DNA of 64,000 bases from Caulobacter sp. Lineage in GTDB: Bacteria; Pseudomonadota; Alphaproteobacteria; Caulobacterales; Caulobacteraceae. Positions 1-64,000 of this stretch are shown in pieces (the first letter of the stretch is position 1; the number at the start of each line of letters is the position of its first letter). Below the pieces are notes generated by a model that saw only the letters and a list, made by a program, of their open reading frames with translations, made no database searches and had not been told where the DNA came from. Both the position numbers and the translations under genes were made by a program. The DNA is taken from positions 496,001-560,000 of the forward strand of contig JAUXVF010000031.1 of assembly GCA_030680355.1 (NCBI GenBank), written 5' to 3'.

Positions 1-18
1 GATGGGAGACGCTCGTTC

Positions 19-882
19 ATGCTGACCGAGATTGATCGAATTCTTCTGGCGACTCCTGACGTTGTCGGCTCCGCCATGCCTTGGCGCGACCTGCTGGGCG
101 CTGAATTCGTCAGTCGTGACCGTCTGGCCAGTCTGGCCGCCCAGCGCATGACCCTTCGAGTCGGAACCACTGACATCGAGTTCCTCGAACCGGACGGGGA
201 GGGCGTGATCGCCGACGAACTGCGCCGTCGCGGCCGGGCGCATCTGTTCGCGGCGGGTGCGGGGTCGCCGGATGCGGCCGGCGTCGCCCGTCATGCCGCC
301 GGCCAGGGCGCGATCTGCCAGGAGGCCGATGGCCGGTCCTATGTCACCCTTGAGATCGAAAACGCCCCGATCCGGTTCGTGGTCTCGCCTCAGGAAGAGC
401 GCGAAGCGGCGGGCGCGCTCGACTTCCTCTATGAGGCCACGGTGTTGGCCGCTGACCAGGCCGCCGCTGTCGACCACATCGCCCGGGCCTTCGCGCTCGA
501 TCCGGCGGCGTTCACGACCATCACCTCCGAGGCCTTCGGCTACACCGGCGTCCTGACCCTGTTCGACCCCGAGCGCCTGCACCGGTTCGAGGTCATCACC
601 CCCATCGATATGGACAAGACGATGGGCCGCTACTACCGGCGGGAGGGGGCCTCTTTCTACATGGCCTTCGCCGAGAGCGGTGACATGGCCTTGATTGAGC
701 GCCTGGCGGGCGAGGCCGCCGTCGGCATCACCGTTGAGCGCCCGGACGGCCGTGATCCGGCCCTGACCGCCGATCAGTTGTGGCTGCATCCCAAGACCCT
801 CGGTGGCATGATGCTGGGCGTCTCGCGCCCGTCGATGGCCTGGCGCTGGTCGGGCAAACCTGAACGCGTGGAGACGATCTGA
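19..882 (+). CDS. VOC/glyoxalase-like domain protein
   Basis: 287-aa ORF; overlaps the downstream enoyl-CoA hydratase start (TGATG). Confidence 0.6.
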   Translation: MLTEIDRILLATPDVVGSAMPWRDLLGAEFVSRDRLASLAAQRMTLRVGTTDIEFLEPDGEGVIADELRRRGRAHLFAAGAGSPDAAGVARHAAGQGAICQEADGRSYVTLEIENAPIRFVVSPQEEREAAGALDFLYEATVLAADQAAAVDHIARAFALDPAAFTTITSEAFGYTGVLTLFDPERLHRFEVITPIDMDKTMGRYYRREGASFYMAFAESGDMALIERLAGEAAVGITVERPDGRDPALTADQLWLHPKTLGGMMLGVSRPSMAWRWSGKPERVETI

Positions 883-1649
883 TGGTTCTGAGCATCACTG
901 ACCAGGGCCGCAGCCGTGTCCTGACCTTCAACCGGCCTGACCAGCTCAATGCGATGAACGACGCGCTCTACGACGCCATCACCGAGGCCCTGACCGCGGC
1001 GGCGACCGACGCCGGCGTGTCGGCGGTGGTGCTGACCGGCGCCGGCCGCGCCTTCTGCGCCGGCCAGGACCTGGCCGAGATGGCCAATCGTCCGACCTAT
1101 CCGGCCGGGGAGCGACACGGCTTCGGTCCCTTCATTGAGACTCTGGAGGCCTTTCCCAAGCCCCTGTGCGCGGCGGTCAACGGCCTGGGTGTCGGCATTG
1201 GCCTGACCCTGCTGCCCTACTGCGACAAGGTGATCATGGCCCCGACCGCCCGGTTGCGCGCGCCCTTCGTGTCGCTGGGGGTCACGGCCGAGGCGGGCAG
1301 CACCCTGCTGTTGCCGGCCCTGATCGGCTGGCCAGCGGCCGCCGACATCCTGCTGACCGGCCGCTGGGTCAGCGCCGCCAACGCCGTCGAGATCGGCCTG
1401 GCTCAGGAGATCGCCCCCGAAGGCGGGTTGCTGGACCGGGCTCAGGCCTGGGCCGATCAGTTCAGGGACCTGCCGGTCGCCTCCCTGATCGCAACGCGGT
1501 CGCTGATGATCGCCGCCCGGGTCGACGCCGGCGCCGCCGCCCGTCACCGGGAGGATCATCTGTTCCGAAAACTGGCCGGCGGCCCGGCGAATCTGGAAGC
1601 CCTGGCGGCTTTCCGCGAAAAGCGCCCGGCCGATTTCGGCGCCATGTAG
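882..1649 (+). CDS. Enoyl-CoA hydratase/isomerase family protein (PaaG-like)
   Basis: Crotonase motifs: VVLTGAGRAFCAGQDL, NGLGVGIGLTLLPYCD. Confidence 0.9.
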   Translation: MVLSITDQGRSRVLTFNRPDQLNAMNDALYDAITEALTAAATDAGVSAVVLTGAGRAFCAGQDLAEMANRPTYPAGERHGFGPFIETLEAFPKPLCAAVNGLGVGIGLTLLPYCDKVIMAPTARLRAPFVSLGVTAEAGSTLLLPALIGWPAAADILLTGRWVSAANAVEIGLAQEIAPEGGLLDRAQAWADQFRDLPVASLIATRSLMIAARVDAGAAARHREDHLFRKLAGGPANLEALAAFREKRPADFGAM

Positions 1650-1653
1650 GCGT

Positions 1654-3609
1654 CTAGCGCGCCATTCCCCCCGCCAGATCAGCCTCCGCCCCGGCGACCG
1701 TCCGCGCGCCAGCCCCGGTCGATGTTTGTGGAGCGGTGGCCGGCCGTCGGCCCTCGGCGGCGCTGGCATGGGCGTCGAACATCGCGGCCACGGCCTCGCC
1801 GTGGGAATAGTAGACTAGGAATCCGGCCTCCGGCAGTCTGGCGAAGGTGCAGCCCGGCAGGCCGGCGAAGGCCTCTTCAAGACCGGGCATAACGGTCCGT
1901 CCGCACTCGACCAGCAACCAAGGAATACCCGGTTTCAATGTTGGCGGGCGCCAGCCCCTCGCATAGACGCCCTGTTCGGTGGCGAAGCCGTGGCTGGTGC
2001 GGGCCGCCATGGCCTGGACGTCGCGCACGATGCTCATCTGGACACCGGGGCGGGCCACCGCCAGCCGGTCGCCGGGTGTGTCCTTGGTCAGGTTCCGCAG
2101 CAGGCGGGCGAGGATGTCGGTGCGCGTCTGTCGCCGCAACATCTCGCCGAAGCTGGCCACCAGCTCCGGCCGCGCGACGAAGGCGCGGGAGATCGAGCCC
2201 ATGATGGTGTCCGGAACCCGCACGACCAGCCCGGGCCACCGTGGATGCACCAGCATGGCGGCCTTCAGCCGGGCGGGATGGCGCTCGGCGAAGGCGACCG
2301 TTGCCGCCACGCCGTCGTCCCGGGTCAGCGCGAAGGCCGTGCTCTGGCGCAGGGCGTCGAGAATGGCGGCCATATCGTCGGCCGCGGTGGCCACATAGTC
2401 GTCTACGGCTCGGTCGGTGAGGCCAAAGCCCGGCCGTTGCGGCACGATCGGTCGATACCCCCGGCGCTGCAGGGCGGCGGCGAACGCGGGGGGCAGGGTG
2501 CGACCGGTGATCGTGCCGTGGGTGACAAGGACCGGCCTGCCGCTGCGCGGGCCATAGTCCCAGAAGGCCACGCGACGGCCGTCGGGCCGGGAGGCGATCC
2601 GCAGGCTCCCGGCAAGGTTGGCGGTCTCGGCGACGGTCTCGGAGGTCCGCGCCATTGACGCCAGGACGCCGGCCTCGGCGGCCAGTCGGATGATGTCCTT
2701 GATCTTGCCGACGCCGGCCTTGGCGTAGATCGCCTTCAGTTGGCCCCGGACCGTGCTTTCAGCGGTGCCGGAGGCTCCGGCGGCCTCACGGGAGCTCATC
2801 CCCCTGGCGAACAAGGCGGCCGTCCGCGCCTCGGCGGGCGTGGCGCCGAACATCGTGACGAAGACGGCCTCCAGGTCGGTCGGCTCCGGCTGCTCGCCGC
2901 ACATCAAATCCAGCATCCGCCGGACCAGATCGGAGGACCGGCGCGCGCCAACCTTGCGCTGGGCGTTGCGGAGGGCGTCGCGCGCGGTCTCCCGGCCGAC
3001 CCCGACCCGGTCCGCTGCCGCTTCCACGCCGGGCGCGTCCAGCAGGGCCTCGGCAAGCCGCGATTCGAGCGGCGTGAAGCCAAAGGCTTCGGCGGCGCGC
3101 GTCGCCAGATCGCTGACCCGGGATGGCGCGAAGCCCAGCAGGGCCAGACGTTTCGGCGTCTCGGCCAGCAGGGCCAGGGCCTCGGCCGGCAAGGGCCAGC
3201 GGCGGGCCAGGTCGGCGGTGGCCGCGCAGCCGGCGATCACGGCGCCGTCGACGGCTTCCAGCAGGCCCGAGGCATGTCCGGCCCGGGCCGCCAGCCGCAG
3301 GAGGCGACGCGAAGCGACGCCCTCCACGTCGGCCCCGAACCACGATCGGAAGGTGTCATTGGTCCATAGCACCTGGCCGCCGGGGCCGATCACCGCCACG
3401 CCGAGGGCCTGGCCCGGGATCAGGGTGAACAGGGCCTGGGACAGGTCGAGCTGGGCGGCTTCCTCAAGCACCAGGGCGAGGGCTTCGGGTTCCCGCTCGA
3501 TCGAGGCCTCGATGAGATGGAAGTGATCCACGACGGCTTCCGCCGGCCGGCCCTGGACCAGCCCGCTGCGCAAGACTTCCGACAACGGATTCCCGGCTTC
3601 ACTCGGCAC
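1654..3609 (-). CDS. Fusion protein: PAS-like region, two LuxR-type HTH regions and C-terminal alpha/beta hydrolase domain
   Basis: 651 aa; HTH-like GMSSREAAGASGTAESTVRGQLKAIYAKAGV and a second FTPLESRLAEALLDAPGVEAAADRVGVGRETARDALRNAQRKVG; hydrolase core VLVTHGTITGR / FALTRDDGVAATVAF. Confidence 0.75.
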   Translation of the reverse strand: MPSEAGNPLSEVLRSGLVQGRPAEAVVDHFHLIEASIEREPEALALVLEEAAQLDLSQALFTLIPGQALGVAVIGPGGQVLWTNDTFRSWFGADVEGVASRRLLRLAARAGHASGLLEAVDGAVIAGCAATADLARRWPLPAEALALLAETPKRLALLGFAPSRVSDLATRAAEAFGFTPLESRLAEALLDAPGVEAAADRVGVGRETARDALRNAQRKVGARRSSDLVRRMLDLMCGEQPEPTDLEAVFVTMFGATPAEARTAALFARGMSSREAAGASGTAESTVRGQLKAIYAKAGVGKIKDIIRLAAEAGVLASMARTSETVAETANLAGSLRIASRPDGRRVAFWDYGPRSGRPVLVTHGTITGRTLPPAFAAALQRRGYRPIVPQRPGFGLTDRAVDDYVATAADDMAAILDALRQSTAFALTRDDGVAATVAFAERHPARLKAAMLVHPRWPGLVVRVPDTIMGSISRAFVARPELVASFGEMLRRQTRTDILARLLRNLTKDTPGDRLAVARPGVQMSIVRDVQAMAARTSHGFATEQGVYARGWRPPTLKPGIPWLLVECGRTVMPGLEEAFAGLPGCTFARLPEAGFLVYYSHGEAVAAMFDAHASAAEGRRPATAPQTSTGAGARTVAGAEADLAGGMAR

Positions 3610-3791
3610 GAACTCGACGCCTCCAACCCGGCGATCTGCCGGACGTCACAACCGTGCTAGCCCGAGTCGCCCGCTTGCGGGGATGGGTTGCACCTGACCA
3701 GGCGGTCGCTATAGCCCGGCCCAGGCGGCTGGAACGGTCGCCGCAGGCCTGGACTGACAGGTCAGGGCCGATGGTGTAGAGCCGGTGTCGC

Positions 3792-4256
3792 ATGGAAACG
3801 GACCACGCCGGACTGCTGCTCAACCTCGCGGTCGCCACCGGCATGGTGGCGGTGACGGTGTTCGTCCATTTCTGGGGCCTTATCCTGCTGCTCCGGTTGC
3901 TGGGCCGGACTGGCCGCCGGCTGCAGGCGCATGACAGCCCGATGGGTCAGGCCGCGCTTCTGGTCATCGTCGTGTTCGGCATATTCGCGGTCCACACGGT
4001 GGAGATCTGGCTCTACGCCATTGTCTACATGGGCCTTGGCGAACTGAAGACGCTGGAGTCGGCGCTCTATTTCTCGACGGTCACCTTCGTCTCCCTGGGG
4101 TTCGGCGACGTGGTGCTGGCCCCGCGCTGGCGCCTGCTCAGCGCCATCGAGGCGGCCAACGGGGTGATCCTGTTCGCCTGGTCGACGGCCTTCCTGTTCT
4201 CGGTCACCGCGCGGCTGCGGGCACTGGAACACGACTGGCTCAAGCCGAAGGACTGA
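3792..4256 (+). CDS. Two-TM potassium-channel-like ion channel protein
   Basis: Hydrophobic helices flanking pore-like STVTFVSLGFGDVVLAPRWR. Confidence 0.75.
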   Translation: METDHAGLLLNLAVATGMVAVTVFVHFWGLILLLRLLGRTGRRLQAHDSPMGQAALLVIVVFGIFAVHTVEIWLYAIVYMGLGELKTLESALYFSTVTFVSLGFGDVVLAPRWRLLSAIEAANGVILFAWSTAFLFSVTARLRALEHDWLKPKD

Positions 4257-4334
4257 CGGCCGGGCTTTGGCGGGGACGAACCTCTTGCCGACCCCACTGG
4301 CGCGCGCCGACCAGAAGGTTAGATTGGCCGCCAC

Positions 4335-5291
4335 ATGGCCTCCCATACTTCCCGAAAAGTGATCTACGCCGCCCTGGCGGGAAACTCCGCCATCGCGGCG
4401 ATCAAGTTCGCCGCCGCGATCTTCACCGGCAGCGCCGCGATGCTCAGCGAGGCGATTCACTCGCTGGTCGACACTGGTAATCAACTGCTGCTGCTTCTGG
4501 GGCTGCGCCAGGCAGCCAAGCCGCCGACCGAGCAGCACCCGTTCGGCTATGGCCTGCAGCTGTATTTCTACACCTTTGTTGTCGCCGTGCTGATCTTCGG
4601 GGTCGGCGCGGTCATTTCGATCGTCCACGGCATCGAAAAGATCAAGCATCCGGAGGTGATCGAGAACGCCTGGGTCAACTACATCGTGCTGGGCGTGGGT
4701 CTGGTGTTCGAGGGCGGGGTCTGGCTGGTGGCGCTGAAGGCGTTCAACCAGGAACGCGGCGGGCGCAACTGGATCGCGGCGGTCCATTCCAGCAAGGACC
4801 CGACGATCTTCACCGTGCTGTTCGAGGACACGGCGGCGATGCTCGGCCTGGCCGTGGCTCTGCTGGGCGTGTTCCTCAGCCAGCAGCTGGGTCTGCCGGT
4901 GCTCGACGGCGTGGCCTCGATCCTGATCGGCGTGATCCTGGCGCTGACCGCCTTCTTTCTGGCCTACGAAAGCCAGAGCCTGCTCACCGGCGAGGCGGCC
5001 AGCCGCGACACGCGCGAAGGCATCAACCGCATCGCCCGGGCCGAGCCGGGCGTCGTCGGCCTTAACCAGGCGCTGACCATGCATTTCGGACCCAATGAGG
5101 TGTTCGTGGCCCTTAGCCTGGACTTCGAGGACGACCTGTCGGCGGCTGATGTCGAAAGGATCGTCACCCGCATGGAGCAGGCCATAAAACGGGCCCATCC
5201 CGATGTCCGCCAGATGTTCATCGAGGCCCAGAGCCTCGCCGCCCACCGACGGGCCGGACAGAGTGCGGATCCAGGGGAGCCCACGCCGTGA
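4335..5291 (+). CDS. Cation diffusion facilitator family transporter
   Basis: CDF pattern AGNSAIAAIKFAAAIFTGSAAMLSEAIHSLVDTGNQLLLLLGLR. Confidence 0.9.
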   Translation: MASHTSRKVIYAALAGNSAIAAIKFAAAIFTGSAAMLSEAIHSLVDTGNQLLLLLGLRQAAKPPTEQHPFGYGLQLYFYTFVVAVLIFGVGAVISIVHGIEKIKHPEVIENAWVNYIVLGVGLVFEGGVWLVALKAFNQERGGRNWIAAVHSSKDPTIFTVLFEDTAAMLGLAVALLGVFLSQQLGLPVLDGVASILIGVILALTAFFLAYESQSLLTGEAASRDTREGINRIARAEPGVVGLNQALTMHFGPNEVFVALSLDFEDDLSAADVERIVTRMEQAIKRAHPDVRQMFIEAQSLAAHRRAGQSADPGEPTP

Positions 5292-5464
5292 CCGACACGC
5301 CCGATCAGCCGTCGCCGGACGAGACGCCGATTCAGCGGGCGCTGCGGCTCAAACAGGCCGTCATCAATGCCCGGCCCAAACCGCCGCGCGGTGGACGGTT
5401 TCAGCGCCAGCAGGCCGCCGCCCACCAGTCAGCCTCGAAGTCCAAACCCTGGATGTCGCGGTAG
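5288..5464 (+). CDS. Small conserved-looking hypothetical protein (58 aa)
   Basis: GTG start overlapping the CDF stop; reads VTDTPDQPSPDETPIQRALRLKQAVINARPKPPRGGRFQRQQAAAHQSASKSKPWMSR*; below the size cutoff of the ORF track. Confidence 0.6.
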   Translation: MTDTPDQPSPDETPIQRALRLKQAVINARPKPPRGGRFQRQQAAAHQSASKSKPWMSR

Positions 5465-5477
5465 GGCTCTGCCGGGG

Positions 5478-6389
5478 TCAGGCGTTGAAGTTCAGCTTCA
5501 GCCCGGGACGGGGCCATTTTGCCTTGTACAACTTGCCGGTGCCCGAGGCGGTGATCCAGGCCGTGGTCATGTCCGGACCGCCGAAACAGATGTTGGTGCA
5601 GAGCAGATCCGGGAACGGATAGTGCTGCGTCGTGCCGTCCGGGTCGAAAGCGGTGATGCCGCCGTTGATGATGGTCGCCACGCAGACCTTGCCGCCGGCC
5701 TCGACGGCCAGGCTGTCGAGCAGCTGGAAGCCGGGCAGGTTGCAGATCACCCGACCGGGCTGGAAGGGCGGCGGGTCGGCCAGCACGCCCGGCGACGCCA
5801 CATCGAAGGCCCACAGCCGGCCGAGACTGGTGTCGGCCATGTAGACCGTCTTCTCGTCGGGGGAGAGACCGACGCCGTTGGGGGTGGTCATGTGTTCGCG
5901 GGCGCGGACGATGTGTGAGCCGTCGGTTTTGGCATAGTAGAGCCCGCCCCATTTGCGGCCCTCGGGCGTCGTGCAGCCGTGGTCGGTGAACCAGAAGCCG
6001 CCCTGTTTGTCGAACACCAGATCGTTGGGGCCGACCAGCCGCTGGCCGTCGCAGCTGTCATAGATGGTCTCGACCTTGCCGGTGGCGATGTCGATACGCT
6101 GGATCGAGCCGCCGACATGGCTGGCCGGGGTCGGGCCGGGGATCAGCAGGCCGCCCATGTCCTGGAACTCGAAACTGCCGCCGTTGTTGGTCACCCACAT
6201 CGCGCCGTCGGGGCCGATGGCCGCGCCGTTGGGGCCGCCGCCGGTCTCGGCGACGATTGTCTTGACGCCATCAGGCGAGAGGCGGGTCAGCCGCTGTCCG
6301 CCGATCTCGGTGAAAATGACCGAGCCGTCGGCCATGGCCACCGGGCCTTCGGGAAACTTCAGGTCCTCGGCGACCAGTTCGATATCCAT
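5478..6389 (-). CDS. SMP-30/gluconolactonase/LRE family protein
   Basis: FPEGPVAMADGSVIFTEI, GPNGAAIGPDGAMWVTNNGG, GPNDLVFDKQGGFWFTD. Confidence 0.9.
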   Translation of the reverse strand: MDIELVAEDLKFPEGPVAMADGSVIFTEIGGQRLTRLSPDGVKTIVAETGGGPNGAAIGPDGAMWVTNNGGSFEFQDMGGLLIPGPTPASHVGGSIQRIDIATGKVETIYDSCDGQRLVGPNDLVFDKQGGFWFTDHGCTTPEGRKWGGLYYAKTDGSHIVRAREHMTTPNGVGLSPDEKTVYMADTSLGRLWAFDVASPGVLADPPPFQPGRVICNLPGFQLLDSLAVEAGGKVCVATIINGGITAFDPDGTTQHYPFPDLLCTNICFGGPDMTTAWITASGTGKLYKAKWPRPGLKLNFNA

Positions 6390-6512
6390 GCGGCCTTCTC
6401 CCTTTTTCGTTGGGGGAATTGAACCGCCTGCCGCGAGGGCAGCGCAAGACTCAAACGTGTGCGCGGTACCGGAAAACGTCAGGGCGGGGTCGCGCGGCCC
6501 CCGCTGCGGCGG

Positions 6513-7079
6513 TTATTTGAGCCAGCCGTAGGCAATGACGTAGGTGGCGCCCTCGGCGGGGTCGCGACCCGGAATGAACGTGCCGCTGAGGGCGTGAAAC
6601 GCGTTGCCGTCGACGCGGTATGTCGTCTGTGTGACACCCCCTTTGGCGCGAGGCTCCTCCGGCTTGACGGTGTAGCCGCGGGACCGGGCCAGCATCAGCA
6701 TATCGTTCTTGATACTGCTACCATTTCTCAACGGCCCCCAGACGCCCACCGAACACACGTTCATCACCCGTCCGTTCTCCTTTGGCTCCCTGAAAACCCA
6801 GAGCTGGATCTCGACTCCCGGCAGGTTCCGGACATACCGGTCGGCGGCCTTTGCCGATGGCCGAAAGCCCAGACCCGGCGCGGTGTCGGCGATGGACGAT
6901 CCACCTTCGGAGGCGATGCAGGCATTGATCGCCACCAGGACAACGTCCTCGGCCGAGGAGGCGGCCTGGGCCGATCCGGCGGTGAGGGTCAGGGCGAGGG
7001 CAGCGATCAAAGGGCGGGACATACGGCGACTCCAGAGACTTGAAGTCGCCAGAATGCGCCGCCAGAAAAGCGGCGGCAT
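6513..7079 (-). CDS. Hypothetical exported protein (tandem paralogue A)
   Basis: 188 aa with signal peptide; similar along its length to 7144..7716. Confidence 0.75.
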   Translation of the reverse strand: MPPLFWRRILATSSLWSRRMSRPLIAALALTLTAGSAQAASSAEDVVLVAINACIASEGGSSIADTAPGLGFRPSAKAADRYVRNLPGVEIQLWVFREPKENGRVMNVCSVGVWGPLRNGSSIKNDMLMLARSRGYTVKPEEPRAKGGVTQTTYRVDGNAFHALSGTFIPGRDPAEGATYVIAYGWLK

Positions 7080-7143
7080 GCCCCAAAGCGGGGGATCGCT
7101 TGCGCTATGGCGCCCCGTTCAGCTCCGACGTCTGCCGCGGCTA

Positions 7144-7716
7144 TCAGTCGAGCCAGCCATAGGTAATGGCGTAGTTGGCGCCCGTGGTGGCCGTGGCGTC
7201 GGGGATGAATATCCGGCTGAACACACGGAACTCCTGGCCCTTGATGTAGTACATCGATTGCTCGACGCCGCCCTTGGGGCGGCGCTCCACCGGGTCGACC
7301 GTGAAGCCGCCCACCCGGGCGCGCGACAGAAGGTCGTTCAAGACGAGGTTGTCGTCGCTCAGTCGGCCCCAGACGCCGACCGTGCACACATTCATCGTGC
7401 GGCCGTCCTTCTGTTTCTCCGAGACGACCCAGACCTGGACTTCCAAGCCAGGCAGGTTCCTGACATAGCGGTTGGCGGCCTTCGTGGACGGACGGAAACC
7501 CAGGCGGGGCGAGACGTTGGCGATGGATCGTCCGCCGTCGGAGGCGACGCAGGCGTCAATCGCCGCCAGGGTCACGTCTTCGGGGGTCGGGGCGGACTGG
7601 GCGTGGGCGGCTCCCGCGGTCAGGGCCAGGGCGAGGACAGGGATCAAAAGGCGGGACATACGGCGACTCCGGGAACTTGAGGCCCCCCGAATGCGTCGCC
7701 CCGGGGAGGGCGGCAT
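7144..7716 (-). CDS. Hypothetical exported protein (tandem paralogue B)
   Basis: 190 aa with signal peptide; paralogue of 6513..7079. Confidence 0.75.
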   Translation of the reverse strand: MPPSPGRRIRGASSSRSRRMSRLLIPVLALALTAGAAHAQSAPTPEDVTLAAIDACVASDGGRSIANVSPRLGFRPSTKAANRYVRNLPGLEVQVWVVSEKQKDGRTMNVCTVGVWGRLSDDNLVLNDLLSRARVGGFTVDPVERRPKGGVEQSMYYIKGQEFRVFSRIFIPDATATTGANYAITYGWLD

Positions 7717-7732
7717 GCCCCAAAGCGGGGGA

Positions 7733-8245
7733 TCAGTCGCGCTCGAGCACCCGAAAGATGAAGGCGTGATCGTCGCCCTCGGCGGCCGGATAGGGCTCGC
7801 GACGCACTTCCGTCCAGTCGGCCTCGTCGAAGGCGGGGAAATGGACGTCGCCTTCGGGCTCGGCCTCGACCTCGGTCAGGTAGAGCCGTTTGGCCCGTGG
7901 CATGGCCAGTTCGAACAGGGCCACCCCGCCGATCACGCAGATCTCACCGACGCCATCGTCCTCGGCCTGTTCGCGGGCGATCTCGACCGCTTCGGTGAAG
8001 CGTTCGCAGGCGATCGCCCCCTGAGGTTCGAACGAACCGTCCCGGGAGAGCACGATGTTGAGCCGGCCGGGCAGGGCGCCCCTGGGCAGGCTGTCCCAGG
8101 TCTTGCGGCCCATGATCACCGGCTTGGACAGGGTGGTCTTGCGAAACAGGGCCATGTCCGACTTCAGCCGCCAGGGCAGGTCGCCGGCCATGCCGATGAC
8201 GCCGTTGCGGGCCCGGGCGGCGACGATGGCGAGGGGAAGTCTCAT
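7733..8245 (-). CDS. folA: Dihydrofolate reductase
   Basis: IVAARARNGVIGMAGDLPWRLKSDMALFRKTTLSKPVIMGRKTWDSLP. Confidence 0.95.
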   Translation of the reverse strand: MRLPLAIVAARARNGVIGMAGDLPWRLKSDMALFRKTTLSKPVIMGRKTWDSLPRGALPGRLNIVLSRDGSFEPQGAIACERFTEAVEIAREQAEDDGVGEICVIGGVALFELAMPRAKRLYLTEVEAEPEGDVHFPAFDEADWTEVRREPYPAAEGDDHAFIFRVLERD

Positions 8246-8255
8246 GCAGGGGTGA

Positions 8256-8687
8256 CTACCCCGTGCCGAACGGCATGACCATCTGTTGCGCGCCGGCCTG
8301 GGCGATCAAATCGCCGTCGGGACGGCGGAAGCTGGCCTCGACATGGATCAGGGACTTCGTCTTCGCCGTCACCCGGCCTTCGATATTGAGGGTTTCGGCC
8401 TTGCCGACCCGAATGAAGTCGACCCGCAGGTTCAGGGTGCGGAAAACCGCGTCGGCGGGGGCCACGGTCATGGCCGCGAAGGCCAGGATCTGGTCGGCGA
8501 GGGCGGCGATGTAGCCGCCGAACATCGAACCGTCGACGTTGAGGATTTCCGGCGACGGCCGCCAGGTCTTGCGGGCCCAGCCTTCGCCCCATTCGTCGAG
8601 GGTTCCCAGCATCAGCGTCTGCACCACCGGCGGCAGATCGGCCTTGCCGGAGATCAGCAGGTCAAGGCGCTCGGTGGCCCAGGTCAT
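8256..8687 (-). CDS. PaaI-family (hotdog) thioesterase
   Basis: [27 protein letters not shown] hotdog pattern; 4-nt overlap with thyA. Confidence 0.8.
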
Positions 8688-9532
8688 ACCGCTATCGGCG
8701 CCTTGATGCCCGGATGGGCCTGGTAGTTCTCAACGACGAAGTCCTCATAGACGAACCCGAAAAGATCGCGACCGGGCGCCAGTTTCAGCGTCGGGAAGGG
8801 CAGGGGCTCGCGGCGAAGCTGCTCCTTGGCCTGGTCAAGATGGTTCAGATACAGGTGAGCGTCGCCGAAGCTGTGGACGAACTCCCCGGGCTGTAACCCG
8901 ACCACCTGGGCCATCATCTGGGTCAACAGGGCGTAGCTGGCGATATTGAACGGCACGCCCAGGAAGGCGTCGGCGCTGCGCTGATAGAGCTGGCAGCTGA
9001 GTTTTCCGTCCGCGACGAAGAACTGGAACAGGCAGTGGCAGGGCGGCAGGGCCATATCCTCGACATCGGCCGGGTTCCAGGCGCTGACGATGTGGCGACG
9101 GCTGTTGGGATTGGTCTTCAGGCTTTCGACGACCGCACTGATTTGGTCGATGACCCGCCCGTCGGGGGTCGCCCAGGACCGCCACTGGCGGCCGTAGACC
9201 GGGCCCAGCTCGCCGGTTTCGTCGGCCCAGTCGTCCCAGATTTTCACGCCGCGTTCCTGAAGCCAGCGGACATTGGTGTCGCCGCGCAGGAACCAGAGCA
9301 GCTCCAGGATGATCGACTTGAGATGCAGCTTCTTGGTGGTCAGCAGGGGAAAGCCCTGGGCCAGGTCGAACCTGATCTGACGGCCGAAGACGCCGAGCGT
9401 GCCGGTGCCGGTGCGATCGCCGCGTTCCACGCCATTGGCCATGATATCGGCGAGCAGGCCCAGATACTGACGCTCCGGATGGTCGACCGGAGCCTGACTC
9501 TGAGCGGTGATGGCGGGCGCGAGGGCGTTCAT
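8684..9532 (-). CDS. thyA: Thymidylate synthase
   Basis: [60 protein letters not shown]. Confidence 0.97.
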
Positions 9533-9612
9533 GGTTGCCGAGGGTCGGCGCGAATCAGCGCCACGCCAAGTCGTGAACGTCAGTCATCCACAGTTGTCTT
9601 CACCGCCCGGCC

Positions 9613-10203
9613 CTAGCCGGCGAAGCCGCCGTCATCGAGAAAAGCCTGTTCATCGGGCGTCGTTTCGCGGCCCATCATGGCGTTGCGGTGGGGGAAGCGG
9701 CCGAAACGGTCGATGATGTCGCGGTGGATAATGGCGAACTGCAGCGTCTTCTCGTCGCCCGTGGCGTCGCGCAAGGCTTCGCAAAGGCGCACGGCGAGGT
9801 CCTGGTCGCCGAGATCCTCGGAATGCATGAAAGGCATGTAGCAGAACGCCCGCAGTCCCGGTTCGACCTCCTGATCGAAGTCGGCCTGCACGGCGTGACG
9901 GGCCACGGACCGGGCCATGGCGTCGGCCGCGAAGGCGTGGGGCGATCCCCGCCACAGGTTGCGCGGGAACTGGTCGAGCAACAGCAGCAGGGCAAGACAG
10001 CCCTCTGAGGTCTGGATCCAGCCGCTGTATTCGCCGCGTGCGGCTGCGAAATGGACGGGCTCGAAACGCAACCGGATGGCGGCGTCGAACCGGTAGTCCT
10101 TGCGGAACCATTTCTCCGGACCGGAGATCCGCCAAAATCCGATAACGTCGATAGGTGTCGCGCTCATGGGCCGCAAGCTGGCGCCGGCTGGCGCTTCGTT
10201 CAA
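9613..10203 (-). CDS. DUF924 family protein
   Basis: GCLALLLLLDQFPRNLWRGSPHAFAADAMAR. Confidence 0.85.
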   Translation of the reverse strand: MNEAPAGASLRPMSATPIDVIGFWRISGPEKWFRKDYRFDAAIRLRFEPVHFAAARGEYSGWIQTSEGCLALLLLLDQFPRNLWRGSPHAFAADAMARSVARHAVQADFDQEVEPGLRAFCYMPFMHSEDLGDQDLAVRLCEALRDATGDEKTLQFAIIHRDIIDRFGRFPHRNAMMGRETTPDEQAFLDDGGFAG

Positions 10204-10287
10204 CCGCGGTTCAGGTTGAACCAGGCAAAAAGACGGTCAATGGGACATTAACAGGGGCCGGCGGCAGTCGGACTCGCGGAGCAAACG

Positions 10288-11331
10288 ATGAAAAAGACCA
10301 TCACCACCGCGCTCGTGTTGACCATGCTGGCCAGCACGTCCGCCTATGCCCGACCCGACTCAGATCCGCGCGAGCGGGATCGCGGGAACCGCGGCGAGCA
10401 AGCCCCCGTGGCCGACGCGCCGCGCCAGGCTCCTCAAGGGCGTGGTGATCGCGGTGATCGCGGTCGGCCTCAGCCTCAACCTCAGGCCCAACCTCAGCCC
10501 CAACCGCAGCCGCAGGCCGCGCCCGACAGCGGACGCTCGCAGTGGCAGGGCCAGGGGGGGCGGCCGCGAGGTCCGGGCGCCCAGGTCGACCGTCAAGGTG
10601 ATCGCGGCGATCGCGGCGATCGCGGTCAGCGGCAGCGCGCGCAGCAGGCTCCGACCACCGTGCCGCTCCAGGGCGGCCGCGACCGCAACGCCGACGCCCG
10701 TCAGGGTCAGGCTTATCAGCCCGGTCAGGCCGGCCGTGATCGCAACCGCGATGGTCGCCCCGATGCGCGTCAGACCCAGGACTACCGCGGCAATCAGGCT
10801 GGTCCGTCCGGTCGTGATCGCAACCGCGACGGCCGCCCCGATGCGCGTCAGGGCCAGGACTACCGTGGTTATCAGCCCGGTCAGGCCGGGCGTGACCGCA
10901 ACCGCGATGGTCGCCCCGACGCCCGTCAGAACCAGGACTATCGGTCCGGTCAGGGCGGCTGGGATCGCAATGACCGCCGTGGTGACAATCGCTGGGACGG
11001 TCGCCGTCCGGGCGAAGGCCGGCAGTTGCGCAGCCGCGACCAAAGTCGTCGGTGGTACGACGAGCGCTCCTGGCGTCAGTCCTACCAGGCCCAGCACCGC
11101 TATCGGGTCGCGCCCTACCGCTATCCCCGCGGCTGGTACGCCTACAGCTGGAGCTTCAACGACTTCCTGCCCTTCGGCTGGTACACCAGCAGCTACTACC
11201 TGAACTGGGGCGCCTACGGCCTGCCTTATCCGCCGATCGGCTGCGAATGGGTCCGGGTCGGACAGGACGCCGTCCTGGTCGATATCTGGTCCGGCCGGGT
11301 GGTCAGCGTCTACTACGGCCTGTTCTGGTAG
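10288..11331 (+). CDS. RcnB-family exported protein with QP/RGD-rich and tandem-repeat low-complexity domain
   Basis: Signal peptide, then 26-aa repeats GRDRNRDGRPDARQxQDYRG, then aromatic RcnB-like C-terminus (DFLPFGWYTSSYYLNWGAYGLPYPPIGCEWVRVGQDAVLVDIWSGRVV). Confidence 0.8.
   Translation: MKKTITTALVLTMLASTSAYARPDSDPRERDRGNRGEQAPVADAPRQAPQGRGDRGDRGRPQPQPQAQPQPQPQPQAAPDSGRSQWQGQGGRPRGPGAQVDRQGDRGDRGDRGQRQRAQQAPTTVPLQGGRDRNADARQGQAYQPGQAGRDRNRDGRPDARQTQDYRGNQAGPSGRDRNRDGRPDARQGQDYRGYQPGQAGRDRNRDGRPDARQNQDYRSGQGGWDRNDRRGDNRWDGRRPGEGRQLRSRDQSRRWYDERSWRQSYQAQHRYRVAPYRYPRGWYAYSWSFNDFLPFGWYTSSYYLNWGAYGLPYPPIGCEWVRVGQDAVLVDIWSGRVVSVYYGLFW
10732..10965 (+). repeat. Three in-frame 78-bp tandem repeats encoding GRDRNRDGRPDARQxQDYRGxxxGxx
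   Basis: Repeat units 10732-10809, 10810-10887 and 10888-10965, same frame. Confidence 0.9.
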
Positions 11332-11353
11332 ATCGCCATTGAATGGACTGACG

Positions 11354-11383
11354 AAGCCCCGGAGGCGACTCCGGGGCTTTTTC
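11354..11383 (+). terminator. Rho-independent terminator
   Basis: AAGCCCCGGAG-GCGA-CTCCGGGGCTT hairpin followed by T tract, just after the RcnB-like CDS. Confidence 0.85.
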
Positions 11384-11427
11384 ATTGGGCGTCAGCCTTG
11401 ACGTTTGCGCAATTTTCCGCTCGATAG

Positions 11428-12510
<1,083 letters not shown>

Positions 12511-12608
12511 GCGTCTTTCATCGCCGGCAAGGGGGCGCGACCCGGTCGCGCCCCTGTTCACCCGCCGGTCGCCGCACTACCCTTGCGGCGAACAGAAGGA
12601 AGCTTGTC

Positions 12609-13181
12609 ATGAAACGTCTGATCCTGGCGGCCGTACTGGCCCTGATCGCCGCGCCGGCTCTGGCCGCGCCCGTGGCCTACAAACTTGACCCGGCCCATAC
12701 CCAGACGACTTTCGCCGTCGATCGCTTTGGTTTCACCACCGTTCTGGGCGCGTTCACCCAGTCCGAAGGCACGATCTGGATCGACGAGGCCGAACCGGCG
12801 AAGTCGCGGGTCGAGGCGGTCATCAAGATCGCCAGCCTGTTCGCCGGCGACGCCACCCGCGATGAGCACCTCAAGGGTGAGCGCTGGCTGAACGCCGCCG
12901 CCCACCCGCTGGCGACCTTTGTCTCAACCAAGGTCGTCACCACCGGCGCCGACACCGCTGACGTGACCGGCGACATGACCGTGAATGGCCAGACGCACGA
13001 GATCACCCTGAAGGTCAAACTCAACAAGATCGGCAAAGCCCCGGGCTCGGGCAAGCAATCGGCCGGCTTCACCATCACCGGCGTTATCCCGCGCAAGCTG
13101 TTTGGCGTGACGACGGCGGCCAATGTCATCGGCGACCGCGTCGACCTCCGCATCGAAGCCCTCGGCGTGGCGGCCGAGTAG
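12609..13181 (+). CDS. YceI family periplasmic protein
   Basis: Signal peptide plus YKLDPAHTQTTFAVDRFGFTTVLGAF. Confidence 0.92.
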   Translation: MKRLILAAVLALIAAPALAAPVAYKLDPAHTQTTFAVDRFGFTTVLGAFTQSEGTIWIDEAEPAKSRVEAVIKIASLFAGDATRDEHLKGERWLNAAAHPLATFVSTKVVTTGADTADVTGDMTVNGQTHEITLKVKLNKIGKAPGSGKQSAGFTITGVIPRKLFGVTTAANVIGDRVDLRIEALGVAAE

Positions 13182-13186
13182 GCTTC

Positions 13187-13753
13187 ATGCGTCGCATCGA
13201 GAACCTTTATCTGGCCGGCCCCGAGGTCTGGTTTCCCAATGTCGGCGCGCATTTCGCGATGCGTCAGGCGCTCTGCGCCGAGGCCGGCTTCACCATGCTG
13301 CAGCCCGACACCAGCGAGTTGAAGGAGCTGGAGCCGGGCGAGGTGATGGCGCGGGAGATCTACGCCGAACGGGTGGCGCGGATGCGCCGGGCGGACGCGG
13401 CGGTGGTCAATCTGACGCCCTGGCGCGGCCCGTCGGCCGACCCGGGCACGGCCTTCGAGGCCGGCTTCCTGTCAGGCCTCGGCAAGCCGGTGATGGCCTA
13501 TATGAACATCAGTTACGAGCACGACGCCGAATACCGTGATCGCATCGACACGCATATCGGCGCCCAGCTCGATGAAGACGGGATCTGGCGCGACGGGGAG
13601 GGGTGTTTGATCGAGGATTTCGGCCTGCCCGAGACGATCATGCTCTGGGCCGAGGCCCGGCGGCTGTTCGTCATCGTCACCCAGGACGTCATGGGCGACG
13701 CCACGGGCCTGCAGCTGTGCCTGGAGGCGCTCAAGGAATACGCCGAGGCCTGA
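13187..13753 (+). CDS. Nucleoside 2-deoxyribosyltransferase
   Basis: LYLAGPEVWFPN, PSADPGTAFEAGFLSGLGKPVMAYMN. Confidence 0.88.
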   Translation: MRRIENLYLAGPEVWFPNVGAHFAMRQALCAEAGFTMLQPDTSELKELEPGEVMAREIYAERVARMRRADAAVVNLTPWRGPSADPGTAFEAGFLSGLGKPVMAYMNISYEHDAEYRDRIDTHIGAQLDEDGIWRDGEGCLIEDFGLPETIMLWAEARRLFVIVTQDVMGDATGLQLCLEALKEYAEA

Positions 13754-14503
13754 TCAGGCCCAGGCCAGCGCGGCCTCTCCGCGCAGGATGGCTTCGGCTT
13801 CGGCCGAATGTTTTCCGCCATTCCGATCATGCAGCACCAACGCCGGCAACAGCTTCAGCGGCGCCTTGCCGGTCTTGATCGCCCGCACAATGACCCGTTT
13901 GGCCGGTTCGTCGGCGAAGGGATGCAGGGGCCGAATCTGGAAGGACCCCGCCTTGTCGCCCAGCAGCGACAGCAGATCGCCCAGTCGGTCGGCGCGATGG
14001 ATGACGGTGATCGTGCCGCCCTCGCGGACGGCCTTGAGCAGAAACCCGGTCCAGGCCTCCAGACCGCCGTCAGCCATCCAGGCGCCGGTCTTCTCCGGCG
14101 CCGGCGCCCGCAGCTCGCCCGGATCGTCGAAAAACGGCGGATTGGCCATCACGGCGTCAAAAGGCGGCAGGCCCAGCGCCCTGAAACCGCCCTGCACATC
14201 CCCTGTGACGATGGCGGCGCGATCCGACAGCGCGTTGGTCACCAAATTCTCGCGGGCCAGGGCCGCCGCGCCGGGATGGCGTTCAAGGCCGGTGAAATGG
14301 GCGCCGGGCCGCCGCAGGGCCGCCGCCAGCAGCGCCCCGCCGGGGCCGCAGCCGGCCTCCAGGACCCGCTCGCCGGCCCTCGCGTCGCAGGCCGCGGCCA
14401 GCATCGCCGCATCCATGCCCGCGCGATATCCATGCGCGGACTGGCGCAAGGATATGCGCCCGTTCAGCAATCGATCCTCGGTAACGTCGTTACGGTCAGC
14501 CAT
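13754..14503 (-). CDS. tRNA1(Val) adenine-N6 methyltransferase-like SAM methyltransferase
   Basis: MADRNDVTEDRLLNGRISLRQSAHGYRAGMDA...VLEAGCGPG...VMANPPFFDD; start trimmed from the longer ORF-track entry. Confidence 0.88.
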   Translation of the reverse strand: MADRNDVTEDRLLNGRISLRQSAHGYRAGMDAAMLAAACDARAGERVLEAGCGPGGALLAAALRRPGAHFTGLERHPGAAALARENLVTNALSDRAAIVTGDVQGGFRALGLPPFDAVMANPPFFDDPGELRAPAPEKTGAWMADGGLEAWTGFLLKAVREGGTITVIHRADRLGDLLSLLGDKAGSFQIRPLHPFADEPAKRVIVRAIKTGKAPLKLLPALVLHDRNGGKHSAEAEAILRGEAALAWA

Positions 14504-14596
14504 CTCGGCCTTGCCCTCGTCCTTCCCCTGACCTATCCCGCCGGGGACGCCTTTCGCAACGGCGCAGGGCCGGAGCTTGAGGATGAAGGAGCGCGC

Positions 14597-15610
14597 GTGT
14601 TGGACGCAGTAAACACGGCCGTGACCCGCCCGGCGGGATCCGTGGACGGGTTGGTTGAGTTGGCGTCCGCGGACATGGCCGGCGTCAACGCCCTGATCGC
14701 TGCCCGCATGCAGAGCCCGGTGGCGGTGATTCCCGCCCTGGCTGACCATCTGATCAATGCCGGGGGCAAACGCCTGCGGCCGTTGTTGACCCTGGCCAGC
14801 GCCCGCCTGGCCGGCGCGACCGACGATTCCTGTCACAAGCTGGCGGCGGCGGTGGAGTTCATCCACACCGCCACCCTGTTGCATGACGACGTCATCGACT
14901 CGTCCCAGCTGCGCCGCGGCAAGGTGGCGGCGCATCTGATCTGGGGCGCGCCGTCGAGCGTGCTGGTGGGGGATTATCTGTTCGCCCGGGCCTTCGAGCT
15001 GATGGTCGAGGCCGGCTCGCTGGTCGCCCTCGACATTCTGGCCAAGGCCTCCGGCGTGATCTCCGAGGGCGAGGTGCTGCAGCTGACCCGCGCCCACGAC
15101 CTCAACCTGTCGCAGGACGTCTATCTCGAGATTATCCGCGCCAAAACCGCCGAGCTGTTCGCCGCCGCCGCCGAGGCCGGCGCGGTCTGCGCCGGGGCGT
15201 CGGAAGATCGCCGGCGGGCCATGCGGTCCTACGGGCTGAACCTGGGTCTGGCCTTCCAGCTGGTCGACGACGCCCTCGACTACGGCGGCGCCACCGAGGA
15301 CCTGGGCAAGAACGCCGGCGACGACTTCCGTGAAGGCAAGGCGACCCTGCCGCTGCTGCTGGCCATCGCCCGCACCGGCGAGGCCGAGACGGCCTTCTGG
15401 GAGCGGACCATTGGCCGTCGGGAGCAGACCGACGCCGATTTCCGGCGGGCCCGCGATCTGATCGCCCAGACCGGCGCGGCGGCGAGCACCCTGGACCTGG
15501 CGGCGGACTTCGCCCGGGAGGCCAAGGCGGCGCTCGGGCCAATGGACGCCAACGGCTGGCGGACAGCGCTGGTCGACCTGGCCGATTTCGCCGTCAGCCG
15601 CAGGGCGTGA
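14597..15610 (+). CDS. Polyprenyl (octaprenyl-type) diphosphate synthase
   Basis: GGKRLRPLLTLASA, LLHDDVIDSSQLRRGK, LVDDALDYGG; GTG start at 14597 inside a longer ORF. Confidence 0.92.
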   Translation: MLDAVNTAVTRPAGSVDGLVELASADMAGVNALIAARMQSPVAVIPALADHLINAGGKRLRPLLTLASARLAGATDDSCHKLAAAVEFIHTATLLHDDVIDSSQLRRGKVAAHLIWGAPSSVLVGDYLFARAFELMVEAGSLVALDILAKASGVISEGEVLQLTRAHDLNLSQDVYLEIIRAKTAELFAAAAEAGAVCAGASEDRRRAMRSYGLNLGLAFQLVDDALDYGGATEDLGKNAGDDFREGKATLPLLLAIARTGEAETAFWERTIGRREQTDADFRRARDLIAQTGAAASTLDLAADFAREAKAALGPMDANGWRTALVDLADFAVSRRA

Positions 15611-15635
15611 GCCCCGGTCGCCGACCGACGCCGCC

Positions 15636-16301
15636 TCAGGCCGCCGGCGGCGTGCGCAGGATCACGCAGGTGATTTCGTAGGGGTGAACCAGCCAGTAGA
15701 GCTTGCCCATCGACCGCTTCCACTTGTCCCAGCCGAGAAACGGGAAGGGGAAGCGGAGCAGCGGGCGCAACAGGATCCAGGGCCGCGCGCGGACATTGTC
15801 GCGGTAGGAGCCGCAGGGCAGTATCGTCGCCTTCTCGATGGTCGCGCCCGGAAACAGGGCGGCGACTTCCTCCGGCGTCGGGCGGAAGAGCGTATCAATG
15901 GGATCGCGGTGGTAGGGATAGCTGTGCGGAACGGTCACCACCACCAGCCCGCCGGGCTGGACCAGCGCCATGGCCCGGGCGGCCAGGGTCTCCGGATCGA
16001 GCACATGTTCGAGAATATTGCACAGCAGCAGCGCGCGGGCGCCGACGGCCGCGGCGCGGTCGAAACCGTCGTCGGACAGGATGTCGGCGGCGATGTCGAC
16101 GCCTTCGGCTTCCTTCATGTCGAGATGCACGATCCTGACGCCGCGGGCCTCGAGCGGGGCGATCAGCTCGTTGTGAATCCAGGGTTGCTCGCGGGTGCGG
16201 AAGGCGAGGGTCGAGCCGCCGACATTGAGCATCGGACTCATGCCGGCCGCGTCGAGGTCCGACAGCTCGGCGGCGATCCAGGCGGCTTCCCGTGCGAACA
16301 T
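15636..16301 (-). CDS. Class I SAM-dependent methyltransferase
   Basis: ALLLCNILEHVLDPETLAARAMALVQPGGLVVVTVPHSYPYH. Confidence 0.82.
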   Translation of the reverse strand: MFAREAAWIAAELSDLDAAGMSPMLNVGGSTLAFRTREQPWIHNELIAPLEARGVRIVHLDMKEAEGVDIAADILSDDGFDRAAAVGARALLLCNILEHVLDPETLAARAMALVQPGGLVVVTVPHSYPYHRDPIDTLFRPTPEEVAALFPGATIEKATILPCGSYRDNVRARPWILLRPLLRFPFPFLGWDKWKRSMGKLYWLVHPYEITCVILRTPPAA

Positions 16302-16357
16302 TCAGATCTCCTCGGGAGGCTGGCTGACAACTGGTCTCTTGATAGGACGGATTCACG

Positions 16358-17305
16358 ATGACCGGCGAGCGGGTTCTCGTCATCAAGCTTTCGGCGCTTG
16401 GCGATTTCATCCAGGCGACCGGCGCCATGGCGGCGATCCGGCGGACCCACCCGGACGCCGAGATCACTTTCCTGACCACGCCGCCCTATGCGGCGATGGC
16501 GGCGGCGACGGGCTGGTTCGACGTGGTCTGGTCGGACGGCCGTCCGGGCTGGGGCTATCTGCCGGCCGTTGCGCGGCTGATCGCCCGCCTCAGGGCCGCC
16601 CGGTTCGACCGGGTCTATGACCTGCAGTGCCAGAGCCGGACCAATCGCTACTTCTGGCTGCTCGGGCCGCAGCGCCCTCCCTGGTCGGGCAACGCCCGGG
16701 GGGCGTCGATGACCTATCGCGCGCCGGAGCGGGACAGTCTCCACATCCAGGATCTGTTCCGCCGACAGCTGGCGGTCGCCGGGATCGACGACGTGCCGGC
16801 ATCGGATCTGTCCTGGCTGCGGGGCGACATCACGGGTTTAACGCCGGCCGGGCCCTTCGCGCTGCTGGCGCCGGGGGGCGCGGCTCACAGACCGGCCAAA
16901 CGCTGGCCAGCGGCGCTGTATGGCGAACTGGCGGCTCGGCTGACGGCGCGGGGCGTGACGCCGGTGGTGCTGGGCCATGGCGCGGAGGAGGCGGCGCTGG
17001 CCGCGGTCATCCTGGCCGCCGCGCCGGGCGCTGTCAGCCTGGTCGGCGCGACCTCGCTGGGGAGCATCGCCAGCCTGGCGCGGGAAGCGGTTCTGGCCGT
17101 GGGCAATGACACCGGACCCATGCAGGTGGTGGTCGCCGCCGGCTGTCCGGCGGTGGTGCTGTTCTCCGGCGAAAGCGATCCGGCGATGAGCGCCCCGCGC
17201 CCCATCCGGCCAGACCAGCCGGTGACCATTCTGCGCGAGATGGACCTGGCCGACCTGGCCGTCGAACCGGTCTGGGCGGCGACCGAGGCGATCAGAACCC
17301 GCTGA
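16358..17305 (+). CDS. Glycosyltransferase family 9 (LPS heptosyltransferase-like)
   Basis: VLVIKLSALGDFIQATGAMAAIRRTHPDAEITFLTT; GNDTGPMQVVVAAGCPAVVLFSGES. Confidence 0.9.
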   Translation: MTGERVLVIKLSALGDFIQATGAMAAIRRTHPDAEITFLTTPPYAAMAAATGWFDVVWSDGRPGWGYLPAVARLIARLRAARFDRVYDLQCQSRTNRYFWLLGPQRPPWSGNARGASMTYRAPERDSLHIQDLFRRQLAVAGIDDVPASDLSWLRGDITGLTPAGPFALLAPGGAAHRPAKRWPAALYGELAARLTARGVTPVVLGHGAEEAALAAVILAAAPGAVSLVGATSLGSIASLAREAVLAVGNDTGPMQVVVAAGCPAVVLFSGESDPAMSAPRPIRPDQPVTILREMDLADLAVEPVWAATEAIRTR

Positions 17306-17627
17306 ACAGCCGGTCCAGCGCCCGGCGGATGTCGTCCTCGCGGTCGACGAGGGAGCCAAGCGTCCGCCCCGGAGAACGCCGTGGGACCGAGCCCATCCCC
17401 GAAAGCGCCAGAACGAAGCCGCTTCCACCATGGTCGACGCCCACATCAACGCCGTTGGCGATCTTGTCGGTCGCGAGGGGCGCGACGACGACCACATCCG
17501 GCTCAATGAAATGGGATTGGATCATCGCCACGAAGGGCGCGAACCGGCGGGAGTCCGGCGAAGAGGTCCTGAAGACGTCGAACTGCCGCAAGTCACCAGC
17601 GCCGGAGATCGGCGCCAAAGACGCCAC
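17292..17627 (-). CDS. ccdB: CcdB family toxin
   Basis: QFDVFRTSSPDSRRFAPFVAMIQSHFIEPDVVVVAPLA and C-terminal SLVDREDDIRRALDRLFSGF; start uncertain. Confidence 0.83.
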   Translation of the reverse strand: MASLAPISGAGDLRQFDVFRTSSPDSRRFAPFVAMIQSHFIEPDVVVVAPLATDKIANGVDVGVDHGGSGFVLALSGMGSVPRRSPGRTLGSLVDREDDIRRALDRLFSGF

Positions 17628-17841
17628 GCCGGGCGACGGTCTCGTTGTTGTGCCTGATCGCCTCGGCGTTGTCCTCGGCCCAACGGCGGGCGCGGGCCTC
17701 GGCGCCGGCGGGGTCGAGCTTTTGCAGCCGCAGCCGCAGGTCCCGCTCGTTCATGCCGCTGACGTCGAGCCCAAGCCGCGCGGCCTGCGCCAGCAGCGCC
17801 GGGTCGATGTCCGTGGCGGGCTCGGGTCTGTCCATGGCCAA
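17593..17841 (-). CDS. ccdA: CcdA-like antitoxin
   Basis: 82 aa ending RWAEDNAEAIRHNNETVARRGVFGADLRRW, directly upstream of and overlapping ccdB. Confidence 0.8.
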   Translation of the reverse strand: MAMDRPEPATDIDPALLAQAARLGLDVSGMNERDLRLRLQKLDPAGAEARARRWAEDNAEAIRHNNETVARRGVFGADLRRW

Positions 17842-17849
17842 ACGCTACA

Positions 17850-18320
17850 TCAAGGAGAACAAACCGGCAGCGACAATCTCAGGGCGTGCGTCACCCCCCG
17901 CCAGTCGACGGGCGTAAAGCCCATGGCCTCCCAGAACGGCCCCGCCGCCGCCGTCGCCCGGGCGTTGACGATCAGCAGCGGCGCGGTCTGGAATCCCTGC
18001 TGCATCATCGCCCCGGCCAGGGCGCGGGCGACGCCCGCCCGACGGAACCTCGGCCGCACATAAAGCCGGCGCAGACGCATGGCCGGCTCGGTCAGCCCGG
18101 CCTCCACCGTCACGCCGCCGACGCCGGTCAGATCGCCGTCGATGAAGGCCGCGAACAAGGCAGCGCCGGGCTCAACAAAGGGATCGCTCGCCGAACCGAA
18201 CTCCGTCGCCAGCAAGGCCATGTTACGCACCCCCTCGGCGGCCGCGTCGGCGATCATTACCGCGAACTCATCCGGCAGGACCTCGACAACGCGGGCGATG
18301 CGGACCACCTGTGGGGTCAT
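17850..18320 (-). CDS. GNAT family N-acetyltransferase
   Basis: MRLRRLYVRPRFRRAGVARALAGAMMQQGF; start trimmed from the ORF-track entry. Confidence 0.85.
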   Translation of the reverse strand: MTPQVVRIARVVEVLPDEFAVMIADAAAEGVRNMALLATEFGSASDPFVEPGAALFAAFIDGDLTGVGGVTVEAGLTEPAMRLRRLYVRPRFRRAGVARALAGAMMQQGFQTAPLLIVNARATAAAGPFWEAMGFTPVDWRGVTHALRLSLPVCSP

Positions 18321-18341
18321 GACGCCATCACGGAGACCGAC

Positions 18342-18743
18342 ATGCTGAAGCTGCTGCTCAATATCCTGTGGTTCATCTGCGGCGGCTGGCTGAGCGGCCT
18401 GCTGTGGCTGCTGGGCGGGGCGTTGCTGGCGGTGACCATCGTCGGGCTCCCCTATACCGGCGCGGCCTGGCGCATCGCCGGCTTCGCCTTCTGGCCGTTC
18501 GGCAAGGAGATCGTCGCCCGCGACCTGCACACCGGCAAGGAGGATATCGGCACCGGCCCGCTGGGTCTTGTGCTCAACATCATCTGGTTCCTGCTCGGCG
18601 GCTGGTACATCGCCCTGTCGCATCTGGTCATTGCTGTCGCCGAGGCCGTGACCATCATCGGCCTGCCCTTCGCCTACAAGGATCTGCAGCTGGCGCTGCT
18701 CGCCCTGGCCCCGGTCGGCAAGGTGGTGGTGATCAAGCGCTAG
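18342..18743 (+). CDS. YccF domain-containing membrane protein
   Basis: MLKLLLNILWFICGGWLSGLLWLLGG...GLPYTGAAWRIAGFAFWPFGKEI, second copy of NIIWFLLGGWYIALSHL. Confidence 0.9.
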   Translation: MLKLLLNILWFICGGWLSGLLWLLGGALLAVTIVGLPYTGAAWRIAGFAFWPFGKEIVARDLHTGKEDIGTGPLGLVLNIIWFLLGGWYIALSHLVIAVAEAVTIIGLPFAYKDLQLALLALAPVGKVVVIKR

Positions 18744-18750
18744 CAAAATC

Positions 18751-18872
18751 CTCCCCTTCTTCTGGGGGAGGTGGCGCTGCGCAGCCTTGGCGAAGCAGCG
18801 CCGGAGGGGGTCCGCTCAGATTTAGGGTGACCCCCTCAGTCGGCTTCGCCGACAGCTCTCCCGAAGGGGAGC
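18751..18872. repeat. Palindromic intergenic element (REP/MITE-like)
   Basis: ctccccttcttctgggggag ... ggcgctgcgcagccttggcgaagcagcgcc ... agtcggcttcgccgaca ... ctcccgaaggggagca; nested inverted repeats in a non-coding gap. Confidence 0.6.
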
Positions 18873-18875
18873 ATC

Positions 18876-19715
18876 TTATCGCGGTTCCGGCCCTTCTTCC
18901 TCTTCCAGCAGGATGTCGAGAAACGTCTCCCGGCGGTTGAGGAAGCTGCGCGTCACCGTGAAATGCTCGGTGTCCTCGTACTCGACCCGCTCCAGCCCAT
19001 GCTCCGAGGCCTGGTAGATCCAGGCGTCGGGGTAGCCGAGAATGATCGGCGAATGGGTGGCGATGATCAGCTGCGATCGGGCCTGCACCAGCTGATGCAG
19101 CTTGGCGAGAAACGACAGCTGCCGTTGCGGCGACAGCGCCGCCTCCGGTTCGTCCATGATGTACAGGCCATCGCCCATCAGCCGGTTCTCGAACAGGGCG
19201 AAGAAGGCCTCGCCGTGCGACTGTTCGTGTAGCGGCTTGTCGCCATAGCGGCTGCCCCGGTTCTGTTCGAGGTAGGTGGCGACGTTGAAGAAGCTCTCGG
19301 CCCGCAGGAAGAAGCCGTCGTGGGCGTAGGCCTTGCCGTCCCGCACCGGCCGGATGAACTTGTGCAGGTCTGAATGATTGGCGTGGGTTGCGAACCGGTG
19401 GTCCCGCGACCCGCCCTCGGCGTTGAAGCCCCAGGCCACGGCCAGGGCCTCGATCAGGGTCGACTTGCCCGAGCCGTTCTCGCCGACAATGAAGGTCACC
19501 CGCGGGTGGAACTTGAGGCTGTGCAGGCTGCGGACCACCGGCAGGTTGAACGGGTAGACGGCCTCGTCCCAGCCCTCGCGCCGGATGAACTGCGCTTCGA
19601 TCCAGTAGGGGGTGGTGAGGCCGGCCATGGGGGCGGTGACTGCCAATCGCTTCGGGTGATGGAGAGCCCTGAAGGCCTTGATGGAATTTGAGCTCCGATC
19701 AGGGCTCCTGGTCAA
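18876..19715 (-). CDS. AAA family ATPase
   Basis: Walker A VGENGSGKSTLIEALA, Walker B GLYIMDEPEAALSPQRQL. Confidence 0.85.
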   Translation of the reverse strand: MTRSPDRSSNSIKAFRALHHPKRLAVTAPMAGLTTPYWIEAQFIRREGWDEAVYPFNLPVVRSLHSLKFHPRVTFIVGENGSGKSTLIEALAVAWGFNAEGGSRDHRFATHANHSDLHKFIRPVRDGKAYAHDGFFLRAESFFNVATYLEQNRGSRYGDKPLHEQSHGEAFFALFENRLMGDGLYIMDEPEAALSPQRQLSFLAKLHQLVQARSQLIIATHSPIILGYPDAWIYQASEHGLERVEYEDTEHFTVTRSFLNRRETFLDILLEEEEGPEPR

Positions 19716-19828
19716 GGACGACCCCAGCGGGATCGCCGCTGCGTGGCCGCGAAGCGGTCCTTGAGCAGGATCACGGCTGGAGCAAGCTGGCCGTCAAGAC
19801 GTCACGTCGTGGTCTGCCGTGAGGGTAT

Positions 19829-20512
19829 TCACGAAAGCCCGCGCCATCGCAGACCGGCCGGCAAATCGCTGGCTGCATAGTCGACTTGTAGAACCCGTCG
19901 GCGTCCGTTGCTGCGGGACCGCTCCGACATATGCAAGATCGGCGTCGCATAGGCCCAGACGTCGCCGGCGTTCGCATGGCAAACGAAGGGAGGCAGGGCT
20001 ACGGCCTTCGAGGCTGCCAGGGTCGCAGGGACGTAGCCGAGCCGGTGCGAGCCCATAGCGATCCTCAGTGGGGCGTTCTCATCGTCGCAGTCGTCCAGAT
20101 GAAGCCGCAGCGTCGCCATGCCTTCGAGGACAGCGATGGGCGGGGCGACGTGCAGGAGGCCGTCCTTGGTCGACCACGGACCGAAGCCTTCGACCTCGAC
20201 CCGCTCGCGGACAGTGATGGTGCGGTCCTGATGCCAGGCGACGATCCAGTTGGCGTCCGGTGTCTTGTCGAACAGCACGGCCCGAACCGGGCGAGCCGTG
20301 GCGCCAATCAGGCCCGTGGCAATACGGCCGACCGGGCCGTCGTTGGCGAGCAGGTCGCTCGCCGCGTCACCGTCAGGAAGCCGTCGTCCCGGACGGCCGT
20401 CGATGGCTGGATCGAGTCGCTGACGAAGGGCCGCGATCTCACCCGCATCCACCGTCTCGGAAAAGAGAGCGGCGCCGTCCCGTGCAAAGGAGAGATCGCA
20501 GGCCCGCATCAC
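19829..20512 (-). CDS. Phytanoyl-CoA dioxygenase family protein
   Basis: WIVAWHQDRTI, LRIAMGSHRLGY, GDVWAYATPILHMSERS. Confidence 0.78.
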   Translation of the reverse strand: MMRACDLSFARDGAALFSETVDAGEIAALRQRLDPAIDGRPGRRLPDGDAASDLLANDGPVGRIATGLIGATARPVRAVLFDKTPDANWIVAWHQDRTITVRERVEVEGFGPWSTKDGLLHVAPPIAVLEGMATLRLHLDDCDDENAPLRIAMGSHRLGYVPATLAASKAVALPPFVCHANAGDVWAYATPILHMSERSRSNGRRRVLQVDYAASDLPAGLRWRGLS

Positions 20513-20513
20513 C

Positions 20514-21905
20514 TCACCCCGGCGAGATCATCTTCTCCGGTCGCACCGCTTCGTCGAACTCGGCGTCGGTCAGATAGCCGCCGCCGACGGCCTCCTCGCG
20601 CAGGGTTGTGCCGTTCTTGTGGGCCGTCTTGGCGATCTTGGCGCAGGCGTCGTAGCCGAGCTTGCCGTTCAGCGCCGTGACCAGCATCAGCGAGTTGTCG
20701 AGGCCGCGCTTGATGTTGTCCTCGCGCGGCTCGATGCCGACCACGCAGTTGTCGGTGAAGCTGATCGCGGCGTCGGCCATCAGCCGCACCGACTGCAGGA
20801 AGTTGTAGGCCATCACCGGATTGAACACATTGAGCTCGAAATGGCCCGAGGCGCCGGCGAAGGTCAGGGTCGCCTGATTTCCGAACACCTGGGCGCAGAC
20901 CATGGTCAGGGCCTCGCACTGGGTCGGGTTGACCTTGCCCGGCATGATCGAGCTGCCCGGCTCGTTTTCCGGCAGGGAGAGCTCGCCCAAGCCGGAGCGC
21001 GGGCCGGAGCCCAGGAAGCGGATGTCGTTGGCAATCTTGAACAGGCTGCCGGCGACGGTGTTGATGGCCCCGTGGCTGAAGACCATGGCGTCATGGGCGG
21101 CCAGGGCCTCAAACTTGTTGGGGGCGGTGGTGAAGGCCAGGCCGGTGATGGCGGCGATCTTCTCGGCGACCATCTCGGCGAACCCGACCGGCGCGTTGAG
21201 GCCGGTGCCCACCGCGGTGCCGCCCTGGGCCAGCTCCATCAGCGCCGGCAGGGTCATCTCGATACGGGCGATGCCGTTGGCGATCTGCTGGGCGTAGCCG
21301 CCGAACTCCTGGCCCAGGGTCAGGGGGGTGGCGTCCTGGGTGTGGGTGCGGCCGATCTTGATGATGCCCTGCCAGGCGTCGCTCTTGGCCTTCAGCGCCG
21401 CGTGCAGGTGTCTGAGGGCCGGCAGGAGATCATGGACCAGCTGTTCGGCGCAGGCGATGTGCATGGCCGTCGGATAGGTGTCGTTCGATGACTGGCTCAT
21501 GTTGACGTGGTCGTTGGGGTGGACCGGCGTCTTTGTGCCCATCTCGCCGCCCAGCATCTCGATGGCGCGGTTCGAGATCACCTCGTTGGCGTTCATGTTC
21601 GACTGGGTGCCCGAGCCGGTCTGCCAGACCACCAGCGGGAAGTGATCGTTGAGCTTGCCCTCGATGACCTCGTCGGCCGCGGCGACGATGGTTTCGGCGA
21701 TCTTCGGGTCGAGCTTGCCCAGGGCCAGGTTGGTTTCGGCGGCGGCGCGCTTGACGATGCCCAGGGCCCGGACGACGGGCAGGGGCTGCTTCTCCCAGCC
21801 GATCTTGAAATTGCCCAGCGACCGCTGCGACTGGGCGCCCCAGTAGCGGTCGGCGGCGACGGCGATCGGGCCGAAGGTGTCGGTCTCGGTGCGGGTGTTG
21901 GTCAT
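20514..21905 (-). CDS. fumC: Class II fumarate hydratase
   Basis: [44 protein letters not shown]. Confidence 0.96.
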
Positions 21906-21976
21906 CTTGAGCGGGCTTTCAGGCGTGGCGGGAGACTGTCCGGCGGTGTAGCACGGGCAGGCGAGGGGACAAGGCG

Positions 21977-22600
21977 GTGAGGCCGGCGATGCGGACGATG
22001 ATGGTGATGGCGGCGGCCCTGAGTCTGACGGTCTGCGCCGGCGTGGCGGAGGGCGCCGAGGCGCCCCGGGTGGTGCTCGACACCGACGCCGGGCGGATGG
22101 TGCTTGTGCTGGACCTCGAACAGGCGCCGCTCAGCGTCTGCAACTTCCTCGGCTATGTCACTGACGGCGACTACGCTGGCGGCAGCTTCTTCCGCACCGT
22201 GGTCCGCGAGACCAACGCCAATCCCAATCCGATCGATGTGATCCAGGCCGCGACGCCGCGCGGGTCGGACGACGGCCGGCGCCCGCCGATCCCGCTGGAG
22301 CGCACCCGTGACACCGGGCTGAGCCATGTCGCCGGAACCGTCTCCATGGCCCGCGCCGGGCCCGACACCGCCACCTCCAGCTTCTTCATCGTTACCCGCG
22401 ACACGCCCAGCCTGGACTTCGGCGGCGGCCGCAATCCCGATGGTCAGGGCTTCGCCGCCTTCGGCCGCCTGGTCGAGGGGCTCGACGTGGCCCGGCGCAT
22501 TCAGCGTTCGCCCGCCGATGACAAGGAACAGCTGACCCCGCCGGTCGTGATCCGCGCGGCGACCGTGATCGGGGCGGTTCCCGCAACGTGTCGGCCTTGA
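21977..22600 (+). CDS. Cyclophilin-type peptidylprolyl isomerase, exported
   Basis: Signal peptide; [48 protein letters not shown]. Confidence 0.9.
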
Positions 22601-22953
22601 CCGACGACTGGACCGGCCGGGGAAAGGTGCGGGGGCGCGAGAGCGGCGAGGTGCTCGAACTCGTCGTCGACGGCCTGACCACCCAGGCCAAATACTACAA
22701 GCCGCTGATCTATGAGTTCTTCCGCAAGGAGTGGCGCGGCGCGCGGCCCAGCTGGGGCGATTTCGCCGTCGAGATCATCATGGACTATGAGGGGGATCCG
22801 CCCTGGATGGACCTCGACAACCTGGCCAAGGCCATCCTCGACGCCATCAAGGGCCACGCCTTCCACGACGACTCCCAGGTGGCGCGGCTACTGGTCGAGC
22901 GCCGCCAGGGCGACCGGGAGCGCGTCAGCGTGCGCGTGACGCGGCTTTCCTAG
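22588..22953 (+). CDS. RusA family crossover junction endodeoxyribonuclease-like protein
   Basis: MDLDNLAKAILDAIKGHAFHDDSQVARLLVERRQG; GTG start overlapping the PPIase by 13 nt. Confidence 0.8.
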   Translation: MSALTDDWTGRGKVRGRESGEVLELVVDGLTTQAKYYKPLIYEFFRKEWRGARPSWGDFAVEIIMDYEGDPPWMDLDNLAKAILDAIKGHAFHDDSQVARLLVERRQGDRERVSVRVTRLS

Positions 22954-23323
22954 TCCGGTCGAAGGCGACGCCGGCCAGCAGGGCGTGGCCGACCATGACA
23001 AAGGCGCCGTAGCGACCCAGGCTGACCGGATCCCAGTCGGGGAAGACGTTCTTGAACACCGCCAGCATGACGCCCGCGCCGATCAGACCGGGAGCGGCGA
23101 AGATGCCGGCGGCCAGGACGCGTTTCCGGCGGGGCAGATGACGCAGCCGCGCGGCGGCGTGGAACAGGAAGACGGCGGCGCCGCCGACCAGAAAGGCGTT
23201 GGCGGCGTAGAACCAGAAGGCCGTCTCAAGCAGACCCGCGCCGAACGCCGCGTAGTAGGTCGTCGAGACCAGAAAGGCCACGAAACCCGCAAGGCCAAAG
23301 GCCAAACCGTCTTCTTTTGACAC
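22925..23323 (-). CDS. Hypothetical membrane protein
   Basis: 132 aa with several hydrophobic segments. Confidence 0.6.
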   Translation of the reverse strand: MSKEDGLAFGLAGFVAFLVSTTYYAAFGAGLLETAFWFYAANAFLVGGAAVFLFHAAARLRHLPRRKRVLAAGIFAAPGLIGAGVMLAVFKNVFPDWDPVSLGRYGAFVMVGHALLAGVAFDRTRKAASRAR

Positions 23324-23407
23324 GCTGCACTCCCGATCCGCCCGTTTTCATCCTTTCGATGCGAGGGCGGCGCCAACAGGCTGACCTATTGGCGGGCGGC
23401 TGGAAAG

Positions 23408-25423
23408 TCAGCTCGCCCAGGGGAAGAGTGCGCCCTGAAGCCCCAGGGTCAGGGAGAAGGCCGCGTAGATCAGAGCCGTGGCCGTGAACCTCAGCTTGCG
23501 CCCGACCGTCCAGCTGTCGACCCGCCGTCCGCCGCGCCAGATGAACGGCAGCATGATCAGGCTGGTCACGGTCAGCAACATGGCCACGAAGGCGCTCGAG
23601 GAGGCGGTGAACAGCCAGGCCCCCGGCCAGTCAAAGAAGATGGCCACGACATCGCCGGTCTCGCTGGCCCAGGCCCCGAAGGCCGCGATCGCCAGTAGCC
23701 AGAGCAGGGCCTGGGTGGTCTGGATCAGGCTGGCCCGCCGTTGCATCGGCGTTTCGCGATGGTCTTTGCGGTCGCGGACCACCAGCCCGGCGAGGGTGGC
23801 CAGCGCCGCCAGAAGGGTCAGAACGGCCAGATGGATCACCCGGTTCTGGCTGCCGAGCAGGCCGACCCGCTCGAACGCCGCCGCTCCCGAGGGCGGGAAG
23901 TAGCCGCTCGCCTTGCCGTCCTGCAGGGTGAAGGCCATGCGCCGCCAGCCGCCGACCTCGCGGAACTGGCCGCCGGTCCCCTCGGGGATCCAGGTCGACG
24001 ACGAGTCGCGGCCCGACACGACCAGCTGGCCGGTCCGGGTCACCGACACCGTGGTGCGGGCGTTGATCAGGCCGATGAACTTCTCCAGGCCGCGATACGA
24101 CCGGCGGGTGCTGACGTATTCGCCCTCGAAGGCCGCCCGGTTCTTTTTCAGCCAGGCCGATCCCGCCTCGGGCAGGGCCGGCTGCGGGCCATAGAAGCGC
24201 TGCACGATCAGGCCGGTGATCTGATTGGTCAGACGATCGCCGGCCTCGGAATTGGTCGCCACAAAGACGCCGAGGTTGAGCCTGGGCGCCATGATCATGC
24301 TGGACCGGAAGGACAGCAGGACGCCGTCGTGGCCCCAGCCCTCGCGCCCGCCCGGCAGCGGGAACTCCCGGAAGCCGTGGGCGAAGCCGGCCACGCCGGG
24401 CGCCGGGCGTGACTGGACCGTGCGGAAGCCGGCCGCCGTGGCCGGGTTGTAGATCGTGACCTCGCCGAGGCTGCCGCCGTTGAGGATCATGGTCATGTAG
24501 CGGGCCATGTCGCCGGCGGTCGTCGAGGCGCCGCCCGCGGGGGCGACCTGGGAGGTGAATTCATAGGGCCGTTCGCGCCAGGCGCCGCCGGTCCACAGAT
24601 AGCCATGGGCCAGATCCGCGGCCAGGGCCGCGGGCATCGGCGCCGGCAGGTCCTTGCGCGGCGGGTAGGGGTCGCGGAATGTCGTCCGGCTCATGCCCAG
24701 GGGGCCGGTGATCTCCGACTCGATCAGGCGTTCGAACGGCTTTCCCGAAACCCAGGCGGCGGCCGCGCCGGCCAGGCCGACCCCGTAATTTGAATAGGCG
24801 GGCAGCCCGCCGGCCTCGCGGACCCGGCGCGGCCGTTCCTGCTTCAGATAGAGCAGCTGGGGGCGCACCCGGTCGGCGTCGCGCTCGAACAGCTGGCCCA
24901 GGGCGCGGTCTTCGAAGCCGGGCGTATGGCTCATCAGGTCGATCACCCGGACGGGGCGCGGATAGCCCTGGTCCGGCACCTGGACCCGTTCGGGGAGGTA
25001 GAGGTTGATGGGGCCGTCCAGGCGCATGCGGCCGGCCTCGACCTCCTTCATCACCGCGATCCAGGTGAAGGTCTTCGAGATCGAGGCGATGCGGAACAGG
25101 GTCCTGTCGGGATCGACCGGCCGAGCCGGGTTCAGGCGGGCGAACCCGTAACCCTTCTTCAGCACGACCTCGCCGTTCTGGACGATCGAGATGGTCACGC
25201 CGGGAATATGGTCGGCCGCCATGGCGTCGCGGACGACGCCGTCGACGAAGGCTTCCAGTTCCGCCGGCGGAATGGGCACGACGTTGGGCGTCAGGGCCGC
25301 CGACGGGGTCACCAGCACCGGCCGGGGCGGGGCGACCGGAACCTGCGCCGGGCTGGCGGCCGGCGCGAGGCCGAGCAGAATGGAAGTCAGAGTCGCGGCG
25401 ACGACTTTGGGCAGCATGCGCAC
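23408..25423 (-). CDS. Serine hydrolase (beta-lactamase-family) with C-terminal TM segments
   Basis: FRIASISKTFTWIAVMKEVEAGRM, YSNYGVGLAGAAAAWVSGKPF, GWGHDGVLLSF. Confidence 0.9.
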   Translation of the reverse strand: MRMLPKVVAATLTSILLGLAPAASPAQVPVAPPRPVLVTPSAALTPNVVPIPPAELEAFVDGVVRDAMAADHIPGVTISIVQNGEVVLKKGYGFARLNPARPVDPDRTLFRIASISKTFTWIAVMKEVEAGRMRLDGPINLYLPERVQVPDQGYPRPVRVIDLMSHTPGFEDRALGQLFERDADRVRPQLLYLKQERPRRVREAGGLPAYSNYGVGLAGAAAAWVSGKPFERLIESEITGPLGMSRTTFRDPYPPRKDLPAPMPAALAADLAHGYLWTGGAWRERPYEFTSQVAPAGGASTTAGDMARYMTMILNGGSLGEVTIYNPATAAGFRTVQSRPAPGVAGFAHGFREFPLPGGREGWGHDGVLLSFRSSMIMAPRLNLGVFVATNSEAGDRLTNQITGLIVQRFYGPQPALPEAGSAWLKKNRAAFEGEYVSTRRSYRGLEKFIGLINARTTVSVTRTGQLVVSGRDSSSTWIPEGTGGQFREVGGWRRMAFTLQDGKASGYFPPSGAAAFERVGLLGSQNRVIHLAVLTLLAALATLAGLVVRDRKDHRETPMQRRASLIQTTQALLWLLAIAAFGAWASETGDVVAIFFDWPGAWLFTASSSAFVAMLLTVTSLIMLPFIWRGGRRVDSWTVGRKLRFTATALIYAAFSLTLGLQGALFPWAS

Positions 25424-25551
25424 GAACGGAGTTCCCCAGGGCAGGTAGCGTACTGGACTTCTAGATCGCTTCCCGGCGGGGTGGCTACCGAATAGGCCGC
25501 GTTGCGGTCCGGATAAGGATGATTTTCGCTGCTTTGGGCCGGTTTGGGCGT

Positions 25552-26349
25552 CTAGGGCTTCTGGATCGCCTTCGCGTCGCGGGGGAAGGGCATCATCGCC
25601 AGCCGCAGGCGCAGGTCGCTGTCGATCGACACCTGGGGCTCGGACGGTGGCGATTGCCGCAGCGCCGTTTCAAGCCGGGTCACGCAGGCCTGGATCGCCG
25701 GCGCCAGGGCCGGGAAGTTCCGGACCGCGCTGATGGACTCCATGAAACAGGCGTCGAAGTTGGGATATTTGTCCTCGGAACTGCAGCCGAAGGAGCTCCG
25801 GTCGGCGCGGGAGGCGGTCATCACCATGCGCTGGGGGCCCGACAGCTGGGACATGAAGACGCCCGAGTAGCAGGCCGAAATGATGACGATGGCGGGACGA
25901 CCCGGGCAGGCTTCGTCAACCAGGACCGCCATCTCCGTCGGCGAGAACATGTACGGCTGGCCCCGGACATCGAGCACGACTCCCTGAGGGGCGCCGTGGG
26001 AGGTGTAGTAGATCAGGCATCCCGCCTTCGCCCGGCTGGCCGTGGCCTTGAGCGTCTCGATCATCGACTGGGCGGTCAACCGCAGAGGCTGGGTGTCGGC
26101 GTAGCGTTCGGCGCGGGGCGAAAACTGGCTGAGGTTCTCGGATCGAAACCCCAGTCCGACCAGAGTCGCGGCGACGTCGCGGCGGGCGTTGTCGAAGGCT
26201 TCGGTGGCGCCGCCGTCATTGGCCCGCCAGTCGCCGGCCACGACGATGGCGGCCCAGTCCTTGTAGGCGCTCTCGGGCGGTTGCGCGGCGGCGGGGCCGA
26301 CGGTCAGGGCGGCGGCCAGTCCGATCAGGGTCAGGAGCCAGCGCCGCAT
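25552..26349 (-). CDS. C13-family (legumain-like) cysteine peptidase, exported
   Basis: Signal peptide MRRWLLTLIGLAAALTVGPAAAQ; catalytic-like CLIYYTSHGAPQG and AIVIISACYSGVFM; start trimmed. Confidence 0.8.
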   Translation of the reverse strand: MRRWLLTLIGLAAALTVGPAAAQPPESAYKDWAAIVVAGDWRANDGGATEAFDNARRDVAATLVGLGFRSENLSQFSPRAERYADTQPLRLTAQSMIETLKATASRAKAGCLIYYTSHGAPQGVVLDVRGQPYMFSPTEMAVLVDEACPGRPAIVIISACYSGVFMSQLSGPQRMVMTASRADRSSFGCSSEDKYPNFDACFMESISAVRNFPALAPAIQACVTRLETALRQSPPSEPQVSIDSDLRLRLAMMPFPRDAKAIQKP

Positions 26350-26354
26350 CCCGA

Positions 26355-26822
26355 TCAGCCCTTGTAGCGGGCGAAGGGGGTCGGCATGGCCGTGCCTGTG
26401 GCCTTGGCCAGGATCCGTCCTTCGGCGTCGCGCAGTTCGCCTTCGGTGAAGGCGATGGTCTTGCCCCAGCGGGCCACCCGGCCGATGCCGACAATGGCGC
26501 CGGGCAGGGCGGGCCGGAAGAAGCTGGTCTTCATCTCCAGGGTCGGGGCCACGCTGGTCATGCCCGAGGCGACCATACAGGCGACGCTCATGCATTCGTC
26601 GAGCATGGCGCAGAGATAGCCGCCCTGGATCTGGCGCATGGGATTGGTCAGCTGTTCGGTGGCCTCGAAGGCGACCTCGACTTCACGGTCGGCCTGGCTG
26701 ACGCGAACCATGCGAAAGCCCAGTAGCTGGGAGCCCGGCGGCGGCCGTTTGGCGCCCTGAAACCGGGCGAGGATAGCCTCGTCGGTCAGGGTCTGTACAT
26801 CGTCGGAGGCCACGTCGGTCAA
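26355..26822 (-). CDS. PaaI-family thioesterase
   Basis: NPMRQIQGGYLCAMLDECMSVACMVASG; TTG start proposed just after the sspB stop. Confidence 0.75.
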   Translation of the reverse strand: MTDVASDDVQTLTDEAILARFQGAKRPPPGSQLLGFRMVRVSQADREVEVAFEATEQLTNPMRQIQGGYLCAMLDECMSVACMVASGMTSVAPTLEMKTSFFRPALPGAIVGIGRVARWGKTIAFTEGELRDAEGRILAKATGTAMPTPFARYKG

Positions 26823-26829
26823 GCTGGAC

Positions 26830-27333
26830 TCACTTTTTGCGGAACTGGTCGAGGGAAACGACCTTGGTCGCCTCGGGTTCGGGCCCTGCGTCCGCCGTCG
26901 CCGCCTCGGCGTCATCCGCCTCCTTCGCGTCAAGCGCGGCAGGATCGATGTCGACCATCGGCGCTTCGAACTGCAGGCCAAACTGGACATGCGGGTCGAA
27001 GAAGCGGGTCACGGCCGCATAGGGCACCGACAGTCGCTTGGGCGAGCCGCCGAACTTCAGCGTCACCGTGAAGAAGGTCTCGCCCGGCGCCAGGTCGCGG
27101 TACTGGTGCTGCAGGACGATGGTCATCTCTTCGGGGTACTGGCCGAGCAGTTCGGGCGGCCCGGACACGCCCGGCGCCTGGGTGCGGAAGGTGATATAGA
27201 AATGATGGTCGCCGGGGATGCCCCCGGGCGCGGCGGCGACCTTGAGCGCCGCCTTGACCACGCCGCGCAGGGCGTCCTGGGCCAGCGCTTCGTAGTGCAT
27301 CAGATCTTCGGGCGGTTGCTGTTGCTGGGCCAT
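26830..27333 (-). CDS. sspB: SspB family ClpXP adaptor protein
   Basis: MHYEALAQDALRGVVKAALKVAA...GDHHFYITFRTQAPGV...YPEEMTIVLQHQYRDLAPGETFFTVTLKFGGSPKRLSVPYAAVTRFFDPHVQFGLQF; acidic tail. Confidence 0.88.
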   Translation of the reverse strand: MAQQQQPPEDLMHYEALAQDALRGVVKAALKVAAAPGGIPGDHHFYITFRTQAPGVSGPPELLGQYPEEMTIVLQHQYRDLAPGETFFTVTLKFGGSPKRLSVPYAAVTRFFDPHVQFGLQFEAPMVDIDPAALDAKEADDAEAATADAGPEPEATKVVSLDQFRKK

Positions 27334-27450
27334 GACTCGGGAACGCTTGAATGAAGATCAAAGCCTAGCCTGTCGCCGCCGCTCCGCAAAGCGGCCAGCG
27401 TCACGCCGCTTCATGCTAACATCAGGCGGAGATCGAATATCGGAGGGGAA

Positions 27451-28092
27451 GTGATGATCTATCGAAGCCTGGCCGCGGCTGCGGCGTCCATGATCGCGAT
27501 CAGCTGCTCGGCTCCCGCGCCCGGCGCGACCGATGCCGCGCCCGACGCCGCTGCGCCTGAGCCTGCATCAGCCACCGTGTCAGAGGTCGCGACGGACCCG
27601 GCCCCTGAAGCGGCCTCGGCCATCCCGTCTCTTTGCGCCGCCGGCGAGTCGGTGGTGTTCAGTTGCGGCGCCGGCGACCGGGTGATCTCGTTGTGCGCGA
27701 CCGGCGGCTCGCCGGTGGCGATGCAGTATCGCTTCGGCCGCAAGGGCGCGATCGAGCTGGCCTACCCGAAACCGGCGGCGGCGCCGAAGGGGGTCTTCTT
27801 CGTCAGCTCCACCCCCTATGGCGGCGGCGGCGAGCGTCGCATCCGCTTCACCAACGGCGACTACAGCTATTACCTCTTCAGCCGCACGATCGCCGGCGAA
27901 TGGGATGCCGAAGGCAATCGGCCCCACACCTTCGAGGACGGGGTCATCGTCTTTCGCGGCGGCAAGCTGATCTCCGACAAGCGCTGCACGACCGAGGTCG
28001 ACAGCAGTGGCCAGGAGAAAGCCGGCGCGGCGCTCGACCAGGAAAACTTCAACGACGAGTTGGAAATCCCGTATCGGCCGGCCGGTCATTGA
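27451..28092 (+). CDS. Hypothetical lipoprotein
   Basis: N-terminal lipobox-like SMIAISC; Ala/Pro-rich linker. Confidence 0.65.
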   Translation: MMIYRSLAAAAASMIAISCSAPAPGATDAAPDAAAPEPASATVSEVATDPAPEAASAIPSLCAAGESVVFSCGAGDRVISLCATGGSPVAMQYRFGRKGAIELAYPKPAAAPKGVFFVSSTPYGGGGERRIRFTNGDYSYYLFSRTIAGEWDAEGNRPHTFEDGVIVFRGGKLISDKRCTTEVDSSGQEKAGAALDQENFNDELEIPYRPAGH

Positions 28093-28099
28093 TGGGAAA

Positions 28100-28430
28100 A
28101 GTGGGGGATTCTGTTGGCAGGCTCCCCCGGGCCCCGCCGGAGGATCTGAACCCCCCGGAGTTTAGGCTGAGTGCGCTAGCACCGCATTACGCGGCGATCG
28201 CATACTCTTCAGCGAAGTTATCGTTCGCAGTTAGTTTAATGGCCCGAAACGGTGAGCCACGCCGAGACAAAGCTACGTCTTTATACGTCTGTCGATGCTG
28301 ATCGGCCCCCTGCTTCCGGCGATAACCCGAAGAAGGATTGGTGGAGCCGCCGGGAATCGCACCCGGGTCCAGTCCGCTTATTACACGCGCGTTTATGTCC
28401 ATAGCCCGGGCAAGCCCGAACAATTTCAAT
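28100..28430 (-). ncRNA. ssrA: Two-piece (circularly permuted) tmRNA: acceptor RNA (3' CCA at 28339) then coding RNA (5' GGGGCCG at 28309)
   Basis: Minus-strand CCCGGGTGCGATTCCCGGCGGCTCCACCA (T arm, acceptor strand, CCA); GGGGCCG at 28303-28309 pairs with CGGCTCC; tag frame gcg aac gat aac ttc gct gaa gag tat gcg atc gcc gcg taa = ANDNFAEEYAIAA* at 28187-28228. Outer ends approximate. Confidence 0.93.
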
Positions 28431-28477
28431 ATAGGGACGAATGGTTGCCGGGGGAAGAACCCCGCCGGCATGAACCA

Positions 28478-29026
28478 TCACATTCCTTCGGGGCCGCGCT
28501 CGATGGACAGCACGCCGGTGCGGGTCAGCTCGACCAGACCCAGAGGCCGCATGAGGTCGACGAAGCTGTCGATCTTGGCCGGGGCGCCGGTGATTTCGAA
28601 GACGAAGCTCTCGGAGGTGGTGTCGACCACCTTGGCGCGGAAGATGTCGGCGACGCGCAGGGCCTCGACCCGGTCGGTTCCCGCGCCGCGCACCTTGACC
28701 AGGGCCAGTTCACGCTCGATGCCGCGTGGATCGCGGGTCACGTCATGCACCCGGCGAACGCTGACCACCTTCTTGAGCTGGGCCTCGATCTGTTCGAGCA
28801 CATGCGGCGCGCCGCGTGTGACGATGGTGATCCGGCTGGTGTGGGCGTTGCGGTCAGTCTCGGCGACCGTCAGGCTCTCGATATTGTAGCCGCGGGCGGC
28901 GAACAGCCCGACCACCCGGTGCAGGACGCCGGACTCATTGTCGACGAGCAGGGCGAAGGTGGCGAGGTTCTCGACCTCGCCGGCATGGGAAAGGTCATAG
29001 GCCGAGGCAGGCTGGGGATCGGTCAT
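28478..29026 (-). CDS. ilvN: Acetolactate synthase small subunit
   Basis: FALLVDNESGVLHRVVGLFAARGYNIESLTVAETD. Confidence 0.95.
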   Translation of the reverse strand: MTDPQPASAYDLSHAGEVENLATFALLVDNESGVLHRVVGLFAARGYNIESLTVAETDRNAHTSRITIVTRGAPHVLEQIEAQLKKVVSVRRVHDVTRDPRGIERELALVKVRGAGTDRVEALRVADIFRAKVVDTTSESFVFEITGAPAKIDSFVDLMRPLGLVELTRTGVLSIERGPEGM

Positions 29027-29169
29027 CAGGCGCGGCGTTTCCGTGTCTTGGCTTTGTCGGTCTTTGCGTCTGCGTCCGCGATATGTTGGCGCAGCAGGTT
29101 GTTCAGTTCGTCTTCGGGTGTGTCGGGGTTCCGCGCGAACCAGGCGAACAGTCTCGCCTCGATCAGCAC
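29026..29169 (-). CDS. Small ORF between ilvB and ilvN (47 aa)
   Basis: GTG start; VLIEARLFAWFARNPDTPEDELNNLLRQHIADADAKTDKAKTRKRRA*; TGA overlaps ilvN ATG (ATGA); not in ORF track. Confidence 0.55.
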   Translation of the reverse strand: MLIEARLFAWFARNPDTPEDELNNLLRQHIADADAKTDKAKTRKRRA

Positions 29170-29183
29170 GGGCAGAACGCCGC

Positions 29184-31001
29184 TTACACCAATCGCCGGC
29201 CGGCGTCGTCGATCACCGAGCCCATATCTTCCCCGCCGTCGGGCAGGATCATCTCGTTGTGGGCCTTGCCCGACGGGATCATCGGCAGGCAGTTCTCGTT
29301 CTTCTCGACGCGGCAGTCGAAGACCACGGGACGGGGGCTGTCGATCATCTCGAGGATTTTCGCGTCCAGCTCGGCCGGGTCGGAACAGCGGATGCCCACC
29401 GCGCCATAGGCCTCGGCCAGTTTGACGAAGTCGGGCAGGCTTTCGGAATAACTGTGTGAATAGCGCTCACCGTGCAGCAGCTGCTGCCACTGGCGGACCA
29501 TGCCCATCCATTCGTTGTTGAGGATGAAGATCTTGATCGGCAACTCGTACTGGATCGCGGTCGACAGCTCCTGGATGCACATCTGGATCGAGGCTTCGCC
29601 GGCGATGTCGATGACCAGGCTGCCGGGGTGGGCGAGCTGGGCCCCGATGGCGGCCGGCATGCCGTAGCCCATGGTGCCGAGGCCGCCGGAGGTCATCCAG
29701 CGGTTGGGCTCCTGGAAGCGATAGTGCTGCGCCGCCCACATCTGATGTTGCCCGACCTCGGTGGTGATGTAGGTGTCGCGGTCCTTGGTCAGGGCGTAGA
29801 GGCGCTCGATGGCCTGCTGCGGCTTGATCACCGTCTCGGAGGCCCGGTAGCTGAGGCACTGGCGGGCGCGCCAGGCGTCGATCTGCCGCCACCAGTCGTC
29901 GAGGGCGTTGCGGTTGGCGGTGTGGCCGCCGGCCTTCCAGGCGGCGATCAGGTCGTCCAGCACGCTGCCGGCGTCGCCGATAATGCCGACATCCACCCGC
30001 ACGTTCTTGTTGATCGAGGAGGCGTCGATATCGATGTGGATCTTCTTCGATCCCGGCGAGAAGGCGTCCAGCCGCCCGGTCACCCGGTCGTCGAAGCGCG
30101 CGCCGACGCAGATCATCACGTCGCAGTCGTGCATGGCGTTGTTGGCCTCGAACGTGCCGTGCATTCCCAGCATGCCCAGCCAGGCCGGATCGGCGGCCGG
30201 GAAGGCGCCCAGGCCCATCAGGGTCGAGGTCACCGGCGCGCCGGTCATGGCCGCGAAGGCGCGCAGGCTCTCGCTGGCGCCGGGGCCGGCGTTGATGACG
30301 CCGCCGCCGGTATAGAAGACCGGCTTGCGGGCCTTGGCGATCAGGGCCACGGCTTCGGCGATGCGGTCGGGGTTGCCCTTGGTCTTGGGGGCGTAGCCGT
30401 GGCTGAAGGTGACCTCGTCGGGCCCCTGATAGACCGAGCGGGCGAACTGGATGTCCTTGGGAATGTCGATCAGCACCGGGCCGGGCCGGCCGCTGGTGGC
30501 GATGTGGAAGGCCTCATGGATCACCCGCGGCAGGTCGGCGGCGTCCTTCACCAGGTAGTTGTGCTTGGTGCAGGCGCGGGTGATGCCGACCGTGTCGGCC
30601 TCCTGGAAGGCGTCGGTGCCGATCAGATGGGTCGGCACCTGGCCGGTGAAGACGACCATCGGAATGGAGTCCATCAGGGCGTCGACGATGCCGGTGATGG
30701 CGTTGGTGGCGCCGGGGCCGGAGGTGACCAGGACCACGCCGGGCTTGCCGGTCGAGCGGGCGTAGCCCTCGGCGGCGTGAGTGGCGCCCTGTTCGTGGCG
30801 CACGAGGATATGGCGCAGACGATCGCCGTTGCGCTCGCTGTCCTGGAACAGGGCGTCATAGATCGGCAGCACCGCGCCGCCGGGATAGCCGAAGATGGTG
30901 TCGACGCCCTGGTCGACCAGCGCCTGCACCACGATCTCGGCGCCGGTCATTTCGCGGGCGGCGGACTGGGAGGGGGCGGTCTTGGTGGTCGAGGCGGTCA
31001 T
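29184..31001 (-). CDS. ilvB: Acetolactate synthase large subunit
   Basis: VDTIFGYPGGAVLPIYDAL, HEQGATHAAEGYARSTGKPGVVLVTSGPGATN. Confidence 0.97.
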   Translation of the reverse strand: MTASTTKTAPSQSAAREMTGAEIVVQALVDQGVDTIFGYPGGAVLPIYDALFQDSERNGDRLRHILVRHEQGATHAAEGYARSTGKPGVVLVTSGPGATNAITGIVDALMDSIPMVVFTGQVPTHLIGTDAFQEADTVGITRACTKHNYLVKDAADLPRVIHEAFHIATSGRPGPVLIDIPKDIQFARSVYQGPDEVTFSHGYAPKTKGNPDRIAEAVALIAKARKPVFYTGGGVINAGPGASESLRAFAAMTGAPVTSTLMGLGAFPAADPAWLGMLGMHGTFEANNAMHDCDVMICVGARFDDRVTGRLDAFSPGSKKIHIDIDASSINKNVRVDVGIIGDAGSVLDDLIAAWKAGGHTANRNALDDWWRQIDAWRARQCLSYRASETVIKPQQAIERLYALTKDRDTYITTEVGQHQMWAAQHYRFQEPNRWMTSGGLGTMGYGMPAAIGAQLAHPGSLVIDIAGEASIQMCIQELSTAIQYELPIKIFILNNEWMGMVRQWQQLLHGERYSHSYSESLPDFVKLAEAYGAVGIRCSDPAELDAKILEMIDSPRPVVFDCRVEKNENCLPMIPSGKAHNEMILPDGGEDMGSVIDDAGRRLV

Positions 31002-31034
31002 GTCGGGGCTCTTTGGGGTCGGAAAATGGGCAAT

Positions 31035-31057
31035 AAAAAAGGCCCGTGAGGGGCCTT
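31035..31057 (-). terminator. Intrinsic terminator/attenuator upstream of ilvB
   Basis: Minus strand AAGGCCC-CTCAC-GGGCCTT stem-loop followed by TTTTATT, between leader ORF and ilvB. Confidence 0.8.
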
Positions 31058-31093
31058 GGGCATACGCGACCGGCGACAGCGTAACGGATCAGG

Positions 31094-31129
31094 TCACGCC
31101 GCGGTCGGTCGCTCGATAAGTACGGTCAT
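31094..31129 (-). promoter_or_regulatory. Candidate ilvBN leader peptide ORF MTVLIERPTAA
   Basis: atg acc gta ctt atc gag cga ccg acc gcg gcg tga; consecutive Val-Leu-Ile codons about 37 nt before the terminator hairpin. Confidence 0.7.
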
Positions 31130-31179
31130 CGTGTTGCGCACGAAGATTGCTCCAGATCATCAGACTCGCAGATGCCACG

Positions 31180-32115
31180 CTATACAGAGGGCGTCAAGGA
31201 TGGGTTGAGCGCAAGGAATTGCCTCCATTGGGCCTCTTGGTCGGTTTCGACGATGCGCGGCCAGTCGGGGGTCTGGTTGCGCAGCCATGTCATCTGGCGC
31301 TTGGCGTAACGTCGAGTCTCCCGGCGGGCGTCGTCGAGGGCCGCCTCCAGGGTCGCGTCGCCGGCCAGATGGGCGGCCAGCTGCGGCACGCCGACGGCTT
31401 TCATCACCGGCGTCAGCGGATCGAGCCCGCGCGCGACCAGGGCCCGCACCTCGTCCAGCGCGCCGGTCTCCACCATGGCGTCGAGCCGGGCGTCACAGCG
31501 GCGATAGAGCTCGGCCCGCGGCGGTTCGATGACCACGCCGCGCCAGGCGTCCGGCGCCAGGGTCGGCCGGGTCGAGTCCCGCCAGTCGCTCATCGACCGG
31601 CCGGTGCCCTCCAGCACCTCCAGGGCGCGGACCAGCCGCTGGCGGTCGCCCGGCGCGATACGGACTTCGCCGGCGGGATCGGCCCCGGCCAGGATCGCCC
31701 GGACGGCCGTTTCGCCATCCCTGTCGAAGACGGCTTCGGCGGCGGTCCGGATCTCCGGCGCAAGATCGGGGATGTCGGCCAACCCCTCGGTCAGGGCGCG
31801 AAAATACAGGCCCGTGCCGCCGACCAGGACCGGTCTGCGTCCGCGCGCCTGGATGTCGGCCAGAACCGGGGTCACGGCCCGCAGCCACCGGCCCACCGAC
31901 CAGCCGTCGGCCCCGTCGACCAAGCCGAACAGGTGATGCGGGGCCTGGGCCTCTTCCTGCGGGGAGGGGCGGGCGCTCAGCAGCCGCAGGTCGGCGTAGA
32001 TCTGCATGGAGTCGGCGTTGACGATCTCGCCGTCGAAAGCCCGGGCGGCCCGTATCGCCAGGGCGGATTTTCCGCTCGCGGTCGGCCCGGCGATGAACAG
32101 CATCGGTCCCGTCAT
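31180..32115 (-). CDS. miaA: tRNA dimethylallyltransferase
   Basis: [47 protein letters not shown]. Confidence 0.95.
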
Positions 32116-32186
32116 CCGGCCGCGATAGCCGGGCGATGCGCCCCTGTCACCTTCCCGTCGTCGCAAAAGCAGGCTAGGCGGCGGGC

Positions 32187-33077
32187 ATGACCCTTGTTGT
32201 GACCCTCGTCGCCGTCGATCCGGCGGACCTGCCCGCCGCCATCGAGGCGGTCGAGATCGCCGTGGCCGGCACCGGAGCGATCGTCTCCGCGACCGACCTG
32301 CTCGGCCCCGTCGCGGCCGACGTCGCCGTTGAAAGCGCCTTTCCGGCCCTGATCCGCGAGCGGGCGGAAGAGGCGTTGGCGAAGCGTCGCGTCGACGTCT
32401 GCGTACAGCCGGTTGAGGGGCGCCGCAAACGCCTGCTGATCGCCGACATGGATTCGACGATCATCAATGTCGAATGCCTCGACGAACTGGCCGACTTTGC
32501 CGGGGTCAAGGACGCGGTCTCGGCCATCACCGAGCGGGCCATGGCCGGCGAGCTGGCCTTCGAGGGCGCGCTGCGCGAACGGGTCGCCATGCTCAAGGGT
32601 CTCGACCTTTCGGCGCTGCAGCGCTGCTATGACGAGCGGGTGCGGCTCAATCCCGGCGCGGAGACCCTGGTCAGAACCATGGCGGCGCACGGCGCCCGTT
32701 GCGTGCTGGTTTCGGGCGGGTTCACCTTCTTCACCAGCCGCGTCGCGGCGGCGGCGGGGTTTCACGCCGACCGCGCCAACACCCTGACCGAGACCGGCGG
32801 CGTTCTGGCCGGGCGGGTGGGTGAACCGATCCTGGGACGTGAAGCCAAGCTGGCGGCGTTGAAGGAAGAGGTCGCCGCCCTGGGCGAAGGGCCCGCCGCG
32901 GCTCTGGCCGTCGGCGACGGCGCCAATGACCTGGACATGATCGAGGCGGCCGGGCTGGGCGTCGCCTACCGCGCCAAACCGATCGTGGCCGCCCGGGCAA
33001 ACGCCCGGGTCGACCACGCCGATCTGACCGCCCTGCTGTATTTCCAGGGCTATCGGTTTGAAGCGTTCGCCGGCTAG
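32187..33077 (+). CDS. serB: Phosphoserine phosphatase
   Basis: [66 protein letters not shown]. Confidence 0.95.
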
Positions 33078-33931
33078 CGGCCGGCGCCCTTGCTGAAGTA
33101 TTTGAAGAAGTCGCTTTCCGGCGAGAGCACCATGGTGGTGTCCCCCTGGGCCATCGACGCTTCATAGGCCTGCATCGAGCGATAGAAGGCGGCGAAGCCC
33201 GGATCACGCCCGTAGCTGGAGGCGAAGATCTTCGCCCGCTCGGCGTCGGCCTGACCACGAATGGTTTCGGCTTCCTCGGTGGCGGTGGCGATAATCTCGC
33301 GACGCAGCTGCTGACCCTCGGCCCGGATGCGGGCGGCTTCCTGCTGACGCGCCGTCTTCATGCGTTCGAACACGGCGGCCTGGTTGGCCTGGGGCAGGTC
33401 GGCGCTGCGGATGCGCACGTCGATGACCTCGATGCCGAGTTTCGACGTGGCGGCGCGGCGGGCGAGGTTGTCGCGAATCTGCTGCATCAGCTCGGCCCGA
33501 CGGGCCGAGACGATGTCCTCGGAGTTGGCCGTGCCGAGGACCTGGCGGAGCGAGGCGTTGATCAGCGGGTTGAGCAGGCTGGGGGCGCGCCGCTCGTCGC
33601 CCAGGCGGGTGTAGAACCGCACGGGAGCGACGATGCGATAGCGCACGAAGGCGTCGACGATCAGTCGCTCCTGGTTGCCGGCGATGATCTCGCGCTGGGC
33701 GGCTTCCAGGCCCCGATTGCGTTTGTCGAACAGCAGTCGCGTCTCGACGAACGGCATTTTGATCTTCAGGCCCGGGCTGTCGTCCGTGCCGACATTGGCG
33801 GTGCGGACGACTTCACCGAAGCGGATGACCAGGCCCTGCTGGGTCTGACCGACGATGTAGATGGTCTGGCTGAGCACGATCAGCGCCACAAAGGCGATGA
33901 TCCCCAGAAGGGTGAGGCGTGAGTTGTTCAT
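33074..33931 (-). CDS. hflC: Protease modulator HflC
   Basis: SPFH protein: QTIYIVGQTQQGLVIRFGEVVRT; adjacent to hflK. Confidence 0.93.
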   Translation of the reverse strand: MNNSRLTLLGIIAFVALIVLSQTIYIVGQTQQGLVIRFGEVVRTANVGTDDSPGLKIKMPFVETRLLFDKRNRGLEAAQREIIAGNQERLIVDAFVRYRIVAPVRFYTRLGDERRAPSLLNPLINASLRQVLGTANSEDIVSARRAELMQQIRDNLARRAATSKLGIEVIDVRIRSADLPQANQAAVFERMKTARQQEAARIRAEGQQLRREIIATATEEAETIRGQADAERAKIFASSYGRDPGFAAFYRSMQAYEASMAQGDTTMVLSPESDFFKYFSKGAGR

Positions 33932-35061
33932 TGGGCGCCTCCTTGCGACCGAACCTGCGGTTGGGCCGTCGTCGCGACGCGCGGCTTGAAGAGGTCCGGC
34001 GACAGGACGATCGGGGCGGTGACGCCCTTGCCGTCGATGATCACCTTGTTGGACGCCGCCAGCACCCGCTCCATGGTCTCGATATAGAGACGATCACGGG
34101 TGACGCCGGGCGCCAGGCGATACTGCTCGTAGACCTGGTTGAAGCGTGCGGCTTCACCGGCCGCCTCGCGGACGACCTGGGCGCGGTAACCGATGGCCTG
34201 CTGCCGGATCTCGGCGGCCTTGCCTCGCGCCTCGTTCTGGAAGGACTCGGCGTTCTGGCTGGCGTTGTTCACGTCGCGAAAGGCGCCGACGACCTCCTTG
34301 GGCGGTCCGGCGTCGCTGATCTGGACGCCTTCGATGATGATGCCAGCCTGATAGCTGTCGAGGATTTCCTGCATCAGGGTCTGGACCTCGATCTGGATCT
34401 GGCCGCGATCGCGGCTGATGATCGGGTCCAGGGCCTTGCGACCGACGATCTCGCGCATGGCGCTCTCGGCCACCGCCTCGATCGTCTTCTCCGGGTCGTC
34501 GATGTTGAATAGATAGCGGCCAGGGTTGGCGACGCGCCACTGCACCGTGAACGACAGGTCGACGATGTTCTCGTCGCCGGTCAGCATCAGGTTCTCGACC
34601 TCGGCGCCGGGGGCGCCGCCGATCTGGGTTTCGCGGATAGTGGTGATGTCGACCTTTTCGGCCCGCTCAATGATCGGCAGGTGATAGCCGATGCCGGGAT
34701 TGTAGGACCGGGTCCAGGCGCCGAACGTGGTCACGACCGCTTCCTGACGGGCGCCGACGACGATGAAGCCGGATGCAAAAAAGAGGGCGGCCAGCGCGCC
34801 GGCTCCCAGGGTCAGGATGCGTCGCGAGGGCAGGCCGCCGGTTCCACCGCCGGATCCGCCGCCGCCGCCCGCGCCATTATTCATGCCGCGCAGCCATTCG
34901 ACGAGGCGCCGCTGCAGGTCGTTCAGGTCGGGAGGCGTCCCGGGTCCCCGGCCGCCGGGACCGCGTGGGCCGCCGGTCTGTCTGTTCTCGGGATTACCTT
35001 TGCCGCCGTTGGGAGGCGGCGAGCCCCAGGGTCCGGGGTTGACGTTGTCATTCCATGGCAT
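33928..35061 (-). CDS. hflK: Protease modulator HflK
   Basis: MPWNDNVNPGPWGSPPPNGGKGN...SPFH domain with VGARQEAVVTTFGAW; start trimmed. Confidence 0.93.
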   Translation of the reverse strand: MPWNDNVNPGPWGSPPPNGGKGNPENRQTGGPRGPGGRGPGTPPDLNDLQRRLVEWLRGMNNGAGGGGGSGGGTGGLPSRRILTLGAGALAALFFASGFIVVGARQEAVVTTFGAWTRSYNPGIGYHLPIIERAEKVDITTIRETQIGGAPGAEVENLMLTGDENIVDLSFTVQWRVANPGRYLFNIDDPEKTIEAVAESAMREIVGRKALDPIISRDRGQIQIEVQTLMQEILDSYQAGIIIEGVQISDAGPPKEVVGAFRDVNNASQNAESFQNEARGKAAEIRQQAIGYRAQVVREAAGEAARFNQVYEQYRLAPGVTRDRLYIETMERVLAASNKVIIDGKGVTAPIVLSPDLFKPRVATTAQPQVRSQGGAQ

Positions 35062-35164
35062 GGGCGGTGAGTTGCTTTTTCCGTCTGGGGTGAGGCGGGC
35101 TTGCAAGCCGGCGCGGTCATGCGGATATGAGACCCCTAGCCGCTCAAGGCAAGCTGATCCCGAC

Positions 35165-36262
35165 ATGACCTTTCATACATCTGCCGACCGAGACACCGCT
35201 TTGAACGCCCTTGACCAGATCAAGGACCCCTTATCCGGAAAGGGGTTGGCGGCCGCTGGGCTGGTGCAGGGACTGGTCCTGCGCGAGGGCAGGGCGGGCT
35301 TCATGCTGGAGGTGCCGGCCGCCGAAGCCGCGCGCTACGGCTCGGTTCGCGAGGCGGCGGAAAAAGTTCTCGCCAGCCTGCCGGGGATCGAAAAGGCCCA
35401 GGTCGTGCTGACCGCCGCCGCCGCCGAAGGGGCGACCCGGATGCGCAAGGGCGCGCGGGTGACGCCGGACGCCAAGGCGGCGCTGAAGCCGCGCAAGGAG
35501 GTCACCCGGCCCGAGAATGTCAAACGGGTCATCGCCATCGCCAGCGGCAAGGGCGGGGTCGGCAAGTCGACCGTCGCCGTCAATCTGGCCTGCGCCTTCG
35601 CCGGGCTGGGGCTGAGGGTCGGACTGCTCGACGCCGACGTCTACGGCCCCTCGGCGCCCCGGATGATGGGCGTCGACGGCGAGCCGCTCTACATCGACGG
35701 CAAGCTGCAGCCGTTGCAGGCCCACGGCGTCACGGTGATGTCGATCGGCTTCCTGGTCGACGAGGGTTCGCCGATGATCTGGCGCGGTCCGATGGCCTCG
35801 TCGGCGGTGCGCCAGATGGTCAATGACGTGCGCTGGGCGACGGCGGAGGAGCCGCTGGACCTGCTGCTGATCGACATGCCGCCGGGCACCGGCGACATCC
35901 ACCTGACCCTGGTCGAGAATTTCGCCGTCGATGGCGTGGTCATCGTCTCCACGCCCCAGGAGATCGCCCTGATCGACGCCCGCCGGGCGGTGGGCATGTT
36001 CCAGAAGACCGGCGCCAAAATCCTGGGCGTCATTGAGAATATGGCCTTCTTCGCCGATCCCTCGACCGGAGCGCCGATCCCCATCTTCGGGACCGGCGGC
36101 GCGCGGGCCGAGGCTAAACATCTGGGCGTGCCGCTGCTGGCCGAGATCCCCATCGAGATCGCCCTGCGTCAGGCCGGCGACGACGGCGCGCCCCTGACGG
36201 CGTCAGGCAGCGACAGCATCGCGGCCCAGGCCTTCAGGGCGGCGGCGAAGGCGCTGCTCTAG
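35165..36262 (+). CDS. Mrp/NBP35 (ApbC) family Fe-S carrier ATPase
   Basis: VIAIASGKGGVGKSTVAVNLACAFAGLGLRVGLLDADVYGPSAPRMMG. Confidence 0.95.
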   Translation: MTFHTSADRDTALNALDQIKDPLSGKGLAAAGLVQGLVLREGRAGFMLEVPAAEAARYGSVREAAEKVLASLPGIEKAQVVLTAAAAEGATRMRKGARVTPDAKAALKPRKEVTRPENVKRVIAIASGKGGVGKSTVAVNLACAFAGLGLRVGLLDADVYGPSAPRMMGVDGEPLYIDGKLQPLQAHGVTVMSIGFLVDEGSPMIWRGPMASSAVRQMVNDVRWATAEEPLDLLLIDMPPGTGDIHLTLVENFAVDGVVIVSTPQEIALIDARRAVGMFQKTGAKILGVIENMAFFADPSTGAPIPIFGTGGARAEAKHLGVPLLAEIPIEIALRQAGDDGAPLTASGSDSIAAQAFRAAAKALL

Positions 36263-37623
36263 GGAGTCTGGGCCGCCAGCAGGGCTGCGTCCCGGGCGTC
36301 CAGCGCCGCGCGGATCTCTGCGTGGCGACGGGCGTCGAGCCTGTAGCCGGCCAGCACCAGGACGCCGAGCAGGACCATGATCACCGGCGCCACGCCATAG
36401 ACCAGCCCCACGCCCCTTAGCGCTTCGGCCGTGTTGGCGGCGTCCGGGGCGGGGTTGAAGCCCAGTTGGTGGAGGATCAGGAAGCTGACGAAGACCATTG
36501 TCGAGGTGCCGATCTTGGCCGTCCCCGTGAACAGTCCATACAGCAGGCTGACGCGGTCCTGGCCGAGGTCCAGCCGAACCTCGTCGGCGACGTCGGCGAT
36601 CATCGCCCGGACCAGATAGACCAGTGCGCCCATGATGGCGCCGGCCGCGAACATCGCCGGGGCCATGATCTCGGTGCTGTGGGATGGCAGGACCACGATG
36701 GCGGCCTGGGCGATGGCGTAGCAGCCGGCCGCGGCGATCAGGGCGCTGTGCTTGCCGAACCGGTTGGCGGCGGCGGCCCACAGGGGCACCCCGAACAGGT
36801 TGCCGACAATGAACAGCAGCAGCATCAGATTGGCTTCGTCGGCGCTGTAGCCGCGCGCCTGACGGAAGAAGAACAGGTACAGCGGCGACGTCAGGCCCGG
36901 CGCGAGGGTGAACAGCAGGTCGGCCGCCAGCAGCCGGCGAACGGTGGGCTGACTGATCAGTCGGGTGAAATCGCGCCACCGCAGGCGGCCCGCTTCCTGG
37001 CGCCGGGGGGGAAGAACTTCGGGCGCGCCCAGCCCGATGAGCAGGACAGAGACCAGGGTGACCCCGACGATCAGCCGGCCCATCAGGGCCGGCCCCCCAG
37101 CGTTTGGTGGAGCCAGCAGGACCGGCGCCAGCAGAACGACGATGGCGCCCACCACGGTGGCGGCCTGCTCCCAGGCAAACAGTCGGCACCGCTCGTGATA
37201 GCTGGCCGCCAGCGACGCCCCCCAGCCCGCCAGAGACAGCGCCACCATCGAAAAGCCCAGGTAGAGGACCACCAGCCAGCCAGCCAGGTAGCCTTGGCTG
37301 ACCCCGCCGTCAGGCGTGAACAGCATGTAGGCCCCGAGCATGAAGGGCGCCGCCCCGGCCAGCAGCCATGCCCGCTAGCGGCCGATCGGCGTGCGGGTCC
37401 GGTCGATGAGCAGACCCAGGATCGGATCGAGGGCGATATCGGCCAGCTTTACCAGGGCGAAGATGGCGCCCACCGCCAGCAGGGACAGGCCCAACTCGCC
37501 GGCATAGTGGTTGGGCAGATAGACGAGCAGCGGCGTGCCCAGGGCGCCCATCGACAGGGCGCCGGCCGAAAAGGCGGCGATCGTGCGCGCCGGCAATCGC
37601 GGCGCGGCTTCCGTTGTGGCCAC
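36259..37623 (-). pseudogene. GPH/MelB-like MFS transporter interrupted by an in-frame TAG
   Basis: N-part ends DRTRTPIGR*, next frame-matched residues RAWLLAGAAPFMLGAYMLF; intact neighbour reads DRTRTRIGRYRAWLIAGAPLLMAGVWMLF; stop at 37375-37377 in the same frame as 36259..37341. Confidence 0.85.
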
Positions 37624-37768
37624 GGCTGTCCCCCCGGACGACTCGAATAGCGCTGTTATCAGAGTCACGCGCTGACGCTGGGGAAGATCAACCCGTTTCT
37701 GCGACGGGAGGTCACGGGACGCCACCAAATCAGGGTCGGTTGACGTCCTGCCGGAGACGCAGGCGGCG

Positions 37769-39130
37769 TCAGCCCGTGGCGGCGACCAGGGCCGCGTCCC
37801 GGGCCTCCAGCGCCGCGCGGATCTCGTCGTGGCGACGGGCGTCGAGCTTGTAGCCGGTCATCACCACCGCGCCGAGCATGACCAGGATCACCGGGGCGAC
37901 GCCATAGGTCAGCACCAGGCCGCGCATGGCCTCGGAAGTGTTGACCACGTCGGGAGCAGCGTTGAAGCCCACCCGGTCGAGGATCAGGAAGGTGACGAAC
38001 ACCGCCGCCGCCGTGCCGACCTTGGCCGTGCTGGTGACCAGGGCATAAAGCAGGCCGATGCGGTCCTGGCCGGTTTCCAGTCGGACCTCGTCGCCGACGT
38101 CGGCGACCATGGCCCGGATCAGGAAGCTGAGGGCCCCCAGGATGGCCCCGGCGATGAACATGCCCGGTCCCATGAGTTCGATCGATCTGGCCGGCAGAAG
38201 CACGATCACCCCCTGGGCGACCGCATACAGCGCCGCGGCGGTCATCAGGGTGCGATGCTTGCCGAAGCGGCGGGCCGCCGCCGCCCACAGAGGCGCGCCG
38301 AACATGCTGCCGACAATGAACACCAGCAGCATCAGATTGGCTTCGGTGGCGGTGTAGCCGCGGGCCTGGCGGAAGAAGAACAGATACAGCGGCGAGGTGA
38401 TCGCCGGACCGAGCGTGAACAGCAGGTCCGCGGCCAGCAACCGCTTCATGGTCGGCCGCATGATCAGGGTGGGGAAGTCGCGCAGGCGCAGGCGGTCGAC
38501 GTCGTCGCGTCGGGGCGGAATCGGTTCGGGCACCCCCAGGGCCACGATCAGGGTAGTGACGGGGATGGAGGCGATGATCAACCAGCCCATCATCGGCACG
38601 ATCGCCACCTCGGACGGATCGACCAGGGAGGGCAGCAGCAGGACAGCGATAGCGCCCAGCACGCTGACCACATGGCCCCAGGCGAACAGCCTCGATCGCT
38701 CGTGATAGCTGGTCGCCAGCACCGCCCCCCAGGCGGCCTGGGACAGGACGACAATCGAAAAGCCCAGGTAGAGAACCACCAGCCAGAAGGCCAGATAGGC
38801 CTCGCCGACGCCTTTCTCGGCCAGGAACAGCATCCATACGCCGGCCATCAGCAGCGGGGCGCCGGCGATCAGCCAGGCCCGGTAGCGACCGATCCGCGTG
38901 CGGGTGCGGTCCATCAGCAGGCCGACGGTCGGATCAAAGGCGATGTCGAGCACCTTGATCAGGGCGAAAATCGAGCCGACCGCGACCAGGGAAATACCCA
39001 GCAATCCCGCGTAGTGGTTGGGCAGATAGACGAGCAGCGGTGTGCTCAACGCCCCGACCGGCACCGTGGCCATTGAGAAGGCGGCTATGGTCCGGGCCGG
39101 CAGTCGCCGTCCGGTGTCAGTGCTGCTCAC
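37769..39130 (-). CDS. GPH/MelB-like MFS transporter
   Basis: 453 aa; TPLLVYLPNHYAGLLGISLVAVGSIFALIKVLDIAFDPTVGLLMDRTRTRIGRYRAWL. Confidence 0.88.
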   Translation of the reverse strand: MSSTDTGRRLPARTIAAFSMATVPVGALSTPLLVYLPNHYAGLLGISLVAVGSIFALIKVLDIAFDPTVGLLMDRTRTRIGRYRAWLIAGAPLLMAGVWMLFLAEKGVGEAYLAFWLVVLYLGFSIVVLSQAAWGAVLATSYHERSRLFAWGHVVSVLGAIAVLLLPSLVDPSEVAIVPMMGWLIIASIPVTTLIVALGVPEPIPPRRDDVDRLRLRDFPTLIMRPTMKRLLAADLLFTLGPAITSPLYLFFFRQARGYTATEANLMLLVFIVGSMFGAPLWAAAARRFGKHRTLMTAAALYAVAQGVIVLLPARSIELMGPGMFIAGAILGALSFLIRAMVADVGDEVRLETGQDRIGLLYALVTSTAKVGTAAAVFVTFLILDRVGFNAAPDVVNTSEAMRGLVLTYGVAPVILVMLGAVVMTGYKLDARRHDEIRAALEARDAALVAATG

Positions 39131-39217
39131 AGATTATCCCCCGGGCGACTCTCATTGGCCGCCCGGGCAGGATCAGACCTTGCCCTTGGGGAAGAGCAAA
39201 TGAATTTATCTACAGGC

Positions 39218-40123
39218 TCAGCCGCCCGCCATCTTGCGGAAGAACTTCTGACCCTGTTCGCCGCCGGCGAAATAGGCCTTGGCCTGGCTGTCGTCAGTGA
39301 TCTTGGCCCAGTTGTCGCGGACTTCCTCGACCGACAGGCCGTCTTCGCCGAGGTAGACGCCCTCGGTTTCGACGATCTTTGACAGGGCGAAGGCGCCGGC
39401 GCCGGCGGTCAGGATGGCGCCGGTGGGGGCTTCGTCGCTGGCCAGGAAGACCACGCCCGGGGTCACATACTCGGGCTTCAGCTTTTCCAGCACTTCCGGC
39501 GGCATCAGACCTTCGGTCATCCGCGTGGCGGCGACCGGGCTGATGGCGTTGATGTGGATGTTGTTCTTCTGGCCCTCGAGCTTGATGGTGTTCATGAAGC
39601 CGATGATGCCCAGCTTGGCGGCGCCATAGTTGGACTGGCCGAAGTTGCCGTACAGGCCCGACGAGGAGGTGGTGACCACGATCCGCCCGTAGTTCTGGGC
39701 CTTCATGATCTCCCAGACCGCCTTGGTCGGCTTCATGGTGCCCATGAGATGGACGTCGACGACCAGGGCGAAGTCCTCGATGGTCATCTTGGAGAATGAC
39801 TTGTCGCGCAGGATGCCGGCGTTGGCGATCAGGATGTCGATCCGGCCCCAGGCGTCCATGGCGTCCTTGACCATCCGGGCGACGCCCGCGTCGTCGGTGA
39901 CCGACGAGCCGTTGGCCAGGGCTTCGCCGCCCAGCGCCTTGATCTCTGCGACGACCGCCTCGGCTGCGGCGGAGTTGCCACCCGAACCGTCCATCGTGCC
40001 GCCCAGGTCATTGACCAGGACCTTGGCGCCGCGTCGGGCGAGCTCCAGAGCATGCTGGCGACCCAGGCCGCCGCCGGCCCCCGTGACGATCGCGACTTTC
40101 CCGTCGAAGCGGATATCGGCCAT
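39218..40123 (-). CDS. SDR family oxidoreductase (MFE-2-like)
   Basis: KVAIVTGAGGGLGRQHALELARRGAKVLVNDLGG; Ser/Tyr/Lys motif SNYGAAKLGIIGFM. Confidence 0.92.
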   Translation of the reverse strand: MADIRFDGKVAIVTGAGGGLGRQHALELARRGAKVLVNDLGGTMDGSGGNSAAAEAVVAEIKALGGEALANGSSVTDDAGVARMVKDAMDAWGRIDILIANAGILRDKSFSKMTIEDFALVVDVHLMGTMKPTKAVWEIMKAQNYGRIVVTTSSSGLYGNFGQSNYGAAKLGIIGFMNTIKLEGQKNNIHINAISPVAATRMTEGLMPPEVLEKLKPEYVTPGVVFLASDEAPTGAILTAGAGAFALSKIVETEGVYLGEDGLSVEEVRDNWAKITDDSQAKAYFAGGEQGQKFFRKMAGG

Positions 40124-40203
40124 GTGCGTGTTTCCCTGCGCTGAACCAGTGTTCGGTTTTCGCGGGCGTTTTGCGGCGCAGCGAGGAAGGCGTCAAGCGG
40201 GGG

Positions 40204-40479
40204 TTACCCCCGGCTGCGCCCGAACACCGCCATCAGTTCGGCCACCTTGCGGCGCTGCTCGTCGGCGTCGCCGCTGGCGATGGCGTGGTCGACGCAGTGG
40301 GCGACATGGTCGCGCAGCACCTCTTCCTCGACCTTGCGGAGGGCGGCCTGGACGGCGGCGATCTGGGTGACCACGTCGATGCAGTAGCGGTCGTCGGTAA
40401 TCATCTTTGACAGGCCGCGCACCTGACCTTCGATGCGGTTCAGGCGTTTGGTCACAGAGATCTTGGTGTCGAGCTGCAT
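40204..40479 (-). CDS. csoR: CsoR/RcnR family metal-sensing repressor (CsoR-type)
   Basis: LNRIEGQVRGLSKMITDDRYCIDVVTQIAAVQAAL...RDHVAHCVDHAI; Cys-His-x3-Cys ligand pattern. Confidence 0.88.
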   Translation of the reverse strand: MQLDTKISVTKRLNRIEGQVRGLSKMITDDRYCIDVVTQIAAVQAALRKVEEEVLRDHVAHCVDHAIASGDADEQRRKVAELMAVFGRSRG

Positions 40480-40485
40480 ATTATA

Positions 40486-40500
40486 TACCCCCTGGGGGTA
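40486..40500. promoter_or_regulatory. Candidate CsoR operator 1
   Basis: TACCCCC-T-GGGGGTA palindrome in the csoR/copper ATPase divergent gap. Confidence 0.75.
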
Positions 40501-40506
40501 GAAATT

Positions 40507-40525
40507 GATACCGGGTAGGGGTATC
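40507..40525. promoter_or_regulatory. Candidate CsoR operator 2
   Basis: GATACC-gggtagg-GGTATC inverted repeat, centre about 23 bp from operator 1. Confidence 0.6.
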
Positions 40526-40558
40526 TATAGCGCGTCGATCCGATCCGGAGAAGTCCTG

Positions 40559-42919
<2,361 letters not shown>

Positions 42920-42923
42920 GGGT

Positions 42924-43919
42924 CTATTTGGCCTTCTTCGCGGTCATGACCTTCGGCGGGGCGCGTTTCTCGCCGGCCTTGAAGCCCGGCTTCATGAACT
43001 TGACCAGCACCCGCTGGCCGATCAGCAGGGGGGCGCCGTCGGCGCTGACGACGATCTCGACAACCCGCTCGTCGCTGCGCTGGGTGGGGTCGTCGGAGGC
43101 CAGCTTGCGGGCCCCGAACACGGCGGCGCGGCGCAGGACCGTGCCGACATAGGTCTTGCCGGGGTCGGATTCCGGCTGGATCTCGACAGCCTGCCGGTCG
43201 GTGACGTGGGGGATGTCGGCCTCGACGATCTCGGCGCGGACGATGCGGGCGGTGTCGGGCTCAAGGTCGAACATGTTGGAGACGTTCAGGGTCGAGGCGC
43301 CGGCGCCGGGATTGGCGTAACGGCGGGCAATACGGCCGTCGGTCGGGGCGCGAATGATGGTCAGCTCCTGACCGTATTCGGCCTCGCGCAGGGCGGCCGT
43401 CGCGGTGGCCACCGTGGCGCGCTGGGCGACGATCTGGGCCTCCCAGTCGCGGATCTGGTCGCGCTGGGTGTCGAGCTTCTGGCGGGCGACGAAATTGCTG
43501 TCGATCAGGCCCTCCAGGCGTTTGTATTCGCGGCGGGCGGCGTCGAGCTTGACCTGCATGACGCCGATCTGGGCCTGGGCCTGGCCGACCTGGGCGCGAG
43601 CCCGCTGGACGGCCAGCCGCGCCTCGTCATCTTCCTGACGGGCCAGCACCTGGCCGGCGACGACGCGCTCGCCCTCCTGGACATAGACGGACTTGACCAC
43701 GCCGCCGCGGCGGGCGGCGACCTGGATCATGCCGCCCTCGACGTCGGCCTTGCCATTGGCGATGGCGGCGTAGGGGCTGGGCGCGGTCTGGGTGGCTTCC
43801 GCCTCCAGGGTCTTCTTCTTGGCCTCGGCCTGGCTCTTCATGAACAGCCCGCCGCCGACCGCGACGGCGGCCAGAATGGCGAGAACCCAGAACCAGCGGC
43901 TACGGAGAAAGCCGAACAT
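42924..43919 (-). CDS. HlyD-family efflux adaptor (DevB-like)
   Basis: GGVVKSVYVQEGERVVAGQVLARQEDDEARLAVQRARAQVGQAQAQ. Confidence 0.88.
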   Translation of the reverse strand: MFGFLRSRWFWVLAILAAVAVGGGLFMKSQAEAKKKTLEAEATQTAPSPYAAIANGKADVEGGMIQVAARRGGVVKSVYVQEGERVVAGQVLARQEDDEARLAVQRARAQVGQAQAQIGVMQVKLDAARREYKRLEGLIDSNFVARQKLDTQRDQIRDWEAQIVAQRATVATATAALREAEYGQELTIIRAPTDGRIARRYANPGAGASTLNVSNMFDLEPDTARIVRAEIVEADIPHVTDRQAVEIQPESDPGKTYVGTVLRRAAVFGARKLASDDPTQRSDERVVEIVVSADGAPLLIGQRVLVKFMKPGFKAGEKRAPPKVMTAKKAK

Positions 43920-43937
43920 GAAATGTCCCTTCAGAAG

Positions 43938-44699
43938 TCAGTGGCTGAGCGGCGCGGGATTGAGGTCGGGCGTGCGCCGAACGTCATCCAGGATGCGGCC
44001 GTCTTCGATGTGGATGACCCGGTCGGCATAGGCTTCCAGACGCGGGTCGTGAGTCACGCAGATCACCGCCGCGCCGTGCTCGGTCGCGGCGCGACGCAGC
44101 AGACGGATGACGACCTGGCCGTTTTCACCGTCGAGGGCCGATGTCGGCTCGTCGGCGAAGATCAGGTTGGGGGCCTTGGCCAGGGCCCGGGCGATGGCCA
44201 CCCGCTGCTTCTCGCCGCCGGACAGTTCCGACGGGCGCTGGTTGACCTTGGGACCCATGCCGACCTCTTCGAGCGCGGCCTGGGCGCGGGCGTAGGCCTC
44301 GCTCTTCGAGGCGCCCTGATAGTGCAGGGCCGTCATCACCTGCTGCCGGGCGGTGAGGGCGGGGAACAGGTTGAAGCCCTGGAAGATGAAGCCGCAGTGA
44401 TCGAGCCGGAAGCGGTCGATCCGTCCGGGCGACAGCTTCCACAGGTCGTCGGCTTCCAGCACGCGAACCTTGCCCTCATCGGGCTTGAGCAGGCCCGACA
44501 GCGTCGCCACAAGGGTCGACTTGCCTGAACCGGACGGACCCATGACCATGGTCACGTCGCCGTGGCAGGCGTCGAAATCCACCGATTTGAGCACTTCGAT
44601 ATGGGTGCGGCCGGTCTTGAACCGTTTGACCAGGCCCCTGGCCTCGATCGCCTTTTCGCCGAGCTTGTGGCTGTTGTTCATCCTGAGGGGCGCGTTCAT
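43938..44699 (-). CDS. ABC transporter ATP-binding protein (DevA-like)
   Basis: MVMGPSGSGKSTLVATLSGLL, LSGGEKQRVAIARALAKAPNLIFADEPTSALD; start trimmed. Confidence 0.92.
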   Translation of the reverse strand: MNAPLRMNNSHKLGEKAIEARGLVKRFKTGRTHIEVLKSVDFDACHGDVTMVMGPSGSGKSTLVATLSGLLKPDEGKVRVLEADDLWKLSPGRIDRFRLDHCGFIFQGFNLFPALTARQQVMTALHYQGASKSEAYARAQAALEEVGMGPKVNQRPSELSGGEKQRVAIARALAKAPNLIFADEPTSALDGENGQVVIRLLRRAATEHGAAVICVTHDPRLEAYADRVIHIEDGRILDDVRRTPDLNPAPLSH

Positions 44700-45865
44700 C
44701 GCAGCAGATCCGCTGGCTGACTGTTCTTGAGGACGCCGAGCGAGAGGAAGCCCGAGACGATGGCGATGACCAGCAGGAAGACGGTGACCATCCCGACCAG
44801 CGAGGGCGGGAAGGCCATCGGCAAACCGCCGGCGTGCGCCAGCAGCGACAGGCCCCAGCTCAGCAGGCCCGAGGCGAACACCCCGGCTACCCCGACCCAG
44901 AAGCTGAGCTCGATGACGATGCGGCGCAGGCTGCCCATCGACACGCCCAGGGCCCGCAGTGAGGCGAACTCCTTGATATTGGCCATGATCGCGCCGCGCA
45001 GCGTCTGCCAGGTGATGGCCACCCCGATCAGGACGCCGAGGACGGCCGAGAAACCCAGCAGGATGCCGATGAACTGTTCCTCGAACAGGGCGCTCGAATT
45101 GGCTTCGGCCAGGGCCGAGCGCGTCCAGGCTCTGAATTTCCCGTCCCCCAGCTTGTTCAGCTGGGCGGCCACGATCTCGGCGCGGGCGGGATCGGCGATC
45201 TGGACCATCAGGGGGCCGACGCGCGGCCCGGTGTCGGCCTCGCCCAGCAGCCTCAGGCTGTCGCGCGACATCACCAGGGTCGGCTGCATGATGTTGGGAT
45301 AGCCGGTCGTCACCGCCGCGATGATGATGGTCTTGCCGTTGTAGAGGGCCTTGTCGCCGAGTTTGACGCCCAGGCGTTTGAGGGCGGTTTCGTCGACCGC
45401 TACGGCGTAGGGTTGGCGCAGGGTCTCGACCAGTTCGGTGGAATAGTCGGTCGGCACCGTCACATAGCCGGGGATGGCGTCGATGATGTTGACGTTGACG
45501 TACTCGACCTTGCGGTCCTTGGGGGTCTTGCCCGGATCGAGGGGGTCGGTCGGGGCGATGTTCATGAACCGGCCGCCCGAGCCGTCGAGCGGCGCGACCT
45601 GGACCACCTCGGGGTGGGTGTAAACCAGCGGGATCATGCGCCGGGGCAGGCCCGAGGCGCCGCCGCTGTTGAACAGGGCCTTGGCCCCCGGACCGAGCAC
45701 CATGACATCGGCCCTGGCGCGGTCGATCTGGGCGGTGAAGGCGGTGCCGATGCCGACGAACATCCCGACCTGGGCCAGCACCAGCAGGCCCGAAAAGGCG
45801 AGCGCCACGACGGCGGCCATGTAGCGGCGCCATTCGTAGATCAGCGTGGCCAGGGCCAGCGACAT
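44696..45865 (-). CDS. ABC transporter permease (FtsX/DevC-like)
   Basis: C-terminal TM block GVLIGVAITWQTLRGAIMANIKEFASLRALGVSMGSLRRIVIELSFW; 4-nt overlap with ATPase. Confidence 0.88.
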   Translation of the reverse strand: MSLALATLIYEWRRYMAAVVALAFSGLLVLAQVGMFVGIGTAFTAQIDRARADVMVLGPGAKALFNSGGASGLPRRMIPLVYTHPEVVQVAPLDGSGGRFMNIAPTDPLDPGKTPKDRKVEYVNVNIIDAIPGYVTVPTDYSTELVETLRQPYAVAVDETALKRLGVKLGDKALYNGKTIIIAAVTTGYPNIMQPTLVMSRDSLRLLGEADTGPRVGPLMVQIADPARAEIVAAQLNKLGDGKFRAWTRSALAEANSSALFEEQFIGILLGFSAVLGVLIGVAITWQTLRGAIMANIKEFASLRALGVSMGSLRRIVIELSFWVGVAGVFASGLLSWGLSLLAHAGGLPMAFPPSLVGMVTVFLLVIAIVSGFLSLGVLKNSQPADLLR

Positions 45866-46042
45866 GCGACGATTTCTCCCCAGACGCCGCCGTTTGCAGC
45901 GCGCTCAGGTTCTCCAACGCCGGGCTCTCGCGGCCAAGTTAAATCGGGGTAAGGCCTTGCGCGGAACGCTGGTCAGGGGCAATCGCTGCGGCTAATGGCG
46001 ATTGAATTGAGAGAGATAATTCCAATGTTATCAGGGTTTCCC

Positions 46043-48103
46043 ATGAACCGTGTTCCGCTGATCTCTCTGGCTTTCAGCCTGATGATCTCCGGCGCCGCCG
46101 CTGCCGATGAGGGCATGTGGACGTTCGATCGGGTCCCCGTCGCGGCGGTGAAGGCCGCTCACGGCGTCGATATCAGCCCCGCCTGGCTGAGCCGGGTCAG
46201 CGCCGCCTCGGTCCGGATTCCCGGTTGTTCGGCGTCGGTGGTCTCGCGGGATGGTCTGGTCCTGACCAACAACCACTGTGTCCGCACCTGTCTGGTGGCG
46301 TTGTCGACGCCGGCCGCTGATCACCTGCAGGACGGCTTCCTCACCGCGGTGCGGGAGGACGAAAAGACCTGTCCCGGCATGACCGCCGAGGTGCTGGTCT
46401 CGAGCCGCGACGTGACCGCCGAGATCCAGGCCGCGACCGCCGGCAAGACAGGCGAAGCCTTCGTCGGGGCGCGGGAAACGGCGATGGTCGCCGCCGAGTC
46501 GGAAGCCTGTCGCGACATCGCCGAAAGCCGCTGTCAGACCGTCAGCCTGCACCGGGGCGGTCGCTTCGTGGTCTACCGCTACCATCGCTATGACGATGTC
46601 CGCATGGTGTTCGCGCCCGAGTTTTCGGCGGCCTTCTTCGGCGGCGATCCCGACAATTTCAATTTCCCGCGCTATGGCATGGACGCCGCCTTCCTGCGGC
46701 TCTACGCGCAGGGCCGTCCGGCCCGTACGCCGGCCTTTCTGCCGTGGAGCGTCAAGTCGCCGGTGGCCGGTGAAGCGACCTTCATTTCCGGTAATCCCGG
46801 CTCGACCGAGCGTCAGCTGACCGTCAGCCAGCTGCAGGCCCTGCGCGATGTCTCCCTGCCGGCGGCCCTGGTTCAGCTCGCCGAGCTGCGCGGCCGGCTG
46901 GTTGAATACAGCCGTCGGGATGAGGCGGCCCAACGCCGGGCCGCCGACGCGCTGTTCACCACCGAAAACAGTTTTAAGGTCTATTCCGGCCGCCAGATGT
47001 CGCTGACCGATCCGGCCTTCATGGAGGCCAAACGCCAGGCCGAGGCCGAACTTCGCGCCAGGGTGGCGGCCGACCCGGCGCTGGCGGCGGCGATCGGCGA
47101 CCCCTGGGCCGAGATCGCGACGGCGCAACAGGCCTATGCCCGCGACTACATGACCTTCCGCCAGCTTGAGACTGACGCCGGCCGCGGTTCAAAGCTGTTC
47201 AGCTGGGCGCGGACCATCGTCCGGGCGGCGCAGGCGCGAACCGAGTCAGCCGAGGACCGCCTGCCGGAATTCGCCGACAGCCGCCTTCCGGCCCAGGCGC
47301 GCCGGCTGACGGCGGCGGTTCCCGTCGATACCGACCTTGAGCGGCTGTACCTGGAGTTCTGGCTGCTCAAGACCCGCGAAGCTTTGGGCGCTGACCCGGC
47401 CGTGCTCGACATCGTTCTGGGCAGGGAAAGCCCGGACGCCCTGGCCGATCGACTGGTCGCCGGCAGCCGGCTGGCCGACCCGGCCGTGCGCCAGGCCCTC
47501 TGGGACGGCGGCCTCGCGGCCGTTCAGGCTTCGGACGATCCGATGATCCGTTACGTCCTGTCGATCGAGGTCGCCGCCCGCGCCACCCGCAAGGTCTGGG
47601 GGATCACCGTCACCGACCCCACGAGCGAGGCCGCCGAGCGCATTGCCCGGGCCCGGTTCGCGGTCTATGGCGACACCGCCTATCCGGACGCCACCTTCAC
47701 CCTGCGGCTGTCCTACGGAAAGGTGGCCGGTTGGTCCTGGCGCGGTCGCGACACCGGACCCTTCACCACCTTTGGCGGCCTGTACGCGCGAGCCACCGGC
47801 GCGGCGCCCTACGCCCTGGCGCCCCGCTGGATCGCCGCCCGGGCCCGGCTTGATCCCGACACCGTCTACGATTTCACCACCACCAACGACATCATCGGCG
47901 GCAACTCCGGCTCGCCGGTAATCAATGCCCGCGGCGAAGTCATCGGTACGGTGTTCGACGGCAACATCCACAGCCTCGCCGGCGCCTACGGCTACGATGG
48001 GGCGGTGAACCGGGCGGTGGTCGTGTCGACGGCGGCCATCACCGAAGCCCTGCGCAAGGTTTACGGCCGCGACGCGCTGGTAAAGGAACTGCTGGGCCGG
48101 TAG
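46043..48103 (+). CDS. S46 family peptidase (DPP7/DPP11-like), exported
   Basis: GCSASVVSRDGLVLTNNHCV, NFPRYGMDAAFLRLY, TTNDIIGGNSGSPVINARGEVIGTVFDGN. Confidence 0.92.
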   Translation: MNRVPLISLAFSLMISGAAAADEGMWTFDRVPVAAVKAAHGVDISPAWLSRVSAASVRIPGCSASVVSRDGLVLTNNHCVRTCLVALSTPAADHLQDGFLTAVREDEKTCPGMTAEVLVSSRDVTAEIQAATAGKTGEAFVGARETAMVAAESEACRDIAESRCQTVSLHRGGRFVVYRYHRYDDVRMVFAPEFSAAFFGGDPDNFNFPRYGMDAAFLRLYAQGRPARTPAFLPWSVKSPVAGEATFISGNPGSTERQLTVSQLQALRDVSLPAALVQLAELRGRLVEYSRRDEAAQRRAADALFTTENSFKVYSGRQMSLTDPAFMEAKRQAEAELRARVAADPALAAAIGDPWAEIATAQQAYARDYMTFRQLETDAGRGSKLFSWARTIVRAAQARTESAEDRLPEFADSRLPAQARRLTAAVPVDTDLERLYLEFWLLKTREALGADPAVLDIVLGRESPDALADRLVAGSRLADPAVRQALWDGGLAAVQASDDPMIRYVLSIEVAARATRKVWGITVTDPTSEAAERIARARFAVYGDTAYPDATFTLRLSYGKVAGWSWRGRDTGPFTTFGGLYARATGAAPYALAPRWIAARARLDPDTVYDFTTTNDIIGGNSGSPVINARGEVIGTVFDGNIHSLAGAYGYDGAVNRAVVVSTAAITEALRKVYGRDALVKELLGR

Positions 48104-48224
48104 GCGGCGGCTTTGTTTCCTGGTGGAAACAGGGAATGAAACTGGCAGCGCCAACGTCGCGCCGGGTGTTTCCGGCGTGGCGCCGGGGCCCGGAAGGGCA
48201 GGGCGCTTTCTCCACCAGGAGTTC

Positions 48225-48932
48225 ATGATGACCCCAGTCAGTATGGGGAGTTCATCGATGCTGCAGCAATTGCAGCAGGCGATGGCCTCCCGCGCTACAG
48301 GACAGCGCTCGGCCAATGTGTCCGCCAGCATCGGGCAGAATGTGCCCGGCGCCGGCAATTCCGGTTCAGCCAGGCCGATGCGCGGCTCTGAGTCCGGCGG
48401 CGCGAATTTCTCGTCGGAAACAATGGGAACGTTATTGTCCCTGCAGCAAACGTCGGGCGGTCGCGACGCGCATCTGAGCGAGATGTTCGCCAAGGCCGAC
48501 ACCAACGGTGACGGCAACCTGACCGCCGATGAGCTGGCGACGGACATGGCGGTCAACCGTCAGCCTGGACAGGCTGACCCGACGTCGCAGATCAGCGAGA
48601 TAATGTCGGCGGCCGATTCCAATGGCGACGGTTCGCTGTCGCTGGACGAGTTCAAGGCGGGGGCTCCAAAGGGCCCGCCGCCTGGCCCGCCGCCGCCGCC
48701 GCCGCCGCCGCCCTCGGACTCGGCGAGCAGCGACGAGACCACCACTGACCCGCTCGACACCAACGGTGACGGCAAGGTCAGCATGAGTGAACTGCTCGCG
48801 TCGCTTCAGACGACGGACTCGGCCGCGTCGGGAACCGCGTCCGGGGCCTCCGACCTGCTGGCCAGGCTGATCAAGCAACTGTCGACCGACACCGATCCCG
48901 CCGCCTCGGCGACGGTCTCCCTGGCGGCTTGA
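48225..48932 (+). CDS. EF-hand domain-containing protein with polyproline linker
   Basis: Ca-binding loops DTNGDGNLTADE, DSNGDGSLSLDE, DTNGDGKVSMSE; GPPPGPPPPPPPPP linker; start uncertain. Confidence 0.82.
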   Translation: MMTPVSMGSSSMLQQLQQAMASRATGQRSANVSASIGQNVPGAGNSGSARPMRGSESGGANFSSETMGTLLSLQQTSGGRDAHLSEMFAKADTNGDGNLTADELATDMAVNRQPGQADPTSQISEIMSAADSNGDGSLSLDEFKAGAPKGPPPGPPPPPPPPPSDSASSDETTTDPLDTNGDGKVSMSELLASLQTTDSAASGTASGASDLLARLIKQLSTDTDPAASATVSLAA

Positions 48933-49040
48933 CCCCGTCGCGGGGCCAGGCCGAAGGCCTGGCCCTTGCGTCGCCGCCCGCCTTCGTAGTCAATCGCCCT
49001 GACGGCGCGGTCCGGGGGACTCGCGGCCAGGGGAGAGTTT

Positions 49041-50369
49041 ATGTTCCAACCCGCCAACGCCCAGAGTCTCATCGGCGTCGCCTTCGTCCTCGGCCTGTGC
49101 TGGGTGCTGTCCGAAAACCGCAAGCGTTTCCCGCTCAAGCTGGCGATCGGTTCGCTGGCCATTCAGGTCGGGCTGGTGCTGTTGCTGTTCGGCCTGCCGC
49201 GCCTGGACGCGGCCCAGTCCATCTACAATCCCCTCTACTGGCTGAGCGCCGGCGTTCAGGGCGGGCTGCAGGGCGCGAGCAGCGCCGTTGAGGGCCTGGG
49301 AACCGCGACCCGCGCCGGCACCAGCTTCGTGTTCGGCTTCCTGGCCGGCGGCGATCAGCCGTTCGACGTAACCGGGCCGGGCGGGGTGTTCATCTTCGCC
49401 TTCCAGGTCATGCCGGTGATCCTCGTGGTCTGCGCTCTGTCGGCCCTGCTCTGGCACTGGAAGATCCTCAAATGGATCACCCGCGGTTTCGGCTTTCTGT
49501 TCCAGAAGACCCTGGGCCTGCGCGGCCCGATCGGGTTGGCGACGGCGGCGACCATCTTTATGGGCCAGGTCGAGGGGCCGATCTTCATCCGCGCCTATCT
49601 CGACCGGCTGTCGCGGTCGGAGCTGTTCATGCTGATCTCGGTCGGCATGGCCTGTGTCAGCGGCTCGACCATGGTGGCCTATGCAACGATCCTGAAGGGC
49701 GTGTTGCCCGACGCCGCGGCCCACGTTCTGACGGCCTCGATCATCTCCGCCCCCGCCGGCGTGCTGCTGGCGCGGATCCTGATCCCGTCCGATCCGGGCG
49801 AGGCCGACGACACCATGATGGAGGCCGAGGAGAAGCGCTACGACAGCTCGGTCGACGCCTTGATCAAGGGCACGGGCGATGGCCTGACCATCGTGCTCAA
49901 CGTCGGCGCGACCCTGATCGTGTTCGTCGCCCTGATCGCCATGGCCGACCAGATCCTCGCTGTCATGCCGCCGGTCCTGGGCGAACCCATGAGCATCGCC
50001 CGCGGCTTCGGCGCCCTGTTCGCGCCCCTGGCCTACGCCCTGGGCCTGCCCTGGAGCGAGGCGCCGACCGGCGGCCTGCTGCTGGGCACCAAACTGGTGC
50101 TGACCGAGTTCACCGCCTTCATCAGGATGAGCGCTCTGCCCGAGGAGGCGCTCAGCGAACGCAGCCGGATGATCATGACCTATGCGCTGTGTGGCTTCGC
50201 CAACATCGCCTCGGTCGGCATCAATGTCGCCGGCTACACGGTGCTGGTGCCGCAGCGCCGGGCCGAGGTCATGGCCATGGTCTGGAAGGCGATGATGGCC
50301 GGCTTCCTGGCCACCTGCCTGACCGCGTCGCTGGTCGGGCTGATGCCCGCCGTGCTGTTCGGCGGCTGA
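49041..50369 (+). CDS. CNT/NupC family nucleoside transporter
   Basis: ATIFMGQVEGPIFIRAYLDRLSRSELFMLISVGMACVSGSTMVAYATIL. Confidence 0.9.
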   Translation: MFQPANAQSLIGVAFVLGLCWVLSENRKRFPLKLAIGSLAIQVGLVLLLFGLPRLDAAQSIYNPLYWLSAGVQGGLQGASSAVEGLGTATRAGTSFVFGFLAGGDQPFDVTGPGGVFIFAFQVMPVILVVCALSALLWHWKILKWITRGFGFLFQKTLGLRGPIGLATAATIFMGQVEGPIFIRAYLDRLSRSELFMLISVGMACVSGSTMVAYATILKGVLPDAAAHVLTASIISAPAGVLLARILIPSDPGEADDTMMEAEEKRYDSSVDALIKGTGDGLTIVLNVGATLIVFVALIAMADQILAVMPPVLGEPMSIARGFGALFAPLAYALGLPWSEAPTGGLLLGTKLVLTEFTAFIRMSALPEEALSERSRMIMTYALCGFANIASVGINVAGYTVLVPQRRAEVMAMVWKAMMAGFLATCLTASLVGLMPAVLFGG

Positions 50370-50389
50370 CACCGTAACGAGGAAACACA

Positions 50390-51013
50390 GTGAAGCTTTA
50401 TGACAGCCTGAGGGCGCCCAATCCCCGCCGCGTTCGCTGGTTCCTGGCCGAGAAAGGCGCCGAGGACCAGGTCGAGATCATCGACGTCAGCATCTTCAAG
50501 GGCGAGCACCGTCAGCCCGACTATCTGGCCCGGGCCGGCCTGGCCAATGTGCCGATGCTGGAGATGGATGACGGCACGGCGATTACCGAGTCGGTGGCAA
50601 TCTGCCGCTATCTGGAAAGTGTCTTTCCCGAACCCAACCTGTTCGGCCGCGACGCCAGGGAGACGGCGGTCATCGAGATGTGGTCGCGCCGGGCCGAGAT
50701 GATGCTGGCCACCCCCCTGATGATGACCGTGCGCCACAGCCATCCGGCCCTGGCGGCGCTGGAGAAACAGATCCCCGAGATCGCCGAGGCCAACCGCGCC
50801 GGCGCCACCCGGGCGCTCAAGGTCTTCGACCGCCAGCTGGCCGACAACGAATTCATCGCCAGCGACCGGGTGACCATGGCCGACATCCTGGCCGCCACGG
50901 CCATCGACTTCTCGCGCATGGCCAAGTTCGTCCTGCCCGAAGAGATGGCCCATGTCAGGCGCTGGTACGACGCCATGCTGGCCCGGCCGGCGGCGAAGGC
51001 GGGGACGGCCTGA
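50390..51013 (+). CDS. Glutathione S-transferase family protein
   Basis: MKLYDSLRAPNPRRVRWFLAEKG...NVPMLEMDDGTAITESVAICRYLE. Confidence 0.93.
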   Translation: MKLYDSLRAPNPRRVRWFLAEKGAEDQVEIIDVSIFKGEHRQPDYLARAGLANVPMLEMDDGTAITESVAICRYLESVFPEPNLFGRDARETAVIEMWSRRAEMMLATPLMMTVRHSHPALAALEKQIPEIAEANRAGATRALKVFDRQLADNEFIASDRVTMADILAATAIDFSRMAKFVLPEEMAHVRRWYDAMLARPAAKAGTA

Positions 51014-51480
51014 TGCGCGCTCTGCTGGTCGCCGCGGTCCTGCTGCTGCTGACGCCGGTCGGGGCCTTGGCCCAGACGCTGACCGTGACCAACGCCGAGG
51101 GCCGGGTCACCATCCTGTCGCCGGCAACCCTGGCCGACCTGCCGCGCGCGGAGGCCAGGCTGGGCGGCAAGGCGGTCTATCAGGGCGTCAGCCTGACCGC
51201 TGTCCTGCGCGAGGCCGGCGTGATCCAGGGCCCGCGCCTGCACGGCAAACCGATGGCCGCCTTCGTGGTGATCACAGGGAAGGACGGCTACCGCGCGGTG
51301 CTGTCCATCGCCGAGATCGACCCCAGCTTCCGCGACGCGCCGATCATTCTCGCCGACCGGATGGGGCAGGGGCCGCTGGCCGACAATGAAGGCCCCTGGC
51401 GCCTGGTCATCGACGCCGACGCCCGCCCCGATCGCGGCGTGCGACAGGTGGAGTCGATCCGGGTCGTTCTGGCGCCCTAG
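51013..51480 (+). CDS. Exported molybdopterin-binding-like (oxidoreductase fold) protein
   Basis: Signal peptide; VYQGVSLTAVLREAGV...ITGKDGYRAVLSIAEIDPSF...GPWRLVIDADARPDRGVRQVESIRV; TGATG coupling to GST. Confidence 0.65.
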   Translation: MRALLVAAVLLLLTPVGALAQTLTVTNAEGRVTILSPATLADLPRAEARLGGKAVYQGVSLTAVLREAGVIQGPRLHGKPMAAFVVITGKDGYRAVLSIAEIDPSFRDAPIILADRMGQGPLADNEGPWRLVIDADARPDRGVRQVESIRVVLAP

Positions 51481-51501
51481 GGCGCCAGCGGCGGCAGGGC
51501 T

Positions 51502-52020
51502 TCAGGAGGGGCGCGGCGTAGTCGGGGAGGGCCGCCGCCGTGGCAGCGCCTCCCATTCCCGGCGCAGCATCGAATAGAGGTGCGACGAATAATGGACGCC
51601 ATCGTCGTGGCGATAGACCTCCCGCAGCGTGCCCTCGTGGACGAAACCCTCGCGGCGATAGACGTGCTGGGCCCTGGGGTTGCTGCTGGTCACGTCCAGT
51701 TCGAAACGATTGGCGGGCGTGGTCTCGAACACCAGGTCGATCAGGGCCGGCATCAGTCGGCGGCTCAGGCCGGTGTCGGTGGCCGCCGCGCCGAGCCGTT
51801 TGAGCAGGACAATCTGGTTGGGATCTTCGAGTTTCGACAGGATGGCGAAGGCCAGAACCCGGCCGTCTTCGCGCCAGACCAGGTACCGTTCATTGGCCGA
51901 GGCCATGCGGGCGGCATGCTCCTGCGCATCGAAATGGGCGATGAACAGCGCGTAGGCCGGATCCCGCTCGATGGCCATGATCACCGGGATGTCGTCGGGC
52001 GTGGCGGGTTCAAGGGACAT
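51502..52020 (-). CDS. GNAT family N-acetyltransferase
   Basis: NRFELDVTSSNPRAQHVYRREGFVHEGTLREVYRHDDGVHYSSHLYSML. Confidence 0.9.
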   Translation of the reverse strand: MSLEPATPDDIPVIMAIERDPAYALFIAHFDAQEHAARMASANERYLVWREDGRVLAFAILSKLEDPNQIVLLKRLGAAATDTGLSRRLMPALIDLVFETTPANRFELDVTSSNPRAQHVYRREGFVHEGTLREVYRHDDGVHYSSHLYSMLRREWEALPRRRPSPTTPRPS

Positions 52021-52129
52021 GGCGGAACAATCGGATCATCGCCGCGCGCGGGCAAGCCCGTCTTGACCGGCATCAAGGCGCGGCGCCAGTCTCAGGGGCA
52101 GTCTGGCGACCTATCCGGAAGGACATCCG

Positions 52130-52279
52130 ATGATCCGCAACGCCCGTCTGTACGCGCTCTGTCTCGCCCTTGCCGCCGTCTCGGCCTGCACGCCGCCGGC
52201 GACGCCGCCCAACGTGGTGCCGCCGAAGACCGACGGCAATGTCGCGCCATCGCCAACGCCGCCGCCGGCGCGACCCTGA
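52130..52279 (+). CDS. Small proline-rich lipoprotein (49 aa)
   Basis: MIRNARLYALCLALAAVSACTPPATPPNVVPPKTDGNVAPSPTPPPARP*; lipobox AVSAC; not in ORF track. Confidence 0.6.
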   Translation: MIRNARLYALCLALAAVSACTPPATPPNVVPPKTDGNVAPSPTPPPARP

Positions 52280-52282
52280 CCG

Positions 52283-52789
52283 CTACAGCCGCCGCGACAC
52301 CTTCTTGATCACGCCGGAGAAGGTCATCATCGGCCGCCCGACGGTGGAGATCATGCCGCGGATGAAGACCATCGACTTGCCGGCCTTGACCACCTCGCCG
52401 GTCGCCTCGACCAGATCGCCGACATGGGCGGGACCGACGAACTCGCCGTTCAGGCTGACGGTGACCGCATGGGTGTCGCGCAGTTCGTTCCAGGCCAGGG
52501 CGAACAGGGCGAAGTCGGCGAAGGTCATCATGCAACCGCCGTGCATGAAGCCGCCGCCGTTCATGTGCTTGGTCTCGGCCCGGAAGCCGCAACGGATAAC
52601 GCCGCCGTCCTCCTCACGGAAATAGAAGGGGCCGGACTGATCCTCGAACGGGTCGCCATTGCGCCAGGTGCGCCAGCCGGCCCAGGGGCCGTCGGTGACC
52701 AGCTCGGGGCCACCGGGGGTTTCATTGCCGCCGTCCATACTCGCGTCTCCAGATGCCGTGGTGGCTGATAGTCGGACCTGGAGGATCAC
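52283..52789 (-). CDS. PaaI-family thioesterase
   Basis: HMNGGGFMHGGCMMTFADFALFALAWNEL; start may be internal (MDGGNETPGG). Confidence 0.82.
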   Translation of the reverse strand: MILQVRLSATTASGDASMDGGNETPGGPELVTDGPWAGWRTWRNGDPFEDQSGPFYFREEDGGVIRCGFRAETKHMNGGGFMHGGCMMTFADFALFALAWNELRDTHAVTVSLNGEFVGPAHVGDLVEATGEVVKAGKSMVFIRGMISTVGRPMMTFSGVIKKVSRRL

Positions 52790-52830
52790 TCAAGGCGGGG
52801 CGCGCTCGCGGATTGATGCGCGGCGAGGGG

Positions 52831-53208
52831 TCAGTCCTGGCCCTGGTCTCCGTCGGCCATGCTGCGCGCCAGCTGCATCAGGGCGGCGCGGGCGCGCGGG
52901 TTCCCGATGGCGGTGAAGGCCTCGACCAGTTCGGCGACGCCGGGGCTGGCCAGTCGGGCCAGGGCGTTGCCGTCGAGATGGCCGGCCGAGCCGCTTTCTT
53001 CCCCAAACAGATAGGCGACCGAACATTCCAGCCGTTCGGCGATGCGCACCAGCATCGAAGCCGATACCCGGTTGGCGCCGCGTTCATATTTCTGGATCTG
53101 CTGGAAGGTCAGGCCCAGATGGACGCCGAGAACCGACTGACTGAGACCCAGTTCGCGTCGGCGTATGCGGATCCGGGCGCCGACACCGATGTCGATTGGG
53201 TCTGCCAT
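52831..53208 (-). CDS. XRE family HTH transcriptional regulator
   Basis: GARIRIRRRELGLSQSVLGVHLGLTFQQIQKYERGANRVSASMLVRIAERL. Confidence 0.92.
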   Translation of the reverse strand: MADPIDIGVGARIRIRRRELGLSQSVLGVHLGLTFQQIQKYERGANRVSASMLVRIAERLECSVAYLFGEESGSAGHLDGNALARLASPGVAELVEAFTAIGNPRARAALMQLARSMADGDQGQD

Positions 53209-53283
53209 TCTTCATACTCTCCCGAGGATGCGCCGCCTGCGTCTAACGGCGTCTTAGGTTCGGCGACTCTGCCAAGAGGGACT

Positions 53284-53499
53284 CTAGTGAGCGGTTTCCT
53301 GTCTGGCGAGTATGGAAGAGATATCATTGATCAGCGAAATCGCGGCGATTTCGTCGTCGGCGTCGTCAGCATCCGCAACCTTTCGGAGAAGGACGTTCAG
53401 TATTCGCCTATGGCTAGGTTCCAGTTGACCAATGAGATCGAGAAAGATTTGTTCCTCCGTCAGGGCGCGTAGCGTGTCATTTCGACACGGACGGGTCAT
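53284..53499 (-). CDS. Hypothetical 71-aa protein coupled to luxI
   Basis: ATGA overlap with luxI stop (53496-53499); MTRPCRNDTLRALTEEQIFLDLIGQLEPSHRRILNVLLRKVADADDADDEIAAISLINDISSILARQETAH. Confidence 0.65.
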   Translation of the reverse strand: MTRPCRNDTLRALTEEQIFLDLIGQLEPSHRRILNVLLRKVADADDADDEIAAISLINDISSILARQETAH

Positions 53500-54191
53500 G
53501 CGTGCACCCCGCTATGCTCTTTGGCGCGGTGGTTCTGCTCGATTTGTGCCCCGGTGACGCCTGTCGCGACGGCGACCGGCGGGGCCTCGAAGGCCTGGGG
53601 CGCCAACATCGCATGCTGGCGACGCAGGCGGTTGATGAGATCGTCGGTGACTGGGATTTCGAATCCGACCGCCGCGCCCCCCTCCGGGTAGACCACCGGC
53701 AGTCCCAGCGGCCTGAGGTCGAGCCAGGCGCGAAGCCCATAGGCCAGCAGGCCGACATCCACCGAGCCGACGATCCGCGCGATCTTCCGGGCCCGGGCGG
53801 CCTCAAGCATGGCCACCCGGAACTCCGCGCTCCGCCGCTTGGCCTCGCCGACGGACCGCCCCTGGGCGTTGGCCAGGTGGCGGGCCATTTCCCAGATGTC
53901 GGGCCGGCGAAGGGTTTCAGCGCCGTCCTCGACGCAGCCGGCCATTTCATCGAGCAGGATGCTCCAGTCGAGCACCGGCCGCAGCCGAACGCTGACCTGC
54001 AGGCCGCCGTGGTCGTCCAGCATCATCAGATAGACGGCCTGCTCGTCGTCGCCGCGGTCATATTCGCCGCCGTTGTGCTCCTGCAGTTTCCATCCCTTGC
54101 CGACGATGAACGCTTCGCGCCGCATGCGGTGCATGGCGGCGATCTGTTGCGCATAGACGCCGCGAAGGGCGTGTGTGACGACGTGGATCAT
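53496..54191 (-). CDS. luxI: LuxI-family acyl-homoserine-lactone synthase
   Basis: MHRMRREAFIVGKGWKL...GGEYDRGDDEQAVYLMMLDDHGGLQVSVRLRPV; adjacent to LuxR; RBS GGGAGG. Confidence 0.85.
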   Translation of the reverse strand: MIHVVTHALRGVYAQQIAAMHRMRREAFIVGKGWKLQEHNGGEYDRGDDEQAVYLMMLDDHGGLQVSVRLRPVLDWSILLDEMAGCVEDGAETLRRPDIWEMARHLANAQGRSVGEAKRRSAEFRVAMLEAARARKIARIVGSVDVGLLAYGLRAWLDLRPLGLPVVYPEGGAAVGFEIPVTDDLINRLRRQHAMLAPQAFEAPPVAVATGVTGAQIEQNHRAKEHSGVHA

Positions 54192-54204
54192 GACCAGCCT
54201 CCCT

Positions 54205-54225
54205 TAGGTCCCATGGAGGGTCCTA
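54205..54225. promoter_or_regulatory. Imperfect inverted repeat upstream of luxI (possible lux-box-like or RBS-proximal operator)
   Basis: TAGGtCCC-atgga-GGGtCCTA, 14-34 nt upstream of the luxI ATG. Confidence 0.4.
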
Positions 54226-54269
54226 CGGGCCGGCGGGCTGGCCTATGGGGCGTTTAACCCCATTGATTT

Positions 54270-55016
54270 CTAGCTCAGGGGCGGCTGCACCAGCCCCAGG
54301 GCGAAGGCCCGCCAGGCCAGGCTGGCGCGACTGCTGACGCCCAGCTTGGTCTTGGCTGCTTCCACATGGTGGTTGGCGGTCTTTTTCGAGATCGAGAGGA
54401 TGCGGCCGATGTCGCTGTCGGACTTGCCCAGGCACACCCAGTAGACGCATTCGGCTTCGCGCCAGGTCAGCGGCTTTTCCAGTTCCTGGGGCGGCTCGGG
54501 GCGGTCGAAAAACCCTTCGCCGGCCACCGCGAAAAGACTGGCCAGGGCGTGGGCGGTCGACCGTTCGGCGCTGTCCACCTGGCGACCGCGATCCAGGGTC
54601 AGATTGACGATTGAGAGCCCGCCGTCGATGCCCCGCACCGGACAGATCAGGGTGTCGGCGCCCCACCATTCAAACGCCTCGCCAAACAGCGTGGCCGTTC
54701 TCGCCTCGACGCCACGGGCGGCCGCCTCGGTCCAGGTGAACGGGTCGCGCGATTGGAAGGACATCGGAATAGCCGTGTCGAACCGGCTGTAATGGTTGGC
54801 GAAATAGTGATCGACCCAGCCGTCCGGCGCGGTCCCGAAAACGGGCCGGGGCGGCAGAACCTGACCGTTCGCCGACAGGCGGATATAGACGGCGCTCTTG
54901 AAACCGAGCGCCTCGACGGCCTGGATGAACTGGCTGTTGAGTTCGTCGAGCGTGCCGATGCCCTGGGCGTCCCGCAGAAAACGGAACACGGTGGACCTGG
55001 ACGGTTCGTCGAGCAT
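54270..55016 (-). CDS. luxR: LuxR family autoinducer-binding transcriptional regulator
   Basis: N-terminal autoinducer-binding region; C-terminal LTWREAECVYWVCLGKSDSDIGRILSISKKTANHHVEAAKTKLGVSSRASL; start at 55016 with GAGGGA RBS. Confidence 0.9.
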   Translation of the reverse strand: MLDEPSRSTVFRFLRDAQGIGTLDELNSQFIQAVEALGFKSAVYIRLSANGQVLPPRPVFGTAPDGWVDHYFANHYSRFDTAIPMSFQSRDPFTWTEAAARGVEARTATLFGEAFEWWGADTLICPVRGIDGGLSIVNLTLDRGRQVDSAERSTAHALASLFAVAGEGFFDRPEPPQELEKPLTWREAECVYWVCLGKSDSDIGRILSISKKTANHHVEAAKTKLGVSSRASLAWRAFALGLVQPPLS

Positions 55017-55198
55017 GATCGCTTCCCTCGGACAGCGAGCGTAGTGCCGGCGGTAGGGCTTGGGAACCGTCACGACCGCGTGGGGGCGTGTTTTGGGTAA
55101 TCCGGCGACCCAGGACGACGCCCGGTTGCGGCGCCGGCCGGCTTTGCCTACAGCGGGGCGGCCTCTGGCCCGTCGCCACTGTCCCCGGAACCCGTCTC

Positions 55199-55441
55199 AT
55201 GACGCCCTCGCCGATCGAAGACGCCATCCTCGCCCTGTTGACGGCCATGCCGGCCGGGAAGAGCATCGATCCGTCCGATGTCGCGCGGGCCATCCAGCCG
55301 GAACGCTGGCAACGGGCGCTGCCCCAGGTTCGCGCCACGGCCGTCGGCATGGCCCGGGAGGGACGCCTGGTGATCACCCGGCACGGCAAGCCCGCCAACC
55401 CCGACCTGTTCAAGGGCGTCTACCGGCTGCGGCTGCCCTGA
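55199..55441 (+). CDS. DUF3253 domain-containing protein
   Basis: IEDAILALLTAMPAGKSIDPSDVARAIQPERWQRALPQVRATAVGMAREGRLVITRHGKP. Confidence 0.85.
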   Translation: MTPSPIEDAILALLTAMPAGKSIDPSDVARAIQPERWQRALPQVRATAVGMAREGRLVITRHGKPANPDLFKGVYRLRLP

Positions 55442-55490
55442 CGGGGTCTCCCGCCATGTCTTCGCCAAACTGTCGCGCGCATCTGGGGTC

Positions 55491-56498
55491 ATGAACCGTC
55501 GAGATCTCGTCTTCGCCGGCGCGGCGGCCCTGGCCGGCTGCGCCCCGACCGTCCAGCTGGCCGGATCGCCTGGTCCCGGGTTTTCCGGCCCGCGGCTGGA
55601 GGGCGATGTCTTTGTCAGTTTTGACGGCGCCCGGCTGGGCTTGACCCGCTGGGCGGCGCCGTCGGGTCCGACCGCGGTCGTGGTCAGTCTGCACGGCATG
55701 AACGACTACGCCAACGCCTTCCATTTCGCCGCTCCGGTCTGGGCCGCGCGAGGGATCGCCACCTACGCCTTCGATCAGCGGGGCTTTGGCCGCTCGCCAG
55801 GGCGCGGAATCTGGGGCGGTGAAACCCTGATGACCGAGGACCTGCGGCTGTTCGTCGATCTGGTCAAAAGCCGTCATCCCGGCGTGCCGGTGGTGGTGGC
55901 CGGCGAGAGCATGGGCGGGGCGGTGGCCATCGCCGCCTTCGCCTCGGACCGGCCGCCGGCGGCCGACCGTCTGGTGCTGATGGCGCCCGCGGTCTGGGGC
56001 TGGTCGCGGCAGCCGCTGCCCTACAAGACGGCCCTGTGGTTCACGGCGCATCTGGCCGGGGAGACGGTGCTTCGTCCGCCGGGCTGGGTGACCGACCGGG
56101 TCCATCCCAGCGACAATTACGAGGAGCTGGTCGCCATGGGCCGGGACCCGCTGATGATCTGGGGCGCCCGTAACGACACCCTCTACGGCCTCGTCGATCT
56201 GATGGAATCGGCCTGGGCGGGCATTGGGCGGATCGCCGCACCGGTCGGGTATTTCTACGGGGCCCATGACGAGGTGATCCCGAAGCGGCCCAGTTTTGAA
56301 GCGGCGGGCCTGCTCAAGTCCACTGATCGCACGGCCTATTACGCAAACGGCTACCACCTGCTGATGCGGGACAAGCAGCGGGCCGCGGTGATCGCCGACG
56401 TCGCCGCCTTCATTCTCGATCCCACCGCGCCGCTGGTGTCGGGCGTGCCCGCCATGCCGCGCGCGACCCTGACCCCGGGACGCATTTCCGGGTTGTGA
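55491..56498 (+). CDS. Alpha/beta hydrolase (lysophospholipase-like), lipoprotein-like signal
   Basis: AALAGCAPT; VSLHGMNDYANAFH, VVVAGESMGGAVAIAAF, GAHDEVIPKR. Confidence 0.9.
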   Translation: MNRRDLVFAGAAALAGCAPTVQLAGSPGPGFSGPRLEGDVFVSFDGARLGLTRWAAPSGPTAVVVSLHGMNDYANAFHFAAPVWAARGIATYAFDQRGFGRSPGRGIWGGETLMTEDLRLFVDLVKSRHPGVPVVVAGESMGGAVAIAAFASDRPPAADRLVLMAPAVWGWSRQPLPYKTALWFTAHLAGETVLRPPGWVTDRVHPSDNYEELVAMGRDPLMIWGARNDTLYGLVDLMESAWAGIGRIAAPVGYFYGAHDEVIPKRPSFEAAGLLKSTDRTAYYANGYHLLMRDKQRAAVIADVAAFILDPTAPLVSGVPAMPRATLTPGRISGL

Positions 56499-56559
56499 GC
56501 AGGACCGCCGAGGGGTAAATCGTCCGGCATATTCCTTCCCAAATCGGCGAAGTTTCGGC

Positions 56560-57636
56560 ATGTCTGTTTTCGATTCACCGGCCTTTGAGAACCATGAAGG
56601 CGTTCATTCGGTCTTTGACGAAAAGACCGGCCTGAAGGCGATTATCGCCGTTCACTCCACGGCGCGAGGGCCGGCCGCCGGCGGCTGCCGTATGTGGCCC
56701 TACGCGAGCGGCGAGGCGGCCCTGACCGACGCGCTGAAACTGTCGCGGGCGATGTCCTACAAGAACGCCATGGCCGACATCCCGCTGGGTGGCGGCAAGG
56801 CGGTGATCATCGGCGATTCCCGCACCGACAAGACCCCGGCCCTGTTCGAGGCTTTCGGTCGCGCGGTGGACGGCCTGGGCGGTCGCTACTGGACGGCCGA
56901 GGACGTCGGCGTCTCGCCTGCCGATCTGGCCCATGCCCGCAAACACACCCGCTTTGTCGCCGGGCTCGACGGTCACCCGGCCGCGTCCGGCGACCCCAGT
57001 CCGGTCACCGCCGAGGGCGTGTTTCGCGGTGTGCGGCTGTGTGTCGAGCGCGCCTATGACCGCGACCTCAAGGGAGTCACCGTGGCCATCCAGGGCGTCG
57101 GCCATGTCGGAGCCTGGCTCGCCGACAAGCTGCACGCCGCCGGCGCCCGGCTGATCATCACCGACGTCAATCCGGCCGCCCTGGCCCAGGTCGCCGGCCG
57201 CACGGGCGCGACCATCGTCGCGCCGGACGCCATCTTCGACGCCGAGGCCGAGGTCTTCGCGCCCTGCGCCCTGGGCGGGGCGCTCAACGCCGACACCCTG
57301 GGCCGACTGAAGGGCAGGGTGGTGGCCGGCGCGGCCAACAACCAGCTGGCGTCGCCGGATGTGGGTCAGCTCCTGTTCGAGCGGGGACGGCTCTATGCGC
57401 CCGACTACGTCATCAATGGCGGCGGCATCATCAATGTGGCGGCCGAGATCGCCGCGCTCGAGGCCAGCGCCGCCTTTGACCCGGCCTGGGTCGAGAGCAG
57501 GCTGCAGCGTCTGATGACGACGCTGGGCGAAGTGCTGGACCGGTCGATCGTCGAACGGCGGCCGACCCACGAGGTCGCTGACGAACTGGCCAAGGCCCGG
57601 ATCGCTGGAGCCGAGGCGGCGCGCCGGGCGGCCTAA
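56560..57636 (+). CDS. Glu/Leu/Phe/Val dehydrogenase (leucine dehydrogenase-like)
   Basis: GPAAGGCRMWPYASGEAALTDALKLSRAMSYKNAMADIPLGGGKAVIIGD. Confidence 0.94.
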   Translation: MSVFDSPAFENHEGVHSVFDEKTGLKAIIAVHSTARGPAAGGCRMWPYASGEAALTDALKLSRAMSYKNAMADIPLGGGKAVIIGDSRTDKTPALFEAFGRAVDGLGGRYWTAEDVGVSPADLAHARKHTRFVAGLDGHPAASGDPSPVTAEGVFRGVRLCVERAYDRDLKGVTVAIQGVGHVGAWLADKLHAAGARLIITDVNPAALAQVAGRTGATIVAPDAIFDAEAEVFAPCALGGALNADTLGRLKGRVVAGAANNQLASPDVGQLLFERGRLYAPDYVINGGGIINVAAEIAALEASAAFDPAWVESRLQRLMTTLGEVLDRSIVERRPTHEVADELAKARIAGAEAARRAA

Positions 57637-59057
57637 CGCGCGCCGCTGATCGACGCCCCGGCCGACCGGTCGAGCCGCCAGTAGACGAGCCCGGCCAGCA
57701 GCGTCGTCGCTCCGACGGCCAGATAGGGCAGGGTGAACCGGTCGGGCGTCAGCGCGCCGTCCTCGCCCAGGGCCAGATGCAGCATCAGACCGCCGAAACT
57801 GACCCCCAGGGCCAGCCCGACCTGCTGGGTGACCACCGCCAGGGTGGAGGCTGCCGCGATGGCGCTCTGCGGCACGTCGGCATAGGCAATGGTGTTGTTG
57901 GCGATGAACTGGCTGGAGCGGGCGAACCCGGCCACGCCAAGCAGGGTCATGATCATCCACACCGGCGTCGCCGAGGTGAAGAAGCCCGGCGCCGACGCCA
58001 GGACGGCGGTCACGCCGACCAAGGCCAGAAGGGTCGTCCGGAAGCCCCAGCGCTTGAGCATCGGCGCTGCGAAGGGCCGGGCCATGAACACGCCCAGCCC
58101 GCCGGCCAGCGTCACCGATCCGGCCTGTAACGGCGTCCAGCCCAGCGCCATCTGGAGCAGCAGCGGCATCAGGAACGGCCCGGCGCCCACGCCCATGCGC
58201 ATCAGGGAGCCGCCGATCAGGCTGGCGCGGTAGGTCGGATAGCGCAGCAGATCGAGCTGCAGAATGGGGCGGGTCTTGCGGCGCGACAGCCGCACATAGC
58301 CCCAGCCGCAGAGGCCGGCGCCGACGGCCAGCGCAACCTGGACCGGCCAGGGAACCAGGTCCAGACCACCGGTCTCGGCCACAAGGACGATGCCGACGAT
58401 CGCCGCCGCGGCCAGGCCAAACCCGCTCCAGTCGAAACGGCCGGGGTTGCTGCTGGGCAACCTCGGGACGAACCGCAGCACGGCCGCCATGCCCAGCAGG
58501 CCGATGGGCAGGTTGATGAAGAAGATCCACGGCCAGTCAGCCACCGACAGCACGAACCCGGCCAGCGGCGGTCCGATCAGCGGCCCCAGCAGGGCCGGCA
58601 TGGTGAACCAGCCCATGGCGCGGATCAGATCGGCCCGCGGCGCCGATCCGACCACGATCAGCCGGGCCACCGGGGTCATCATCGCCCCGCCTGCGCCCTG
58701 GATGATCCGCGCTGCGACCAGTTCGCCCAGCGATCCCGACAAGCCGCACAGGGCCGAGCCGATCAGGAAGACGGCCATGGCGGCCAGGAACACCCGGCGG
58801 GGCTGAAAACGTTCGGCGGCCCAGCCGCTGATCGGCACGAACACCGCCAGGGCCAGGATGTAGGAGGTCAGGGCCAGCTTGAGGTGCACCGGATCGGCGT
58901 TGAAGGCCCGGGCCAGGGTCGGTAGGGCGGTCGACAGCGCCGTGGAGTCGATGAACTCCATGAACAGGGCGCTGGCCACGGCCAGATAGGCGATGCGCGG
59001 AACGGGAGAGGCGGGCGGCGCGTCGGGCCCGGCCGGATCATGCGCGATGTCTGACAC
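57633..59057 (-). CDS. MFS transporter, DHA2-like drug efflux family
   Basis: FMEFIDSTALSTALPTLARAFNADPVHLKLALTSYILALAVFVPISGWAAERF. Confidence 0.92.
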   Translation of the reverse strand: MSDIAHDPAGPDAPPASPVPRIAYLAVASALFMEFIDSTALSTALPTLARAFNADPVHLKLALTSYILALAVFVPISGWAAERFQPRRVFLAAMAVFLIGSALCGLSGSLGELVAARIIQGAGGAMMTPVARLIVVGSAPRADLIRAMGWFTMPALLGPLIGPPLAGFVLSVADWPWIFFINLPIGLLGMAAVLRFVPRLPSSNPGRFDWSGFGLAAAAIVGIVLVAETGGLDLVPWPVQVALAVGAGLCGWGYVRLSRRKTRPILQLDLLRYPTYRASLIGGSLMRMGVGAGPFLMPLLLQMALGWTPLQAGSVTLAGGLGVFMARPFAAPMLKRWGFRTTLLALVGVTAVLASAPGFFTSATPVWMIMTLLGVAGFARSSQFIANNTIAYADVPQSAIAAASTLAVVTQQVGLALGVSFGGLMLHLALGEDGALTPDRFTLPYLAVGATTLLAGLVYWRLDRSAGASISGAR

Positions 59058-59143
59058 CTGCCGGTGTTAGCGCCGCGCGGGCGCGCCCTTCAAACGGAAT
59101 CGCGCCTGATCGTCGGAAAACGTGCGCGTGCGGCCAGGGCCGA

Positions 59144-60034
59144 CTATCGGGCCCGGGGCAGGGTCTGTTCGTAATTCACCTTGGGCGGCGCGCGGCCGGT
59201 CACAGAGAAGCTGACCCCGACCACGGTGTCCTCGCGTGAAACGCCGTAGGCGCTGATCTCGCGGCGGGCGGCGCTCAATGAGGCCTGCCGGGAACCCTTG
59301 CGCCAGCCGATGCCCAGTTGGGCCTTGCCGAATTCGGCGAGCTTTTCCACTGACCAGCCGGCGGGACGCCAGCCGCGGGCGGGGTCGCGGACAAGGTTGA
59401 GCCCGAAGGCCTCTCCCGAGCCGGCGGCGAACAGGAACCACCGTCCCCGTTTGCGAAGGGCGGGGCTGGTCGTCACCCGCAGCGTCAGGGTCTTGGCGTC
59501 GAACATCGGCGGCGGGCGGCTCGGCCGGGCCACGGCAAGCGACTCGTTGAACACCGTCGAGTCGACGTCCAGGCCCGAGCCGGGCGCGGCGATGTCCTGG
59601 TCGCTGACCGTCAGGCTGATGCGGGGTGTGCGAGGCTCGGGGGCGGAGGTGCTCGGCGGCGACCATGACACCCGTGACAGCGGCACTGAAATCGGCGTCG
59701 AAGAAACGGCGTCGACGTCGAGCGACGCCATCCGTGTCGGCTGGGTCGCGGGGTCCTGCGCTCCGGGGATGGGAATGATGGGCTCGATCTCCGCGCCGCC
59801 CGCCAGCGCGATGGTCGGGCGGTTCTCGGCCCAGCGGCCGGTGCGGATCGGGGCGTCGGGATCATCGGTCACCCGCGGGGTGGAGCCGGTGAAGGCGGCG
59901 TCGAAGCGGGCGCCCGACAACAGGGCCTCGGAGCCAAGGCCGTCAGTCGCCGCCCCGATGCCGGAAGCGGGGCCCAGCATCAGGGTTGCGGTCATCAGGA
60001 CCGCAACGACTACCGTGGCCTTCGTCGCGCGCAT
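59144..60034 (-). CDS. Hypothetical exported protein
   Basis: 296 aa with N-terminal signal. Confidence 0.65.
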   Translation of the reverse strand: MRATKATVVVAVLMTATLMLGPASGIGAATDGLGSEALLSGARFDAAFTGSTPRVTDDPDAPIRTGRWAENRPTIALAGGAEIEPIIPIPGAQDPATQPTRMASLDVDAVSSTPISVPLSRVSWSPPSTSAPEPRTPRISLTVSDQDIAAPGSGLDVDSTVFNESLAVARPSRPPPMFDAKTLTLRVTTSPALRKRGRWFLFAAGSGEAFGLNLVRDPARGWRPAGWSVEKLAEFGKAQLGIGWRKGSRQASLSAARREISAYGVSREDTVVGVSFSVTGRAPPKVNYEQTLPRAR

Positions 60035-60149
60035 GGCGCATCACCCCGAAATTCTATCCGCTCAATGCAATCGTTAACGAGTAACAACGGTCACGCAAGC
60101 CCGCTCCCTGTTCAGGCGAGGCGTTTTGGGTAACTGGCCGGCCGGACTC

Positions 60150-62255
60150 TCACTTGCGCTGCCCTGGCCGGTAGGTCTCGGTGATGTTGCCGGCCAACTG
60201 GGCCTCGGTGAACAGCACCGGCTTGACCTTCATCTCCGCGAACATGCGGGCCTGGTCGGCGTAGTGGGGCGAGTTGGCGTCCAGGGTCGCCGATCCGAAC
60301 TGGTGGATGCTCTCGCTCGACAGCTGACCCTTGCGGTCCCAGGTGACGAACATGATGAAGGTGTCGCCGGCCACGGCGTTGAGACGACCGTCCTCGCCCG
60401 GCTTGCCATAGACGGCGCGCAGGACGTCGGGACCGCCGTCGATCGGGACGTCGACGGCGCCGCGGCGCAGCCGATTGACCTGACCCCATTCGGGGTCGAT
60501 GCGGCCGAAATGGTCCTTCAGCAGCGTGATGCTGGCCCGCAGGGCCTTGAGCGGGGTCGGTCCCTTCTCATGGGCGTCCCGGGCCACGATCACCGGGGTC
60601 GCGGTCATCACGGCCAGGGCGGCGGCGCGACTCTTGACGTCGGTGCGGAAATCCCACGACCGCAGGACGGCCTGGGCGGCGATGACGTCGGCGTCGCCTT
60701 TCGGGTCGAGGGCCAGTATCTCGCTGATCACGCCCGTCATCGCCGAGCGAGGGCTGTAGGCCAGGTCATATTTGTAGGCGCGGAATTCCTCGGCGGTGAT
60801 CTGGTCGTCGGCGGCGAAGGTCTCGACCAGCCGCCGGGCGCGGTTGGTCATGTTGGTTTGAATGCCCATCGTCGGCGAGAAGCTGTTGGGGTCGAGGCCG
60901 TCGCCAAAGGCGGTCGCCTGGAAGGGCGTGTTGTTGGCGTTGAACACCAGACCGCCCTTTGGATCCCAGACCTGGGGTGTGCGGTCGAACGGCAGATAGC
61001 CATGCCAGATCAGGTCCGACCGGTCGCCGGGGACGACGCCGCTCCAGTCGATGCCTTCCTGGCGATTGGGGAACAGGCCGTTGTAGACATAGCCGACGTG
61101 GCCGCGCTCATCGGCATAGATGTAGTTGATGCTGGGTAGGGCCTGCAGCGCCATGGCCGCCCGCCACTGGTCCAGATTCTCCGCCTGGTTGAGACGCCAG
61201 TACTGCATCGCCAGCCGGACATCGCCCATGCCGGCGTAGCGGATGGCGAAGACGCCGTTTTTGTTGCGCATGACCGGGCCATGGGCGGAGCGCAGCACCT
61301 CGCGGTTGACCGTCCAGCTGAACGGCCCCCAGAACTTGATGCGCATCCGGGCCGTGGACTTCTCGAATTTCCGCCAGCGGCCGTCGAGCCGGTACTCGTC
61401 CTTGTCATCGGGATTGATGGTCAGGCGGTAGATGTCGACCAGATCGGGGCTGTTGACCGTGTTGGCCCAGCCCAGATGGGCGTTGTGGCCGTGCAGCATG
61501 AAGGGCGTGCCCGGAAAGAAGCCGCCGGCCACGTGCCAGCCTTCGCCGCTCTCGACCACCGCCTCGTACCAGGCCACCGGGCCGGTGTAGGGCTGGTGCG
61601 AATTGACCAGCAGCCGGGTGGCGCCGTCCGGCGACCGCGACGGGGCCACGGCCACGCCGTTGGAGCCCTTGGGCAGGGTGTCGGGGCTGGCCGAGGCGAG
61701 CTTTTTCAGTTCGCTGTCGAGGCCGTAGAAGAAGGGCGTCTTGAACACGAATCCCGCCGCGATGTCCTTGCCTGTCAGGGGCAGGAGCCCGGGCGTGACC
61801 TGGTCGGGGTTACGGGCGGCGTAATAGTTCACGCCGTCGGCGTAGGCCTGCAGCATGGCCTTCACATCCGCCGGCAGATCGCGGTCATAGCGGCCGTTCA
61901 CCGTCCCCCAGACGTCGAGCAGGTTGACGATATAGTCGCCGGGCGCGGCTTTCAGGCCCTCGCTGGCGGCCAGGGTTCCCCGGGTGGCCAGGGCCACCGA
62001 CTGGATGGTGGCGAAGTCGTCTTCGGCATGGGCGAAGGCGATTCCGAAGGCGGCGTCGGCGTTGGTCTTGCCCAGAATATGGGGCACGCCGTAGCGGTCG
62101 CGGCGGATGGTGACGTCGTAGGCGCGCGCCCGTTCGATCAGCGGCGCCAGGTCCGGCCGGCGCGGGGCGGTGACCTGGTCGATGGCAGCCACCGTCATGG
62201 TCACGCCCAGCAGAACGCCGATCAGCCCAAGCGAAATCCTGATGATCCAGCGCAT
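60150..62255 (-). CDS. Penicillin acylase family protein
   Basis: VTIRRDRYGVPHILGKTNADAAFGIAFAHAEDDFATIQ; SNGVAVAPSRSPDGATRLLVNSHQPYTGPVAWYEAVVES. Confidence 0.93.
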   Translation of the reverse strand: MRWIIRISLGLIGVLLGVTMTVAAIDQVTAPRRPDLAPLIERARAYDVTIRRDRYGVPHILGKTNADAAFGIAFAHAEDDFATIQSVALATRGTLAASEGLKAAPGDYIVNLLDVWGTVNGRYDRDLPADVKAMLQAYADGVNYYAARNPDQVTPGLLPLTGKDIAAGFVFKTPFFYGLDSELKKLASASPDTLPKGSNGVAVAPSRSPDGATRLLVNSHQPYTGPVAWYEAVVESGEGWHVAGGFFPGTPFMLHGHNAHLGWANTVNSPDLVDIYRLTINPDDKDEYRLDGRWRKFEKSTARMRIKFWGPFSWTVNREVLRSAHGPVMRNKNGVFAIRYAGMGDVRLAMQYWRLNQAENLDQWRAAMALQALPSINYIYADERGHVGYVYNGLFPNRQEGIDWSGVVPGDRSDLIWHGYLPFDRTPQVWDPKGGLVFNANNTPFQATAFGDGLDPNSFSPTMGIQTNMTNRARRLVETFAADDQITAEEFRAYKYDLAYSPRSAMTGVISEILALDPKGDADVIAAQAVLRSWDFRTDVKSRAAALAVMTATPVIVARDAHEKGPTPLKALRASITLLKDHFGRIDPEWGQVNRLRRGAVDVPIDGGPDVLRAVYGKPGEDGRLNAVAGDTFIMFVTWDRKGQLSSESIHQFGSATLDANSPHYADQARMFAEMKVKPVLFTEAQLAGNITETYRPGQRK

Positions 62256-62494
62256 GACATCCCCCCTTGTACTTCCCCTGATCCTTATCCGGGCGCGGCT
62301 CCAACGCAACGCGGATTCCCGTCCGGGGCTCACCTTGCGTCACTATGCAAACAGGGGCGGGCGGAGGAAATTTGGGCGCTTTCGGCTTGCCCGCGCTGGT
62401 CGGCGCCGTTACCGAAGTCGTCGCGCAAAGCGTTGATAGCCAGAACCGCACAAGACGGTCGGCACGACGCCCGACACACAGGAGGACGCCGGCT

Positions 62495-64000
62495 ATGGGC
62501 GGCGAGACCACAGTTGTGGGCCTGGATCAGGCCCCGACCAAACACGCACGACTGCTGCAATGGGTGAACGAGGTCGCGGCCTTGACCCGACCCGACCGGG
62601 TTCACTGGTGTGACGGCTCCGACGCGGAGTGGACGCTGCTTACCGATCGGCTCGTGGCGGCGGGCACGCTCAAGCGGCTGGACCCGGTCAAACGGCCCAA
62701 CTGCTTCTACGCCGCCTCCGACCCGCGTGACGTGGCCCGGGTCGAGAGCCGCACCTTTATCTGCTCCGAGAACGAGATCGACGCCGGCCCGACCAACAAC
62801 TGGGCCGCCCCGGCGGAGATGCGCGAGCGGCTGAACGGTCTGTTCGATGGCTGCATGCGCGGCCGCACGATGTATGTCGTGCCCTTCAGCATGGGCCCGA
62901 TCGGCTCGCCGATCAGCGCGCTGGGCGTGGAGATCACTGACAGCGCTTATGTCGCCATCTCGATGCGGGTCATGACCCGCATGGGCAAACAGGCCCTCGA
63001 TATGATGGGCGACGACGGCTTCTTCGTCCCGGCCGTCCATACGCTGGGCGCGCCGCTTGCCGCCAGCCAGGTCGACGTGCCCTGGCCCTGTAACGAGGAC
63101 AAGTGGATCGTCCACTATCCCGAGAGCCGCGAGATTTGGTCCTACGGCTCGGGCTATGGCGGCAACGCCCTGCTGGGCAAGAAATGCTACGCCCTGCGGA
63201 TCGCCAGCGTCATGGCCCGCGACGAGGGCTGGCTGGCCGAACATATGCTGATCCTCAAACTGACCAGCCCCAAGGGCGCGGTGCGGTTCGTGGCGGCGGC
63301 CTTCCCCAGCGCCTGCGGCAAGACCAACCTGGCCATGCTGCAGCCGACCATCGAAGGCTGGAAGGCCGAGACCGTCGGCGACGACATCTGCTGGATGCGC
63401 TTTGGCGAGGATGGCCGGCTCTACGCCATCAATCCGGAAGCCGGCTTCTTCGGCGTCGCCCCGGGCACCGGCAAGAACACCAACCGCAACGCCATCGAGG
63501 CGCTGCACGAGAATACGGTCTTCACCAACGTCGCCCTGACCGATGACGGCGATGTCTGGTGGGAAGGCCTGACGGACGAAAAGCCGGCCCATCTGACCGA
63601 CTGGCGTGGCCGGTCCTGGACGCCGGAAAGTCCTGATCCCGCCGCCCATCCCAACGCCCGCTTCACCGTCCCCGCCGAGCAATGCCCGGTGATCGCCAGC
63701 GAATGGGACGATCCCCAGGGCGTGCCGATCAGCGCCATCCTGTTCGGCGGCCGCCGCGCCAGCGCTGTTCCGCTGGTCACCGAGGCCACGGACTGGGCGC
63801 ACGGCGTCTTCATGGGCTCGACCGTGGCCTCCGAGGGCACCGCCGCGGCGGAGAACAAGGTCGGCGAGCTGCGCCGCGATCCGTTCGCGATGCTGCCCTT
63901 CTGCGGCTACAACATGGGCGACTATTTCGGCCATTGGCTGAACGTCGGCGCCAAGGCCGATCCGGCCAAACTGCCGCGCATCTACATGGTCAACTGGTTC
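62495..64000 (+). CDS. pckG: Phosphoenolpyruvate carboxykinase (GTP), truncated by window end
   Basis: [46 protein letters not shown]...; hallmark [31 protein letters not shown]; open to base 64000, absent from ORF track. Confidence 0.95.

Follow-up and report, generated by a model that had tools for sequence, protein, structure and literature searches.

A predicted circularly permuted two-piece tmRNA gene upstream of sspB in a Caulobacter-type alphaproteobacterium

Introduction

tmRNA is a rescue RNA that frees stalled ribosomes and tags unfinished proteins for destruction, and in nearly all alphaproteobacteria it is encoded by a two-piece gene. The tag of C. crescentus ends in EEFAVAA. The C. 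crescentus model consists of a 213-nt coding chain and an 83-nt chain, the coding chain carrying the resume codon GCG at positions 82-84 and the stop codon UAA at 121-123 (PMC1168896). Transcription, excision of a spacer, pairing of the two pieces, charging, ribosome rescue, tagging and proteolysis are the established steps in this family (PMC3985003; PMC11915505), in which adaptors of the SspB family bring tmRNA-tagged proteins to ClpXP (PMC3985003; PMC8138137).

Here we describe a tmRNA locus within a 64,000-nucleotide stretch of Caulobacter sp. DNA, the whole of which was analysed and is referred to as the window. The locus resembles the C. crescentus tmRNA (RF01849) in its permuted order, its two-chain architecture (the two chains being predicted here), its alanine acceptor and the form of its tag. 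Unlike in C. crescentus, the tag ends in EEYAIAA instead of EEFAVAA, the latter ending being also seen in many relatives. With the tmRNA_permuted family (RF04321), which includes beta-proteobacterial and cyanobacterial members, it shares a two-piece tRNA-like domain (PMC11915505), whereas its highest score is obtained with the alphaproteobacterial model, which also spans clade-specific 5' and 3' regions. The one-piece E. coli type (RF00023) likewise combines tRNA-like with mRNA-like logic and has a tag that ends in AA; the locus differs from it by its permuted gene order.

Results

Searching the window with the Rfam covariance models returned a match to alpha_tmRNA (RF01849) on the minus strand at 28460-28100, over the full length of the model (1-355), with 230.4 bits and an E value of 1.6e-65, the curated cut-off being 50 bits. 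The only other Rfam match within the window is to tmRNA_permuted (RF04321, 126.7 bits) at the same locus. One-piece tmRNA (RF00023) was not reported by Rfam in the window, and ARAGORN called no tmRNA gene at the locus. A genome-wide search gave a tmRNA copy number of 1, a second copy being sought in the genome and not found. The sequence-only reading had called a circularly permuted two-piece ssrA and proposed the alpha_tmRNA model as a check; both scores, together with the order of acceptor before coding segment, bear this call out. Of the limits that it gave, 28100-28430, the 28100 end fits, but the conserved gene reaches about 28460 when its promoter is included. The RF01849 score is among the lower ones found in relatives, as might be expected of a decayed or non-functional tmRNA copy; we regard such decay as extremely improbable, given that this is the sole copy in the genome, that the acceptor pairs, CCA, tag and stop are all intact and that SmpB and SspB are retained.

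Reading along the minus strand, the functional gene would comprise a promoter, the acceptor piece, a 29-nt spacer, the coding piece with the tag and a terminal hairpin, with the following elements:

28457-28452, minus strand: possible -35 element CTTCCC, of which CTT is conserved in 35 relatives
28428..28433, minus strand: -10-like TATATT, of which TATAT is conserved in 35 relatives
28339..28421, minus strand: acceptor piece, predicted 83 nt, from the RF01849 alignment and the length of C. crescentus chain B
28366-28350, minus strand: T arm CCGGG-TGCGATT-CCCGG, read in the sequence
28349-28343, minus strand: acceptor 3' strand CGGCTCC, read in the sequence
28342-28339, minus strand: ACCA, read in the sequence, with the CCA end at 28339
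28310..28338, minus strand: internal spacer of 29 nt between CCA and GGGGCCG, presumably removed by processing
28097..28309, minus strand: coding piece, predicted 213 nt, from the RF01849 match (to 28100) and the length of C. crescentus chain A
28309-28303, minus strand: GGGGCCG, 5' end of the coding piece, read in the sequence
28187..28228, minus strand: tag frame ANDNFAEEYAIAA followed by UAA, the resume codon being GCG at coding nt 82, from the sequence and the C. crescentus positions, kept in relatives
28137..28158, minus strand: hairpin helix 3' of the tag, 7 pairs, 5 of them changed on both sides across relatives
28103..28128, minus strand: 3'-terminal helix GGGGGA/TCCCCC, then ACTTTT; 6 pairs, 5 of them changed on both sides

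The acceptor piece contains a 5' hairpin, the 5' strands of helix 2, the T arm, the acceptor 3' strand and CCA. Its CGGCTCC (28349-28343) pairs with GGGGCCG (28309-28303) over 7/7 positions to form the acceptor stem, with a single G-U, G3·U70, the alanine identity pair. The T arm, the acceptor strand and the CCA end at 28339 described from the sequence are all found, and GGGGCCG, which had been placed about 30 nt past CCA and paired with CGGCTCC through one G-U, follows a spacer of 29 nt. In the coding piece, the hairpin at 28137..28158 is probably part of a pseudoknot, and the 3'-terminal helix may also serve as a terminator. At the 3' end of the tmRNA on the minus strand, a terminator scan made no call, the loop of the hairpin exceeding the length that it permits.

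Counting 83 nt back from 28339 predicts a 5' end at 28421, where the conserved 5' hairpin begins, 7 nt after TATATT (28433-28428), a spacing that fits a promoter. A scan for the sigma-70 consensus found no promoter match at the tmRNA locus, so that the promoter assignment rests on conservation. Two pieces issuing from separate promoters, and not cut from one precursor, would yield a two-RNA end product of identical appearance; this arrangement is nevertheless highly unlikely, as the spacer is 29 nt long and variable, the conserved TATATT precedes the acceptor piece only and the published model is that of a single permuted precursor (PMC3985003; PMC11915505). Among relatives, the spacer varies in length and sequence and mostly measures 28-39 nt. 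Two Caulobacterales loci, L058 (G042:C4) and L056 (G058:C17), have permuted tmRNA matches (456 and 465 bases) that are much longer than the roughly 360 bases seen otherwise, and L058 has a 126-nt spacer between the tmRNA pieces.

The permuted tmRNA was found in 61/61 Caulobacterales genomes searched, and the permuted model was matched by 136 of 143 genomes drawn across Alphaproteobacteria, the class in which, to judge from these matches, the permuted form is standard. One alphaproteobacterial genome gave only a weak permuted tmRNA match (G143:C7:644392-644555, 33.9 bits), and another (G152:C54/C63) gave several short T-arm/acceptor matches below the cut-off besides one full tmRNA match. In an alignment of 35 relatives, the 47 pairs of eight helices are standard pairs in 94.2% of cases, and 25 of the 47 have changed on both sides, a count that exceeds all 500 shuffles (mean 13.8) and all slid controls (2-9). 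Compensatory change in the proposed helices is thereby strong. The G-U at acceptor position 3 is invariant in 35/35 relatives. The acceptor helix scores lower in this covariation alignment, an effect that probably stems from the shifting of some rows by the aligner; in a separate scan, its pairs are 7/7 in all 64 loci reported, pairing having been a condition for reporting.

The codons GCG AAC GAT AAC TTC GCT GAA GAG TAT GCG ATC GCC GCG TAA (28228-28187) encode ANDNFAEEYAIAA in an internal frame that has no start codon and ends with AA and UAA. Counted from 28309, the resume codon falls at coding nt 82-84 and the stop at 121-123, the same positions as published for C. crescentus. The tag, with the Tyr-Ala-Ile near its C-terminus, therefore reads as the sequence-only reading had claimed. 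An unusual or unique tag is ruled out: 14 of the 64 loci scored carry an identical tag and 13/64 carry YAVAA, in a set that is biased, 18 loci having been retrieved by pattern-searching for the Tyr variant and some loci duplicating others. The tag endings among the scored loci are EEYAIAA, EEYAVAA, EEFAVAA, EEFAIAA and EEVRLAA, and the Tyr variant comes from records labelled as Caulobacter, Brevundimonas, Caulobacterales or the like. The predicted Tyr/Ile tag is ordinary variation within the group, several variants occurring in Caulobacter-labelled genomes.

The tag frame is also the end of an open reading frame of 94 aa (28187-28471, minus strand), and its being open over 94 codons could denote a real protein gene with an incidental likeness to tmRNA. 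The probability of this is vanishingly small: the ORF has no Pfam match, the RF01849 and RF04321 matches contradict a protein gene, and many relatives close the frame ahead of the tag by stops, including L051 and L052 with the same tag, yet keep the tag and the RNA structure. Because of these stops and the absent Pfam match, the 94-aa protein is ruled out and the ORF, already called spurious from the sequence, is a frame that happens to be open across an RNA gene. This is of consequence for annotation, since ARAGORN leaves the locus without a tmRNA and the ORF listing places a spurious 94-aa protein there.

The genes surrounding the tmRNA are as follows:

29184-31001, minus strand: acetolactate synthase large subunit gene, upstream of the tmRNA
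28478-29026, minus strand: acetolactate synthase small subunit gene, upstream of the tmRNA
27451-28092, plus strand: 213-aa ORF between ssrA and sspB, in reverse orientation
26830..27333, minus strand: gene for the SspB proteolytic adaptor, functional partner of the tag (PF04386, 145.6 bits; PDB 2qas and 2qaz at 1e-63 or better)

The sspB gene thus lies inside the window, about 0.76 kb downstream of the tmRNA and on the same strand, and SmpB is encoded elsewhere in the genome (PF01668, 199.6 bits). Of 61 Caulobacterales genomes, 48 show the order tmRNA then sspB, on one strand and within 5 kb, as do 99 of the 129 alphaproteobacterial genomes having both genes; in 93 of these 99, the two are within 1 kb. 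Where the genes are unlinked, they are on different contigs in 23 of 30 genomes, for which draft assembly may hide linkage. By a rough estimate, the chance of such ssrA-sspB proximity is well under 1% per genome. In two genomes of the same genus, a further and weaker SspB match lies close to the first (G019:C1:1349201-1350122 and G034:C10:231431-233714); it may represent a duplicated adaptor gene that has diverged. The N-terminus of the 213-aa ORF at 27451-28092 resembles that of a lipoprotein, and the ORF is matched by no Pfam family. It is matched in 4 of 60 relatives and occupies the same position only in G025, and this rarity makes it look like a recent local insertion.

Discussion

Two covariance models, covariation among 35 relatives, occurrence in every Caulobacterales genome searched and agreement with the C. 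crescentus coordinates argue for a permuted ssrA with the tag ANDNFAEEYAIAA. On this sequence evidence, the locus is almost certainly a functional, circularly permuted two-piece ssrA of a Caulobacter-type alphaproteobacterium, whose one transcript would be cut into two predicted pieces. The gene is an ordinary example of the normal two-piece type.

By analogy with the family, one transcript would begin near 28421 and tRNA-processing enzymes would cut out the 29-nt spacer between CCA at 28339 and 28309, RNase P probably making the 5' end of the coding piece. The two pieces, held together by the acceptor stem and helix 2, would form the tRNA-like domain, which may be charged with alanine via G3·U70. 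With SmpB, the tmRNA would enter ribosomes stalled on broken mRNAs and append AANDNFAEEYAIAA, and SspB, encoded just downstream, would help pass the tagged product to ClpXP for proteolysis.

The linkage of ssrA and sspB may already be known; a literature search on this neighbourhood, which did not cover the primary alphaproteobacterial SspB paper, returned nothing evidently about it. A wider reading would be that ssrA-sspB is a conserved neighbourhood across Alphaproteobacteria in which the tag and its adaptor evolve together as one unit, the changes from Phe to Tyr and from Val to Ile being matched by changes in SspB. We hold this reading to be speculative and rather unlikely, the linkage being its observed part. 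A tag-encoding RNA adjoining the gene of the adaptor that reads the tag, in most of the class, would make the co-evolution of tag and adaptor testable from genomes.
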